A DNA stretch of 51,719 nt. It comes from an uncultured bacterium. Lineage in GTDB: Bacteria; Bacillota; Clostridia; Lachnospirales; Lachnospiraceae. The stretch spans positions 1 through 51,719 of the forward strand of contig CAMWUN010000024.1 in NCBI GenBank assembly GCA_947177425.1, read 5' to 3'. How positions within the stretch are numbered: position 1 is the stretch's first letter; each line of letters begins with the position of its first letter. The position numbers and the translations under genes were made by a program. Of the stretch, positions 1-51,719 are shown one piece after another. A model generated the notes under the pieces. The model was not told the DNA's origin, made no database searches, and saw nothing but the letters and a program-made list of their open reading frames with translations.

Positions 1-131
1 AGATAGAAGAAAAGAATTATCAGGCAGCTCTTGCGGCAAAGGGAATTCCTAAAGAACGCATACGCAAATATGGATTTGCTTTTTGCGGGAAAAAGGTTCT
101 TATTGGAAATGAATTAAAAAATAACAACTGA
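1..131 (+). CDS. C-terminal fragment of an AAA-ATPase/PD-(D/E)XK nuclease-like protein
   Basis: The window opens inside a plus-strand gene. The frame from base 3 gives 42 codons and ends at TGA 129-131. The residues ERIRKYGFAFCGKKVLIG near the end are typical of the extreme C-terminus of the AAA-ATPase-like plus PD-(D/E)XK (DUF1703-type) proteins that are abundant in Lachnospiraceae and Bacteroides. Only the tail is present, so neither the ATPase nor the nuclease motifs can be checked. A full-length relative, with a different tail, lies at 22725-24344. The cellular role of the family is not established. The assignment rests on recognising this short tail. Confidence 0.65.
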   Translation, partial: IEEKNYQAALAAKGIPKERIRKYGFAFCGKKVLIGNELKNNN

Positions 132-166
132 GATAGCACTACAGCCAGTTCTTTTTCTTTTGTGCC

Positions 167-240
167 TAACAAATGCTGTCGCGCTTCGCGAGCCAGCTTA
201 TTGTAACAAACGCTGCTGCTCTTCGCGGGCAGGCTTATTG
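167..240. repeat. Two tandem copies of a 37-bp dispersed repeat
   Basis: Copies at 167-203 and 204-240 abut with no spacer. On the minus strand each begins CAATAAGC, has a central CGCGAAG-type segment able to form a short hairpin, and ends in a TTTGTTA block. The same unit recurs at 30841-30914 (two copies) and 37735-37771 (one copy). Here the pair fills the gap between the 3-prime end of the plus-strand fragment and the stop codon of the minus-strand gene at 246, so it lies between converging genes. Confidence 0.8.
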
Positions 241-245
241 TAAAT

Positions 246-1844
246 TCATTCCCCCAATCTGCACGCCCCACTTTCTATAAAAGGCCAGACGATGCTAAAC
301 GGGAAAATAAGCGCCAGCACAAACACATACCGGAAGCTGAAAGCTATGGGGGATGCCGCCAGAAGGCTTAAAAACAGCATCCCCACCGGGCTCAGCACCA
401 CTGCCAGCCTGATTTTCCGCTGATAAAGCAAATATAGACACTCAGCAGACAGTATCCAGAAAGCCGTTCCCGCGCTTAAGTATCTATAGGTAAAACGGTT
501 ACAATAATAGGTATAAAAAAAGTTTCTGATGCCTTCTGGCAAAGGACTTTTCTGATACAAATTCAAATCATTGTCATAAATATCCTTGAAATAATACTGT
601 TCCCCATTTCTGGTTTCAATTCCCCATACCCCATAGGTATTTAATATAAGTGCTTCCGCATATACCGCTGGATTCTTTATAAGCAGTTCTGCCCAAATCC
701 TTATAAACTCTCCTTTGGTTTCGTTCAAAAATTCCCTATTGAATTCCTCGTGCCACTTTATTACATCCACACAGCACGGTGCATAAATATTCCATAATTC
801 CTCCGGGAATAACTGGTATAAATAATCTTTCTGTTCAGATGTAAGTTCCCGGCCTTTATTCACTGTTGCCGCTGCCTGCTGTAACTGCATCCCAACGCTT
901 TCCTGAAACAACCGCTCCACATCAGCAGGCTTTAATACCATTCCCATTCCTTCTGCAGTAACAATTGCCAGAAATACCAGCAGCAATATTTCTTTACGCC
1001 ACTTCCTATACACCATAATAAGCAGTACTGCCATTCCGGCTACAATAACCAGACCGTTGCCCCGGAAGCTTATCATCCCCCACAGACAAATTCCAACTTT
1101 AATGCAGAACTTTTTACTCTCCCATTCCTCCCCCTGACTGTCGTATGCATAAAAAAGCAATATGAGTAAAGAAAAAAGGCAAATACTAAAAGGCGTATCC
1201 TTAATTGCACTCACCGCATAAGTGGGAAAAACCGGAGCCAGGGAAAAATATGCTGTAAATATCCAGCATAACCACTTTTTTACCCCACGCCGGCGCATCA
1301 GTACAATTGCTGTTGAAAGCACGTAACTCATAACCGTCATCTGAATAAGGGAAATCAATGCCAGTCCCAAATTTTCATTCCAAATGATACTTCCTAAACG
1401 GAACAGCCCATAAGTATACAAATTGTAAATAACAGGGTGCTGTGCGCTCAAAAGCCATGGCTCTTCCAAAATATAAATGGTATCATTCATCGCTGTTCCC
1501 GGATAAAATACGAGAAAAAAGAAAAACCAGACACCCCAGATGCATCCGAACACCTTCCATTTTTCATATTTACCTGCAACTGCCTGTTCCCTGTCTTCCT
1601 TCAGCAAGGCAGCATTTTTCACCAGCCAGGGCAGAACTTTTTTGCAGACCAAATATCCTCCTGCCCATAGGGCTCCGAATAACACAACAAATATCAAAAC
1701 ATCCCATATACAAAAGCCCCGAAGATAATTTTGTGTATAATCTGCTCTCAAGTCTCCGGTTACATGCAGTTTCATAAGCAGCAAAATGTTCACTGATGTA
1801 TATAAGCTAAATAGCGCCAGATATATCTTCTTCCGCATGTTCAT
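246..1844 (-). CDS. DUF6020-like polytopic membrane protein, possible glycosyltransferase
   Basis: This is a protein of about 530 residues with many hydrophobic segments, in the surface-polysaccharide locus. A YPGT..ND motif followed by a QHPV..LY motif after the first helices matches the DUF6020 style of membrane protein, which resembles C-type (GT39-like) glycosyltransferases. The protein at 5284-7626 shares YPG, HHPI, a W.E.FN..(Y/F)LNE stretch and LLIKNP, so the two are paralogues. I place the start at ATG 1842-1844, which has GGGAAAGGG just upstream. A start at 1889 would add 15 residues overlapping the previous gene. It overlaps the 3-prime end of the polymerase-like gene by 38 bp, suggesting coupled translation. 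A role in adding or polymerising sugars at the membrane is inference. Confidence 0.75.
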   Translation of the reverse strand: MNMRKKIYLALFSLYTSVNILLLMKLHVTGDLRADYTQNYLRGFCIWDVLIFVVLFGALWAGGYLVCKKVLPWLVKNAALLKEDREQAVAGKYEKWKVFGCIWGVWFFFFLVFYPGTAMNDTIYILEEPWLLSAQHPVIYNLYTYGLFRLGSIIWNENLGLALISLIQMTVMSYVLSTAIVLMRRRGVKKWLCWIFTAYFSLAPVFPTYAVSAIKDTPFSICLFSLLILLFYAYDSQGEEWESKKFCIKVGICLWGMISFRGNGLVIVAGMAVLLIMVYRKWRKEILLLVFLAIVTAEGMGMVLKPADVERLFQESVGMQLQQAAATVNKGRELTSEQKDYLYQLFPEELWNIYAPCCVDVIKWHEEFNREFLNETKGEFIRIWAELLIKNPAVYAEALILNTYGVWGIETRNGEQYYFKDIYDNDLNLYQKSPLPEGIRNFFYTYYCNRFTYRYLSAGTAFWILSAECLYLLYQRKIRLAVVLSPVGMLFLSLLAASPIAFSFRYVFVLALIFPFSIVWPFIESGACRLGE

Positions 1845-2982
1845 CAGAATACCCTTTCCCTTCCGCAGCCTGTAAATGTTCCGCCCCATACCAGACAGCG
1901 GCTGCCCCCATCAGCATAAAATCACGTGTCAGATAATTAGAAAAGTATAAGGATTCCGTAAATAAATATATACTGAATCCTGCCAATACCAGACACCCAA
2001 ACTTGTCCTTTCTTGCCACACCGCGGCCAAAAGCATAGAATAGAAAAACAAAATAGCATATCGCCGGAATGATTCCATAGTAGTAAAATATCTGCACATA
2101 CCCCATATCGTACATATTTTTATTAACATAAGAAGAGAAAAGTCTCCAATTACTTACATATGGCAATGCAGACTGCATATCGCCCATGTGGATGTCAAGC
2201 TGGCTTACCCTTCCTCCAATCATATCATCAACTATTTCTATCATTCTTATCCCACGTACTTCTGCTGCCACAGCAATAGAAAACACAAAAAACAGTGTGA
2301 TCAATAAAACATAGGCAGTCAATAAGCCTCTGCTATACCGTTGTAAACCGCAAAACCGAAACAATACCGCCAGAACCAGTATAAGTCCCCCCACTATAAA
2401 TCCGGTTCTCGAATATGTCACTCCAAAAAGCGCGGCATATCCTGTGCCTAAAATTACATATTGAAGCAAAGACATTCTTTCACCGTATAAAAGCAGGCAA
2501 TAAGAGAGCATACTGAACATCAGAAACTGCAGCACATTGGGGTGGGCAAACCCAAGGCTGTACCGCGTCCCCAAAAATAAAAATCCTTCCCTGTAGTCCT
2601 CGACACTCCTTTTTCCAAAATCCCAGAACAGCGATGCGGCCATAATCCCGACTGTCACTGCTATCAGGGCCGCCAGCATCCATTGAAATAGCTTTTTGAT
2701 ATTAATTTCTTTTAACGCAAAAACATAAACCGGCGCCTTAATGCCTGTATTAATTCCGCTGGACATGTACAAAAGTACTCCCATCACCAGACAAAGAACT
2801 AAAGTCACCTTCTCTGTCCGCGAATAATGATTTGTACACGCCACTGCAAGATATACCACAAAAAATCCCCATAGAATAAATCTTCTTGGGGATATTTCAT
2901 ATTGACACATTTGTAATATTCCTAAGGCTAACTCCAGGCAGGATGCCGAAATAAAAAGAGTTTCTTTAATTATATTTTTCAT
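1807..2982 (-). CDS. Wzy/O-antigen-polymerase-like membrane protein
   Basis: The 391-residue product has about ten membrane segments. The segment GTRYSLGFAHPNVLQF, followed further on by a Y-S-R-T-G-F block (residues about 135-190), is the pattern seen in EpsG/Wzy-type polysaccharide polymerases and O-antigen ligases: a conserved H-P-N before one helix and S-R-T-G at the start of another. Such proteins join lipid-linked oligosaccharide units on the outer face of the membrane. Its neighbours are glycosyltransferase-like membrane genes, which fits. It overlaps the downstream DUF6020-like gene. The family is too divergent to name a polymer. Upstream lies a 250-bp gap holding a dispersed repeat. 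Confidence 0.75.
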   Translation of the reverse strand: MKNIIKETLFISASCLELALGILQMCQYEISPRRFILWGFFVVYLAVACTNHYSRTEKVTLVLCLVMGVLLYMSSGINTGIKAPVYVFALKEINIKKLFQWMLAALIAVTVGIMAASLFWDFGKRSVEDYREGFLFLGTRYSLGFAHPNVLQFLMFSMLSYCLLLYGERMSLLQYVILGTGYAALFGVTYSRTGFIVGGLILVLAVLFRFCGLQRYSRGLLTAYVLLITLFFVFSIAVAAEVRGIRMIEIVDDMIGGRVSQLDIHMGDMQSALPYVSNWRLFSSYVNKNMYDMGYVQIFYYYGIIPAICYFVFLFYAFGRGVARKDKFGCLVLAGFSIYLFTESLYFSNYLTRDFMLMGAAAVWYGAEHLQAAEGKGYSDEHAEEDISGAI

Positions 2983-3100
2983 TGCTATTCCAGACTTTTA
3001 AATTTATATTTTCCAGGATTCCGCTTTCCATACATATGATACATTATTCATACATTTTTGTACATAATAAGTCAAAGCACAGGGAACCACGAAAGGACTA

Positions 3101-3212
3101 TTGTTACTATCCATGCAAATCTGCGCATTTATTGCACTGGTCATAAGAAAGTGGTCCAGAAGTACAAAAATCCCATTAAGGCAATTCTCAATGGACTTTA
3201 GCTGTTACTGGT
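3101..3212 (+). repeat. Dispersed hairpin repeat, diverged copy A
   Basis: This stretch resembles 24472-24580 closely over about 80 bp, including CTGCGCATTTA, TGCACTGGTC, AAGAAAGTG and CAAAAATCCCATT. The left hairpin GACC.GCGC..GCGC.GGTC is partly decayed here. It lies in the gap between the truncated Uma2 gene and the polymerase-like gene. The boundaries are approximate. No coding frame of interest crosses it. Confidence 0.7.
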
Positions 3213-3233
3213 CACGGAGTGAACAAGAACGTA

Positions 3234-3665
3234 CTATTTAAGCCCTTCAAAAATTTCTCCCAGCAGCATTTTGATATGCGGAAATTCTCTTAAACAAATC
3301 TCTGTTTCGGCATTATAATGTTCATCTTCTTTATCGTCCTGCAACATATAGTTTTCTTTCATGACGTACTTGCCATCTTCCAAATAATATATTTCAACAG
3401 AACCTTGTGGGGATACTATCCAATATTCTTCTACCCCTGCCTTTTCGTATATATCCTTTTTTTCTGTCTTATCTCTCTTTGCCGTTGATGGGCTTAATGT
3501 TTCAACAATAAATTTAGGTATTCCGCTATATGACCCGCCTTTTAAATGCTTGCGGTCACATACAACCATAATATCAGGGCACAAGTAATCATCATTTATG
3601 TCCGGCTGATACCTAAAATCAAGATTTCCCATAAATACGAAACAAAGGTTATTTTTTCTAAGCAA
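3234..3665 (-). pseudogene. N-terminally truncated Uma2-family (DUF820) nuclease-like gene
   Basis: The 143-residue product carries the C-terminal two thirds of the Uma2/DUF820 fold. CPDIMVVCDR holds the catalytic Asp. It is followed by PKFIVETLSPST, then by YEKAGVEEYWIVSP (the E.W.V strand). Full-length members are about 180-190 residues and begin with an ELIDG-type strand carrying another active-site acidic residue, which is missing here. The only available start is a TTG with no clear ribosome site, and the upstream 250 bp shows no remainder of the gene. I read it as a 5-prime truncated remnant. The function of Uma2 proteins, PD-(D/E)XK nucleases by fold, is unknown in cells. Confidence 0.7.
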
Positions 3666-3916
3666 AACTAATTACAATAAACCACAAATTTAGAAGAAGC
3701 GTTAATATACTGTACTTAAACAATGTCACAAAATATTTTTATTAAAAGTTTTCTTATAATTAATTTCCATAAAAAAGATGGTACACTTACCTTTTGCGGT
3801 GAACTATGGCATTATCACACACCTCCGAGAATCGCAGACTGCATTGTCAGAAACTGCAACAACCGGGACAGGGAATAAACCTATTTTATAACAGGAAATC
3901 ACCGTTTACAGTATAA

Positions 3917-4934
3917 TTATTTACTTAAGGAAACAGATGCGTTTTCTCTCTGTACAAATTTCTCTTTTAAAACGGTAATAAACAAATATCCTAATACACA
4001 GGAAGCCGCTAATTGATTAGCTTCAAGGGTAAATTTCCCCCAATCTCTAAATATCATTATATCTATGTGATGCAGCATAAGAATAAACATACTATTTATT
4101 CCTATGTATTCTAAAGCATTATCACATAACTTTAATTTTTCAATTATTTCAATTACTGACATCATCGTTATGCAACCTAAAAGTGACGAGATAATTGATA
4201 TCATAAAATACTGATTTTCTCCCATATTCATCCATTGATATGGGAGTTTATTAATAGCTAAATAATACATGCCCCCCCCCCAAAGCAGAAATAAAAATAT
4301 TAAAACAAATATTTAATCTTTTTAGGAAATCAAGCCCCTTAAAAATAGCTTTCCTAAAATAATCCCCTATTGCAAAAAACATGCATCCCACACATGCACA
4401 TTGCAAATTAAATGGCAAAATAAATTTCTTCATTGAAATAGACGCAATCATTGCCAATATAACCGAAATATGCAATTTCCATTTACTTTTTGAAATATAA
4501 AAATATAGTATATACGTAAAAAACATGCAACTCCAAAACCATATAGGCCCAACCGATATAGAATCAACATGAAAAAATGACACTCCTTGAATCCATGCAG
4601 GAGAAGCCAATATAAGACTCACCAAACATCGATAAAATATTTCAGATAAACTATTTCCGACATAATTCCTATTAACTATTTCATAATATATAAAATAAAT
4701 AATTGTTAATACTATGTATGGAATCAACAGCTTTCTTGCCATTTTTATAAAAAAAACACTAAAATTCTCTATACTTTTAAAAAACAACCCGGAATTTATA
4801 AAATAAAATATCAAAAAAAATACTGAAGTATACTTATTTATCGCCTGAAAGGAACCTGTCCATCCCGAAATATGTGTAAGTATCATACAAATCATACATA
4901 ATCCTTTAGCAATATCAAGACTCCTATAGCGCAT
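3917..4934 (-). CDS. Acyltransferase-3 family membrane protein, frameshifted at a G10 tract
   Basis: Two open frames, 4251-4934 and 3917-4270, together encode one acyltransferase-3 (OafA/DUF1624-like) protein of about 340 residues. The N-part starts MRYRSLDIAKG (R.LDI.KG is the family hallmark) and has ITHISGW (the conserved TH) in the first helix. The C-part has GINSMFILMLHH, the usual penultimate helix. They meet at a run of ten G (coding strand, 4272-4281). With G10 the frame reads GGGHVLFSY and stops. With G9 it reads GGGMYYLAINK and continues to the end. The start at 4934 has AAGGAG five bases upstream. Such enzymes O-acetylate or otherwise acylate extracellular polysaccharide. As sequenced the gene is OFF. 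Phase variation or a homopolymer read error are both possible. Confidence 0.8.
4272..4281 (-). repeat. Homopolymeric G10 tract inside the acyltransferase gene
   Basis: Ten consecutive C on the plus strand are ten G in the coding strand. The length is one more than needed for an open acyltransferase frame. A tract of this length in an AT-rich (roughly 30% GC) stretch is very unlikely by chance and is the classic substrate for slipped-strand mispairing. Confidence 0.9.
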
Positions 4935-5276
4935 CTGTTCTCCTTCCATTTGTGCCCTCCCTATTGTTTATTTTTAGGCAATTGCTCAAATCTACATACC
5001 CTATAAATATTGTGTTTATGCCCTCCTTTTTGTCTTCTCTCTTCATCACAATTAGACTTTTGCACAAAAATTTCATTCTAATACAAGTAATTAATACTTA
5101 TACACTTATTTTACTTTTTTATAAAACAGTCTCAAAAAGAACATTATATCTATTGATGTATTTGCTTTACTCCCCGGTAAACCGTATACTTCTGCTTAAT
5201 AAAGCTGTGGAAGTTATTTACTGTATTTAGATTATAAAAGCAGGAATACTCCCTAGATTGAATACTAATCTTACAC
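4935..5276. other. Intergenic stretch, no gene seen
   Basis: This is about 340 bp of AT-rich sequence between two minus-strand membrane genes. A plus-strand frame of 92 codons crosses it (4952-5230) but has no ribosome site and no recognisable composition. On the minus strand two purine-rich AGGAGGG/GGGAGGG blocks precede the acyltransferase start. No hairpin terminator is obvious. Confidence 0.5.
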
Positions 5277-5283
5277 TTAATCC

Positions 5284-7626
5284 TTATGCATTTTCATAAC
5301 CACACATAAAATAAAGATATAAACCGGTAACAGATAATATTCTGCAAGACCATATCTTTCCCAATATACGTAAGGCGTTGCAATAAATAATGTTGCTATC
5401 AACCCCAAAGATGGAGCTAATGCAATAACATAACTCCCCCCCCCTATTGATAATTACAGCAAATAAAAATAAGACAAGCCAATTTATGAGTGCAAGGGAA
5501 ATCGTTGTTCCATGAAAATCAAATATTGCATTCCAATTTACATCTATACTTCCAAGTAGGTTTTTAGGCTCAATACCTTTATGATCCCATTCATAAAAAT
5601 TAGCCAAACCACCCTTTTCAATATTTCCGTTATCTGCAAAAGACTCCCAATAATTAGGCGCCCAGTAACCAAATGTATTCAGCATCCATGCTTCAACATA
5701 TAGTTTAGGATTTTTTATCAATAAAGAAATATATGTACTTATAAATTCATTTAAATGCTCATTCAGATATTCCTGATTAAAATCTTCATCCCATTTAAGG
5801 CGGTCTACAACACAGGGTCTATATGTACTTGGGTATTTTTCTAATGGAAGAATCCTATCCATAAACTGTCTGTCTTCTTCATCCATTTTCCCTTCATATG
5901 CTGCTACTCTTGCCATTTGGTTAAGAAATATTCCAAGACTCTCCACCGGTTCATCTACAATACCCATACGGGAATACACTGGCCCTGTAATAACATATAC
6001 ACACACAAGGATTATACCAGTACTTACGGACAGCTTTTTTATTCCAATTAGATACTCTTTATTCTTCTCAATGACTAAAAAGGCAATAAATATTATCTCA
6101 CTAAAGAGAATCAAATAAAAACCATTGTTTCTTGAAAAACAAATTAACAAAATCAACAGACAAGACTTAAAAATATAAAACTTGTCATGAAAAACAGCAG
6201 TGCCTTTACTTATTACACAATCCAGCAAATGCAATGACCATAGTAATATAGTTGCAGAAAAAACAGGATCTTTCCACATAGCAATACTATTTTGCGCTAT
6301 AAAAGGCAGAAACGCAAACCCAGCCATAATGAACATACAGCAACGGACTGAAAATCCTTTATTTTTCAGCCAGCATATCATATATCCCAGGCAAAACGCA
6401 ATATACACCATTTGAATCAGTGTATACAAAGCACATCCCAATGTGATGTCTTTTACCATCATTCCCACACTAAGGCATCCCCTGATAAATAAGGTGTACA
6501 TAATTGGGTGATGATTATTCAAAGGCTCCCCCAATGCCTGATATATAGATGATAAAGAATCCGGAAATATAAATCCGGGGTAATAAACAAGAAAATATGG
6601 AAGCCAAGAAATAAAGATAAACACTGCCACCACAATACAATATTCAAATCTAACTTTCTTATATTCTTCCTTTAAATCCATCTTATTACTTACAGAATTT
6701 ATTAACACACAAATATGTCCAAATCCTTTGTAAAAAATATATGTTAATATAACAAATGCTACAAAATCAATTTCTGTATAATGTGCTATATAATTCTCTG
6801 TCATTAATCCAAAATAGAAATTACCATTGGTCGTAATGTGATATCCACCAATATTTGCAACACTCAATGCTGCAGAAAATAATAGGGCTAAAAATACATC
6901 TAATTTTTTATCTAATAATATCTTTTTACTAAATAAATAGTATAATAATGCTGCAATTAAAATCCATAAAAATCCATTATCCGGTAATCTCATATATTTC
7001 TGTACAAATAACGCAGAAAAAAAGGAAAAACTTATGCATACTAATTTTTTTATTAGTGAAACTGCTCTCTTATCTTTACAAAATACTTTAAAGCTTTTAT
7101 GCAAAATCTTTATCAAAAGAATTGCTATGGTAGCAAAAATAGTAATCGCGATAAACCACATCGCTGTAAATCGGAGTATACCTCTCCATGAATTAATAAT
7201 TATTCTATCTATCTGTATTGTTGCCCCTTCTACTTCAACTAAATCAAACCTAAAATTTTTAGTTTCCCAATTTCCTAAATATTTGTGAATATATATATAA
7301 TTTTTTCCTACTTTTAATCTTTGTCGTATATATTTCCAAGTATCAGTATCAGATACCTGCCCCATCCCACCTAAATCATTAATGTCCGATACATCAATTT
7401 CTATGACTTTAACGGGAACTTTTTCTTCCAAGGTATAACTAATCCATGGATCATTTGTCGTTGCCATAAGTTCTGAATCAGATATTAAAAAATCTTTTAA
7501 ATTCTCTTCGTGCTCTATATATAACTCATCATTTGTTAGCCTTTTTTGCGGATAGCTTTGTAAATAAAACAGCACACAAACTATATATATTATCAGCCCT
7601 AACAATAATGTTGTCCACTTTTTCAT
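5284..7626 (-). CDS. DUF6020-like large membrane protein, C-terminus out of frame after a G9 tract
   Basis: The 780-residue product has an N-terminal signal anchor, an extracellular region of about 110 residues, then many membrane helices. YPGFIFPDSLS followed by HHPIMY and later LLIKNPKLY match the paralogue at 246-1844. Near the end a run of nine G (5436-5444) precedes an unrelated tail, NRGGELCYCISS. If one G is removed, the frame instead reads VIALAPSLGLIATLFIATP and then YVYWERY, ending at TAA 5277-5279. That alternative tail aligns without gaps to the paralogue end (AVVLSPVGMLFLSLLAASP then IAFSFRY). So the native frame is the other one and the last 60 or so residues are altered here. 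It is probably a polysaccharide glycosyltransferase or polymer-modifying protein. Confidence 0.8.
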   Translation of the reverse strand: MKKWTTLLLGLIIYIVCVLFYLQSYPQKRLTNDELYIEHEENLKDFLISDSELMATTNDPWISYTLEEKVPVKVIEIDVSDINDLGGMGQVSDTDTWKYIRQRLKVGKNYIYIHKYLGNWETKNFRFDLVEVEGATIQIDRIIINSWRGILRFTAMWFIAITIFATIAILLIKILHKSFKVFCKDKRAVSLIKKLVCISFSFFSALFVQKYMRLPDNGFLWILIAALLYYLFSKKILLDKKLDVFLALLFSAALSVANIGGYHITTNGNFYFGLMTENYIAHYTEIDFVAFVILTYIFYKGFGHICVLINSVSNKMDLKEEYKKVRFEYCIVVAVFIFISWLPYFLVYYPGFIFPDSLSSIYQALGEPLNNHHPIMYTLFIRGCLSVGMMVKDITLGCALYTLIQMVYIAFCLGYMICWLKNKGFSVRCCMFIMAGFAFLPFIAQNSIAMWKDPVFSATILLWSLHLLDCVISKGTAVFHDKFYIFKSCLLILLICFSRNNGFYLILFSEIIFIAFLVIEKNKEYLIGIKKLSVSTGIILVCVYVITGPVYSRMGIVDEPVESLGIFLNQMARVAAYEGKMDEEDRQFMDRILPLEKYPSTYRPCVVDRLKWDEDFNQEYLNEHLNEFISTYISLLIKNPKLYVEAWMLNTFGYWAPNYWESFADNGNIEKGGLANFYEWDHKGIEPKNLLGSIDVNWNAIFDFHGTTISLALINWLVLFLFAVIINRGGELCYCISSIFGVDSNIIYCNALRILGKIWSCRILSVTGLYLYFMCGYENA
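5436..5444 (-). repeat. Homopolymeric G9 tract near the 3-prime end of the DUF6020-like gene
   Basis: Nine C on the plus strand (nine G coding). The frame that matches the paralogue requires eight (or eleven) G. This is the second long G tract in 1.2 kb. No other run of this length occurs in the window. Confidence 0.9.
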
Positions 7627-7824
7627 AATAAAACTTCCCCCAAACTCCTTATCGCAAAACTATAGAAATTCATATTTCTACTAAATACCATTTTGCAAAT
7701 AAGCTAAAACTAAACTATGTATTAGAGTGTGTTTAAAATAGCTAAACTATAAAACCGTGTCTCCAAGCATTATAGGAAAATAAAGAAAGCCCAGTTAATT
7801 GGAAAATGTAATACCAAAATATTT

Positions 7825-9804
7825 CTAAACTGGTGCCACTTCCAACATATAAGTATATAGCTGTTGCAAATGAATTAAATTTGCACAAATCATAATAAAT
7901 GCTATGCTCCCATACCCCAATAATTTTTGTATTGGTCTTTTTAAAATGTCTTTAAGTCCAATTATAAGTAAAGAAATAACAGCCCAAGCAAAGTACAGAC
8001 TAAATAACGGACTACAGGAAGCTGCAAACCCAACAATTATAAACTGAACAATTCCCCATAAAATCCATGCAGCAAATATTTGAATAGCCTTTTCTTTTCT
8101 ATGCCTTATAACTGTTATAAATATTGTTACAAAAATTACAACTCCCAAAATATTTATTTCATTCTTCACACCACTCCAGTAAAATATATTTGTGTATCCA
8201 TCAAATATAACTCCATATGGTACAGGCATCAAACACGATGCGAGCAAGTTAAAAAAAGCACATATTTTTCCAATCAATTTCGGAACCGTTTCAACTAAAT
8301 CCGTTAAAGAAATACTAGTATAATTAATAATTAATTGATTAGATGTCCCGACTGCCCCTATACCAAAAGTATTAAAAATACTTAAAATGCCAAGCAATAT
8401 TTTTTTTCCATTAAACATCTCAAAATTATGATTAATCAAGTATGGAAAATTTATCAAATAAATAATTCGTCCTGCTCCTATTAATACAGCAAAAAAATTT
8501 TCGATGATCTCTACATACTCTCTTAATCGTGTTGCCAATCGCTTTCGTTTTCCATAAAAAAAACCTAGCCATGCTGAAGTAATCATTGTGCCACTTGCTG
8601 CAATTAATGAATAGCATTGAAGTGACTTCTCTTTCTTTTTAACAACTGTATATACAAACATTACAAGAAAAAATGTTGCCATTTGATATTTCTCTATAAA
8701 AATTGTAAAAAAAGTAAAAGGAAATGATAAATTAAATATTAAATATATCCAATTACTATTTATTATTCTTTTCAACATAATCACTGTTAAAATTAACATT
8801 ATAGTTTGAACTATTGCATATAAAAGAGGCTGTATATTAGGTATTATGTATAACAAATTTGATATAAATTTAACAATTACGTAAATAGGATATGTATATA
8901 ACGTAGTCAACGGATGTCGGATGCCTCCATTTCCTATATCCCAATCAAAATCATATCCCAAACTAAATACCGGATAATAATGATTATATACAAAATTAGA
9001 ATCTGTTTGATAAACAATATCCAAGGTATTCCATTGTGCCCATGTTTTCGAGTAAAAAAAACAGATCAATGAAAGTCCTTCTAACAAAGATATTATAAAA
9101 TACCTTTTTTCGCTTATATCTGCCGTCTTATACAAATGGCTTAAAAAACCTTTAATAAGGTCACATGTTTTCAATAAAAATATAAAAACAGAAAAAAAAG
9201 AGATTATACATACTATGGGCAAAACTATATTATAACTTATCTCTCTATACTTATCCCAATCAATCATTATAATTTTGCCCAATGCCAAAAAAATATGATC
9301 ATAATTTCTTTGTGTGTCTAATAGTAGACGATAACAAACTACAATTGCAAACAAAAAGGCCGTCCACCCTGTTGTCATTGATATATTCTCTATTACTTTT
9401 TGAGGGAGTTGTTTTATATATGCCAGCTTCCAATAAATCAGTAACATAAGCACTGTTGCTAACAGTGCATAAGATATATTTACTTGATAAGAATCAGATG
9501 AATACAAATTATACTTAATAATAACACTATAGTTCAGACTTAATACAAATGTTAAAATCTCCCCTGAAACTATAAATGCAATTTTATAATATTTCTTTGT
9601 TTGATTATGTATTTCATTCCAAAATTCTTTCTGCCCCAACCTCTCCTCACTCCCTTCTGTATATTGTGCCAGTTTAAGCAATAGAAAACTGCCTGAAATT
9701 GCTACACAAAAAGTTATTATTAAATCAGAACAAACATTAGCAACAATATAAAAATGCTCATATTTTCCCTTATACCCAATGGCAAAAATAGTAACAAAAA
9801 TCAA
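7825..9804 (-). CDS. Large polytopic membrane protein of unknown family
   Basis: The product has about 650 residues with some 14 hydrophobic segments. A region between helices (residues about 275-310) has FVYNHYYPVFSLGYDFDWDI and then GNGGIRHPLTTLY; the aromatic/acidic loop followed by HP recalls the loops of GT39/DUF6020-type membrane glycosyltransferases, but I cannot assign a family. The gene is strongly AT-rich. Its 5-prime end is weak: the first usable start is TTG at 9804, with no clear ribosome site and an in-frame stop 13 codons upstream, so the N-terminus may be truncated. It sits between a degraded membrane gene and the G9-tract gene in the surface-glycan locus. A glycan role is inferred only from position and topology. 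Confidence 0.7.
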   Translation of the reverse strand: MIFVTIFAIGYKGKYEHFYIVANVCSDLIITFCVAISGSFLLLKLAQYTEGSEERLGQKEFWNEIHNQTKKYYKIAFIVSGEILTFVLSLNYSVIIKYNLYSSDSYQVNISYALLATVLMLLIYWKLAYIKQLPQKVIENISMTTGWTAFLFAIVVCYRLLLDTQRNYDHIFLALGKIIMIDWDKYREISYNIVLPIVCIISFFSVFIFLLKTCDLIKGFLSHLYKTADISEKRYFIISLLEGLSLICFFYSKTWAQWNTLDIVYQTDSNFVYNHYYPVFSLGYDFDWDIGNGGIRHPLTTLYTYPIYVIVKFISNLLYIIPNIQPLLYAIVQTIMLILTVIMLKRIINSNWIYLIFNLSFPFTFFTIFIEKYQMATFFLVMFVYTVVKKKEKSLQCYSLIAASGTMITSAWLGFFYGKRKRLATRLREYVEIIENFFAVLIGAGRIIYLINFPYLINHNFEMFNGKKILLGILSIFNTFGIGAVGTSNQLIINYTSISLTDLVETVPKLIGKICAFFNLLASCLMPVPYGVIFDGYTNIFYWSGVKNEINILGVVIFVTIFITVIRHRKEKAIQIFAAWILWGIVQFIIVGFAASCSPLFSLYFAWAVISLLIIGLKDILKRPIQKLLGYGSIAFIMICANLIHLQQLYTYMLEVAPV

Positions 9805-9849
9805 ATAATGAATTAAAATTATTTTTTCAAGTACTAAATATTATTTTAC

Positions 9850-10421
9850 TTAATATCTTGTCAGAATAAATACAGAATCTGTCATGCCTATTTGAATATT
9901 AAGCTGAAGCCATACATATCTTGAAGAAATATATCCTATTAAAATAACTACCACTTGCTGCATCCATTCTTTTGAATAATGGTTCAATGTCCATTGTACA
10001 ATTAAATACTGTAAAAAACATTGCTTGCAAAAGGAATATTGTCCCTATGCGCGTCCCATCTCTATACCAGTAGAGTTGATAATTGCTCCTGATGTAAAGA
10101 ATGCACGAATAATATTCGTCGCTAAAATGTTGGTAATTGTAAGTACCCTGCCACCTTTCACTATAACAATGATATTAAAAATATCCGTCAGCATAACAGC
10201 AACATATGTGTGAAAGTACGTCGCAATAAGACATTTAAATCATTTATTTACATATTCCGTACTAATCTTCTGAATTCTAAGCGTATATCCGCTAAGTATG
10301 AAAATGTAATTAAAAGGAATGCATATACAAAGCTTAAGTCAATTTGTCCATAAATCCTCCATATATGACCAATAAAAATACATAGCATTACTGTTACTGT
10401 TCCTTGAGCACTATTACCCAC
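9850..10421 (-). pseudogene. Degraded membrane-protein remnant
   Basis: Minus-strand pieces read as hydrophobic protein but are broken. One piece (10248-10421) contains IYGQIDLSFVYAFLLITF. A second runs from about 10230 to 9850 and contains VLTITNILATNIIRAFF, then an in-frame TAG at 10045-10047, then VVVILIGYISSRYVWLQL in the same frame. Their composition matches the flanking membrane genes rather than random AT-rich sequence. The parent family is not recognisable; a flippase or a membrane transferase is possible. This fills the 667-bp gap between two intact genes. Confidence 0.35.
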
Positions 10422-10471
10422 TTAATTCACATGTTCATATCTCCTGTTTGACAGTTTAATCAAAGAATATC

Positions 10472-12343
10472 TTACCCCTTATTTTTCCCCAATTCCCTCT
10501 TAATTTCTCTAAACATATGTACCGGCCCGTACATAAACAGACATCTAATTGTCCGGTACACCGGAGACATTGCTTCACGGTTCGCTCTTCTTCCAGCATC
10601 TACTCTCTCAATCTCCTTATTTCCTGCATAACAGGACATTCGATATAAAAGTACCTCATAATAAGGTGTCTTTTTTGCATAGTCCCAATATATACTTCCA
10701 AAATCACCTTCCGGGAACAGCCAAGGCTTTTCCGGCCCTGCATAGTGTATTATCTTTGGATGCTTTCTTGCTTCCACATATTCCAAATAAAGCCATTCAG
10801 GTGCAAGACGTATAATTTCCTTCAATCTGATTCCTGCCCAGTCAAACATCACGTTCCAGCTCATATCTAAAAATTTCACTTTGTGTTCACACAGCTTATT
10901 TAGGATATCCTGATCCAGCAGCCACCATTCTTTTGACGCCGCAACGTCCAGAATTTTCTTTGTCGTATAGGTTTTTCTGAATTCTTTCAAATTCATAACC
11001 AATGTTCCAGCCTGAAAATAGTAATACGGATTTTCCAGAGCCAGTTCCTTATCCATATACTCTTTTCTGTCTGGCTGCCATCCATTATACAATCCTGCTG
11101 TATCCGGATCATGTGCTGCCGCCAGCAGGTAGCCTTCAACATCTGTATGATATAGTTCTGCAAGGTCCGCTACTGCAACCATATCTACATCAATATATAA
11201 AACTTTATCATATTCTGAAAGCATCTCTGGCAACACAAGTCTATAATATGTTTCTACACTGAAATGCCCTCTGGTATATAAATCATATCCATCAAGAAAA
11301 CTTCCCGGATCACTAAAACGTAACGAGAAATTTTCTACTTTACCCAATGTTGCCAGCAGGTTATCTTTATTTTCTTTCTTCATGTCATGAGACAGTATTA
11401 AAATATCATAATTATTTTTCTGTGAAGAATGTTCTCTGATAGACAATAATAATGTGCTTATATAAGGCGCATAATAATCATTAGCGGCTACAATTATCGG
11501 AACATTTTTTTCTGCAAATGCTGGTTTGATTTTTTCTGGTACATCCACATTTTTAAATAATGTTCTTTGCAGTTCACAGCATCTTACTTTTTTATATTTC
11601 TTTTGGTATGTGTAATAAATACCAAACATTCTTTCAGCAAGATATCCGCTTATCCGTTTTCCGTCTATCGTATATTCAGAATAATCACGCCTTTTTTCAT
11701 GCTCTTCTAAAATGGTAAACAACCATTCACTATAATCATGAAACAGTTCCTTTGTCATTATGAACATATTACAGTAGTATCCATACTTTTCTTTATAAAA
11801 ATATGAATACGCCGTATCATAATAAGCAGGATATTTTTCCTTTATTATATCTAATAAAACTTCAATGTCTTCCTTATACTGATAAGGGGTCAACACATAT
11901 TGGTCATAGTTATTATGCAAATCTCTATGCAGCTTGGGCAAATTCACCGGAGGTGTTGTAATAATATCATATTGATTTATCTTTTTTATCATTGTATCTT
12001 TATCCAGATTCAATTTCTTCAATGCATTGTCTGTAAGATACTCCATTTCAACGTCCTGAAATTTATTTGCCTTAAACTGTTTTTCCGAAAAAGACATGTA
12101 TCTGCGATAATGGAAAAATCCATAATAATCTGCTTCCTCATGTTTCCACGCCCAATACTGCGCTGTCAGTTCACAATAACTCTGGTTTTTTGCTGAAATA
12201 TTTTCCCCTTCATCATCATGAAGCATATTGGGAAATCTTTTTTTGCTCTTAGCAGCACCTACCTGAATTGGATATAGTAAATCATGCTTTGGCAAATAAC
12301 ATTTTTTATGGCATGATATGTATATTTTTATATTTTCTTTCAT
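10472..12343 (-). CDS. DUF4422-GT8 fusion glycosyltransferase
   Basis: The product has about 623 residues and two domains. Residues about 5-245 are DUF4422, starting KIYISCHKKCYLP and containing HYRRYMSF, a domain found in capsule glycosyltransferases. Residues about 280-560 are a GT-A fold of family 8, with VPIIVAANDYYAPYISTLL at the start, the metal-binding LYIDVDMVA (D-x-D), then FQAGTLVMNL, LLDQDILN and HYAGPEKPW, all GT8 landmarks. It is soluble or peripheral and likely transfers hexoses from a nucleotide sugar to the lipid-linked chain. The start at 12343 is preferred because GGAGG lies six bases upstream. It follows the ABC exporter gene in the same direction with a 36-bp gap. Confidence 0.9.
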   Translation of the reverse strand: MKENIKIYISCHKKCYLPKHDLLYPIQVGAAKSKKRFPNMLHDDEGENISAKNQSYCELTAQYWAWKHEEADYYGFFHYRRYMSFSEKQFKANKFQDVEMEYLTDNALKKLNLDKDTMIKKINQYDIITTPPVNLPKLHRDLHNNYDQYVLTPYQYKEDIEVLLDIIKEKYPAYYDTAYSYFYKEKYGYYCNMFIMTKELFHDYSEWLFTILEEHEKRRDYSEYTIDGKRISGYLAERMFGIYYTYQKKYKKVRCCELQRTLFKNVDVPEKIKPAFAEKNVPIIVAANDYYAPYISTLLLSIREHSSQKNNYDILILSHDMKKENKDNLLATLGKVENFSLRFSDPGSFLDGYDLYTRGHFSVETYYRLVLPEMLSEYDKVLYIDVDMVAVADLAELYHTDVEGYLLAAAHDPDTAGLYNGWQPDRKEYMDKELALENPYYYFQAGTLVMNLKEFRKTYTTKKILDVAASKEWWLLDQDILNKLCEHKVKFLDMSWNVMFDWAGIRLKEIIRLAPEWLYLEYVEARKHPKIIHYAGPEKPWLFPEGDFGSIYWDYAKKTPYYEVLLYRMSCYAGNKEIERVDAGRRANREAMSPVYRTIRCLFMYGPVHMFREIKRELGKNKG

Positions 12344-12379
12344 AACTAACCTCCACATTTTTGATTATTCTTAATTATT

Positions 12380-13114
12380 TTATCTTGTTGTCATGAATTC
12401 CTGATACTTAGAAAGCACCTTCTGTGCCTGCCCAATATCCATTATTCTACCAGCATCCAACCACATAACCCTGTCACACAACTTTTCCAATGTCTCTATA
12501 CTATGTGACACAATTATAACAGTTCTGTCCTTATCCTGTATCAGTGATTCCATCTTAGCCAGGCTCTTTCTCTGAAATCCTTCATCCCCAACGCTTAAAA
12601 CCTCATCTACCAGAATAATATCGGTTTCCAGATTACAGGTAATGGAAAACGCAAGCTTTGAGTACATACCGCTGGAATAAGTTTTAACTGGCCTGTCTAT
12701 AAATTCTCCTAACTCAGCGAATTCGATAATTTCTTCTTCCTTCTCCTTTATCTGCTTTTCTGTAAATCCCAGCAGCATACCTGATATAAATATATTTTTT
12801 CTTCCAGACAAGGTGCCTTTAAATCCCAGACCTAATGAAAGCAGAGAAATTGTATTTCCCTTTAAATCGACAGTTCCTGAATTTGGACAGAACACCCCTG
12901 CAATCGCCCGTAGCAAAGTTGATTTTCCACTTCCATTCTTTCCAATAATTCCCAGAATTTCTCCCTTTTCCACCTGAAAGGATACTCCCTTTACTGCTTC
13001 AAACTCCTCCGCGTCTTCTGCGTCTCTGCGCAGCAGATTTTTTTGTATGGAAAAATTCTTCAAAAGTTTATAAGTAATCTTCACATCCGAAACATCTATC
13101 GCTATTTCCTTCAT
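12380..13114 (-). CDS. Polysaccharide/teichoic-acid export ABC ATPase (Wzt/TagH type)
   Basis: This 244-residue ABC ATPase has Walker A GKNGSGKST at residues 58-66, the signature YSSGMYSKL near 150 and Walker B IILVDEVLSVGD near 170. The VLSVGD motif and the N-terminal extension before the ATPase core (LKNFSIQKNLLRR) are typical of Wzt/TagH exporters that move finished surface polysaccharides. It lacks the C-terminal carbohydrate-binding domain found in long Wzt proteins. The ATG at 13112-13114 has AAGGAG five bases upstream. The permease gene is 33 bp upstream in the same direction. Together they form the exporter. Confidence 0.93.
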   Translation of the reverse strand: MKEIAIDVSDVKITYKLLKNFSIQKNLLRRDAEDAEEFEAVKGVSFQVEKGEILGIIGKNGSGKSTLLRAIAGVFCPNSGTVDLKGNTISLLSLGLGFKGTLSGRKNIFISGMLLGFTEKQIKEKEEEIIEFAELGEFIDRPVKTYSSGMYSKLAFSITCNLETDIILVDEVLSVGDEGFQRKSLAKMESLIQDKDRTVIIVSHSIETLEKLCDRVMWLDAGRIMDIGQAQKVLSKYQEFMTTR

Positions 13115-13147
13115 AATCACTCCTTATCAGCCATCATACCTGCCACA

Positions 13148-13927
13148 TTATATTATCTTGACATAATTATTTTCATTTTTATTAATCAGCCGGATACCGC
13201 CTGCCGCCAGCAAAAGTGAAATAATCAGCCATATACTGAGCATAATCCTTGACGGTGTTTCATTATAAAGAAGTGATTTCCGCATACAGAATATCAGATG
13301 CGCTATAGGATTCATTCTTTGAAGTAAATATCCAAATGGAGCTGGAAGTCCCTTTTGGATATTGAAGAAAATTCCTGTTAAATAAAACATCAGATTCAGT
13401 ACAATCGCCACCAGCCTGGAAAGGTCACTGACATACACGCCAAAGTGAAGAAAATACAGACTGCATGCAAAACAAAAAACAAAAAATACAATCAAATTCG
13501 GAATCATATAAAGCAGATTAACACCTATTGGCACTTTGTAAGCAATCATCAGCAGCGCTACAAGTCCCCAGCTTATCAGCATCTTGAAGCACAAAACCAG
13601 CATTCTCTGGATAAGCAGAATATATTTAGGTATGTAGATTCTGGAAATAATGTGCTGGTTATTTCTGATTAAATCCACGCTGGAAGTAACACACCTGCTG
13701 AAATAATCCCATACGGTAATCCCAATAAACACAAATATGGGAAAGTATGCCTCGTCTGTCTTGAATACAACTCCAAATATCAGTACATATACCAGCATGG
13801 AACTCATAGGCTCTAATATCCACCAAAGCCAGTTCAAGTACGAGTTTGCCACTTCCTCCTGTAAATCAGCCTTTGCCGCATACACGGCAAAACTCCAATA
13901 CCTTTTTAATGCCCTAAAAAAATTCAT
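13148..13927 (-). CDS. Polysaccharide export ABC permease (Wzm/TagG type)
   Basis: This is a 259-residue ABC-2 permease with six predicted helices. Motifs typical of TagG/Wzm are NSYLNWLWWILEPMSSMLVY near the N-terminus (the amphipathic segment and first helix), RNNQHIISRIYIPKYIL in the middle, and RMNPIAHLIFCMRKSLLY before the last helix. It partners the ATPase downstream. Its ATG overlaps the TGA of the preceding glycosyltransferase gene (ATGA), a sign of translational coupling. Confidence 0.93.
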   Translation of the reverse strand: MNFFRALKRYWSFAVYAAKADLQEEVANSYLNWLWWILEPMSSMLVYVLIFGVVFKTDEAYFPIFVFIGITVWDYFSRCVTSSVDLIRNNQHIISRIYIPKYILLIQRMLVLCFKMLISWGLVALLMIAYKVPIGVNLLYMIPNLIVFFVFCFACSLYFLHFGVYVSDLSRLVAIVLNLMFYLTGIFFNIQKGLPAPFGYLLQRMNPIAHLIFCMRKSLLYNETPSRIMLSIWLIISLLLAAGGIRLINKNENNYVKII

Positions 13928-15291
13928 TTATCAGTCCTCTTATTCCAATTTAGAAGTTTCATTTTTGTATACCACCCCAAATTCCCTTTTCCTGTATACA
14001 TCATAATGAGACACACACATCTCCAGTAACCCATATTCCTGTCAAGCTGCTGTCTGGCTCTTTTTATATATTCCTTTTTATATTTCTTCTCAATTTTTGA
14101 TAATGCATACCCATGTGTCTGTATTTTGACTATCTGCAATAAATCCTGCAGCCGCTCATCCTTAAACTCATCCGTATACTTGTCCAGAAAATCAAATATA
14201 GGGAAATGTACAAACAGTCTTTCGTCCCTACAGCTTACATCCTGCCCTTTCCGCCCCAGCCTGTAATAGTACAAATGCTCCGGCACACATGCTGCACTTC
14301 CTGCCGCAAAAATATATTCTACCCGAAAAGGAAGATCGTCAAATCTTTTTAAGCTTTCATGAAACCTGATATGATTCTTTTTAAGAATGTCTTTCCTGTA
14401 GACAGCCCTCCATATCGCCACCCGGGTATTAACTGCAAGTAACTGCACCTTGTCCTTACGGTATGTTCCCGTCAGATATGGGTCTTTCAGACAGTCATTT
14501 AGTATATCTTTTGTACTGCCGTCTTCCTCATAATATTCCTTATACCCACAATAAGCCATTTCATAATTACCCATCAAAGCCCTTTGAAACAGCTTATAAA
14601 ACATAGTTTCATCTATGAAATCATCCGGGTCTGCGAAGCCAATATACCTTCCCTTTGCCTCCTCAATCCCACGATTCCGGGCTGACGCACAGCCACCATT
14701 GTCCTTATCAATCAGGCGGATACGACTGTCATTCTGTGCACACCTTAAAATAATTTCTCTGGATTCATCGGTACTGCCGTCATTGACAAAAATATATTCC
14801 ACATAAGGCGCTTTCCATTTCAACAGGGAATCCATGCACTTGGGCAGATACTTTGCCACATTATAGACCGGAAGGATGACGGATAGCTCAATCCCTCCAG
14901 CCTTTTTTTCCCATTCAAGAACTTCACAGGACGCAATATCCGCTGTGACCTGTTCCGGTTTTAATCCCCTGTCCTGTTCTATGTAAATATAATCAGCTTC
15001 TTCCCTGTAGCTTTCCCATACTTTGAAGTAATTTTCTGTTTTCCGCATCCTGCCAATCAAATATTTGGTTTGAATATAATTATGGGAAATGATATCCTGT
15101 TCACAGTCATAATCAAAAATAATGGCATCTATTTCCTTTATCTGCTTAGGTTCCAAGGATGGATGTATTACCTGAATTTCCTTCACATCCCGGAGCCATT
15201 TCTCCAATGTCTCATATTCCTGTGTCGCAGCAATCAGTAATGCTGTCTTAATATCATATTTATTTGATAAATAGTTCACTATCTGTTGCAT
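13924..15291 (-). CDS. GT2 glycosyltransferase with extra N-terminal domain
   Basis: The product is 455 residues. A GT-A family 2 domain begins near residue 134 with ELSVILPVYNVAKYLPKC, followed by FVNDGSTDES, DNGGCASARNRGI and the metal site FADPDDF. The first 130 residues are a separate alpha/beta domain (TALLIAATQEYETLEKWL then IDAIIFDYDCEQ) of unknown role, perhaps a degenerate nucleotide-binding fold. It lies in an operon with the exporter: four-base overlap downstream, two-base gap upstream. It probably adds one sugar of the repeating unit. The donor and linkage cannot be read from sequence. Confidence 0.88.
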   Translation of the reverse strand: MQQIVNYLSNKYDIKTALLIAATQEYETLEKWLRDVKEIQVIHPSLEPKQIKEIDAIIFDYDCEQDIISHNYIQTKYLIGRMRKTENYFKVWESYREEADYIYIEQDRGLKPEQVTADIASCEVLEWEKKAGGIELSVILPVYNVAKYLPKCMDSLLKWKAPYVEYIFVNDGSTDESREIILRCAQNDSRIRLIDKDNGGCASARNRGIEEAKGRYIGFADPDDFIDETMFYKLFQRALMGNYEMAYCGYKEYYEEDGSTKDILNDCLKDPYLTGTYRKDKVQLLAVNTRVAIWRAVYRKDILKKNHIRFHESLKRFDDLPFRVEYIFAAGSAACVPEHLYYYRLGRKGQDVSCRDERLFVHFPIFDFLDKYTDEFKDERLQDLLQIVKIQTHGYALSKIEKKYKKEYIKRARQQLDRNMGYWRCVCLIMMYTGKGNLGWYTKMKLLNWNKRTDK

Positions 15292-15293
15292 AC

Positions 15294-16346
15294 TTAAGCT
15301 ACTCTTTCCCCAGCCCCCAAAAGCTTTTTAATCATTTTTTCACACATATCCTGCCACAGATAGTCATAAAAAATGAAATTAAATATCCTGAACCTGATTG
15401 CCGTCATAAACAGCAGATACTGTCTTGCGTCCGCCTTCGTACAGTTCTTTCTGGTTCCTTTTACTAATTCCATGTAATATCTGGAAGACAGCCCCTTAAA
15501 CAAATAATGGATTTTATTTACCAGCAGCTTTCGATGTTCCGTATCTGCCATACGGATGCACCATATGGAAAATCTGACCAGAACACGCATTGCCGGAAAA
15601 TATAAATCCCTTCTGCCTTCCCTGTTGATATACTGTAATAAGTCTTCAAATACAATTAATAAATCCAGCCTGTCGGCTCCCCTAGAAGCGGTGATCTGGC
15701 TGCTGCTTCCAATTCTGTAGTAAAATCCAATTTCACTAATACCCATACAGGCGGTACATTGGGAAAGCAGATAAAAGTGGGGATACACATCCTCCCATTT
15801 AATCTTTTCCCTAAAACTAAAGTTAACTCTTTTTACGAAATCCATATGCAGGACTTTTCTGCACTGATTCACTTCAAACCGGTATATATCTTCTTTTTCG
15901 CCCGGATTGATAATTTCCCCTTCAGAGGTAAAAATCTTGTCAAACAAGTCCTTGTCATACCAGTCCCTGACTGCCCTGCTTCCTTCATGGAATATCTGGG
16001 GCAGTGTCATAATCATTTCTATATTTTCCCCTTTATGCCTGTCCAGATGCCAGATAAGCTTCTCAACATACTGGGGCATTAGCCAGTCGTCGCTGTCAAG
16101 AAATGATACATAAGGCGTGTCCACAAAACGCAGTCCTGTGTTCCGGGCTCCGCCAAGTCCCCTGTTCTCCTGTGGGATATAGCGGATTTTATCATTCTTT
16201 TCCGCAAGATAGCTTTGACATATTTCATCTGTCCTGTCAGTTGAACCGTCATTTACAAGAATCAGCTTATATCTGTCGTCTGTCTGATGTAAAATACTTT
16301 CAATTGTCCTTGCCAGCGTCTTTTCGGCATTATATGCCGGAACCAC
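15294..16346 (-). CDS. GT2 glycosyltransferase with uncertain start codon
   Basis: This GT2 protein has VPAYNAEKTLARTIES, LVNDGSTDRTDE, ENRGLGGARNTGL and the metal site FLDSDDW. The first ordinary start in frame (GTG 16344-16346) cuts into the first beta strand. The codons before it read VVTFVVPAYN, as the family requires, but a TGA lies ten codons upstream and the only start in that stretch is ATT at 16365-16367, five bases after a GGTGAG ribosome-like site. Either ATT is used or a one-base change separates the gene from ATG 16390-16388 in another frame. It sits between two other GT2 genes in the operon. Confidence 0.85.
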   Translation of the reverse strand: MVPAYNAEKTLARTIESILHQTDDRYKLILVNDGSTDRTDEICQSYLAEKNDKIRYIPQENRGLGGARNTGLRFVDTPYVSFLDSDDWLMPQYVEKLIWHLDRHKGENIEMIMTLPQIFHEGSRAVRDWYDKDLFDKIFTSEGEIINPGEKEDIYRFEVNQCRKVLHMDFVKRVNFSFREKIKWEDVYPHFYLLSQCTACMGISEIGFYYRIGSSSQITASRGADRLDLLIVFEDLLQYINREGRRDLYFPAMRVLVRFSIWCIRMADTEHRKLLVNKIHYLFKGLSSRYYMELVKGTRKNCTKADARQYLLFMTAIRFRIFNFIFYDYLWQDMCEKMIKKLLGAGERVA

Positions 16347-16390
16347 AAAGGTAACTACTTCCCTAATCGCAACTCACCCGCCATCTTCTC

Positions 16391-17446
16391 TCAGCACATA
16401 TTGTATATCTTTTGCTTTCTTTTTTTTTCCTCTGCAACCGCACTGTTATCCTGAACCACATGGGGTTCCCACCGAAGGGCAGTCTCTTCTTGCTGCTCTC
16501 TGGCAAGGGAATCGTATTCCATCCTGCGGATGTGGTACTGGGTGTCTGACAATATTCTGCGGTTTGCCGCCATCAGGTCAGACACAAGCCCAATCATAAA
16601 TGTCAGAAAGCCGATAATAATCAGCGTACAGCCAAGTATCAGGGACTGAACATGCCCGTATCCTTTTCCTATGGCAATTAAGTATAAGAAACGCATACCG
16701 ATACCCAGGCCGATAAAAAGAGGAATACTTGAAAGGTATGTAAAACATTTCAGCGGCTGATACATCATGTAGGCCCTCAGGATGATAACAATTGACTTTT
16801 TCACATAAGACCAGATTCCATGAAACAGCCGGGACGGCCGCAAATCCGGGTTTGTGTGCACCGGCACGCTTGTAACTGCAATCTTGTCCCTTCCAGCCTG
16901 AACAATCGTCTCTAAGGTGTATGTATAATCGTTAATTACATTAATATGCATTGCCGCTTCCCGGGACATTGCCCGGAAACCGCTGGGTGCATCCGGTATA
17001 TCCGTATTGGACGCCTTCCTCACTGCCCAGCTTCCAAAGTGCTGAAGCTTCTTTTTTAAAAAAGAGAAATGTTCCGTCTCGTCAATGGGCCTTGCACCTA
17101 TGACCATATCTGCTTCTCCGTCAAGAATTGGCTGGATAAGCCGCTGAATATCCTCCGCACAATATTGATTGTCCGCATCAGTGTTTACGATAATGTCCGC
17201 ACCGTTTCTAAGACACCCGTCAAGTCCGGCCATAAATCCTCTGGCCAGTCCTTTGTTCTGATTAAAATTGACAATATGGTGCACCCCCCAGTTTTTGGCA
17301 ACCTCCACCGTAGCGTCTTTACTTCCGTCATTGATAATCAGATACTCAATCTTATCCACGCCTTCCAGCTTTTTGGGAAGATCATTTAACGCCACTTCGA
17401 GAGTATTGGCCTCATTGTAACAGGGGATTTGAATAATCAGCTTCAT
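16391..17446 (-). CDS. Dolichyl/undecaprenyl-phosphate-type GT2 glycosyltransferase
   Basis: The 351-residue product has a GT2 catalytic domain (IIQIPCYNEANTLEVALNDL, IINDGSKDAT, NKGLARGFMAGLD and the metal site VNTDADNQY) followed by two C-terminal membrane helices near residues 235-300. This is the DPM1/GtrB arrangement, in which a sugar is moved from a nucleotide sugar to polyprenyl phosphate on the inner membrane face. QYxxxDIxxL and GFRAMSREAA are also conserved in that group. Such lipid-linked sugars feed GT39-like membrane transferases, two or three of which are in this locus. It begins five bases after the preceding gene. Confidence 0.9.
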   Translation of the reverse strand: MKLIIQIPCYNEANTLEVALNDLPKKLEGVDKIEYLIINDGSKDATVEVAKNWGVHHIVNFNQNKGLARGFMAGLDGCLRNGADIIVNTDADNQYCAEDIQRLIQPILDGEADMVIGARPIDETEHFSFLKKKLQHFGSWAVRKASNTDIPDAPSGFRAMSREAAMHINVINDYTYTLETIVQAGRDKIAVTSVPVHTNPDLRPSRLFHGIWSYVKKSIVIILRAYMMYQPLKCFTYLSSIPLFIGLGIGMRFLYLIAIGKGYGHVQSLILGCTLIIIGFLTFMIGLVSDLMAANRRILSDTQYHIRRMEYDSLAREQQEETALRWEPHVVQDNSAVAEEKKRKQKIYNMC

Positions 17447-17451
17447 AGGCT

Positions 17452-18171
17452 TTATTCCTCATCGTCTAAATCCAAATCAATTAAATCTGTATCCTTTTTC
17501 TGTGCAGCTTCGTCATCATCAAGATAAAAATCAAATTCGTCTGTATCATCTGCAGATCTGCTTTTTCTGCCACTGCCTTTTATACCATCGTCTTTTGATA
17601 TATTACTTTTTTTACTGTCATCCTTTTTTACATCATTTTTCGCTCCACTGTCTTTTTCTTTCTTTACAGTGGAAATAATACCTGTCACGAAAATACCTAT
17701 AATCAGAACCACAATGACAACGGTCCAGATACGGGAACGCTTTGTCTCCGTACGCTGTCTCTCAACCTCTTCCACGATCATTTTGCCTTCCGCCTCGACT
17801 GCCGCCAGTTCTCCATCCAGTCCGGCTTCCACCAGATCAACGGTTCCCTGTCCTTCTATTTCCACCTGCAGATCCGTTGTGCTCTCCTTAGGAATATAGC
17901 TTTCCTTCCCCTGATAGGATATCTTGTACCACCCATCCTGGGTTTCTCCAACCACCCACACAGATTCTCCTGCCGTATAACTCTGCACGACTGCGGCGCT
18001 ATTGTCCGGAAGTTCCCTGGCATCGCAGTCATTCATGATAGTCATGACCTGATTCATTTCAGTTACAGCAACTTCACCTAAGTTTTCCTCCGCCTTTGCG
18101 GACAACCCAAAAGTTCCCAGAATAAAAACTGCCACAAAAAATGCCATCAAAATTTTTCCTGATTTTTTCAT
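17452..18171 (-). CDS. Secreted/membrane SH3-domain protein with acidic cytoplasmic tail
   Basis: The product is 239 residues. A signal peptide (MKKSGKILMAFFVAVFILG) ends near AKA. Residues about 45-98 form a bacterial SH3 domain (CDARELPDNSAAVVQSY, GESVWVVGETQDGWYKI). A short linker leads to one membrane helix (residues about 147-167), then a Lys/Asp-rich tail ending in a run of Asp, Leu and Glu. SH3b domains often bind cell-wall peptides. The layout (wall-facing SH3, helix, charged cytoplasmic tail) suggests a connector between wall and the glycan machinery, but that is inference. It lies inside the glycosyltransferase operon with tight spacing on the 3-prime side. Confidence 0.8.
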   Translation of the reverse strand: MKKSGKILMAFFVAVFILGTFGLSAKAEENLGEVAVTEMNQVMTIMNDCDARELPDNSAAVVQSYTAGESVWVVGETQDGWYKISYQGKESYIPKESTTDLQVEIEGQGTVDLVEAGLDGELAAVEAEGKMIVEEVERQRTETKRSRIWTVVIVVLIIGIFVTGIISTVKKEKDSGAKNDVKKDDSKKSNISKDDGIKGSGRKSRSADDTDEFDFYLDDDEAAQKKDTDLIDLDLDDEE

Positions 18172-18210
18172 TTTCCTACTCCTTCATTTGTATATACTTA
18201 TCTTCCCGTC

Positions 18211-19974
18211 TTAATCTGTTTCATTATAATATAGAATATTGAGATTGGAGACTATATACCTGTTATATATCTGCTCAAGTTCCTGCTGCCTTTGTGTGTC
18301 ACGGCTGACAATAAGGAAATCTCCTTCTCCCGCCATTTCTTCCGTGATTTCTCCGCTGATTACATTTATTGATATATCCCGAAGCTGCATCTGCTGAAAA
18401 TCCACATACGGAAGCATCCCTTCATCCAGATAAAACACGCTCACATCTTTACTGCCGCTTTCCATGATTTTTTCTGAAATTATCAAATCCTGATAGTCGA
18501 ACCTGTTTGCCCTGTATGCATACTGTTCGCTGACCCGTATACCAATCCCGGTTTCCAGCATGATTACAATTCCCAGCAGCCAGGCCATATTTTCTCTCTT
18601 TTTTACAGTAAAAACGACTGCCGCCGTCAAAACCATTAATATAAATCCAACAATCCACACTTCTTTCAAATAAAAATCCGGATTGAAATCTTCTTCCCTA
18701 TTTAACAAATAACTGATGCCTGCGACAAAATATCCACGTATTCCACTCATTTGTCCCTCTTCTATCACAGACCTTATGGGAAACACCATTACTCCTGAGA
18801 GCGTCCCCAATAATAAAGTAATTCTGATAATCCACTTGCTTTTAAGCATTGCCACAATTCCTGTCACCATCAATACCGGAACAAGGAATTCATTGTATCT
18901 TCCATATATCACACTGTCCACGGGCATGGAGCCATGCATAAAAATGCTGCATATAAGTATTTCCCCGATAATGGTAAGCAGCAGAAACATTGCCGTCCAA
19001 TTAGCCGCTGTGCAGTTATAAACCTTTTTTCCAAAAATATTTTTAACTAAACCTGCCGTTTCTTTCAGGCACCACCCTACTGACCAGTAAAAAAGCCCAT
19101 AAGTTGCCATACCCAGATAAAAAAACTTTCCAATTATTTCCTTTATAAATATCTTCACGCCTCCGGCCGCCAATATATTCCTGATTCTGTCTATCTGGCT
19201 CCCATAATCATTCACTGCCGTATCTGCGCTTGTAAAAACTGATAATATTACATTTCTTTTTATTATTACTACCGCCAGCCCTGCTGCTGCTGCCGCCGCC
19301 ATCATAATCAGTAACGGCTTTCTCATTGCCGGGTTGGTCATTCCCCACAATGCCATTGTAAGCAGGCACGCAATCACAACAGCCACCGTACGCATATGTA
19401 CACAATAAGAATATATCAGGCCAATTGCCAGAAGTACCGCTGTAACAGCTTTGGGCTTTTGAACAAAACTAATGAATAAACAGGTCAGACCTGTAAACAG
19501 GAACATAAGCAGCGCCTCTGCAAGCGTCATCTGCATATAAAAAATCCAGGAGGGGTAAAAAATTGCAATCCCACTGATAAACACTCTCTTTATTTTTCCA
19601 ATTTCCGGGTTGTCCGTCTCCGGGAACAATCTGCATATCATCCGGTATACAATCGGCACACTTAAGCACATGAGTAGCATATTGACAGCTACTGCCGCCC
19701 TGTAAACCGTCACGCCGTCCTTAAGCAGTTTCAATAACGGTATCAGAAGCAGACTGTATCCAAAAGAATAATAGGATCCCAGGGAAGCCACTTCTGACCA
19801 CTCATATCCCACTGCCTTTGCTGCACTGGCCCAATAGCCAAATTCATCAGGATATATTGTAAAACCGCAGATTTTGTGAATTCCGTACTGGAAAATGCAG
19901 ATAATAATTGAAATAATGAAAATGAGATAAATATGTTCCCGCTTTAGTTTATTCATAATCTCCCAGATTTCCAT
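18211..19974 (-). CDS. GT39-like membrane glycosyltransferase
   Basis: The 587-residue polytopic protein has YPDEFGYWASAA after the first helix, the D-E pair in the first extracellular loop being the catalytic hallmark of ArnT/PMT-type (GT-C) transferases. It has about eleven helices and a short C-terminal extracellular portion. These enzymes use polyprenyl-phosphate sugars made by enzymes such as the GT2 gene two positions downstream. The ATG at 19974 has only GGAAATATT before it. An internal ATG six codons later has GGGAG three bases away, so the start is uncertain. It is the first gene of the minus-strand glycan operon. Confidence 0.8.
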   Translation of the reverse strand: MEIWEIMNKLKREHIYLIFIISIIICIFQYGIHKICGFTIYPDEFGYWASAAKAVGYEWSEVASLGSYYSFGYSLLLIPLLKLLKDGVTVYRAAVAVNMLLMCLSVPIVYRMICRLFPETDNPEIGKIKRVFISGIAIFYPSWIFYMQMTLAEALLMFLFTGLTCLFISFVQKPKAVTAVLLAIGLIYSYCVHMRTVAVVIACLLTMALWGMTNPAMRKPLLIMMAAAAAAGLAVVIIKRNVILSVFTSADTAVNDYGSQIDRIRNILAAGGVKIFIKEIIGKFFYLGMATYGLFYWSVGWCLKETAGLVKNIFGKKVYNCTAANWTAMFLLLTIIGEILICSIFMHGSMPVDSVIYGRYNEFLVPVLMVTGIVAMLKSKWIIRITLLLGTLSGVMVFPIRSVIEEGQMSGIRGYFVAGISYLLNREEDFNPDFYLKEVWIVGFILMVLTAAVVFTVKKRENMAWLLGIVIMLETGIGIRVSEQYAYRANRFDYQDLIISEKIMESGSKDVSVFYLDEGMLPYVDFQQMQLRDISINVISGEITEEMAGEGDFLIVSRDTQRQQELEQIYNRYIVSNLNILYYNETD

Positions 19975-19981
19975 AATATTT

Positions 19982-20020
19982 CCATAAGGAAAGCAGCCGT
20001 CTAAAGCTGCTCCCTTATGG
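19982..20020 (-). terminator. Hairpin between the secreted-protein gene and the glycan operon
   Basis: Arms CCATAAGG.AAGCAGC and GCTGCT.CCTTATGG pair over about 14 bp around an eight-base loop. There is no T-run on the minus strand, so it could be a weak terminator of the secreted-protein gene or a processing/attenuation hairpin in front of the GT39-like gene, whose ATG starts eight bases beyond. Confidence 0.5.
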
Positions 20021-20071
20021 CAACAGGAATACCTGCCTGTCAGTCGTTATTTCATTTGCTGTGCTGTGCAA

Positions 20072-20719
20072 TTAGAATCTGATAATTGCATAAGCGCCTG
20101 CGCCACCTGTTGTAGCAAAGGTAATTGTGTTCGGGTTGTCATCGATATCCGGAAGGATGGAAACAACGCCGCCTGCCTGTACACGTACCATAGCATAGGT
20201 CTTGCCTGCCTGTACGAAGCTTCTGGGAATACCTATAGCGATCTGGATTGCAGGACCATCGCTGGAAAGAAGGCTGTATTTTCCGCCTGCCATCTTACCA
20301 AACTCAAGGTTAATCATAGGACCAACCTCGCCGCCCTGGGATGCTGCTGCTGCGTCAATTGCAGCTTTAGCCAGATAACTCTTTACAGGATCCATATTGG
20401 TCATTTTTGCGTAAGGTATCTCGTTGCTTGCAAGGCCATAGCCTGCTGCGATGGATGCCACGCTGCTTGTAACAGCTACACCGTCAACGCTTGTTGCAAG
20501 GTAAACGCCCTTTGTTGTAGTTACCACGCCGGCAACTGTGCTCTTTGCAGGAACTTCTGCAACTGATGTAGTAGTTGTCTCTTCAACAACCTGCTCTACA
20601 ACAGTACTGCCTTTCGGTGCATCGCTACTGGCTGCTGCAACGCTCATTGCAGGAGCCATAACCAGTGAAGCGATTAATGCTCCGGTAAGCATTCTTTTGA
20701 TGATACTTGCTTTCATCAT
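20072..20719 (-). CDS. Small secreted protein of unknown function
   Basis: The product is about 215 residues. A signal peptide (IIKRMLTGALIASLVMAPA) is likely cleaved after AAA near residue 30. The mature part starts with a Ser/Thr/Val-rich stretch and ends in a compact, probably beta-rich domain with YAMVRVQAGGVV, LPDIDDNPNTITF and TTGGAGAYAIIRF. This ending occurs in other clostridial secreted proteins, but I cannot name a family. Codon use is GC-richer and more regular than in the glycan genes, suggesting strong expression. The start at 20719 has GGAGG five bases before it; ATG 20716 is an alternative. An Xre regulator diverges upstream. Confidence 0.75.
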   Translation of the reverse strand: MMKASIIKRMLTGALIASLVMAPAMSVAAASSDAPKGSTVVEQVVEETTTTSVAEVPAKSTVAGVVTTTKGVYLATSVDGVAVTSSVASIAAGYGLASNEIPYAKMTNMDPVKSYLAKAAIDAAAASQGGEVGPMINLEFGKMAGGKYSLLSSDGPAIQIAIGIPRSFVQAGKTYAMVRVQAGGVVSILPDIDDNPNTITFATTGGAGAYAIIRF

Positions 20720-20821
20720 TCTCTCCTCCATTTCAAAAAAATGTTTATTTTACTATCCGGAATTTCCCATATCAGGCGGTTTCCGGAATAACCGTCCATT
20801 TAAATCTTTATTTCGCCATAT

Positions 20822-20869
20822 GTAATAAATGCTATTACTAATAGCTCTTTTTGTAGTATATGCTATTCT
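20822..20869. promoter_or_regulatory. Twin operator-like palindromes between secreted-protein and Xre genes
   Basis: GTAATA-AATGC-TATTAC at 20822-20838 is a perfect 6-bp inverted repeat. GTAGTA-TATGC-TATTCT at 20853-20869 is a degenerate copy. Both have a five-base spacer, and they start 31 bp apart, about three helical turns. The placement between divergent genes fits binding by the Xre protein encoded next door. Confidence 0.5.
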
Positions 20870-20878
20870 AAATATAAT
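20851..20878 (+). promoter_or_regulatory. Candidate promoter of the Xre gene
   Basis: TTGTAG (20851-20856) and TATAAT (20873-20878) are separated by 16 bp. The right-hand palindrome lies within this promoter, which would allow autorepression. Confidence 0.4.
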
Positions 20879-20990
20879 TTCAAGTATTTTTGAGTATACA
20901 ATTGAAAAATGTAGAGAATCGTGACCGTTCAGCACATCTGAACTGCCGCAAAGCATCAAAACATACTTTCAAAATCCATGGAGCAATGAA

Positions 20991-21443
20991 ATGACTATTG
21001 TTACTTTAGAGAAATATCTGAAAGATTTACGGAAATCCTGCAATTACTCCCAGGAATTTGTAGCCTCCCACCTTAATATCACACGACAGACTTATTCCCA
21101 TTATGAAACCGGGCGGATCACGCCTCCTGTCAATTCTTTATATAATCTGGCAAAACTTTACAATGTCCCGGTGGAAAATTTCCTTGATTTGGTTGTTACC
21201 TATAACATTAATATGGATTTTGCATTGAAAGCCCAGAGGGGCAAGGTAGACATGACGGATGATTTATCTTTATTTATGGATTTTATGAATTCTCCCGAAA
21301 ACAGCAAGAAATTTAAATTTTTAAACAGGAAAGAACGGCAGCTCCTTTTCTACTTTCTGTTATTGGATTCCCATGACCAGGATGATATCGTAACGTTCAT
21401 GAAGGTTAAGTATCAGAACCGCAAGCAGGAAAACAATTTGTAG
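20991..21443 (+). CDS. Xre-family HTH transcriptional regulator
   Basis: The product is 150 residues. An HTH_3 domain spans residues about 7-62: LEKYLKDLRKSCNYSQEFVA, then LNITRQTYSHYETGRITPP and LYNLAKLYNVPVENFLDL, the standard five-helix Xre fold. The C-terminal half is helical with no recognised sensor domain. The ATG has GGAG seven bases upstream. It diverges from the secreted-protein gene across twin palindromes, so control of that gene and of itself is likely but inferred. A strong hairpin terminator lies about 110 bp after its stop. Confidence 0.9.
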   Translation: MTIVTLEKYLKDLRKSCNYSQEFVASHLNITRQTYSHYETGRITPPVNSLYNLAKLYNVPVENFLDLVVTYNINMDFALKAQRGKVDMTDDLSLFMDFMNSPENSKKFKFLNRKERQLLFYFLLLDSHDQDDIVTFMKVKYQNRKQENNL

Positions 21444-21555
21444 GTTTTTCTTCCTTATTATATATATAACTATATGCGGTAGTGCTTCAGGCAAAAATTG
21501 GATAAGTCCAAACGCAGTTACAGCGCCCTTGCGCTTCGTGGGGCATCATTTGAAA

Positions 21556-21597
21556 AAAGTCTTTGATGTGTTTTCCTCACCCCACATCAAAGACTTT
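21556..21597. terminator. Bidirectional terminator
   Basis: AAAGTCTTTGATGTG (21556-21570) pairs perfectly with 21583-21597 (15 bp, 12-base loop). It is followed by CTCTTTTT on the plus strand and by TTTTTTC on the minus strand. It lies between the converging Xre gene and DHH phosphoesterase gene. Confidence 0.85.
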
Positions 21598-21692
21598 CTC
21601 TTTTTACATGCTGATATGTTTACTTTTTTATCTATGTCCCTCTTTACCAATTATACGCACTATGTTAGTTATGCCTATTTTGCCAGCGGTTC

Positions 21693-22622
21693 TTACTTCC
21701 TTTCGTTATTGGCCAGCCCGCACAGTTCTTCCAGCATTTTGGGAAGTTCTGTGTCCATGTTTTCATCGGAAAACTGACAGGTACCTACTTTTTTGTGGCC
21801 GCCGCCACCATATTTTAACATAAGGCTTCCTACATTCACTTCACAGGTACGGTTTAAAATGCTGTAACCTACTGCTGCAGAACAGCCTGCACCGCCCCGT
21901 CCGCTGACTATCCATGCGGATATGTTCTGCTCCGGATACATGCTGTAAATCATAAAACGGTTTCCGGTGTAAATCGGACTCACTCCCCTTAAATCTGTAA
22001 TGATGACTTTCCCCTCCACCCTGGTGTAGGCTGTGACCATCTCTTTGAACTTTTCGGTCTGCTCGTTGTACATTTCAATACGTTCTATCACGTCCGGCAG
22101 ATTCAAAATTTCTTCGGTGGTCATGGTACGGCAGGCGTCAATGAGTTTCTCCATCAACTGGTAATTGGAAATGGTGAAATTACGGAAACGTCCCAGCCCG
22201 GTTCTGGGATCCATCAGAAAGCCTATCAGAATCCATCCTTTTGGGTTCTGGATTTCGTCAATCGTCAGATTCCCGGAATCCACCTTGTCAACCGCTTCCA
22301 TCATATCGTCAAACTGCGGAAATCTCTCCCTGCCCCCATAATATTCATAGATAATTCTGGCGCAGGAAGGCGTGATACGGCTCTCTCCTTTATACTTCCC
22401 TTCCAACTGTAATCTCTCGTGCTCACTGGAATGATGGTCAAACCACAGCCCGCACCCTTCCACAAAGGGCACATTGGCAAGGCAGTCGTCTTCATTCACT
22501 TCCACCAGGCCGTCCTGTAAATCTTTCGGATGGGCAAACTTCCAGTGGTCGATAATTCCCGCTTCTTTCAGAAGCGCTCCGCACGCAAGCCCATCAAAAT
22601 CTGAACGTGTAACTAACCTCAT
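21693..22622 (-). CDS. DHH-family phosphoesterase
   Basis: The product is about 309 residues. It has the DHH-superfamily motifs: TRSDFDGLACGALL at the N-terminus (metal-binding D-x-D), a later Asp-containing strand, and GLWFDHHSSEHER (the DHH motif). The C-terminal DHHA1 part has GRGGAGCSAAVGYS and KYGGGGHKKVGTCQF, the glycine-rich G-G-G-H element. These are metal-dependent phosphoesterases such as nanoRNases, c-di-AMP phosphodiesterases or exopolyphosphatases; the substrate cannot be told apart here. The ATG at 22622 has AAGGAG six bases upstream. It is a single gene ending at the bidirectional terminator. Confidence 0.9.
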   Translation of the reverse strand: MRLVTRSDFDGLACGALLKEAGIIDHWKFAHPKDLQDGLVEVNEDDCLANVPFVEGCGLWFDHHSSEHERLQLEGKYKGESRITPSCARIIYEYYGGRERFPQFDDMMEAVDKVDSGNLTIDEIQNPKGWILIGFLMDPRTGLGRFRNFTISNYQLMEKLIDACRTMTTEEILNLPDVIERIEMYNEQTEKFKEMVTAYTRVEGKVIITDLRGVSPIYTGNRFMIYSMYPEQNISAWIVSGRGGAGCSAAVGYSILNRTCEVNVGSLMLKYGGGGHKKVGTCQFSDENMDTELPKMLEELCGLANNERK

Positions 22623-22724
22623 AATAAACTCCTTCTGCAATGAAATTATTTTCAGGCACTGCAGGCACTGCGCGCCTGTATTTTAATCTGTCTGCTTCTA
22701 TTATAGGTAATTTCCGGAAAGTTT

Positions 22725-24344
22725 TCAATGAAAAGTCTTAAGTACTTCTATCCTGCAGCTATGTTCTTTTGTTTCCTTACTATAGCTAATGCCAACAGCC
22801 AGCACACGCCCGGTATACCCCGTTTTTTCCCCAAGCTTTCCTTCAAACCGGAGCCCGTAGTTCTTATCCTTAATCTGGGCAATTGCCTCTTCCGGCGTAC
22901 TGTCCACTTTCAGTTCAAGGATAATGCAATCGCTGTTTTTTCGTTCCGGGTAAAAAATAAAATCCACATATCCCTTTCCCGCCTTTTCTTCCCGTTCAAT
23001 CCGGTATTTATTGCGTGCGGAAAGATAACACAAATTCACCACGGCAGCCAGTTCCGTCTCACTGTTATATGAAAAAATAGGCGACTCCGTGTTATGGGCA
23101 AACTGAAGAATTTCCTCCATCACTTTGGTATCGCCTGCTATTGTCGCCTGAAGCATATGTTCTGATTTTTTAGCCAGATTATATACATATCCCAGAGATT
23201 CCCTGGATAACAGCAGTTCATTATATTTGTCCATCAGTTCTTTATTTGGTATCAGAACTTCTCCATCCTTATAGGTCAAAAGTCCATAGACCACCATTGC
23301 CGAATAAATCTGTTCCCGGGAGTCTATTTCCATGGAAGAGGCCGTATACTGTCCGATATCAGCCGGCACGCCGCCGCCGGATACCATAAAGGCCAGATCA
23401 TCTCTCACTGCTTCAATATTGTGCCGGATATAATAAAATAACTCATCATAGGGCCCTGAACTGGTCCAGTAATTCCTAAGCTGGCCGTCAGTCAGCGCCA
23501 GAACAACGGAACGTGGATTATAAAGACGGACTCCTGTAGCCGTATAGTAACCGTCATACCAGATACGGAGTTCCTCGCGGCTGAATTTACATACACCTGC
23601 CCTTTTCTTATATATTCCATAAAGGACATCCACCTCTTTATCAGAAAACCCAAAATATTCACTGAATTTCTCTGATGAAGCCATATCATATTCCACAAAC
23701 ATATTCAGTTCAGAGCCGCTGGAATACTTGGCAATCGGCAGAACGCCTGTCATATATACAAACTCTGTATACGGCTGGTCTTTAAACAGCCATTTTAAAA
23801 ATAAAAGATAGTCCCACTGATTTTCCCTGGAAATAAACGGCATATGAAAAACCGCGTCCCACTCATCCAGTACAAATACAAACTTATTATCTGTCTGCTC
23901 GTAAATCTTGCACAGAGCATCCCATACCGGGTCATCTGCCTCTATGCCGCAGTCCTCATATGCCGCCGTCAAATCTCTGATTATCCCTGTCTCGATGCGG
24001 TCTATATATTCCGCATAGCTTCTGCATCCCTTTGGCGCCCTGCTGAAATCTATATAAATAACATCATGGCTGTTTAAGTGGGCTTTATATTCCTCCTGCC
24101 CTGAAATGGCCAGATCATCAAATATTTTATCTGCGCTGTCTGTCCTTCCAAAAAACGCTCCTATCATATCTGCCATTATGGTTTTGCCAAAACGGCGGGG
24201 CCTTGTAATACAGCAGTAACAGTTTATACTGCCAAAGTAGGGCATCAATTCAGTTAACAATAGCGTTTTATCTACAAAATAAGGATTTTGTATTACTTTT
24301 TTATACGTTTCATATGGTGCTTTACTGTTCAAAAACATTCCCAT
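22725..24344 (-). CDS. AAA-ATPase-like / PD-(D/E)XK nuclease-like protein
   Basis: The product is about 539 residues. The N-terminal AAA-ATPase-like domain has YFVDKTLLLTELM, the P-loop-like TRPRRFGKTIMADM (residues 47-60), DVIYIDFSRAP and FVFVLDEWDAVFH (Walker B). The C-terminus is a PD-(D/E)XK domain, with GYVDFIFYPE and IILELKVDSTPEEA (D, then E-x-K). These proteins are common and multi-copy in Lachnospiraceae and Bacteroides; their role is unknown, and defence or mobile-element links are only suspected. GTG 24350 is too close to GGAG, so ATG 24344 (spacing nine) is chosen. A related tail starts the window. Confidence 0.88.
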   Translation of the reverse strand: MGMFLNSKAPYETYKKVIQNPYFVDKTLLLTELMPYFGSINCYCCITRPRRFGKTIMADMIGAFFGRTDSADKIFDDLAISGQEEYKAHLNSHDVIYIDFSRAPKGCRSYAEYIDRIETGIIRDLTAAYEDCGIEADDPVWDALCKIYEQTDNKFVFVLDEWDAVFHMPFISRENQWDYLLFLKWLFKDQPYTEFVYMTGVLPIAKYSSGSELNMFVEYDMASSEKFSEYFGFSDKEVDVLYGIYKKRAGVCKFSREELRIWYDGYYTATGVRLYNPRSVVLALTDGQLRNYWTSSGPYDELFYYIRHNIEAVRDDLAFMVSGGGVPADIGQYTASSMEIDSREQIYSAMVVYGLLTYKDGEVLIPNKELMDKYNELLLSRESLGYVYNLAKKSEHMLQATIAGDTKVMEEILQFAHNTESPIFSYNSETELAAVVNLCYLSARNKYRIEREEKAGKGYVDFIFYPERKNSDCIILELKVDSTPEEAIAQIKDKNYGLRFEGKLGEKTGYTGRVLAVGISYSKETKEHSCRIEVLKTFH

Positions 24345-24471
24345 ACCCACAAACTCCTTCCTATTGCATTTTCTCTAAAAACAGCAGACTTATCCTGTAA
24401 GTTATCATAGCACCAAACCCAGATATCTTCAAGCCGCTGTGAACAACTGCTCACAGGCAGCGTCATTAAAT

Positions 24472-24580
24472 CGTTACTGTTCACACAGACCTGCGCATTT
24501 ACTGCGCTGGTCGTAAAAAAGTGATTCGAGAGTGCAAAAATCCCATTGCCGAAGGCAATTTTCGATGGATTTTTGCATAA
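24472..24580 (+). repeat. Dispersed hairpin repeat, copy B (within a 360-bp intergenic gap)
   Basis: The gap 24345-24712 between divergent genes has no coding frame but holds this element. The left hairpin is GACC.GCGC / GCGC.GGTC with a seven-base loop (24488-24512). The right hairpin is TGCAAAAATCC..AT with ATGGATTTTTGCA, capped by TGCC-GAA-GGCA (24533-24577). The middle (24514-24543) matches the copy at the window end almost perfectly. Copy A (3101-3212) is a diverged version. The function is unknown. Confidence 0.8.
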
Positions 24581-24712
24581 CCGGCAGTCAGATGAGGCGC
24601 GTTACGGATAACTGGCCAGGCATGAAGTCCATGCCGAAATAAATTGCTTCCCCTTCCTATATATGCTAAAATTCTTGTATAAAAATCCAGCCGCCATAAA
24701 GGGAATCAATTC

Positions 24713-25918
24713 ATGGAAAAACAATTGGAAGTGCGTGAAAGCAGAGTTATTTTAATAATCAGCATAATCTGTACTGTGTTTTTTGCTCTCTGTCTCTTTT
24801 TTTCCGTCTGCTTTTGTATACGGAATCAGGATACGGAAACTCTTTTGATTTGTATTCCCATCTTTGGCGGGCTTGTAATTCTCGGCATATTTTTATTTCT
24901 TGATGGCTATAGGCGAAAACTGGTTTTGTACAGCAGCCGCTTTTCTTATACACCTGCTCTGGGCAGGACGAAAAGCTTTTTTTACTCTGAAATCCAGTCA
25001 GTCGTCCCCAGGGGCGAGAAGTATATTATCTACGGATATGACGGCTCCAAGCTGGCTGTATTTGAGATCAATATGCCTGCATACTCTGACGCTCTGGATT
25101 ATCTTCGGGAAAAGCAGGTGAAAATTGTCCCAGGTAAGTCTCTTTCTGATTCTTCATTTTTTAGGAAAATCCGGGACTGGAACTTAAGTCTCCATCTTAC
25201 GGATAAGGATGCCTATATCCGTTCCCGGTATTCGCCTGTTTCCATCCATAAGCAGAAAAAATTCACCCGCATCATGGGGACTGCAATGGCCGTTCTTTGT
25301 GTTGCGGCCATTCCTATGTCCGCTAAACGGACTATGTCTACTAAGTGGATGATGATTGTATATATTCTTGTTCTGCTGTTTACCTATTTCCTGTTTCTTT
25401 TATTCTATCCTAAAATGAGTCTGGAAAGGGGTAAAAACTGCGACGGGAACCACATCCCTCTCCCCGTGCTTCCCTGTCTCATAAGCATGGTTTTTCTGCT
25501 GTCTTTTGCAGACCTCTTCCAGGTGGAAGAAGGCGTATGGCTGCCCATGAGCGCTGTCATGGCTGTTATTTTGCTGATTCCCTATCTGGTTGTGCTCTTT
25601 GTCCGCAGGATAAAAGAACATCCTTTAATCATACTGTTTGTTGCCTGTACACTCTTTCTCATCTCCTTTATCCTTGTTCCCCCGGTCAACTATGTAACGG
25701 CAGGCAGACCAGTCCACGAAACTGTCACTGTGCTCTCAAAAGAACAGCACAGAAGTTCCCGGATGACCCACTATGAAGTTGTCCTTATCTGGCGGGATAC
25801 TATGCAGAAAATGCGAACATCCAGAAATTTGTACGAATCTGTGGAGGCCGGCGATTCTGTCCGGGTCTGCGTCCGGAAGAGTGTATTCGGCGTGGAATTG
25901 TGGAATGTGCATAAATAG
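24713..25918 (+). CDS. Membrane protein of unknown function
   Basis: The product is 401 residues. Two N-terminal helices (residues about 12-62) are followed by a soluble PH-like domain (LVLYSSRFSYTPALGRTK, FYSEIQSVV, IYGYDGSKLAVFEI). Then come about five more helices (residues 185-345) and an extracellular or cytosolic C-terminal beta-rich tail (ETVTVLSKEQHRSSRMTHY ... VRVCVRKSVFGVELW). A PH-like domain beside helices recalls YdbT/DUF-type clostridial membrane proteins. No catalytic motif is visible. It stands alone and converges on the deacetylase gene, 12 bp apart. The upstream gap holds the hairpin repeat. Confidence 0.75.
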   Translation: MEKQLEVRESRVILIISIICTVFFALCLFFSVCFCIRNQDTETLLICIPIFGGLVILGIFLFLDGYRRKLVLYSSRFSYTPALGRTKSFFYSEIQSVVPRGEKYIIYGYDGSKLAVFEINMPAYSDALDYLREKQVKIVPGKSLSDSSFFRKIRDWNLSLHLTDKDAYIRSRYSPVSIHKQKKFTRIMGTAMAVLCVAAIPMSAKRTMSTKWMMIVYILVLLFTYFLFLLFYPKMSLERGKNCDGNHIPLPVLPCLISMVFLLSFADLFQVEEGVWLPMSAVMAVILLIPYLVVLFVRRIKEHPLIILFVACTLFLISFILVPPVNYVTAGRPVHETVTVLSKEQHRSSRMTHYEVVLIWRDTMQKMRTSRNLYESVEAGDSVRVCVRKSVFGVELWNVHK

Positions 25919-25930
25919 CGGACAGTGTGC

Positions 25931-26611
25931 TCAGTCAAACAACAGCTCGTCTACCGTAACGAATTCATATCCTTCCTCCGTCAGTTCGTCCACAATTTTG
26001 AGCGCCGCTGTCACTGTAGTTTTGTACTGGTCGTGCATCAGGATAATATCATTTTCTTCAGCCTTTGCGCAGACATTTTTCACAATGCAGGAGACATCAT
26101 GACTGCACCAGTCAAGGGGGTCGATTGTCCACAGTACCGGAAACATGTTAAGTTCCTTTTCAAATTCCTTGTTCCAACTGCCATAGGGAGGCCGGACGTA
26201 TATGACGTCCTCCCCTGTCACCTCTTTAATCACTTCGTTGGTCTTTATAATTTCCTCTTTGAAGCTTTCCCTGTTCTTTGACGTGAGCTGGGTATGGTTA
26301 TAGGTATGATTTCCAATCAGATGTTCGTCCTCATGGATTTTTTTTACTATTTCGGGATAGCTTTCCGCATTTTTTCCCGTGATAAAAAAGGTCGCTTTGG
26401 CGTTCCGCTCCTTCAGTCCTTTAAGGAGCTGTTCCGTATAGTACGGATGGGGGCCGTCGTCAAAAGTGAGGGCAATCTTCTTACTGCCCTCATTCCCTAT
26501 ATTCCTTCCCATTGTCTGAATCTCCTGTCTCTGCCAAAGACCGATGATGCATATGACTGCAACCAATATAAATAAAATAATGCATGAAATTATTCTTTTT
26601 TTCAGATTCAT
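25931..26611 (-). CDS. Polysaccharide deacetylase (NodB family), membrane-anchored
   Basis: The product is 226 residues. One N-terminal helix (residues 7-26) anchors it outside the membrane. The NodB catalytic set is complete: TFDDGPH (Asp51 base, Asp52 metal), NHTYNHT (His102 and His106 metal), RPPYG (Arg140), DPLDW (164-168) and LMHD (His193). This class removes N-acetyl groups from peptidoglycan or other cell-surface glycans, often giving lysozyme resistance. It is close to PdaA/PgdA-like clostridial enzymes. The substrate is not determined. It lies 45 bp downstream of the GGDEF gene in the same direction, so they may be co-transcribed. Confidence 0.9.
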   Translation of the reverse strand: MNLKKRIISCIILFILVAVICIIGLWQRQEIQTMGRNIGNEGSKKIALTFDDGPHPYYTEQLLKGLKERNAKATFFITGKNAESYPEIVKKIHEDEHLIGNHTYNHTQLTSKNRESFKEEIIKTNEVIKEVTGEDVIYVRPPYGSWNKEFEKELNMFPVLWTIDPLDWCSHDVSCIVKNVCAKAEENDIILMHDQYKTTVTAALKIVDELTEEGYEFVTVDELLFD

Positions 26612-26656
26612 GCTTCAAAGCCATTCTTTCTCCTGTACTTATCCTATTTATATGCT

Positions 26657-27991
26657 TTATGTCCTTCTGTCTATTCCACTTCTTTGATAATACTCTGCCT
26701 TATCCAGATACATTCTCTGTTCCGCTTCCGCCATCATCTTTTCTATATCCGGCAGGCACTCCTTTTTCCAGGCGGCCCCTATTGCCATCTCTATGGAATT
26801 TTCACGCAGATTCCTTTTCAGCCGCTCTACTTTTTCCCACAAGGCTTTTTCTTCAATTTGCGTACAGATTGCCAGCAGTTCATCGCCGCCTATGCGGAAC
26901 AGCCCATATCCGCCGAATACCTGCCTTAAATTTTCGCAGGCATTGACAATCAGTCTGTCGCCTGCTTTATGGCCTTCCCTGTCATTGACCCGTTTCAGGC
27001 CCGTCACATCACAGTAGACCACTCCGATGCTCTGCCCCTGCTCTATGTGGTCAATATAATCATCCATTGCATATCTGTTTCCGATTTTCGTAAGTTGGTC
27101 ACAATAACTCATTCTTTCAAGTTCCCGGAACAAATTGCGCCTTTTCAGTGATGCTACGATAAAATGAGCCATAATCTGAAGCATATTTGATGCGTAGTCC
27201 AAAAGCTTTTCAGGGGGATTGTCAACGCCGAAAAAGCCGATTACTTTCCCGCCGGCATAAAGGGGCAGCACCACAAGGGATCGGATATTCTGCCTTTTCA
27301 GATTTTCATACTGCAATGGGTCGCTTTCCCGGATGTCCTCCAGATTTTCAATGACAATATGCCTGCGCACATTAAAACTCCGGTACCAGTTGGCACAGAC
27401 TTCCGGCGGGACATTCTGCAGAGTTTCCTTCTCAGATTTCACCCCGTCCGCCGCCCACTCGAAAGTGTTATCGTCGCCGCCTTTTTCATTTTTTTCAAAA
27501 ATATAGGTTCTCTCCGCCCCCAGCGCCCTGCCCATGTATGCCAGCAGAACTTCAAGTGTCTGTGCAGGGGTTTCCTCCAGCAGGGCAATCCTGAGTCCCT
27601 CATTAATCATTGTCTCAAGATTCTGGCAGTTTTCCAGCATGTTTCCCCATGCTTCCTTGTTGCTGACATCCAGCGCAATCTCCATCCGGTATCTTTTCCC
27701 CTCTTCCTCAAGAACTGTGTCCTTCAGCATAAAATGCTTATCAAGGACAGGATTGTAATACCACCATTCTTTAAAGCATCCCGGCGTAAGTTCCTGGTTG
27801 TTGCAGATTAAACATGGGTTAAAGCAATTCTGCATAACCTCATGACACTTCTTCCCTTCAATTTCTTCCAGAGAATAAAAACCGTATGTCTCCAGCGCTT
27901 TTTTGTTCATATAAACCAGTTCATAAGTTTCCATATCAGAGACATACACCAGTTCCTCCATATTTTCAAAAAATTCCCATATCTTTTTCAT
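26657..27991 (-). CDS. PAS-GAF-GGDEF protein, probable diguanylate cyclase
   Basis: The product is 444 residues, cytoplasmic, without membrane helices. The N-terminal PAS-like domain (residues 5-90) includes YVSDMETYELVYMN and a Cys-rich insert (CFNPCLICNN), which could bind a metal or act as a redox switch. A GAF domain follows (about 135-285; RSLVVLPLYAGGKVIGFFGV). The C-terminal GGDEF domain has DQLTKIGNRYAMDDYI, the metal Asp in VYCDVTGLKRVND, and the signature RIGGDEL near residue 368. The fifth signature residue is Leu instead of Phe; GGDEL is an uncommon variant, so activity is likely but unproved. No RxxD inhibitory site precedes it. Confidence 0.88.
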   Translation of the reverse strand: MKKIWEFFENMEELVYVSDMETYELVYMNKKALETYGFYSLEEIEGKKCHEVMQNCFNPCLICNNQELTPGCFKEWWYYNPVLDKHFMLKDTVLEEEGKRYRMEIALDVSNKEAWGNMLENCQNLETMINEGLRIALLEETPAQTLEVLLAYMGRALGAERTYIFEKNEKGGDDNTFEWAADGVKSEKETLQNVPPEVCANWYRSFNVRRHIVIENLEDIRESDPLQYENLKRQNIRSLVVLPLYAGGKVIGFFGVDNPPEKLLDYASNMLQIMAHFIVASLKRRNLFRELERMSYCDQLTKIGNRYAMDDYIDHIEQGQSIGVVYCDVTGLKRVNDREGHKAGDRLIVNACENLRQVFGGYGLFRIGGDELLAICTQIEEKALWEKVERLKRNLRENSIEMAIGAAWKKECLPDIEKMMAEAEQRMYLDKAEYYQRSGIDRRT

Positions 27992-28179
27992 AATAGTGTG
28001 TCCTCATAACTCCTGTACTGTTTAAATTTTTCCCTGTCAGTTGAATAAATCATAGCATAAAATTTCTAATTTTTAAATATCTGGGAATAATTTGCACATT
28101 TAAAGGTATTTTTCGGTTACTGTTCAGGAATGCACATGAACTTTTGGCAGCAGGCCATGTATATGATATATATGCAGAA

Positions 28180-28219
28180 AAGCCACCTGACACAACTTTT
28201 ATCTTGTGCCAGGCGGCTT
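28180..28219 (-). terminator. Terminator of the isomerase gene
   Basis: In minus-strand RNA, 28219-28204 pairs with 28195-28180 over 16 bp, with only two G-U wobbles, around an eight-base loop. It is followed by UUUUCUGC. It lies 45 bp after the isomerase stop. Confidence 0.75.
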
Positions 28220-28264
28220 CTGCCATCCGGGAATAAAAAATTATTTCTGTTAAGTCAGGAAATG

Positions 28265-29761
28265 CTACAGGCATACCGCCTGAATTTCAAGTAAATCTGC
28301 CACCTTTTCATACAAAGAAGCGTTATGTCCAACGCTCATTGCAAAATGATGTGTCGGCGCTTCCGCAAACCAGATATCCATATAAGAATCTGGATCCTTT
28401 TCAAACTTAACAGGGGTCTGCGTATTTCCGATTGTCATAATCTGACCATCGGTAGATTCCGCTTCCGTAATTATAAACTTCAGCCTGCCGTCTACCGTCT
28501 GGGTGCAAGCCAGATTGGTTATATCCCCTGTACGAACCTTTGCTTCCACCGATACACCGGTTCCCTGCTTTCCATGGTAAAGCCCCATTCCACGCAGTAT
28601 TGGCTTTCCTTTTGCTATTTCCAGATGGAAGGGGCCGTCATGGCCAAGCAAAATCGTTCCGTCAATATAATCAACTGTGACTATTTCACAAAAGCTTCCT
28701 CCCTTTCCAAGGATGTCGCAGATTTTCATGGCAAGGCAGGTCTTCAGATCGCCTTCGCCTGCACAGGGAATTCCTTCTGCCGTGAGCAGGGAATGTCCCA
28801 CAATAAATCCCCCCTGTACCATTTCATAGTGATTGCCGGGCGCGCCATGGTAATAGTAGGTCAGTGCATCCAGATCAAATTCTTTTACCAGTTTTTCCTG
28901 TGCAACTGCAATCTTTGCAGACCAGTCAATCTGTTCATCTGTCGGCTTTTTTGCCAGCGGATCAGCCGCATTTTCCCCACTTATCACAAAGAACTCTTCA
29001 ATTTCTTTTTTCTTTTCTGCCGTCTCTTTGTCTGTAACGGTTTTCAGATGTCTGTCAAGGTCACACATTTCCAAAACCTGAATGTGCGCTCCTGTCTGGC
29101 TCTGAAACATTGTGTAATCACTGTACATATCCAGCATACCGCTGTAAGTGTTCCCCAGAAATCCAAAACGGGCGCCTTTCAGGTTTCGCTTTACCTTTGC
29201 AGCCAGCACCCACTCTTCTATCTTTTTCCATGCCCGAAGCGCTTCCGGCCGGCCACTGGTCATCTCATCCGTCATGGATATTTCCGGAGTTTCTGTCAGT
29301 CCCAGAAGACCATTCACGATACGGCACCGAATACCTGCACGGTGAAAAGCATTAGAAATCTCCGGAACCGGACATGCCCCACAATGTGCAAGCCATTCAC
29401 CAGTTGTCGTTTTTTCATAATTTATTCTTGCTGTCGGCTGTAAATTCAGTATCACTGCCGGGGCCTTGCAAATTTGGTGGACTGGTAAAACCGATGCGCT
29501 TGTTACATAGGTTGCCGAATGTAAAAAAATCAAATCCACATCCCTCTCATTAAAGTAAACGCCTGCTTTCTGCGCTTCCTGCTCACAGTCTACAAGCCCG
29601 TAAAAGCTGACTTCCCCACCCATTTCTTCTATTTTTTCTGCAATAAACTCCCCATACCCTATAAGCCGTTCTCTTAATTTCGGAAACTGCCCCCAGTAAT
29701 GTTTCAATCCTGCAGAATAAACACCTATTTTAGGTTTTTTTACTTCTTTTCTGACCAGCAA
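28265..29761 (-). CDS. L-fucose/L-arabinose isomerase-family protein
   Basis: The product is 498 residues of the FucI/AraA fold. The N-terminal domain contains KIGVYSAGLKHYWGQF. The four metal-site positions of the family are all present: Glu in AGEGDLKT, Glu in GSFCEIVTVDY, His in ILLGHDGPFH and His near the end in PTHHFAMSVGH. These enzymes interconvert aldoses and ketoses (L-fucose/L-fuculose, L-arabinose/L-ribulose and relatives); the exact sugar cannot be read. It starts with TTG at 29761, eight bases after AGGAGG. An AraC regulator diverges upstream, and a rhamnose-type transporter and mutarotase lie beyond it, pointing to a deoxyhexose substrate. A terminator follows, so it is monocistronic. 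Confidence 0.85.
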   Translation of the reverse strand: MLVRKEVKKPKIGVYSAGLKHYWGQFPKLRERLIGYGEFIAEKIEEMGGEVSFYGLVDCEQEAQKAGVYFNERDVDLIFLHSATYVTSASVLPVHQICKAPAVILNLQPTARINYEKTTTGEWLAHCGACPVPEISNAFHRAGIRCRIVNGLLGLTETPEISMTDEMTSGRPEALRAWKKIEEWVLAAKVKRNLKGARFGFLGNTYSGMLDMYSDYTMFQSQTGAHIQVLEMCDLDRHLKTVTDKETAEKKKEIEEFFVISGENAADPLAKKPTDEQIDWSAKIAVAQEKLVKEFDLDALTYYYHGAPGNHYEMVQGGFIVGHSLLTAEGIPCAGEGDLKTCLAMKICDILGKGGSFCEIVTVDYIDGTILLGHDGPFHLEIAKGKPILRGMGLYHGKQGTGVSVEAKVRTGDITNLACTQTVDGRLKFIITEAESTDGQIMTIGNTQTPVKFEKDPDSYMDIWFAEAPTHHFAMSVGHNASLYEKVADLLEIQAVCL

Positions 29762-29926
29762 AAGTATTACCTCCTTTTTTGTAATAAGCGTCAGTTATCT
29801 TTTCTAAACGCCCGCCGATTGTTGTTTACAAAAAGATTATATTCCTATAGTATAAAAATAGCATCGAAGAAATGTGGCCAAAAATAACACTATCTTGTGA
29901 TGCATTTCGAAAGGAGAATCCATTCT

Positions 29927-30802
29927 ATGAAAAAAGACAAAAAGCTTTTAGAGCGGGGAATACACAACTGGAGCGAAGATTCCATACGTATGATTCTCAC
30001 GCCAAGTGAAACGGCAAAAAAACTCTTTTTTTACACCCAGGAAATTGGATATTTCAAGACAAAATATCCCTATTTTTCTGAACGTAAAAACCTGGATTCT
30101 TTTCTTATTATCTATACGCTCTCCGGAACTGGTTATTTAAAATATGAGGGAAAAGAATATTCCCTTACAAAGGGGCAGTGCTTTTTTATCCATTGTGAGA
30201 AGCACCATGTATACTACACTGGGCAAAATGAAGACTGGGAATTTCTGTGGATTCATTTTAACGGCGGCAATTCTTTAGGATACTACAATGAATTCACAAG
30301 AAACGGCTTCCGCGTTATTCAGTGCCAGGATACTTTTTTGATGGAACGTGTCATCTGGCGGATTATTGCATTGCACCAGAGAAAAGACTTAACAACAGAA
30401 ACCGTCTCCTCCAACCTGATTAATTCATTATTGACTGAATTGCTGGTGGAAACTGCAACAAACAATGTTGACACCTTTTTAATACCGGATTACGTCAGGG
30501 AAATTGTAAAAGATATTGATAAAAACTACAGACAGGCTCTCTCCCTTTCCCATTTTGAACATCTCTGCCACCGCAGCCGCTATCACATCTCAAAAGAATT
30601 TAAAAAATATATAGGTATGTCCATTAACGAATACATTATTACTACACGTATTTCGCACGCAAAAGACTTATTGAAGTATTCTGATTTATCAATTAATGAG
30701 ATTACTTTCGAGATTGGCCTGAATAATGTCTCCCACTTTATTAATTTATTCAAAGCAAGGGAAAAAACAACGCCACTTGCATACAGGAAAGCATGGCAGT
30801 AA
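29927..30802 (+). CDS. AraC-family transcriptional regulator with cupin sensor
   Basis: The product is about 291 residues. The N-terminal cupin (residues about 50-130; FLIIYTLSGTGYLKYEGKEY then GQCFFIHCEKHHVYY) is the sugar-sensing part. The C-terminal AraC double HTH (about 195-290) has LSLSHFEHLCHRSRYHISKE, then INEYIITTRISHAKDLL and NEITFEIGLNNVSHFINLF. The start at 29927 follows AAAGGAG. It diverges from the isomerase gene and probably controls it, and perhaps the convergent transporter operon. It ends at a strong hairpin. Confidence 0.9.
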   Translation: MKKDKKLLERGIHNWSEDSIRMILTPSETAKKLFFYTQEIGYFKTKYPYFSERKNLDSFLIIYTLSGTGYLKYEGKEYSLTKGQCFFIHCEKHHVYYTGQNEDWEFLWIHFNGGNSLGYYNEFTRNGFRVIQCQDTFLMERVIWRIIALHQRKDLTTETVSSNLINSLLTELLVETATNNVDTFLIPDYVREIVKDIDKNYRQALSLSHFEHLCHRSRYHISKEFKKYIGMSINEYIITTRISHAKDLLKYSDLSINEITFEIGLNNVSHFINLFKAREKTTPLAYRKAWQ

Positions 30803-30803
30803 A

Positions 30804-30840
30804 AACAACGGACAGTTCGCAAAGCGTACTGTCCGTTGTT
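30804..30840 (+). terminator. Terminator of the AraC gene
   Basis: AACAACGGACAGT pairs perfectly with ACTGTCCGTTGTT (13 bp) around an 11-base loop, directly after the stop codon. It is not followed by a long T-run. The 37-bp repeat pair follows at once. Confidence 0.7.
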
Positions 30841-30914
30841 CAATAAGCCGGCTCACGAAGCGTGGCAGCATTTGTTACAATAAGCTGGTCCGCGAAGCGT
30901 GGCAGCATTTGTTT
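30841..30914. repeat. Two tandem copies of the 37-bp repeat
   Basis: Copies at 30841-30877 and 30878-30914, head to tail with no spacer. Both contain CGAAGCGTGGCAGCATTTG. As at 167-240, they fill the space between two converging genes: the AraC terminator on one side and the mutarotase stop codon (30915-30917) on the other. Confidence 0.85.
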
Positions 30915-31226
30915 TTAGTCTAAATGAAACACATTCTGCAAATCTACGGACACCGGGCTGTTATCCGGGTTCGTCTCCATAATATCCGCCATAAAGTCCC
31001 ACCATTTCCGGTTGATTTCGGTGTCTGCGCCTTTAGCCCAGAGTTCTTCGTCCTCAATCTCAATATATCCGAACAATGTCAGCGTTTCCCTGTCTAAGAA
31101 AATCGTGTAATTCCGGCCGCCATGCTGGTGGATCATATCTTTCATTTCGGGCCAGAGAAGGTTATGGCGTCTTTCGTATTCTTCCTCCTGGCCTTCAAAC
31201 AGCTTCATTTTAAATCCTTTTATCAT
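30915..31226 (-). CDS. rhaM: L-rhamnose mutarotase
   Basis: The product is 103 residues, the normal length for the family. YERRHNLLWPEM holds the catalytic His, and WWDFMADIMETNPDNSPVSV near the end is the family signature. The enzyme speeds interconversion of alpha and beta anomers of L-rhamnose; some members act on L-fucose. The ATG at 31226 lies two bases beyond the stop of the binding-protein gene, so it is the last gene of the transporter operon. An in-frame extension to 31286 would overlap that gene and is unlikely. Confidence 0.92.
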   Translation of the reverse strand: MIKGFKMKLFEGQEEEYERRHNLLWPEMKDMIHQHGGRNYTIFLDRETLTLFGYIEIEDEELWAKGADTEINRKWWDFMADIMETNPDNSPVSVDLQNVFHLD

Positions 31227-31227
31227 T

Positions 31228-32337
31228 TTAATAGATATCCTTCCATTCTGCAATATTGCTGGGATCAAATTTAAAAGGAGGTCCAAGGATTACTTCTGTA
31301 CCGCCGTCGGCTGCCTCTACAATTGTGTAGCTGCCCATATCGCCGGCTGTAAATGTCTCGCCGGCTGCTCCGGTGATATCGCCGTTTACAAGGGCCATGG
31401 AAATGTATGCGCTGAGCCGCCCTACATCAATAGGATTCCAGAGGAACATATAAGGACAGGAGAAGTCATCGCCGTCGCCAATATATGCTGCCATTTCGGA
31501 AGGAAGGCCAAGTCCTGTCAGTTTGCAGGAAGAGCCCTGATCCTGAAGAACCTTTGCTGCTGCTGCAATACCTACTGTAGTAGGAGCGCAGATTACTTTT
31601 AAGTCAGGATAATTTGTCAGCAGAGCCTGCGTTACAGTGGTAGATTTTTCAGGCACGTCATCGCCGTATTCTACGGATACCAGTTCAAGTTCTGCATATT
31701 TGCTGTCGCTTTCCATAATTTCTTTCATGGCTTCAATCCATGCATTCTGATTGGTTGCCTGGGAAGTAGCTGAAACGATTGCCCACTGTCCCGAACCGCC
31801 GGAAATATCATATACAGCGTCCATAAGGGCCTGTCCAATCTCCTGTGTTCCGGCCTGGTTTGCAAAAGTCATGCGGCTGGCCGGATTGGTGGATGAGTCA
31901 AAGGAACTTACCTTAATGCCTGCATCCATGGCTTCCTCAAGGGCTGCCTGAAGGGCATTTGTATCGTTTGCAGCCACGCAGATAGAATCCACGCCCTGGG
32001 AAATTAATGACTGGATAACAGATACCTGTGCGTCTGCCGTTGCAGCCTCGGGATGCTGGATAATAACAGTCCCGCCGTTTGCTTCAATTACTTCCTTAAA
32101 TCCTTCCGCTTCTTTTTCATTATAAGGATTTCCTGCGGCCTTGGTAATCATTGCATAGGTCTTACCGCCGGAAGCTGCCTCCTCATTGCTTTCCGTCTCT
32201 GTCTTTGTTTCTGTTTCTGCAGCCGGTTCATTTGCAGACTGGCTTTCTGCGGGAGTATCTTTACTTCCGCCGCAGCCGGACAGCAGGGCTGCCGTCATTG
32301 CCGCGCACATTAATACGCTTACGAGTTTTTTCTTCAT
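31228..32337 (-). CDS. Rhamnose-type ABC transporter substrate-binding lipoprotein
   Basis: The product is about 369 residues. A lipoprotein signal ends in LLSGC (Cys22), followed by a Glu/Thr-rich linker. The periplasmic-binding-protein type 1 fold starts at KTYAMITKAAGNPYNEKEAE and includes GVDSICVAANDTNALQAAL and KVSSFDSSTNPASRM. It resembles the rhamnose binding protein used with RhaP/Q/T transporters (autoinducer-2/ribose-like family). The downstream mutarotase supports L-rhamnose or a related deoxyhexose as ligand. Two ATGs are possible (32340 or 32337) after GGAGG; the second has the better spacing of seven. A block of short tandem repeats lies just upstream. Confidence 0.9.
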   Translation of the reverse strand: MKKKLVSVLMCAAMTAALLSGCGGSKDTPAESQSANEPAAETETKTETESNEEAASGGKTYAMITKAAGNPYNEKEAEGFKEVIEANGGTVIIQHPEAATADAQVSVIQSLISQGVDSICVAANDTNALQAALEEAMDAGIKVSSFDSSTNPASRMTFANQAGTQEIGQALMDAVYDISGGSGQWAIVSATSQATNQNAWIEAMKEIMESDSKYAELELVSVEYGDDVPEKSTTVTQALLTNYPDLKVICAPTTVGIAAAAKVLQDQGSSCKLTGLGLPSEMAAYIGDGDDFSCPYMFLWNPIDVGRLSAYISMALVNGDITGAAGETFTAGDMGSYTIVEAADGGTEVILGPPFKFDPSNIAEWKDIY

Positions 32338-32390
32338 CATATTACCTCCACTTAAAATAAATTTATATCTAACGGTTTTCAGCCGTCTGA

Positions 32391-32450
32391 TATCATAGAT
32401 AGTAAATATCATAGATAGTTAATATCATAGATAATATATCATAGATGATA
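32391..32450. repeat. Four short tandem repeats upstream of the binding-protein gene
   Basis: The core TATCATAGAT is repeated four times with units of 16, 16, 14 and 14 bp. The array occupies the gap between the permease stop (32457) and the binding-protein ribosome site. It may be a regulator binding array, an mRNA stability element or simple slippage. Confidence 0.85.
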
Positions 32451-32456
32451 TATCTA

Positions 32457-33458
32457 CTAATTTGCTTTTTTCTTCAGCTTCATGTTTCCGGTGATGTTGG
32501 GCAGCAGTACAGCGCATATCAGCAGTATTCCGATAATAACCAGAATCAACTGGGAGTTCATATTAATCTGTCCAAGACCGATTCTTAAACAGATTATAAT
32601 GAATGCTGAAATCACACCGCCCACCAGACGGCCCTTCCCGCCTGTAGTGGCAATCCCTCCGAATACAGCCATGGCAATGGCATCCATCTCAAATCCTTTT
32701 CCGGTGGTAGTGTTGGCGCCATACAGGGCCGAAGTCAGAAACAACGCCGCAATCCCTGCGAAAAGTCCCATTACCGTATAAGCTGTGAAGATGACCTTTT
32801 TTACCCTGATGCCAGAGTAAAAGGCTGTCTGCCGATTGCTCCCGATAGCGTACAGGCTTCTTCCAAACTTCATTTTAACTGATATTACCGTAAAAATAAC
32901 GGCGGAAATAATTACCAGAAAAAATACATAGGGGAAGGGGCCTGCCTTTTTGGCAATCATACGGAATCCATCCGTATTGCTTAAGGACACGGAACCGCCG
33001 CTTCCCAGGACAATCTCCGCAATCCCCCGGAATACGATCTGCGTCCCCAGCGTCACAATCATGGAAGGCAGTTCGGGAAATTTTACCAGTATTGCCCCGT
33101 TGATGGCGCCGCAGATAGTTCCTGTCAGAAGAATGACAATGACCACCCCGCCGAAGGGGACGCCTGCATTGGATACCAGACATCCGGCCGTAGCCGAAAG
33201 GCATACAATGGAGCCTACCGATATGTCAATCTCTCCCAGCAACAGTATATATGCCATGGGGAAAAGAAGGAATATCTCGCTTAAGTATTTGGGCATCTCC
33301 CGAAGCACATTGGTAAATGTATAGTTAGGCGATAAAATCTTACACAGGATTATCACTGCAATAAAGATAATTACCAGAATTCCTTCCCAACTGAAAATTT
33401 GTTTTTTCCACACATTTTCCGGTGTGGCATTAATGGTTCTGCCAGATTTTCCTGCCAT
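32457..33458 (-). CDS. Rhamnose-type ABC transporter permease 2
   Basis: The product is 333 residues with about nine membrane helices, of the BPD_transp_2 (ribose/AI-2/rhamnose) family. Motifs are LLLGEIDISVGSIVCLSATA (conserved G-(E/G)-I-D-(I/L)-S-x-G), LPSMIVTLGTQIVFRGIA and FGGIATTGGKGRLVGGVISA. It pairs with the permease just upstream (two-base gap), forming the channel fed by the lipoprotein and driven by the double ATPase. The likely substrate is L-rhamnose or a relative, from the operon. Confidence 0.9.
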   Translation of the reverse strand: MAGKSGRTINATPENVWKKQIFSWEGILVIIFIAVIILCKILSPNYTFTNVLREMPKYLSEIFLLFPMAYILLLGEIDISVGSIVCLSATAGCLVSNAGVPFGGVVIVILLTGTICGAINGAILVKFPELPSMIVTLGTQIVFRGIAEIVLGSGGSVSLSNTDGFRMIAKKAGPFPYVFFLVIISAVIFTVISVKMKFGRSLYAIGSNRQTAFYSGIRVKKVIFTAYTVMGLFAGIAALFLTSALYGANTTTGKGFEMDAIAMAVFGGIATTGGKGRLVGGVISAFIIICLRIGLGQINMNSQLILVIIGILLICAVLLPNITGNMKLKKKAN

Positions 33459-33460
33459 GA

Positions 33461-34459
33461 TTACATCTCCCTCCTTTCCAGATTGCTCTTATCCATTGCT
33501 CTCTTGGTAATGACATTTAAGATAATTACCGCAACAATCAGCACGCCTTTCACGGTATTCTGTGCAAGGGAGTCAATTCCCACCAGCGGCAGGGCCTTTG
33601 CTATGACTGCCAGCATCAAAGCTCCCAGCAGTGCGCCAGCCACGCTTCCTTTTCCGCCGCTCATGCTGACACCGCCGATGACGCAGGCCGCAATAACATC
33701 CATTTCCTTTCCTGTCTGCATATCCGGCTGCGCGGATGCGTATACGGTAGTTGCCAGCGCGCCGCACAACCCGGACAGAAGTCCCATAATAGTGTACACT
33801 GCAATTTTCACCCGCGCCACATGGATACCGGATATTTCCGCCGCCTCCGGGTTGCTTCCCACAGCGTAGATATTACGGCCGAACTTGGTCCATTTCATAA
33901 CGATAAAAAATATAACGTAACAGATAATTGTAATCATAATTACATTGTTAATCAGACCGAATCCCAGATAAGATTCCAGGGCAAAATTCTTAAAATCCCC
34001 CAGGGCGTCTGCGCCTGCCCACTGGCTGTTTCCAACCACATAAGCCATCCCCCGGTAGATATACATAAAGCCCATGGTGGCTATAATCGGCGTAACTTTT
34101 CCTTTTCCGATGACAAGCCCGATGATTAGTCCGCACAGGGCGCCAATTGCCATTGCCAGCACAAATCCAAGCAAAGTACTGCTCATATAGCCGTATTTAA
34201 ACAACAGCCCCACCGACATTCCTGTAAAAGCCAGGGTGGACGCTATGGAAATATCAATGCCCCCAATCAGCAAAACACACAGCATTCCCAGCGCCAGAAT
34301 CATTGTCACCGCATTGTTTTTTAAAATCTCTTCAATATTATTCAGTGATAAAAAGGCAGGGTTCTTAATGGAAACTGCCGCACATAACAGAATCAGGACG
34401 ATTACCAGGCTGGCCTCCCTGGAATCTTTCATCCGCTTCCAAATGGATTTCTTTTCCAT
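33461..34459 (-). CDS. Rhamnose-type ABC transporter permease 1
   Basis: The product is about 332 residues, polytopic, and homologous to the following permease: LLIGGIDISIASTLAFTGMS, TPIIATMGFMYIYRGMA and IGGVSMSGGKGSVAGALLGA. The start is placed at ATG 34459, just after the stop of the ATPase gene (34465). A longer frame to 34567 lies inside the ATPase gene and has no family residues. The ribosome site GGAGG lies inside the end of the ATPase gene, about 13 bases upstream, which is long. Confidence 0.88.
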   Translation of the reverse strand: MEKKSIWKRMKDSREASLVIVLILLCAAVSIKNPAFLSLNNIEEILKNNAVTMILALGMLCVLLIGGIDISIASTLAFTGMSVGLLFKYGYMSSTLLGFVLAMAIGALCGLIIGLVIGKGKVTPIIATMGFMYIYRGMAYVVGNSQWAGADALGDFKNFALESYLGFGLINNVIMITIICYVIFFIVMKWTKFGRNIYAVGSNPEAAEISGIHVARVKIAVYTIMGLLSGLCGALATTVYASAQPDMQTGKEMDVIAACVIGGVSMSGGKGSVAGALLGALMLAVIAKALPLVGIDSLAQNTVKGVLIVAVIILNVITKRAMDKSNLERREM

Positions 34460-34464
34460 AATTA

Positions 34465-35976
34465 TTACGCACCCTCCTTCTTCGTACTTTTCTCCATGGC
34501 ATGTTCCAGAATAAGTTCCTGGGACAATACCGAGCGTTCCAGTTCCCCTGTGACTTTTCCTCCGCACATAACATACACCCGGTCACACATGCCGATAATC
34601 TCCGGCATTTCAGAGGATATCATGATAATGGCATATCCTTTTTGAGCCAGTTCACCCATAATCTGGTAGATTTCTGCCTTGGCGCCCACATCTACTCCCT
34701 TGGTAGGTTCATCCATGATGACCACCTTCATATTATCCTGTGCCAGCGCTTTGGCAACCACTACTTTCTGCTGGTTTCCGCCTGAAAGAGAGCTTGCCGG
34801 GTCAAACACCGTTACCGCTTTGGTATCCACACTTTCCAGCAGATCCTTCGCCAGATTCCTCTCTTCCTTTTCATTGATAAAGCCTTTATGGGTAAATTTA
34901 TCCAAAATAGGGAGGGTGACATTACGTCCCAGCCCCCAGCTTAAAATAAGCCCTGTCTTCTGACGGTCCTCCGGAAGAAGGATAATTCCGTAATTCCCGG
35001 CGTCTGTGGGATTCTTAATATGTACTTCTTTTCCTTCCAGATATACTTTACCCTGATTAAATCCGGTAATACCACAGACCGCCTCCATCACTTCGGTACG
35101 TCCTGCTCCCACCAGCCCGGTCAGGCCCACGATTTCCCCTGCACGGACATTCAGCGACACATCTTTAAAGTATCCGGTTCTGGAAAAATTCTCAATGCGG
35201 AGCATCTCGCCCCCAAACTTCACTTCCGGCTTGGGATACAAATCGGAAATCTCACGTCCCACCATCTGTTTGATCAGTTCTGCATTGGTAATCTTATCCA
35301 CATCGTAAGTCCCGATATACTGGGAATCCCGGAACACTGTGACTCTGGATGCCAGCCGGTACATATCCTCAAATCTGTGGGAAATGAAAATGATGGATAC
35401 GCCGTCCTCTTTTAGTTTATCTACAATATGGTATAATTTTTCAGACTCATTGGCCGTCAGCGCCGCTGTAGGCTCATCCAGAATAACGATTCTGGCATGG
35501 GTGGAAACCGCTTTGGCTATCTCCACCATCTGCTGCTGGGCCACGCTTAAAGTCCCCATCTCCGCTGTAGACTTAAAATCCGCATCCAGTTCATCCAGAT
35601 ACTTCTGTGCCTCTTTATTCATCTCTTTCCACTGAATCATGCCATGCTTTTTCATTTCATGATTCATAAATATATTCTCCGTCACGGTCAGATCCGGATA
35701 GGATGTGGGATGCTGGTACACCGCCGCAATCCCTGCCGCCTGCGCATCCCGGGGGCCTTTAAACTCGACCTTTTTTCCATTAAGGAACATCTCTCCTTCT
35801 TCCGCCCTGTGAACACCTGTGATAACCTTGATAAAAGTGGACTTACCCGCTCCGTTCTCGCCCATCAGGGCATGAACTTCGCCGGGCCTAAGCTGAAACC
35901 GTACCTGATTCAGTGCCTTTACCCCTGGAAATATCTTGGTAATTCCTTTTAGTTCCAATACATACTCGGACACCAC
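34465..35976 (-). CDS. Rhamnose-type sugar ABC transporter ATPase (two ATPase domains)
   Basis: The product is 503 residues with two fused ABC domains, as in RbsA/RhaT-type proteins. Domain 1 has Walker A GENGAGKST (39-47), signature LSVAQQQMVEIAKA and Walker B IVILDEPTAAL. Domain 2 has a degenerate Walker A (GLVGAGRTEVMEA, as usual in this family), signature SLSGGNQQKVVVAKAL and Walker B VVIMDEPTKGVD. It is the first gene of the transporter operon, starting at GTG (35976 or the next codon) after GGAGGAGG. It diverges from the YesN-type response regulator gene over about 200 bp, which suggests control by that system. Confidence 0.93.
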   Translation of the reverse strand: MVSEYVLELKGITKIFPGVKALNQVRFQLRPGEVHALMGENGAGKSTFIKVITGVHRAEEGEMFLNGKKVEFKGPRDAQAAGIAAVYQHPTSYPDLTVTENIFMNHEMKKHGMIQWKEMNKEAQKYLDELDADFKSTAEMGTLSVAQQQMVEIAKAVSTHARIVILDEPTAALTANESEKLYHIVDKLKEDGVSIIFISHRFEDMYRLASRVTVFRDSQYIGTYDVDKITNAELIKQMVGREISDLYPKPEVKFGGEMLRIENFSRTGYFKDVSLNVRAGEIVGLTGLVGAGRTEVMEAVCGITGFNQGKVYLEGKEVHIKNPTDAGNYGIILLPEDRQKTGLILSWGLGRNVTLPILDKFTHKGFINEKEERNLAKDLLESVDTKAVTVFDPASSLSGGNQQKVVVAKALAQDNMKVVIMDEPTKGVDVGAKAEIYQIMGELAQKGYAIIMISSEMPEIIGMCDRVYVMCGGKVTGELERSVLSQELILEHAMEKSTKKEGA

Positions 35977-36100
35977 AATTCCTCCTCCCTGTTTTATATT
36001 CTTATCATATCATCCCATTTTTTTATCCAAAATGGTAATTTCTTTTTATGAAGGGTAAAATATTTTTCCCACATGGAGGTCCATTTTCAGACAGCTTCTA

Positions 36101-36129
36101 TTGCTTTTTAAAATAATGGCGGTTATGAT
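36101..36129 (+). promoter_or_regulatory. Candidate promoter of the response-regulator gene
   Basis: TTGCTT (36101-36106) and TATGAT (36124-36129) are 17 bp apart, about 50 bp before the ATG at 36179. Confidence 0.55.
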
Positions 36130-36178
36130 AAAAGGTATATTAAGTTAGAGAATTCAGGGAACAGAAAATGGAGTGTAT

Positions 36179-37747
36179 ATGAAATTACTGATTGTTGACG
36201 ATGAAAAACTTACAAGAAACGGCCTGGTAAGTTCCATCAACTGGGAGAAACTTGGCATATCCGAAATCCGTCAGGCAAGCGACGGCATAAACGGTCTTGA
36301 AGCGGCAAGGGAATTCCTTCCCGATATCGTGCTCTGTGATGTGCGGATGCCCCGGATGAACGGCATTGCCATGTTAGAGCAGATCGAGGCTTTTCTGCCG
36401 GAGGTTGCAGCCATTTTTATGAGCGGTTATTCAGACAAAGATTATCTGAAAGCCGCCATCAAGCTGAAAGCCATCAACTATATCGAAAAGCCCATTGACC
36501 CCGCTGAAATTGAGGAAACTATCACAAAGGCCGTACAGCAGCGGAGCCGTCTGCACAGGAATCCGGGGGTTGACGCCAGATTTGGCAGTTCCGATGCCGC
36601 ACAGCTTGCCTACTGCTTCACCATTCCCTATTCTTCCTGTAAAGATACGGTAGATGCCCTCTGCGCACGGTTCCGGGATTATCACGGGGCCGACAGGTTT
36701 AAATCTGTCACCACATTTATTGTCAGGCTGATGGACGCGCCGGAAGATCCCACCGAACTTGCCCGGATTTACACATCCCTGCAGAATTATCTGTCCCGGA
36801 TGCATCTTCATATGATCTGCAGTGAAAAACGTATCCACCATCTTGTATTCCATATATATGGGGAACGTCCCGCTGCTGAAAGCACCCTTTTAATGATTGC
36901 CGGGGAGATAAACCGTATTCTTGCCTCCTGTGCGGATTGCTGCACCGCCATTGGCGATACTGTATCTTCCGTATCTTCTGTTTATCACTCCTACGAATCG
37001 GCAGTGATTGCCCTGCAGAGCAGTTTTTTCTTTGAGCCGGGCAGTATTCTTCCTGCGGGAAGTGTATCGTCCCTGCCCCAGGCGGATATCCCCGCCATCC
37101 AGCAGCAGGTGTCCCGGTATATTACCGCCCTGAACGAAAATAATGAAACCGCTGTCTCCGATACCCTGCTTACGCTGGAACAGTTAATGTACCACCGTAC
37201 GGGAATTCTTCCCAACCAGCTAAAGGGGATCTACTATGATATGTTTTCCTGCCTGTACAAAATGCGCAGGCAGCACCAGCTCCACCCGGATTTCGTTCTG
37301 GAGAACCAGGACAATATCATGGATATTATGGACAGTTGTTTCTCCTTTTTCCATCTGCACCGGATCCTCACTGAAAAGACCATGGCATATTTTCAGGACT
37401 TCAAAAACAGCAGCCCGGAAAATTCCATCATATATTTAATCCGCGAATTTATTGCCCAGCATTATCAGGATACAGATTTGTCGGTGAAATCCATCAGCGG
37501 CCATATCAATATGTCCGCCTCCTATACCTGCACCTTCTTCAAAAACGAAACCGGCATGACACTGAATCAGTATATTACGGATTTCCGCATGAAGAAAGCA
37601 GCCCAGCTTCTGGCAGATCCCCGCAACCGCATCAATGATATTTCCGGTCAGGTGGGGTATAACGACGGCAATTATTTCAGCAAAAGTTTTCGGAAAATCA
37701 CCGGAGTATCGCCCTCCGAATACCGGGAACAGGTGAACAAACGCTGA
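36179..37747 (+). CDS. YesN-type response regulator with AraC DNA-binding domain
   Basis: The product is about 522 residues. The receiver domain (1-120) has LLIVDDEKLTRNG, the phospho-acceptor Asp54 in VLCDVRMPRMNG, a Ser/Gly switch in FMSGYSDKDY and the Lys of YIEKPIDP. A long middle region of unknown fold follows. The C-terminal AraC double HTH (about 425-520) has LSVKSISGHINMSASYTCTF and IDISGQ-type second helix INDISGQVGYNDGNYFSKSF. ATG 36179 is chosen over GTG 36173 because GGAG lies five bases upstream. It pairs with the histidine kinase that starts 51 bp downstream. The last codons lie inside a copy of the 37-bp repeat. Confidence 0.92.
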   Translation: MKLLIVDDEKLTRNGLVSSINWEKLGISEIRQASDGINGLEAAREFLPDIVLCDVRMPRMNGIAMLEQIEAFLPEVAAIFMSGYSDKDYLKAAIKLKAINYIEKPIDPAEIEETITKAVQQRSRLHRNPGVDARFGSSDAAQLAYCFTIPYSSCKDTVDALCARFRDYHGADRFKSVTTFIVRLMDAPEDPTELARIYTSLQNYLSRMHLHMICSEKRIHHLVFHIYGERPAAESTLLMIAGEINRILASCADCCTAIGDTVSSVSSVYHSYESAVIALQSSFFFEPGSILPAGSVSSLPQADIPAIQQQVSRYITALNENNETAVSDTLLTLEQLMYHRTGILPNQLKGIYYDMFSCLYKMRRQHQLHPDFVLENQDNIMDIMDSCFSFFHLHRILTEKTMAYFQDFKNSSPENSIIYLIREFIAQHYQDTDLSVKSISGHINMSASYTCTFFKNETGMTLNQYITDFRMKKAAQLLADPRNRINDISGQVGYNDGNYFSKSFRKITGVSPSEYREQVNKR

Positions 37748-37771
37748 CACGCTCCGCGTGCCGGCTTATTG
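37735..37771. repeat. Single copy of the 37-bp repeat overlapping a stop codon
   Basis: The copy (minus-strand CAATAAGCCGGCACGCGG then AGCGTGTCAGCG, ending in TTTGTT) covers the final four codons and TGA of the response-regulator gene and runs into the gap before the kinase gene. The internal CACGC..GCGTG arms could form a hairpin in the transcript between the two genes. Confidence 0.75.
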
Positions 37772-37798
37772 TAATAAAAAATAAACAGGTGAAAAAAG

Positions 37799-39634
37799 AT
37801 GAACTGGTGGAAAAAATTAAGGCTCTCTTATTACAAATTAAGCATCCGCGTAAAACTCATCATATGCGTGGTGCTGGCGGCAATGCTCCCTGTGTTCTCC
37901 ATTGCGGTAATGTTCTCCGGGCGTCTGTATGACATGATAGCCGCTGATACTATCCGCGCCCAACAGGTGGCCTCCGACAACATCGCACCGCAGATTGAGG
38001 CTTCCCTCTCCTCCATTGTGGAGTGCTTTCAGGATATCCGTTCCCAGGAATACTATCGCCGGCTCTTTGAAACGCCCCTTAAGAAAATGCCTTCCTCTTT
38101 GGAAGATGCCAGGGAGGCAGCAGCCTTTGCCGCTTATGTGGAGACTCTTGTGGCAAAAAGCCCTTTGACTGCCGTCCGCTTCTATCTGGATCTGCCTGAT
38201 TCGGAGAGTTCCTTTTTTAATAGGGAATCCTCCCATGATTTGTTTCTGCCCGAATCCGCCAGTCAGGGAACCTACTGGCATGGAATATTCCAGAGCGGCA
38301 ATTACCCGTCCCTGCACTGCCCTCCCATGTACCTGGGGCCCCAGGAGGCCGCCCGGTACGGAGACTGTGCCTACATCTGCCGCAGCTACTTGAATTATGA
38401 TAATGCACTTTACCCCTGTTATATCGCCCTCTACTACCCTTCTGACATTTATACGGAGGTGCTCTCTGCCAACCTTTCCCTGCCGGATTGTGTCTCCTAT
38501 ATTATCAATGAGCGGGATGCGGTCATAGCTTCCACCGATGATTCCCTGTCGGGCATCTACCGGCTAAGCTACTCGGATATACAGGAATCCCTGATGTCTT
38601 CCAACAGTTTCATTGAACGAAATGTGCTGGATAATCTCGTGTACGCCGCTTTTCACTCCATCCGGGATGCGGACTGGCTTATGGTTACGGTTATTCCAAG
38701 AGCGCCTTTGCTCCAGATTACCCACCGCACCGTCTATTCCTTCATTGCTGTCTGCGCGGTCTGCATTCTGGCTGCCATCTGCATCGGCCTGACCCTGACC
38801 CGCTCCCTGACTGTCCGGATTTCTTCCCTGATTGGGCAGATGACGAAAATCCGTACCGGAACCCCTGTTCCCATGCCGGAGCCTGAAATACAGGACGAAG
38901 TGGGGGAACTGATTTCCACCTACAACTATATGACAAGAACCATGGAACAATTAATGGAAGCCCAGAAGAAATACGACGAAGAATTGCGCATATCGGAATT
39001 TAATGCCCTGCAGGCCCAGATCAACCCCCATTTCCTCTACAATATGATGGATGTCATTAACTGGATGGTTCTTCAGGGGAAAGCCCAGCAGGCAAGTTCC
39101 GTGATACAGATTCTGGCCCGCTTTTACAAACTGACTTTAAGCGGAAACCGGCAAATGGTGACAATAAAAGAAGAACTTAACCATGTGGATATTTACATGC
39201 AGTTACAGAATATGCGCTACCCCAATTCCTTTGAATTCGTGGTGGACATGCCGGATGAACTGTCCAATTACCAGATTCCCAAGCTCACCCTCCAGCCCAT
39301 AATAGAAAATTCCATTATACACGGCATTCTGGAAACAGCGGAAAAGACCGGAACCATTGTTGTCACCGGCTGGCAGGAAGAGGAAGACATCTGTATCCTG
39401 GTATCAGACGACGGAGCCGGCGTACCTGCCGATATCCTCCCCAAAATTCTATCTGCACAGGAAAATCACCATACAAAAGGAACCAACATTGCGGTCTACA
39501 ATATCCACAACCGCCTGCGGCTTCTGTATGGTGAATCCTATGGTTTACATTATGAAAGCACACAGGGACAGGGATGCGAAGTCACCTTGCGCATCCCCAT
39601 CCAGAAAGAGGGGCTGCAAAGTCATACAAACTGA
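37799..39634 (+). CDS. YesM-type sensor histidine kinase
   Basis: The product is 611 residues. TM1 (residues about 17-38) and TM2 (311-334) enclose an extracellular sensor of about 270 residues. HAMP follows (335-390). The His_kinase (LytS/YesM) domain has FNALQAQINPHFLYNMMDVI with the phospho-acceptor His411. The HATPase domain has LTLQPIIENSIIHGI and VSDDGAGVP. These kinases usually sense extracellular sugars or binding-protein complexes and signal to the AraC-type regulator encoded just upstream. The divergent rhamnose-type transporter operon is the likely target. The 3-prime end overlaps the converging DUF4250 gene by 13 bp. Confidence 0.92.
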   Translation: MNWWKKLRLSYYKLSIRVKLIICVVLAAMLPVFSIAVMFSGRLYDMIAADTIRAQQVASDNIAPQIEASLSSIVECFQDIRSQEYYRRLFETPLKKMPSSLEDAREAAAFAAYVETLVAKSPLTAVRFYLDLPDSESSFFNRESSHDLFLPESASQGTYWHGIFQSGNYPSLHCPPMYLGPQEAARYGDCAYICRSYLNYDNALYPCYIALYYPSDIYTEVLSANLSLPDCVSYIINERDAVIASTDDSLSGIYRLSYSDIQESLMSSNSFIERNVLDNLVYAAFHSIRDADWLMVTVIPRAPLLQITHRTVYSFIAVCAVCILAAICIGLTLTRSLTVRISSLIGQMTKIRTGTPVPMPEPEIQDEVGELISTYNYMTRTMEQLMEAQKKYDEELRISEFNALQAQINPHFLYNMMDVINWMVLQGKAQQASSVIQILARFYKLTLSGNRQMVTIKEELNHVDIYMQLQNMRYPNSFEFVVDMPDELSNYQIPKLTLQPIIENSIIHGILETAEKTGTIVVTGWQEEEDICILVSDDGAGVPADILPKILSAQENHHTKGTNIAVYNIHNRLRLLYGESYGLHYESTQGQGCEVTLRIPIQKEGLQSHTN

Positions 39635-39798
39635 TTCCTCTCCCGGTCGTAGGAATATCCTATACTTTGCAGCTTTTCCTCTATCTCCGTCCTGCTGACA
39701 TCCATGTCATCGCACATGGCATCCAAATCAGAATAAAAATCGCGGAGTTTTAAATTTACAAAACTTAAAAGCATAACGGGGTCTTTTGGTATCTGCAT
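39622..39798 (-). CDS. DUF4250 small protein
   Basis: This is a 58-residue gene. ATG at 39796-39798 has AGGAGG seven bases upstream. The product begins MQIPKDPVMLLSFVNLKLRD, continues FYSDLDAMCDDMDVSRTEI and ends in SIGYSYDRERNQFV. The P-x-x-L-L-S-x-V-N-x-x-L-R-D start and the Y-D-x-x-x-N-Q-F ending are the hallmarks of DUF4250, a small helical family common in Clostridia and other anaerobes, with unknown function. It follows the mannose-6-phosphate isomerase gene by 14 bp on the same strand, so it is probably the last gene of that operon. Confidence 0.88.
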   Translation of the reverse strand: MQIPKDPVMLLSFVNLKLRDFYSDLDAMCDDMDVSRTEIEEKLQSIGYSYDRERNQFV

Positions 39799-39812
39799 AT
39801 CCCATCCTCCTG

Positions 39813-41621
39813 TTATTTTCTTACGTAAGCCTTAATCGTGGCTATTTCTTTCCCTTCGCTTTCCCCGAAGGGCCTTATGGTATACTCTTTTACCTGTTCC
39901 GGTATGATAAAGGTCTCCGCATAGTGCACCACAAAAGGCTCAAAGGATTCATCAGGGCTTTCCACAATGGCTTCTCTTCCTTCCACCAGATTCAGCACAT
40001 TTACACTTCCCATGGTACTGTGATGGACTTTTTCCCTGAACCAGCAGCGCCTGGTTTCTATAAATTCCCTTTCGTGAAGCCCTGTCCGTTCCTGTCTGTA
40101 ACCATCCCTTTCCTCAAGAACACTGACCTGCCCTATGAGATTTTCTCTGACCCATTTCGTATCCCTGTCCCACTGGATGACCTGCTTTCCGTGATGGATA
40201 TGCACAGGTCTTGGCTTTCCGTCCAGTCCCAGCCTGTCCCAGTCCCACAGCTTAAAGGTAAAAATATAAGGGGTTGAACTGATTTCAAGAACCATACTGT
40301 TTTTGCCGGAGCAGTGTATGGTTCCTGCGGGAATCAAAAAATGGTCATGCTTTCTTGCCGGGAACTGGTTGATATATTTTTCATCCGGGAAAGAGATTTC
40401 CCCTCTGTCGGCCTTTTCCAGATCGGCAATCATCGCTTCCCTGTCAATCCCTTCTTTCACTCCAAGATAGACCACCGCATCTTCCCCAGCGTCCAGAATA
40501 TAATAACTTTCATCCTGGGTATAATGCATCCCGAAGGTCTGCTGGATGTATTCCGTAAGGGGGTGTACCTGTAAGCTTAAATTCTGCCCTCCCATGGTGT
40601 CCAGGAAGTCGAACCGGATAGGAAACTCTTTTCCGAACCGGGCATGTACTCTATCCCCCAAAAGTTCAACCGGCTTTAAGAATACAGCGTCTATGGACGG
40701 CACTTCCACCCGCACTTTACCATATTTCAAGTATAAACTATTTTCCTCCGGTACGCCATCAAAACTCCAGGCAAAATTTTTTTGATTCCGGTCAAGGTCA
40801 CATACTTCCTTCATCCACTGACCGCCCCAAACTCCGGGGTCAAAGTAGGGCACCACCCGGAAAGGCCCCGACACGGTTTTGTCAATGCCCGCCATAAATG
40901 CGGCTCTGGTAAGCATTCTGGGCATGTCTTTCCGGTTGGTGTCAAGCAGGTAATCCATAGACGGAAACAGCTTTTGTTTCAGCCTGTCCGCCACCCTCCA
41001 CTCCACGAAAAATCCTCTTTTGTATTTGCGCAGGGTATCTTCTTCATAATTGTCCATTTTCCAGTTGGCCAGTTCCCCGCTCCGGTAGCGGAGCTGGATT
41101 TCCCATCTTGCAAGGTCGGCGTAAACCAGAATATCCCCTGTGGTAATCAGGGAAGCGCCTGTCCCGATTACCAGAATAATGCCTCCGGCCGCGTATTCCC
41201 CGGTGCTTTTCCCGGCATTTTTCTTCCTGCCTTTCAGCAGGCTTTCCTGTATGGTTTCCACCTTCCTTCTTCCCGCCGCAAGCTGCTCTGGAGCAAAGAA
41301 TTCTTCCATGTTACGACAGGTAAGCACCCCGAATACCCGGTCGTCGGTCAATTCCCTCTGTATCATCCGGGTAATCTCTTCCCCGGAATAGCTGTAATCA
41401 TCACTGTACACAACTTCCATTTGGGAAAACGCCTGCTCAAAATGGGAAACGATTTCCTTAATCCTTACACCGGGATAACATTCCAGGGTTATAACTGTAC
41501 AATCCTGTTCTCCACATTTTTTCTTTATCTCACTTAAAATATCTGCATATCCTTCAAAGGCTTCCCCGTCAAACCCCTTTACTATGGTGCAGGGGCTTTT
41601 ATCATAATTTGATTTATTCAT
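39813..41621 (-). CDS. manA: Long-form class I mannose-6-phosphate isomerase with extra N-terminal domain
   Basis: The product is 602 residues; typical class I enzymes have about 310-400. The isomerase part occupies residues about 255-600: VVPYFDPGVWGGQWMKEV, then the zinc ligands Gln351 and His353 (QVHP), Glu371 (DESYYILD) and His436 (PAGTIHCSG). It converts mannose-6-phosphate to fructose-6-phosphate in the cytoplasm. The first 250 residues have a separate alpha/beta pattern (CTVITLECYPGVRIKEIVSH, VYSDDYSYSGEEI, GGIILVIGTGASLI, ILVYADLARWEIQLRY) that looks like a P-loop kinase fold without its phosphate-binding Lys; this is my inference. It lies downstream of the ROK kinase and GH38 genes in one mannose operon. 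Confidence 0.88.
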   Translation of the reverse strand: MNKSNYDKSPCTIVKGFDGEAFEGYADILSEIKKKCGEQDCTVITLECYPGVRIKEIVSHFEQAFSQMEVVYSDDYSYSGEEITRMIQRELTDDRVFGVLTCRNMEEFFAPEQLAAGRRKVETIQESLLKGRKKNAGKSTGEYAAGGIILVIGTGASLITTGDILVYADLARWEIQLRYRSGELANWKMDNYEEDTLRKYKRGFFVEWRVADRLKQKLFPSMDYLLDTNRKDMPRMLTRAAFMAGIDKTVSGPFRVVPYFDPGVWGGQWMKEVCDLDRNQKNFAWSFDGVPEENSLYLKYGKVRVEVPSIDAVFLKPVELLGDRVHARFGKEFPIRFDFLDTMGGQNLSLQVHPLTEYIQQTFGMHYTQDESYYILDAGEDAVVYLGVKEGIDREAMIADLEKADRGEISFPDEKYINQFPARKHDHFLIPAGTIHCSGKNSMVLEISSTPYIFTFKLWDWDRLGLDGKPRPVHIHHGKQVIQWDRDTKWVRENLIGQVSVLEERDGYRQERTGLHEREFIETRRCWFREKVHHSTMGSVNVLNLVEGREAIVESPDESFEPFVVHYAETFIIPEQVKEYTIRPFGESEGKEIATIKAYVRK

Positions 41622-41644
41622 TTTTCTCCTCGTTTCTGAACTTT

Positions 41645-42556
41645 TTACTGGCTCAGCAGGTTTGCAGCCCCGATAACTGCCGCGTCATTGGCAAGGACTG
41701 AACACACAATATCCGCTGTCTCCATTTCCTTAAAATAAATCTTCTGTTTCACCTTTTCCCGTACAGGGGCAAGGAGCAGTTCTCCCTGGGCGCTGACGCC
41801 GCCCCCTATCACGATTCTTTCCGGGTCAAAAATATTAATCAGGTCGGCAATTCCTTCCGCCACATAATCCGTATATTCCTCAAAGACACAAAGAGCCGCT
41901 TCTTTTTTTTCTTTCAGCGCTTCAAAAAACAGATGCCCGTTTATTTCTCCGTCATCCACCCCGGCAAAGACGCCTGCCTGCTTTGCGCTTAGAAGGAGCG
42001 CCCTGGTGGAGGCGTAACATTCCCAGCACCCCTTTCTTTTACAGGTACATTCCCTTCCGCCCTTTTCTATCTGGATGTGGCCGATAATGTTGGAATTCCC
42101 ATGTCTCCCCAGATACAGCTTTCCGTCAAAAATAATGCCGCCGCCTATGCCTGTGCCAAATGTCACCATAATCATCTGACGGCTCCCTCGCCCTGCCCCT
42201 GCAAGATATTCCCCCATGGCAGCACAGTTGGCGTCGTTTTCCACATAAACCGGGACCTGTAACTGTTCCCTGAGCTTCTGGCACACAGGCACCTGCTGCC
42301 ATTTGATGTTGTTAGAATAAATTACCGTCCCCATCTCCCGGTCCAAAACCCCGGGGCAGCCAAGGCCGATGTAGGATATAGGCGGATTCCCTGCTTTTTG
42401 CAAAAGTTCCCTCACCATCTTCCCCATCCTTACAATGACAGCCTCCGGGCCTTCCTCACAGCAGGTCAGCCCTTCTGCCTTTTCTATAATCTCATACCTG
42501 TCGTTTACCAGACCGATACTGATCGTGGTTCCTCCCAAGTCAATGCCTATTTTCAA
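41645..42556 (-). CDS. ROK-family sugar kinase
   Basis: The product is 303 residues. It has IDLGGTTISIGLV (phosphate-binding, residues 5-17), the catalytic Asp108 in ENDANCA, GTGIGGGIIFDG, and the ROK zinc site made of His160 (IIGH) and C-x-C-4-C (Cys170, 172, 177). It has no HTH, so it is a kinase rather than a repressor. ROK kinases phosphorylate glucose, mannose, fructose or N-acetylmannosamine. Sitting between GH38 and mannose-6-phosphate isomerase, it most likely makes mannose-6-phosphate. The start codon is TTG (42554-42556) after GGAGAGGGG. Confidence 0.9.
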   Translation of the reverse strand: MKIGIDLGGTTISIGLVNDRYEIIEKAEGLTCCEEGPEAVIVRMGKMVRELLQKAGNPPISYIGLGCPGVLDREMGTVIYSNNIKWQQVPVCQKLREQLQVPVYVENDANCAAMGEYLAGAGRGSRQMIMVTFGTGIGGGIIFDGKLYLGRHGNSNIIGHIQIEKGGRECTCKRKGCWECYASTRALLLSAKQAGVFAGVDDGEINGHLFFEALKEKKEAALCVFEEYTDYVAEGIADLINIFDPERIVIGGGVSAQGELLLAPVREKVKQKIYFKEMETADIVCSVLANDAAVIGAANLLSQ

Positions 42557-42599
42557 CTTACCCCTCTCCTTTCCTCCATTCCCGCAGGTACATCCATAG

Positions 42600-45257
42600 T
42601 CACCTGAAACTTGTAAGATAAATCCTTCTCCAGGCGTATCCTTCCAGTTCCAGCAATATTTTTCCTTCCTTTACGGGAATATGCTCTTTTATCTTTTCCT
42701 GTACATCTACCTCGTAAGCATCCATTTCACTGCACCCCGGCACATTGACTTCTACAGTCATCCCGCTGACTCCATGATTCCTGAGGACTGCTATAAAACC
42801 GCCCTTCTTAGCCGGATAGATATTGGTAATCACGCCCTCCCTGCTGCACACAATGAGCGACTTCATCCATCCGGTCTCCGTCCTTGTAAATCCACTTCTC
42901 TTTACCAAAGCCTCCAGATCTGCAACAGCGCCTATTATTCCCCTGTCTTCGGCTTCCGTAAAATCTCTGTACAACTGCAGGACATCCGCATGGCTGTTTA
43001 TCTGCAGACGGTAACAGAACTCCGCCGTATCCCTCTGGCAGGGCGCAAAATTCGTGTCCCAGTAGTTATTCATGGGCCATGCTGCCAATAGGGGATTTGC
43101 CTCCCGTCTGATTTGCCTGTTTTCCCTGCCGAAATGGAAACCTCCTGCCTGCACCATAGGCGCATGAGGACAGGCCAGACTGTAGCAAATCTCATTATCA
43201 TAAAGGGCAATTCCGTTCTCCACCGTAACATAATCCCTGCACGTATTTCCAAGCTGCTGTCCGTCCAGCCTCACAAACTGCCCTGCCGTATTATAGACAC
43301 ATTCCCATCCTTCTTTCAGGGCCAGTGGAAAGACCAGATAAATTCCCTCAGGTTCATAGACAGCTTCTTTATTGACTTTTATAGTCAAATCAATTTCCGC
43401 CCCATCTTCGTAAAAGGTAACTGTCTGTTCTGCATATGCCATGCCTTCCATTGAAATTTTCCCACGAAGAACCGCCTTTCGTCCCTGTACCTCCACATCC
43501 CACCGGGTGTTCTTTCCGCTTCCTGTCCGCTCTGCTTCCCACTGATGGTTCCACATACTGATATTCTGGTTGCACAAATCTACGTCTCTTGGAAAAATCG
43601 TCCGCCTTATCTTCTCCTGACATGTTCCGTCCACCGTTTCCCTTACCAGTTCAAAGAATCCCCATGTGCCGGAATCATCCAGCAGATTCCTTTGTTTTAT
43701 TTTATCATAAATCTGTTTAATCCCGCCGCCCTTTTCACGAAAGCTTATCTTATAGAAAGGCGTTTCCAGCCCGCCCTCTGTCAGCACGAAGGGATTTTCC
43801 TCCTTTTCCTGTTTCAGGGACCGTATCTCGTCAAAAGAAAGAACCGCCACAGAATAGGGAGGAACCGGAATCTTTCCCCAGTCTTTTTCCGGCTGGCAGG
43901 CATAATATTCTTTCGGTGTTCCAGCTTCTATATAAGGAATGTAGCGTTTTTGGCGGACAGCTCCAAGCTGCCGTTCCTTTCTCATCCATCCTTCCGGGAT
44001 GGTCAGCGGAATATTCTGGGTAACGGCTGTGGGATTAACTACTGTAATCCCTTCCAGGATGTCTGTCTGAAAAGGATTGCCTGCAAGCTTCTCTATCTGG
44101 GTTCCCAGCGCATACCCGGCTAAATCCGCCGCCCGGTATGCCATTTCCTGCTTATGGATAAGCTGGGATATGCTTTCATAGTCCCAGGGAGCAGATACCG
44201 ACTGCGAGGCTCCCCATGTGTGTTCCTCATACATCAGGGCATTTAACTCCGCCTCTCTTCTGGCATCCGTATAACGCCTGCCCGAAAAGCCTGTCATGCA
44301 TTCCAGCATATCCGCACTCTCCAGTGTCCGTACCGCAAGACGGTTTATTTTTGTTTCCCTTGCCGTGCTGGCGCATCCAAAATTCCAGTAATCTGTCCAG
44401 TCTCCTCCATAAGACAAAAAAGCATTCTCTCCCATGGAAAGCAGTTTATCCCTCAGCATTTCCGGTGTGGCAAACCGTACCTTATACTCATGATTTTCTT
44501 CATTATAGCGGCGGATTAAATCCGCCAGTCCGGCATCGGGACAGTTATTGTCAAACATAGGCGGATTGGTTGCTGTCAGAAATGCAAAATCCCAGTTATA
44601 TCCCTGACTTTCCAGCCGTTGCACATAATCGCAGATACCCTCATGCATCAGCCCCGTGTCCCCTTCCCATGTTTTAAAAAACTGGCTGAACAGGGAATAA
44701 TGCTCACCTACAAAGGTCAATAGTTTCCTTCCGTCAGGGCTTTCCCACCAGAACGCACAGGGACGCCTGAAGGGAATTCCTCCGAAATGGATATTGATGC
44801 CTGTCATATAAAAGGAAACGTTACTGTCAAGCAAAAGCTGGCACATGGGCCAGGGCTGGCCATTCACATCGTGATTAACTGCCGTATCCACAGGCACACC
44901 CAGAATATCTCTAAGACCGTCCAGATTTTTCATCATGGCAAGCATCTGTCCTCCTGTACACCCCGGCGTTGTGTGCATGGGCAGGGCTGCCACGCTGATT
45001 CGCCTTTCTCCCACTAAAGACACGAAACGTTCCGCCATATCCTCCGGCGCCCTTTCCAGCCACCGGGCTACCGGCCAGGCGGCTTCGCATGTCCACTTAA
45101 ACTGCGCTTCCTCTGGATAATCCCTTGTCTTTTCACAGCAGACTATTGCCTGCTCTATGTAATCCCCCTGCAATTCCAGAAGCATAGGCTGGGGATGGGT
45201 ATAGCCTATATCCAGATGACTGTGATGCATACACCATATCTCTTTAATTTTTCCCAT
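42600..45257 (-). CDS. GH38 alpha-mannosidase, cytoplasmic
   Basis: The product is 885 residues without a signal peptide. The N-terminal GH38 domain has HHSHLDIGYTHPQ (zinc ligands His14 and Asp16) and NHDVNGQPW, with Asp130 the probable nucleophile and zinc ligand. A middle helical domain follows (ECMTGFSGRRYTDARREAEL, YEEHTWGASQSV), then a long C-terminal beta-sandwich region. The family cleaves alpha-mannosidic links from manno-oligosaccharides, N-glycan fragments or mannosyl-glycerate-like compounds. Intracellular location implies that the ABC permeases encoded just upstream deliver its substrate. ATG 45257 has GAGGTG before it. Confidence 0.9.
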   Translation of the reverse strand: MGKIKEIWCMHHSHLDIGYTHPQPMLLELQGDYIEQAIVCCEKTRDYPEEAQFKWTCEAAWPVARWLERAPEDMAERFVSLVGERRISVAALPMHTTPGCTGGQMLAMMKNLDGLRDILGVPVDTAVNHDVNGQPWPMCQLLLDSNVSFYMTGINIHFGGIPFRRPCAFWWESPDGRKLLTFVGEHYSLFSQFFKTWEGDTGLMHEGICDYVQRLESQGYNWDFAFLTATNPPMFDNNCPDAGLADLIRRYNEENHEYKVRFATPEMLRDKLLSMGENAFLSYGGDWTDYWNFGCASTARETKINRLAVRTLESADMLECMTGFSGRRYTDARREAELNALMYEEHTWGASQSVSAPWDYESISQLIHKQEMAYRAADLAGYALGTQIEKLAGNPFQTDILEGITVVNPTAVTQNIPLTIPEGWMRKERQLGAVRQKRYIPYIEAGTPKEYYACQPEKDWGKIPVPPYSVAVLSFDEIRSLKQEKEENPFVLTEGGLETPFYKISFREKGGGIKQIYDKIKQRNLLDDSGTWGFFELVRETVDGTCQEKIRRTIFPRDVDLCNQNISMWNHQWEAERTGSGKNTRWDVEVQGRKAVLRGKISMEGMAYAEQTVTFYEDGAEIDLTIKVNKEAVYEPEGIYLVFPLALKEGWECVYNTAGQFVRLDGQQLGNTCRDYVTVENGIALYDNEICYSLACPHAPMVQAGGFHFGRENRQIRREANPLLAAWPMNNYWDTNFAPCQRDTAEFCYRLQINSHADVLQLYRDFTEAEDRGIIGAVADLEALVKRSGFTRTETGWMKSLIVCSREGVITNIYPAKKGGFIAVLRNHGVSGMTVEVNVPGCSEMDAYEVDVQEKIKEHIPVKEGKILLELEGYAWRRIYLTSFR

Positions 45258-45275
45258 AATTCACCTCATTCTTCA

Positions 45276-46124
45276 TTAACCTTTCACGCCCCCTGCCGTG
45301 ACGCCGTCCAGTATCTTCTGTGAAAAAATAATAAACAACAGCAGAATTGGAATCGTAGACAGGGTGGAAACTGCCATTGCCAAATCCATAGTATTAATCA
45401 GCTTTCCCGTGTATTTTACCACCAGAAGAGGCAGCGTCTTTGCCGCATCTTTCTGCAGGAAAATCAAAGGCAGGAAAAACTGGTTCCAAATCTGCACAGA
45501 TACCGTGATGCATACAGAAAATACAATGGGACTTGCCATTGGAAACATGATTTTGCGGAATGTCGTCCATTCCCCCGCCCCGTCAATGATGGAAGCTTCA
45601 TAAATTTCTCTGGGCAGACCGGCAAAAAAATCTGTCAGCATAAAAACCGGCATGGAAATATTGGCCGCCGAGACTAAAATAACCGAAAGGGGATTATTAA
45701 TCAAATTCAGATTCTTCATAATCTGGAATACAGGCACAATACCAAGCTGTACCGGAAACATCAGACCAATCAGAAAATAAATTCTGAAAAATTTCCGGCC
45801 TTTAAACTGGTACCGCGCAATCCCGTAGGCAGTAATTGACGAAATAAACACCAGCAGGGCAAGGCTTGTTGCAAGTATCATGACGCTGTTCCCGAAATAC
45901 CTGAAAAAATGGTCTTTAGCTATGAGCCTGACATAATTATCCAATGACAGCTTTTCGGGTTTTCCAAAAGTATTGCTGAGTATGTCCTGCCGCGGCCGCA
46001 GCGAATGATACAACATATAAACAAGTATCATAAATGTGGCGGTGGAGTAAATCCACAAAAAAGCTTTTACCGCTCCCGCGCTTTTACCGTGATGTCTGCT
46101 CATCATATCCCGTGATTTTTTCAT
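45276..46124 (-). CDS. Carbohydrate ABC transporter permease (MalG type)
   Basis: The product is 282 residues with six helices. The EAA loop reads YEASIIDGAGEWTTFRKIMF then PMASP, the contact for the shared ATPase. ATG directly follows the TGA of the other permease gene, and GGAGG lies inside that gene. No ATPase gene is in this operon; a shared MsmX-type ATPase elsewhere in the genome is expected, as in many Firmicutes. Operon context points to mannosides as cargo. Confidence 0.93.
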   Translation of the reverse strand: MKKSRDMMSRHHGKSAGAVKAFLWIYSTATFMILVYMLYHSLRPRQDILSNTFGKPEKLSLDNYVRLIAKDHFFRYFGNSVMILATSLALLVFISSITAYGIARYQFKGRKFFRIYFLIGLMFPVQLGIVPVFQIMKNLNLINNPLSVILVSAANISMPVFMLTDFFAGLPREIYEASIIDGAGEWTTFRKIMFPMASPIVFSVCITVSVQIWNQFFLPLIFLQKDAAKTLPLLVVKYTGKLINTMDLAMAVSTLSTIPILLLFIIFSQKILDGVTAGGVKG

Positions 46125-47045
46125 TCAGTCCTCCTTTCTGTATACAAGCAAAAGCTGTATCAAAGCGATGACAAAAATCATCAAAAACAGTACACAGGCA
46201 ACCGTCGTCCCCATTCCCATGGAGTTTGCGCTGATATTCCCTCCCAGAGGGTTGGTATCCCCGAAAGCCATCCGATAGAAGAATAGCGACATAACGTCCA
46301 CATTCCTGTTAATGCCTCCCGATGTTCCTCCAAGAATATAGCTGTAATCAAAAATTGTCATACTGACAATATAAGAGACTAAAACCAGATTTAAAATGGT
46401 CATCTTGATCTGGGGCAGAATAATATACCACAGCCGCTTCCAAAAACCCGCGCCCTCCATGTAGGCACTCTCCAGACTGTCCCTTTCTATCATTTTCATG
46501 GCGCCTATAAAGTACATCATACCGACGCCGATTCCCGCCCAGGTAATCATCGCCCACACAATATAAATACCGTATTGGGGGATTCCGAGCCATGACCGGG
46601 TAAAGGCTCCCAGTCCCGCCATTTCCAGCAGCTTATTTACAATACCGATATTTCCGTCAAAAATCAGTGTAAATATAAACACAATAACTGGAGTGGAAAT
46701 AAACTGGGGTGAAAAAACTGCTACCTGAAAATAGTTTCCGCCTCTTGCCTTACTATAGATTGTATAGGCCATGGTAATCTGTACCGGCATGGCAATACAT
46801 ACCGTCAGCACAAAAATCGTAATGCTGTTTTTTAAGGCATTCATCATCTGGGACATTAAGTCCTTGTTGGTAAATAAATCCACATAATTCTGAAATCCCA
46901 CAAAGACCTTGTCGCCAATTCCGTTCCAGTGATAGAGACTTAACTGCCCTGCGGCAAAAATCGGATAGATAATAAAAATGGTATACAGGATAAATCCTGG
47001 TAAAAGGAACCACACATAAGGCTTCTTTCTTAAACGCTGTATCAT
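46125..47045 (-). CDS. Carbohydrate ABC transporter permease (MalF type)
   Basis: The product is about 306 residues with six helices. YVWFLLPGFILYTIFIIYP begins the protein, as in UgpA/LacF types, and the EAA loop reads LESAYMEGAGFWKRLWYIIL. GTG 47051 is too near AAGGAG, so ATG 47045 (spacing eight) is preferred. It forms the channel with the MalG-type protein. A long hairpin lies between it and the binding-protein gene. Confidence 0.92.
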   Translation of the reverse strand: MIQRLRKKPYVWFLLPGFILYTIFIIYPIFAAGQLSLYHWNGIGDKVFVGFQNYVDLFTNKDLMSQMMNALKNSITIFVLTVCIAMPVQITMAYTIYSKARGGNYFQVAVFSPQFISTPVIVFIFTLIFDGNIGIVNKLLEMAGLGAFTRSWLGIPQYGIYIVWAMITWAGIGVGMMYFIGAMKMIERDSLESAYMEGAGFWKRLWYIILPQIKMTILNLVLVSYIVSMTIFDYSYILGGTSGGINRNVDVMSLFFYRMAFGDTNPLGGNISANSMGMGTTVACVLFLMIFVIALIQLLLVYRKED

Positions 47046-47080
47046 CTGCACCTCTCCTTCTTTCGTCCGTCAGAGGACAA

Positions 47081-47126
47081 AAATGTCAGGAATATGTAAA
47101 AATCTTTCCCATATTTCCTGACATTT
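47081..47126 (-). terminator. Hairpin attenuator between binding-protein and permease genes
   Basis: AAATGTCAGGAATATG (47081-47096) pairs with CATATTTCCTGACATTT (47110-47126) with one bulge. In minus-strand RNA it is followed by UUUUUGUCC. It should cause partial termination, giving more binding protein than permease. Confidence 0.75.
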
Positions 47127-47171
47127 ATTAAATAGGTTTCTGTAATTATATATTGCGGTCAGCTTTGGTGG

Positions 47172-48413
47172 TTATCTGACACTGCTCTTATTCATTTCTT
47201 CTTCTATCATCGCCACGGCTTCTTTTCCTGTAATTTCCGACATCATCAGCTTGGGCAGTACTTCCCCAAGAAATACGTCCTGGGGCTTTCCCGTCTCATC
47301 CGCCACACCGCTTAGCACATGGTAAATATTGGCTCCCACTACATCAAACTCAGAATGTTCTTTCACGCTGTCATCCCTGATATTCAAATCTTTCACACTG
47401 GGGATGCTTCCCACATAATTTTCCATAATTTGTTCCGCCTGCTGGCTGTTAAGGAATCGCAGGTATTCTACCGCTTCCTCCGGATGCTCTGTTTTGGCCG
47501 CAACAGCATACGTCGTGTAATTGCTCTCTCCGCTCTGGGCATAGCGGGTTCCGTTCTCATCAGGAAATGCAAAGCTGCCCACCTCAAAATTCAGTTCCCG
47601 GTACATCTGGTTATTCCATGTTCCATCCACAATCATGCCGGCTTCCCCGTTGGTAAAGGCAAGCTGTGCGCCCACAGCGTCAATGGATGTAAAGTCTTTG
47701 CCCATATAACCCTTCTCGGCCCATTCTCTGTAAGTGTCAAACATTTTTTCCATGGAAGTGAAGTCTACATCCCCATGGCCGCTGATTTGTTCCATGGTAT
47801 CTGCACAGAGCGCAGGCGCCATAACCTGAATCAGCCAGTATCTGTCAAAATCTCCTTTTCCTCCCAGGGCAATAGGTGTGTAGCCGTTCTGCGCCAGCGT
47901 TTCAACTGCTGCAACCAGTTCCCCAAAGTCAGAAGGCTTTGAAATCTGCAAAGCGTCAAAAATTTCCTTATTATAATAAATCGTTGCGTAATCCAGAAAT
48001 GCAGGGTAACTGCAATACACGGAGCCATCAACTGTCGCATAGTCAATTGCTGCCTGGCTGTACCTCGTACTATCCATATCGTAGGAATCCAGATTCAGAA
48101 TATATCCGTTTCTGGCAAGTTCCGCCATCTTAGTGGACTTATTTCCCTGTACCCAGAAAAGATCCGGCAAAGAATCTGACTGCACTGCCACATTGATTGT
48201 GTCAAAAGTCCCTGAATACTGGTAATCCAGTTTAATGTCAGGATGTTCTTTTTCAAATGCCTCATTGATTTCCGTAAACGCCTGCTCCAATATCGCCTGA
48301 TTGTCCGCATCGCCCCAAATGGTCAGAGTAACTGTATCTTTTTTAGCGCCGCACCCTGTCAGCATAGCCAGCATCATTGTAACCGAAATAACTAAACAAA
48401 ATACCTTCTTCAT
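47172..48413 (-). CDS. Extracellular sugar-binding lipoprotein (family 1)
   Basis: The product is about 413 residues. The lipoprotein signal MKKVFCLVISVTMMLAMLTG ends before Cys21. The MalE-like fold has VTLTIWGDADNQAILEQAF, ALGGKGDFDRYWLIQVMAP, FTNGEAGMIVDGTWNNQMYR and EEAVEYLRFLNSQ, standard for family 1 sugar-binding proteins. ATG 48413 follows GGAGG with eight bases spacing. It supplies the two permeases downstream. With a GH38 enzyme in the operon the ligand is probably an alpha-mannoside. Confidence 0.92.
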   Translation of the reverse strand: MKKVFCLVISVTMMLAMLTGCGAKKDTVTLTIWGDADNQAILEQAFTEINEAFEKEHPDIKLDYQYSGTFDTINVAVQSDSLPDLFWVQGNKSTKMAELARNGYILNLDSYDMDSTRYSQAAIDYATVDGSVYCSYPAFLDYATIYYNKEIFDALQISKPSDFGELVAAVETLAQNGYTPIALGGKGDFDRYWLIQVMAPALCADTMEQISGHGDVDFTSMEKMFDTYREWAEKGYMGKDFTSIDAVGAQLAFTNGEAGMIVDGTWNNQMYRELNFEVGSFAFPDENGTRYAQSGESNYTTYAVAAKTEHPEEAVEYLRFLNSQQAEQIMENYVGSIPSVKDLNIRDDSVKEHSEFDVVGANIYHVLSGVADETGKPQDVFLGEVLPKLMMSEITGKEAVAMIEEEMNKSSVR

Positions 48414-48470
48414 ATCTATTTCCTCCAGTCTGAAAAGCCAAAGCCTTCTTTTCCAGTTGCGCTTGTCCAT

Positions 48471-48489
48471 AGTAATCGTGCAAATTACT
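48471..48489. promoter_or_regulatory. Inverted repeat upstream of the binding-protein gene
   Basis: AGTAAT (48471-48476) and ATTACT (48484-48489) are perfect 6-bp arms with a seven-base spacer, in the 87-bp gap between the ROK repressor gene and the binding-protein gene. It could be an operator, but the arm sequence differs from the AGTA/TACT and GTAAAA/TTTTAC sites upstream of the repressor. Confidence 0.35.
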
Positions 48490-48500
48490 GTGTGCGGGGC

Positions 48501-49658
48501 TTAAACCTCCGAATTATTTTCCAACACAAGGGCGACAGTCCCGATAAAGGAGGCGCTGCCTATAAAGGAGGATGACTCCACATGGATGTTTCTCTCCTGC
48601 CCCCATGAAAAACTTTTACTTCTTAATTTTTCCTCCAGTCTCTTCACTATCTTTTCCTGATAAATGTGCAAGTCCCCGCCTATGATAAAACACTGCGTGT
48701 CATAGGCGTTTGCCATATTTGCAAATGCCACTTCCAGATACCCTGTCATTCTTTCTACTGCTTTCATGCAGACTTCGTCTCCCGAAGACGCTCTCACCAG
48801 CAGCTCCATCCATGTCAAATCTTTTCCGGCGCCGTTTTCCCTGGCCCATTTCACAACAGCTCTGGTGCTGCTGTACATTTCCAGACATCCCCTCTGCCCA
48901 CATTCGCAGAGAATACCATCCTTTTCCACTATGGTATGTCCCATAATGCCCGCAAGGCCGCTAAATCCGGTATAAAGCTTCCCGTTCATAATGACTCCGC
49001 CACCAATGCCGGCGGAAATTCCCACATAAATAAAATCATCATATTGATTCCGGTTGCCAAAATAGACTTCCGCCAGCGCCGCCACGCAGATGTCATTCTG
49101 CAGATAAGCAGGCAGATCATACCTTTCTTCCAGACAGCTTACAATAGGAAGGTTTCTTATATTGTTGAAATCCGGCGGGTTTAAAATCACGCCGTCCTTT
49201 ACCAGCAGCGGCCCGGCACAGGAAATTCCTATGCCCCATACTTTCTCCCTGTATCTGGTCTGCATCAGCCTGTCGCATAACAGGAACAGCCCTTTCAGAA
49301 AGATATCATTATTTTCCATGGCGGACAGTTCCATGCTCTCTGACTGGATAATCTGGCCTTTCAGATTAATAATTCCTACGTTCAGATTGTCACGTCCCAC
49401 ATGAATTCCCAGCGTCAGAAGCGATTCCGGCGCCACCTGCAGATAGGTACGCCTGCGTCCTCCTGTAGAGTCCGCCATCCCACATTCCTGCACGATTCCA
49501 GCATCCATATATTCCTTAATCAGTCCCGTCACCGTCATTTTGCTAAGTCCTGTCAGGTGGCTCAGCTCTATACGGGATATGGGTTCATTGATGATAATAT
49601 TTTTCAAAAGAATATACTTGTTGATGCCGTTCATATTCTGCTGGTTCATGCCAATCAT
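48501..49658 (-). CDS. ROK-family transcriptional repressor (NagC/XylR type)
   Basis: The product is 385 residues. An N-terminal winged HTH (residues about 12-75; NEPISRIELSHLTGLSKMTV then GRRRTYLQV) precedes a ROK domain with LGIHVGRDNLNVGIINLKG, a Gly-rich GISAGIGGGVIMNG and the zinc site IMGH plus CECGQRGC. The HTH marks it as a sugar-responsive repressor rather than a kinase. It starts the mannoside operon region and probably represses it and itself, with mannose or its phosphate as likely effector (inference). A near-perfect promoter and two palindromes precede it. Confidence 0.92.
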   Translation of the reverse strand: MIGMNQQNMNGINKYILLKNIIINEPISRIELSHLTGLSKMTVTGLIKEYMDAGIVQECGMADSTGGRRRTYLQVAPESLLTLGIHVGRDNLNVGIINLKGQIIQSESMELSAMENNDIFLKGLFLLCDRLMQTRYREKVWGIGISCAGPLLVKDGVILNPPDFNNIRNLPIVSCLEERYDLPAYLQNDICVAALAEVYFGNRNQYDDFIYVGISAGIGGGVIMNGKLYTGFSGLAGIMGHTIVEKDGILCECGQRGCLEMYSSTRAVVKWARENGAGKDLTWMELLVRASSGDEVCMKAVERMTGYLEVAFANMANAYDTQCFIIGGDLHIYQEKIVKRLEEKLRSKSFSWGQERNIHVESSSFIGSASFIGTVALVLENNSEV

Positions 49659-49676
49659 TTTACTGTCCTCTCCCTA

Positions 49677-49697
49677 TTAGTACAAATTATTTACTAA
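49677..49697. promoter_or_regulatory. Operator-like palindrome 1 of the ROK repressor gene
   Basis: TTAGTA (49677-49682) and TACTAA (49692-49697) are perfect inverted arms with a nine-base AT-rich spacer. It lies between the promoter and the start codon, a roadblock position. ROK repressors typically bind AT-rich inverted repeats of TTAGTAAA type. Confidence 0.55.
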
Positions 49698-49754
49698 CAG
49701 GTTTTTGTCTTTCATTTTGTTGGAATCTGTTTTACAGTAGCTTTGCACATTTTC

Positions 49755-49805
49755 ATTATATCTGCTTATTGCACCAAAGTCAATAACTAAGTAAAAGAAT
49801 TTTAC
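49755..49805 (-). promoter_or_regulatory. Strong promoter and upstream palindrome of the ROK repressor gene
   Basis: On the minus strand TTGACT (49778-49783) and TATAAT (49755-49760) are 17 bp apart, nearly consensus. Upstream of the -35, GTAAAA-GAA-TTTTAC (49791-49805) is a perfect palindrome, a second candidate ROK operator. Confidence 0.75.
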
Positions 49806-49928
49806 CAACTATTCTATGGCAAATAATGGATATAAAAAACCTTGTTGCAGGAAATGATGTTAAGTGGTATTCTTGCAAAAGGCAGTGGTCAGGCCGTCGC
49901 ACAGCGGCTTGGTGCAATCGGAATTTAC

Positions 49929-51173
49929 CTATAACAATTTAATCAATTCCATATACCAGTTATCCATAATGCTTTCATAGGGAATCTGCACTATCCTGTC
50001 TTTTGAACCGCTTTCGTAAATACAGGCTTCCGCTGCGCCAGCCAAACCCGGAAGTTTGTAAAATCCGCCAAAAACAATCCATATTTCCCCATCTGCATTC
50101 TTTTCTCGCAGAAATTTATCAAAGGCTTCTCTCTCAACATAAACATATCTGTCATCATATGAGATCATCTGCGCCAGTTTCCCGGTATCATAAGAAACAA
50201 TTTCAGGCTCACCGTCATAATTTCCGACCATAATGTCCCTGCTTTCATTGCACCGGCCATAGGAATGGGTATGTACTGCCAGCAGCATAACTGCAATCAC
50301 CAGAACGGCTGCGGCTGCCATGCCCACACACACCCTTTTTTTATATGGACGGAAACCGGCAATCTCACCCATCCGCCTTTTCATGTCTGCAAATTCCCTT
50401 TCCCCTGCATAGGTAACGGCGGGCGACGTACCTTCCGTTCCAGAGCGCAGCAGTTTCAGGGTTTTAAGCAATACCAGACCATATTCATGCGCCGTCCCCC
50501 CGCTGCTTTGTATGCACACCCTGTCGCAAATGTCCTCCATATCCGCCCGGAACTGTTTCTGGAAGATCGTCAGGAACGGGTTTACCCATAAGAGACACCG
50601 CAGGATGTCCCATGCGAGCCCAAACCATAGATGGCCTAAACGGATGTGCGTCTGCTCATGCCGTATAATGGTCTTAAGTTCATCCCTTCCATAACTGCCC
50701 GCCATTACTTTAGGCAGGATAATTTGCGGTTTCAGCAGTCCGACTGTAAACGGCGTGACATTCATGTCCGTGACGCTGATCACGATATTATCCAGAGAAA
50801 CCTTTTCCATCTCGGCAACAGACTTTTGGAGACGTAATCTTTTCCCGAATATGCACACAGCAGCTACAAAAATGCCCGCTATATAAATACGGTCAGCCCA
50901 AATCCATGACATGGTTGCCGCCGTCAGCCGCCACGTTACATTTAAGACAGATTCATTTTCATAAAACAGCTTCAGCTTTCCAAGAAACGGGACAAGCAGA
51001 AATGATGACCATAACAGCCCTCTTAAGAAAGTCCGTCCTGAAAAAAGCATCTTCCTAAGCAGCATCACAAACCCGGCAAGCAAAAAGGAAAAGGCCGCGC
51101 ACCGCACAATCTGGGTGGTGTAATATACCGCACAGAAATCCATGAGGCTGCCAATATATGACCAGTCAGGCAT
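49929..51173 (-). CDS. BlaR1/MecR1-type M56 membrane peptidase sensor
   Basis: The product is about 414 residues. Three N-terminal helices (residues about 20-108) precede a cytoplasmic zinc peptidase domain with the HExxH motif (His172-Glu-Gln-Thr-His176 in IIRHEQTHIRLGHLW) and MEDICDRVCIQSSG. One more helix near residues 290-310 precedes an extracellular C-terminal domain of about 110 residues. This is much shorter than the penicillin-binding sensor of true BlaR1, so it probably senses something else. It overlaps the BlaI-type repressor gene by eight bases, and the peptidase is expected to relieve that repressor. The start at 51173 is at the overlap. Confidence 0.88.
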   Translation of the reverse strand: MPDWSYIGSLMDFCAVYYTTQIVRCAAFSFLLAGFVMLLRKMLFSGRTFLRGLLWSSFLLVPFLGKLKLFYENESVLNVTWRLTAATMSWIWADRIYIAGIFVAAVCIFGKRLRLQKSVAEMEKVSLDNIVISVTDMNVTPFTVGLLKPQIILPKVMAGSYGRDELKTIIRHEQTHIRLGHLWFGLAWDILRCLLWVNPFLTIFQKQFRADMEDICDRVCIQSSGGTAHEYGLVLLKTLKLLRSGTEGTSPAVTYAGEREFADMKRRMGEIAGFRPYKKRVCVGMAAAAVLVIAVMLLAVHTHSYGRCNESRDIMVGNYDGEPEIVSYDTGKLAQMISYDDRYVYVEREAFDKFLREKNADGEIWIVFGGFYKLPGLAGAAEACIYESGSKDRIVQIPYESIMDNWYMELIKLL

Positions 51174-51591
51174 GGGAGCCACCCTCTTTACCGGGAGCCT
51201 CTGTGCCACAGCCTCGGCTTTTCTCCAGAATCTCCTCCAGTTCCTTGATTTGTTCGTCCGTCAAAGCAAAACTCTGCAGCAGCGCCGCCATCGCATTTGA
51301 CCCATTGCCGGAAAAGTAGCTGTCCACGAACTTCCTGCTTTTTTCCTTAACGCATTCCTCCTTTGACCTCTGCACATAATAATGGTAGACTCTCGAATCG
51401 TGCTCATCCACCGTATAGCCGAGGACACCCTTCTGGTTCAGGCGGTTCATCAGCACCCGCACCATCCTCATTGACATATCCACATTCCCCTGCATCCTTT
51501 TATAAACCTCGGAGGATGTCAGCGGCGTATTGCTCGCCCATAGGACTTCCATGATCTGCCACTCACTCAGCGTAATCTCTTCCTTTGCCAT
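51166..51591 (-). CDS. BlaI/MecI/CopY-family repressor
   Basis: The product is 141 residues. A winged helix (LSEWQIMEVLWASNTPLTSS, MRMVRVLMNRLNQKGVL, DEHDSRVYHYYVQRSKEE) is followed by a helical dimerisation region, as in BlaI/MecI. Such repressors are cut or inactivated after signalling by the M56 partner encoded downstream. A palindrome overlaps the promoter just upstream. The target genes beyond this pair are unknown. Confidence 0.92.
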   Translation of the reverse strand: MAKEEITLSEWQIMEVLWASNTPLTSSEVYKRMQGNVDMSMRMVRVLMNRLNQKGVLGYTVDEHDSRVYHYYVQRSKEECVKEKSRKFVDSYFSGNGSNAMAALLQSFALTDEQIKELEEILEKSRGCGTEAPGKEGGSHA

Positions 51592-51610
51592 ATCTCTGCC
51601 TTCCCTTCGT

Positions 51611-51649
51611 TTTATATTAACAATTTATATGTCGGTTAACTATCGTTAA
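51611..51649 (-). promoter_or_regulatory. Promoter and overlapping dyad of the BlaI-type gene
   Basis: On the minus strand TTAACC (51634-51639) and TATAAA (51611-51616) are 17 bp apart. A dyad TTAAC-TATC-GTTAA (51636-51649) overlaps the -35 and may be the repressor site. It does not match the classic BlaI box. Confidence 0.5.
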
Positions 51650-51663
51650 TTATTAAGAGTCAT

Positions 51664-51719
51664 TGATTTTTGCACTCTCGAATCACTTTCTTACGACCAG
51701 CGCAGTAAATGCGCAGGTC
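51664..51719 (-). repeat. Dispersed hairpin repeat, copy C (cut by the window end)
   Basis: The reverse complement matches 24488-24543 of copy B with a single mismatch over 55 bp, then the match stops at the right-hand hairpin. Its left part is cut by the window edge. It lies upstream of the BlaI-type gene. Confidence 0.85.

Follow-up and report, generated by a model that had tools for sequence, protein, structure and literature searches.

Gut commensals can switch their surface polysaccharides at random by means of invertible promoters, which rely on recombinase-driven inversion. Random surface variation of this sort decides which phages and host antibodies are able to bind to a bacterium. 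Where a review of gut surface polysaccharides deals with this subject, phase variation is named for Bacteroides only (PMC12413058). Switching at poly-G tracts is described for Campylobacter, an organism without mismatch repair whose switching rates are up to 100 times those of Neisseria meningitidis (PMC4235727), and in C. jejuni G8 tracts tend to gain and tracts of G11 or longer to lose bases (PMC8355987). In the relevant part of a survey of 81 bacterial and 18 archaeal genomes, just 9 showed over-representation of poly-G of 7 and/or 8 (PMC2831843). No report of poly-G slippage switching in Lachnospiraceae was found among titles and abstracts of the open-access literature, which is weak evidence of novelty. 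The window (the whole 51,719-nt stretch analysed, contig CAMWUN010000024.1 of an uncultured member of this family) contains two neighbouring genes with long G tracts that are likely contingency loci for slipped-strand phase variation. This is the reading given in the original prediction, and it is supported by same-site length differences between species in further tract genes of the genus and by G/C tracts that are out of frame far more often than A/T runs of the same DNA.

Both tracts lie in genes on the minus strand, reading as C runs on the plus strand, and were confirmed in the sequence at the positions first proposed, 4272-4281 (G10) and 5436-5444 (G9). At its assembled length the G10 tract puts an Acyl_transf_3 gene out of frame. 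The N-terminal part (4251-4949, minus strand) matches positions 2-229 of PF01757 at 45.2 bits, above the cut-off of 31, and the C-terminal part (3917-4270, minus strand), in a different frame, matches positions 233-322 at 18.8 bits, below that cut-off, so that in the Pfam profile search the two pieces are consecutive parts of a single domain. The G9 tract is found in a gene for a polytopic membrane protein of the DUF6020 family (5284-7626, minus strand; PF19484, 118.2 bits, above the gathering score of 28.3). Here the ORF is open at both lengths (780 aa as assembled, 782 aa at one G fewer), and ORF length, which does not discriminate, was dropped as a frame criterion. The only named relative found, in Lachnospiraceae bacterium 1XD21-87 (L018; 78% aa identity), agrees with the family assignment of the window and has a C-terminal tail corresponding to the frame at one G fewer, unlike the tail downstream of the assembled tract (5284-5435, minus strand). 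As assembled, G9 replaces the last 52 aa, with loss of two predicted hydrophobic C-terminal segments; the altered product may or may not be inactive, and to label it OFF is an assumption. Removal of one G, as claimed, restores the family-consistent frame of the acyltransferase (232 aa to a spanning ORF of 343 aa) and, by homology only, that of DUF6020.

The two tract genes follow three family-2 glycosyltransferase (GT2) genes (13924-17446), an ABC-2 type exporter (ATPase plus membrane protein; 12380-13927) and a gene combining DUF4422 with glycosyltransferase family 8 (10472-12358), all identified by Pfam context and on the minus strand. As judged from these neighbours, the setting is consistent with a surface-polysaccharide locus, as originally suggested. 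Neighbours at 7825-9804 and 1807-2982 had no Pfam match in the profile search, and a second DUF6020 gene (246-1889, minus strand; 92.6 bits) is without a long G tract. The 1XD21-87 locus has a G9 of its own (4071-4079), close to where a GT2 gene stops; it also contains a piece of an acyltransferase (4190-4615) that looks interrupted.

Within the window alone the number of tracts is not significant (five overlapping G8 matches, with five or more in 22 of 100 dinucleotide shuffles), and this test was replaced by a genome-wide run-length spectrum. In the source genome (4.19 Mb in 142 contigs) this spectrum comprises 33 G/C runs of at least 7, namely 22 G7, one G8, eight G9 and two G10. The ten runs of 9 or more compare with 1.07 expected by extrapolation from the genus-wide G8:G7 ratio (Poisson P 2e-7), and this excess at 9-10, with the shortage of G8, agrees with the bias of slippage described in C. 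jejuni (PMC8355987). Genes contain six of the ten: four are out of frame (the acyltransferase, DUF6056, DUF2142 and a LIC_10190-family membrane gene), DUF6020 is out by homology and one is in frame, the other four tracts being outside genes, close to the beginning of a gene or within small ORFs. Four genes would have their long frame with a tract of eight Gs, and every one of them is assembled with nine. The LIC_10190-family tract gene would encode 544 aa at one G fewer, in agreement with its matches in 36 of 37 genus genomes (source included, with a second source-genome copy), which are mostly open frames of ~553-606 aa at 27-37% identity.

The in-frame G9 of the source genome lies in a B12-binding radical-SAM gene (L013:3837-5276, contig C15) that immediately follows NeuB, with an aminotransferase nearby, a neighbourhood that resembles a sialic-acid-like sugar locus. 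Its sole G8 (L012:4410-4417, equivalent to C12:38409-38416) is five bases upstream of the point at which translation of a flagellin gene (matching Pfam Flagellin_N/C) probably starts, and a change in tract length here would alter ribosome-site spacing.

Across 37 genomes of the genus, including the source, runs of 7 number 648, runs of 8 number 128 and runs of 9 or more number 148, the last against 31.5 extrapolated; individual genomes have 0 to 17 runs of 9 or more, with none in seven. The original prediction, of two genes, is sound as an observation, and the phenomenon is broader than it stated, being genome- and genus-wide. The frame census covers 104 of the 148 tracts, from the source genome and 24 others, the remaining 44 belonging to genomes G052, G005, G020, G003 and G012. 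Sixty-two tracts lie well inside ORFs (G on the coding strand in 54), where a mechanical rule finds the frame broken in 27, kept in 20 and ambiguous in 15; the other 42 are near the 5′ end (17) or 3′ end (2) or in no or only small ORFs (23). Under the same rule and in the same 642 kb, just 8/283 A/T runs of 7-8 and 15/351 G/C runs of 5-8 are out of frame (Fisher P < 1e-14 for the excess in tracts of 9 or more over each control); the A/T control runs are shorter than the tracts, with just two in-gene A/T runs of 9 or more, both in frame.

Families matched by tract genes (n = 81) include Methyltransf_23 (8), Acyl_transf_3 (4), Hexapep (4), AraC (4), MBOAT (3), DUF2142 (3) and FkbM (2). Control genes (n = 71, the first in locus order of 100 drawn from 135 ORFs found) have, among the matches listed, Methyltransf_23 (2), AraC (2) and Acyl_transf_3 (at least 1), and a concentration of tracts in glycan and surface genes is suggestive only. 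In the wider family, G9 is present in 204 of 298 genomes; bare presence was rejected as evidence, since ~0.85 runs of 9 or more per genome are expected anyway, and only high-count genomes are suggestive. Overlapping G9 matches are far above chance in G178 (112), G217 (117), G101 (66), G287 (65) and G142 (54). At L159:3001-3021 (G009, C58), C tracts of 9 and 10, separated by just two bases, lie close to the end of a contig and in no sizeable ORF.

Tract regions that resemble each other at the DNA level were compared in thirteen pairs, with one genome per species. The tract is at the same site in eight, uncertain in two and at different sites in three, and the closer same-site pairs have 73-88% DNA identity between species. 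Four same-site pairs differ in length, and in three of these the frame is kept in just one of the two copies: an AraC-type regulator (L073:3001-3009, C9, in frame; L082:3001-3010, C10, out), an MBOAT acyltransferase (G9 in frame, G11 out) and a family that matches no Pfam profile (in frame with G10, out with G9, the G9 copy, L094, being interrupted again past the tract). The fourth, an FkbM methyltransferase, has G9 in frame and an ambiguous G10 with a further small indel nearby. Lengths are equal in the pairs for DUF2142 (G9/G9), L075/L087 (G10/G10), L131/L150 (G9/G9) and large Calx-beta proteins (L091/L155; G9/G9 near the 5′ end, both in frame). L096, aligned with L131/L150 at first, is not counted, as protein comparison puts its tract 26 codons off. 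The DUF2142 G9 occupies one site in the source species and G013 and another in G043, and in G006 the DUF2142 frame is intact with no run of 6 or more; a tract appears to have originated on two occasions in this gene.

The orthologue comparison envisaged in the original prediction found tracts conserved between species with varying length in further tract genes of the genus. At the site of the window DUF6020 tract the 78% relative has none. Other DUF6020 matches in 40 related genomes have at most 34% identity, and those of the window acyltransferase, in four other genus genomes, at most 29%, too distant for tract comparison.

These comparisons also bear on other explanations. If the frameshifts were homopolymer errors of sequencing or assembly, true tract lengths would differ from those assembled and both window genes would always be intact. 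Poly-G/C of 8 or more is reported to be misread in Illumina assemblies (PMC4235727), which makes individual tract states less certain than the tracts themselves, with error in single lengths possible, and four source-genome genes are each one G above their long frame. Error cannot, however, create the tracts, which are found in excess, and it would have to be non-uniform across genomes given the 20 in-gene tracts of 9 or more that are in frame; A/T runs of 7-8, though shorter, are seldom out of frame. Error is an unlikely source of the pattern. It is quite improbable that the tract genes are instead decaying pseudogenes in which the first frameshift merely fell at a G tract, since the window genes are open on either side of the tract, their sole interruption, same-site tracts are kept between species at the identities given above and many tract genes are in frame; the features that would suit decay are the interrupted look of the acyltransferase-piece relative in 1XD21-87 and the second interruption in L094.

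Programmed slippage of the ribosome or RNA polymerase, with a fixed DNA tract yielding two products per gene, would be compatible with the two C-termini of similar length available to DUF6020 and with the shared direction of shift in 28 of the 36 coding-strand G tracts that are out of frame or ambiguous, which need one G fewer. The other eight need one G more, though, and a search that starts at a length of 9 is biased towards the commoner class; same-site tract lengths change between species, and 20 in-gene tracts are in frame, all of which makes this explanation highly improbable.

Slipped-strand switching, the preferred reading, accounts for the excess at 9-10, the shortage of G8, the mixture of frames and the same-site length changes. 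From the observed tracts, frames and relatives we infer slippage and switching of the following form. Strands would slip at a G tract during replication, with gain or loss of single Gs, and in some cells the gene would flip from its full-length frame to one whose product is shortened or altered, and back; in the assembly both window genes would be in an off or altered state. Switching of the acyltransferase would determine whether acyl groups are put on the surface polymer of the ABC-exporter locus, and the tract in DUF6020 would switch the C-terminal membrane end of a large membrane protein, which we take to be perhaps a type of glycosyltransferase. Were the two genes to switch independently, four surface states would result. 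The pair would be two of the six genes that carry tracts of 9 or more in this genome, similar sets being present in other species of the genus, and independent switching would leave clones differing randomly in surface decoration, perhaps as a shield from phages or host antibodies.

The absence of MutS that accompanies hypermutable poly-G in Campylobacter was not found: mutS1 is present in the source genome (1032 bits) and mutS scores above its threshold in 35 of the 37 genomes of the genus, so switching rates may be below those of Campylobacter. The tract set is real and probably consists of functional slipped-strand switches of a known kind. It is also fairly likely, if less firmly so than for the two window tracts, that a genus with mutS carries, throughout its genomes, a bank of poly-G switches that slip independently of one another in genes for large membrane proteins, surface proteins, transcription regulators and glycan-decorating enzymes, as a second route to random surface variation besides DNA inversion. 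If so, up to ten or more G-tract switches per species would make one strain many surface types; strain comparisons and studies of phage susceptibility or antibody binding would have to take tract lengths into account; and some annotated frameshifts would mark switchable genes. Switching at the tract in the AraC-type regulator might switch whole regulons.

Invertible promoters share with the proposed system the random switching of surface polysaccharides, but act by inversion and not slippage. There is also a likeness to C. jejuni: in both, G/C tracts of mainly 9-10 occur in AT-rich DNA, in and between genes, in mixed frames and several per genome, as far as described in the accounts of that species (PMC8355987, PMC4235727). 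Many of the C. jejuni tracts are in surface-glycan genes, and the family matches suggest the like here. C. jejuni has no mismatch repair and its switching has been measured, whereas here mutS is present and switching is inferred from assembled sequence. The G9 of DUF6020 would act like the near-3′ tracts described for the C-terminal switching genes of Helicobacter canadensis, which alter the C-terminus while expression continues (PMC2823697); tract-length variation was seen there in reads, and here lengths are those of the assembly. In-gene poly-G control of the ON/OFF type, at rates below those of Campylobacter, is also described for hmbR and hpuAB of N. meningitidis (PMC4235727), which are haemoglobin receptors and not glycan enzymes.
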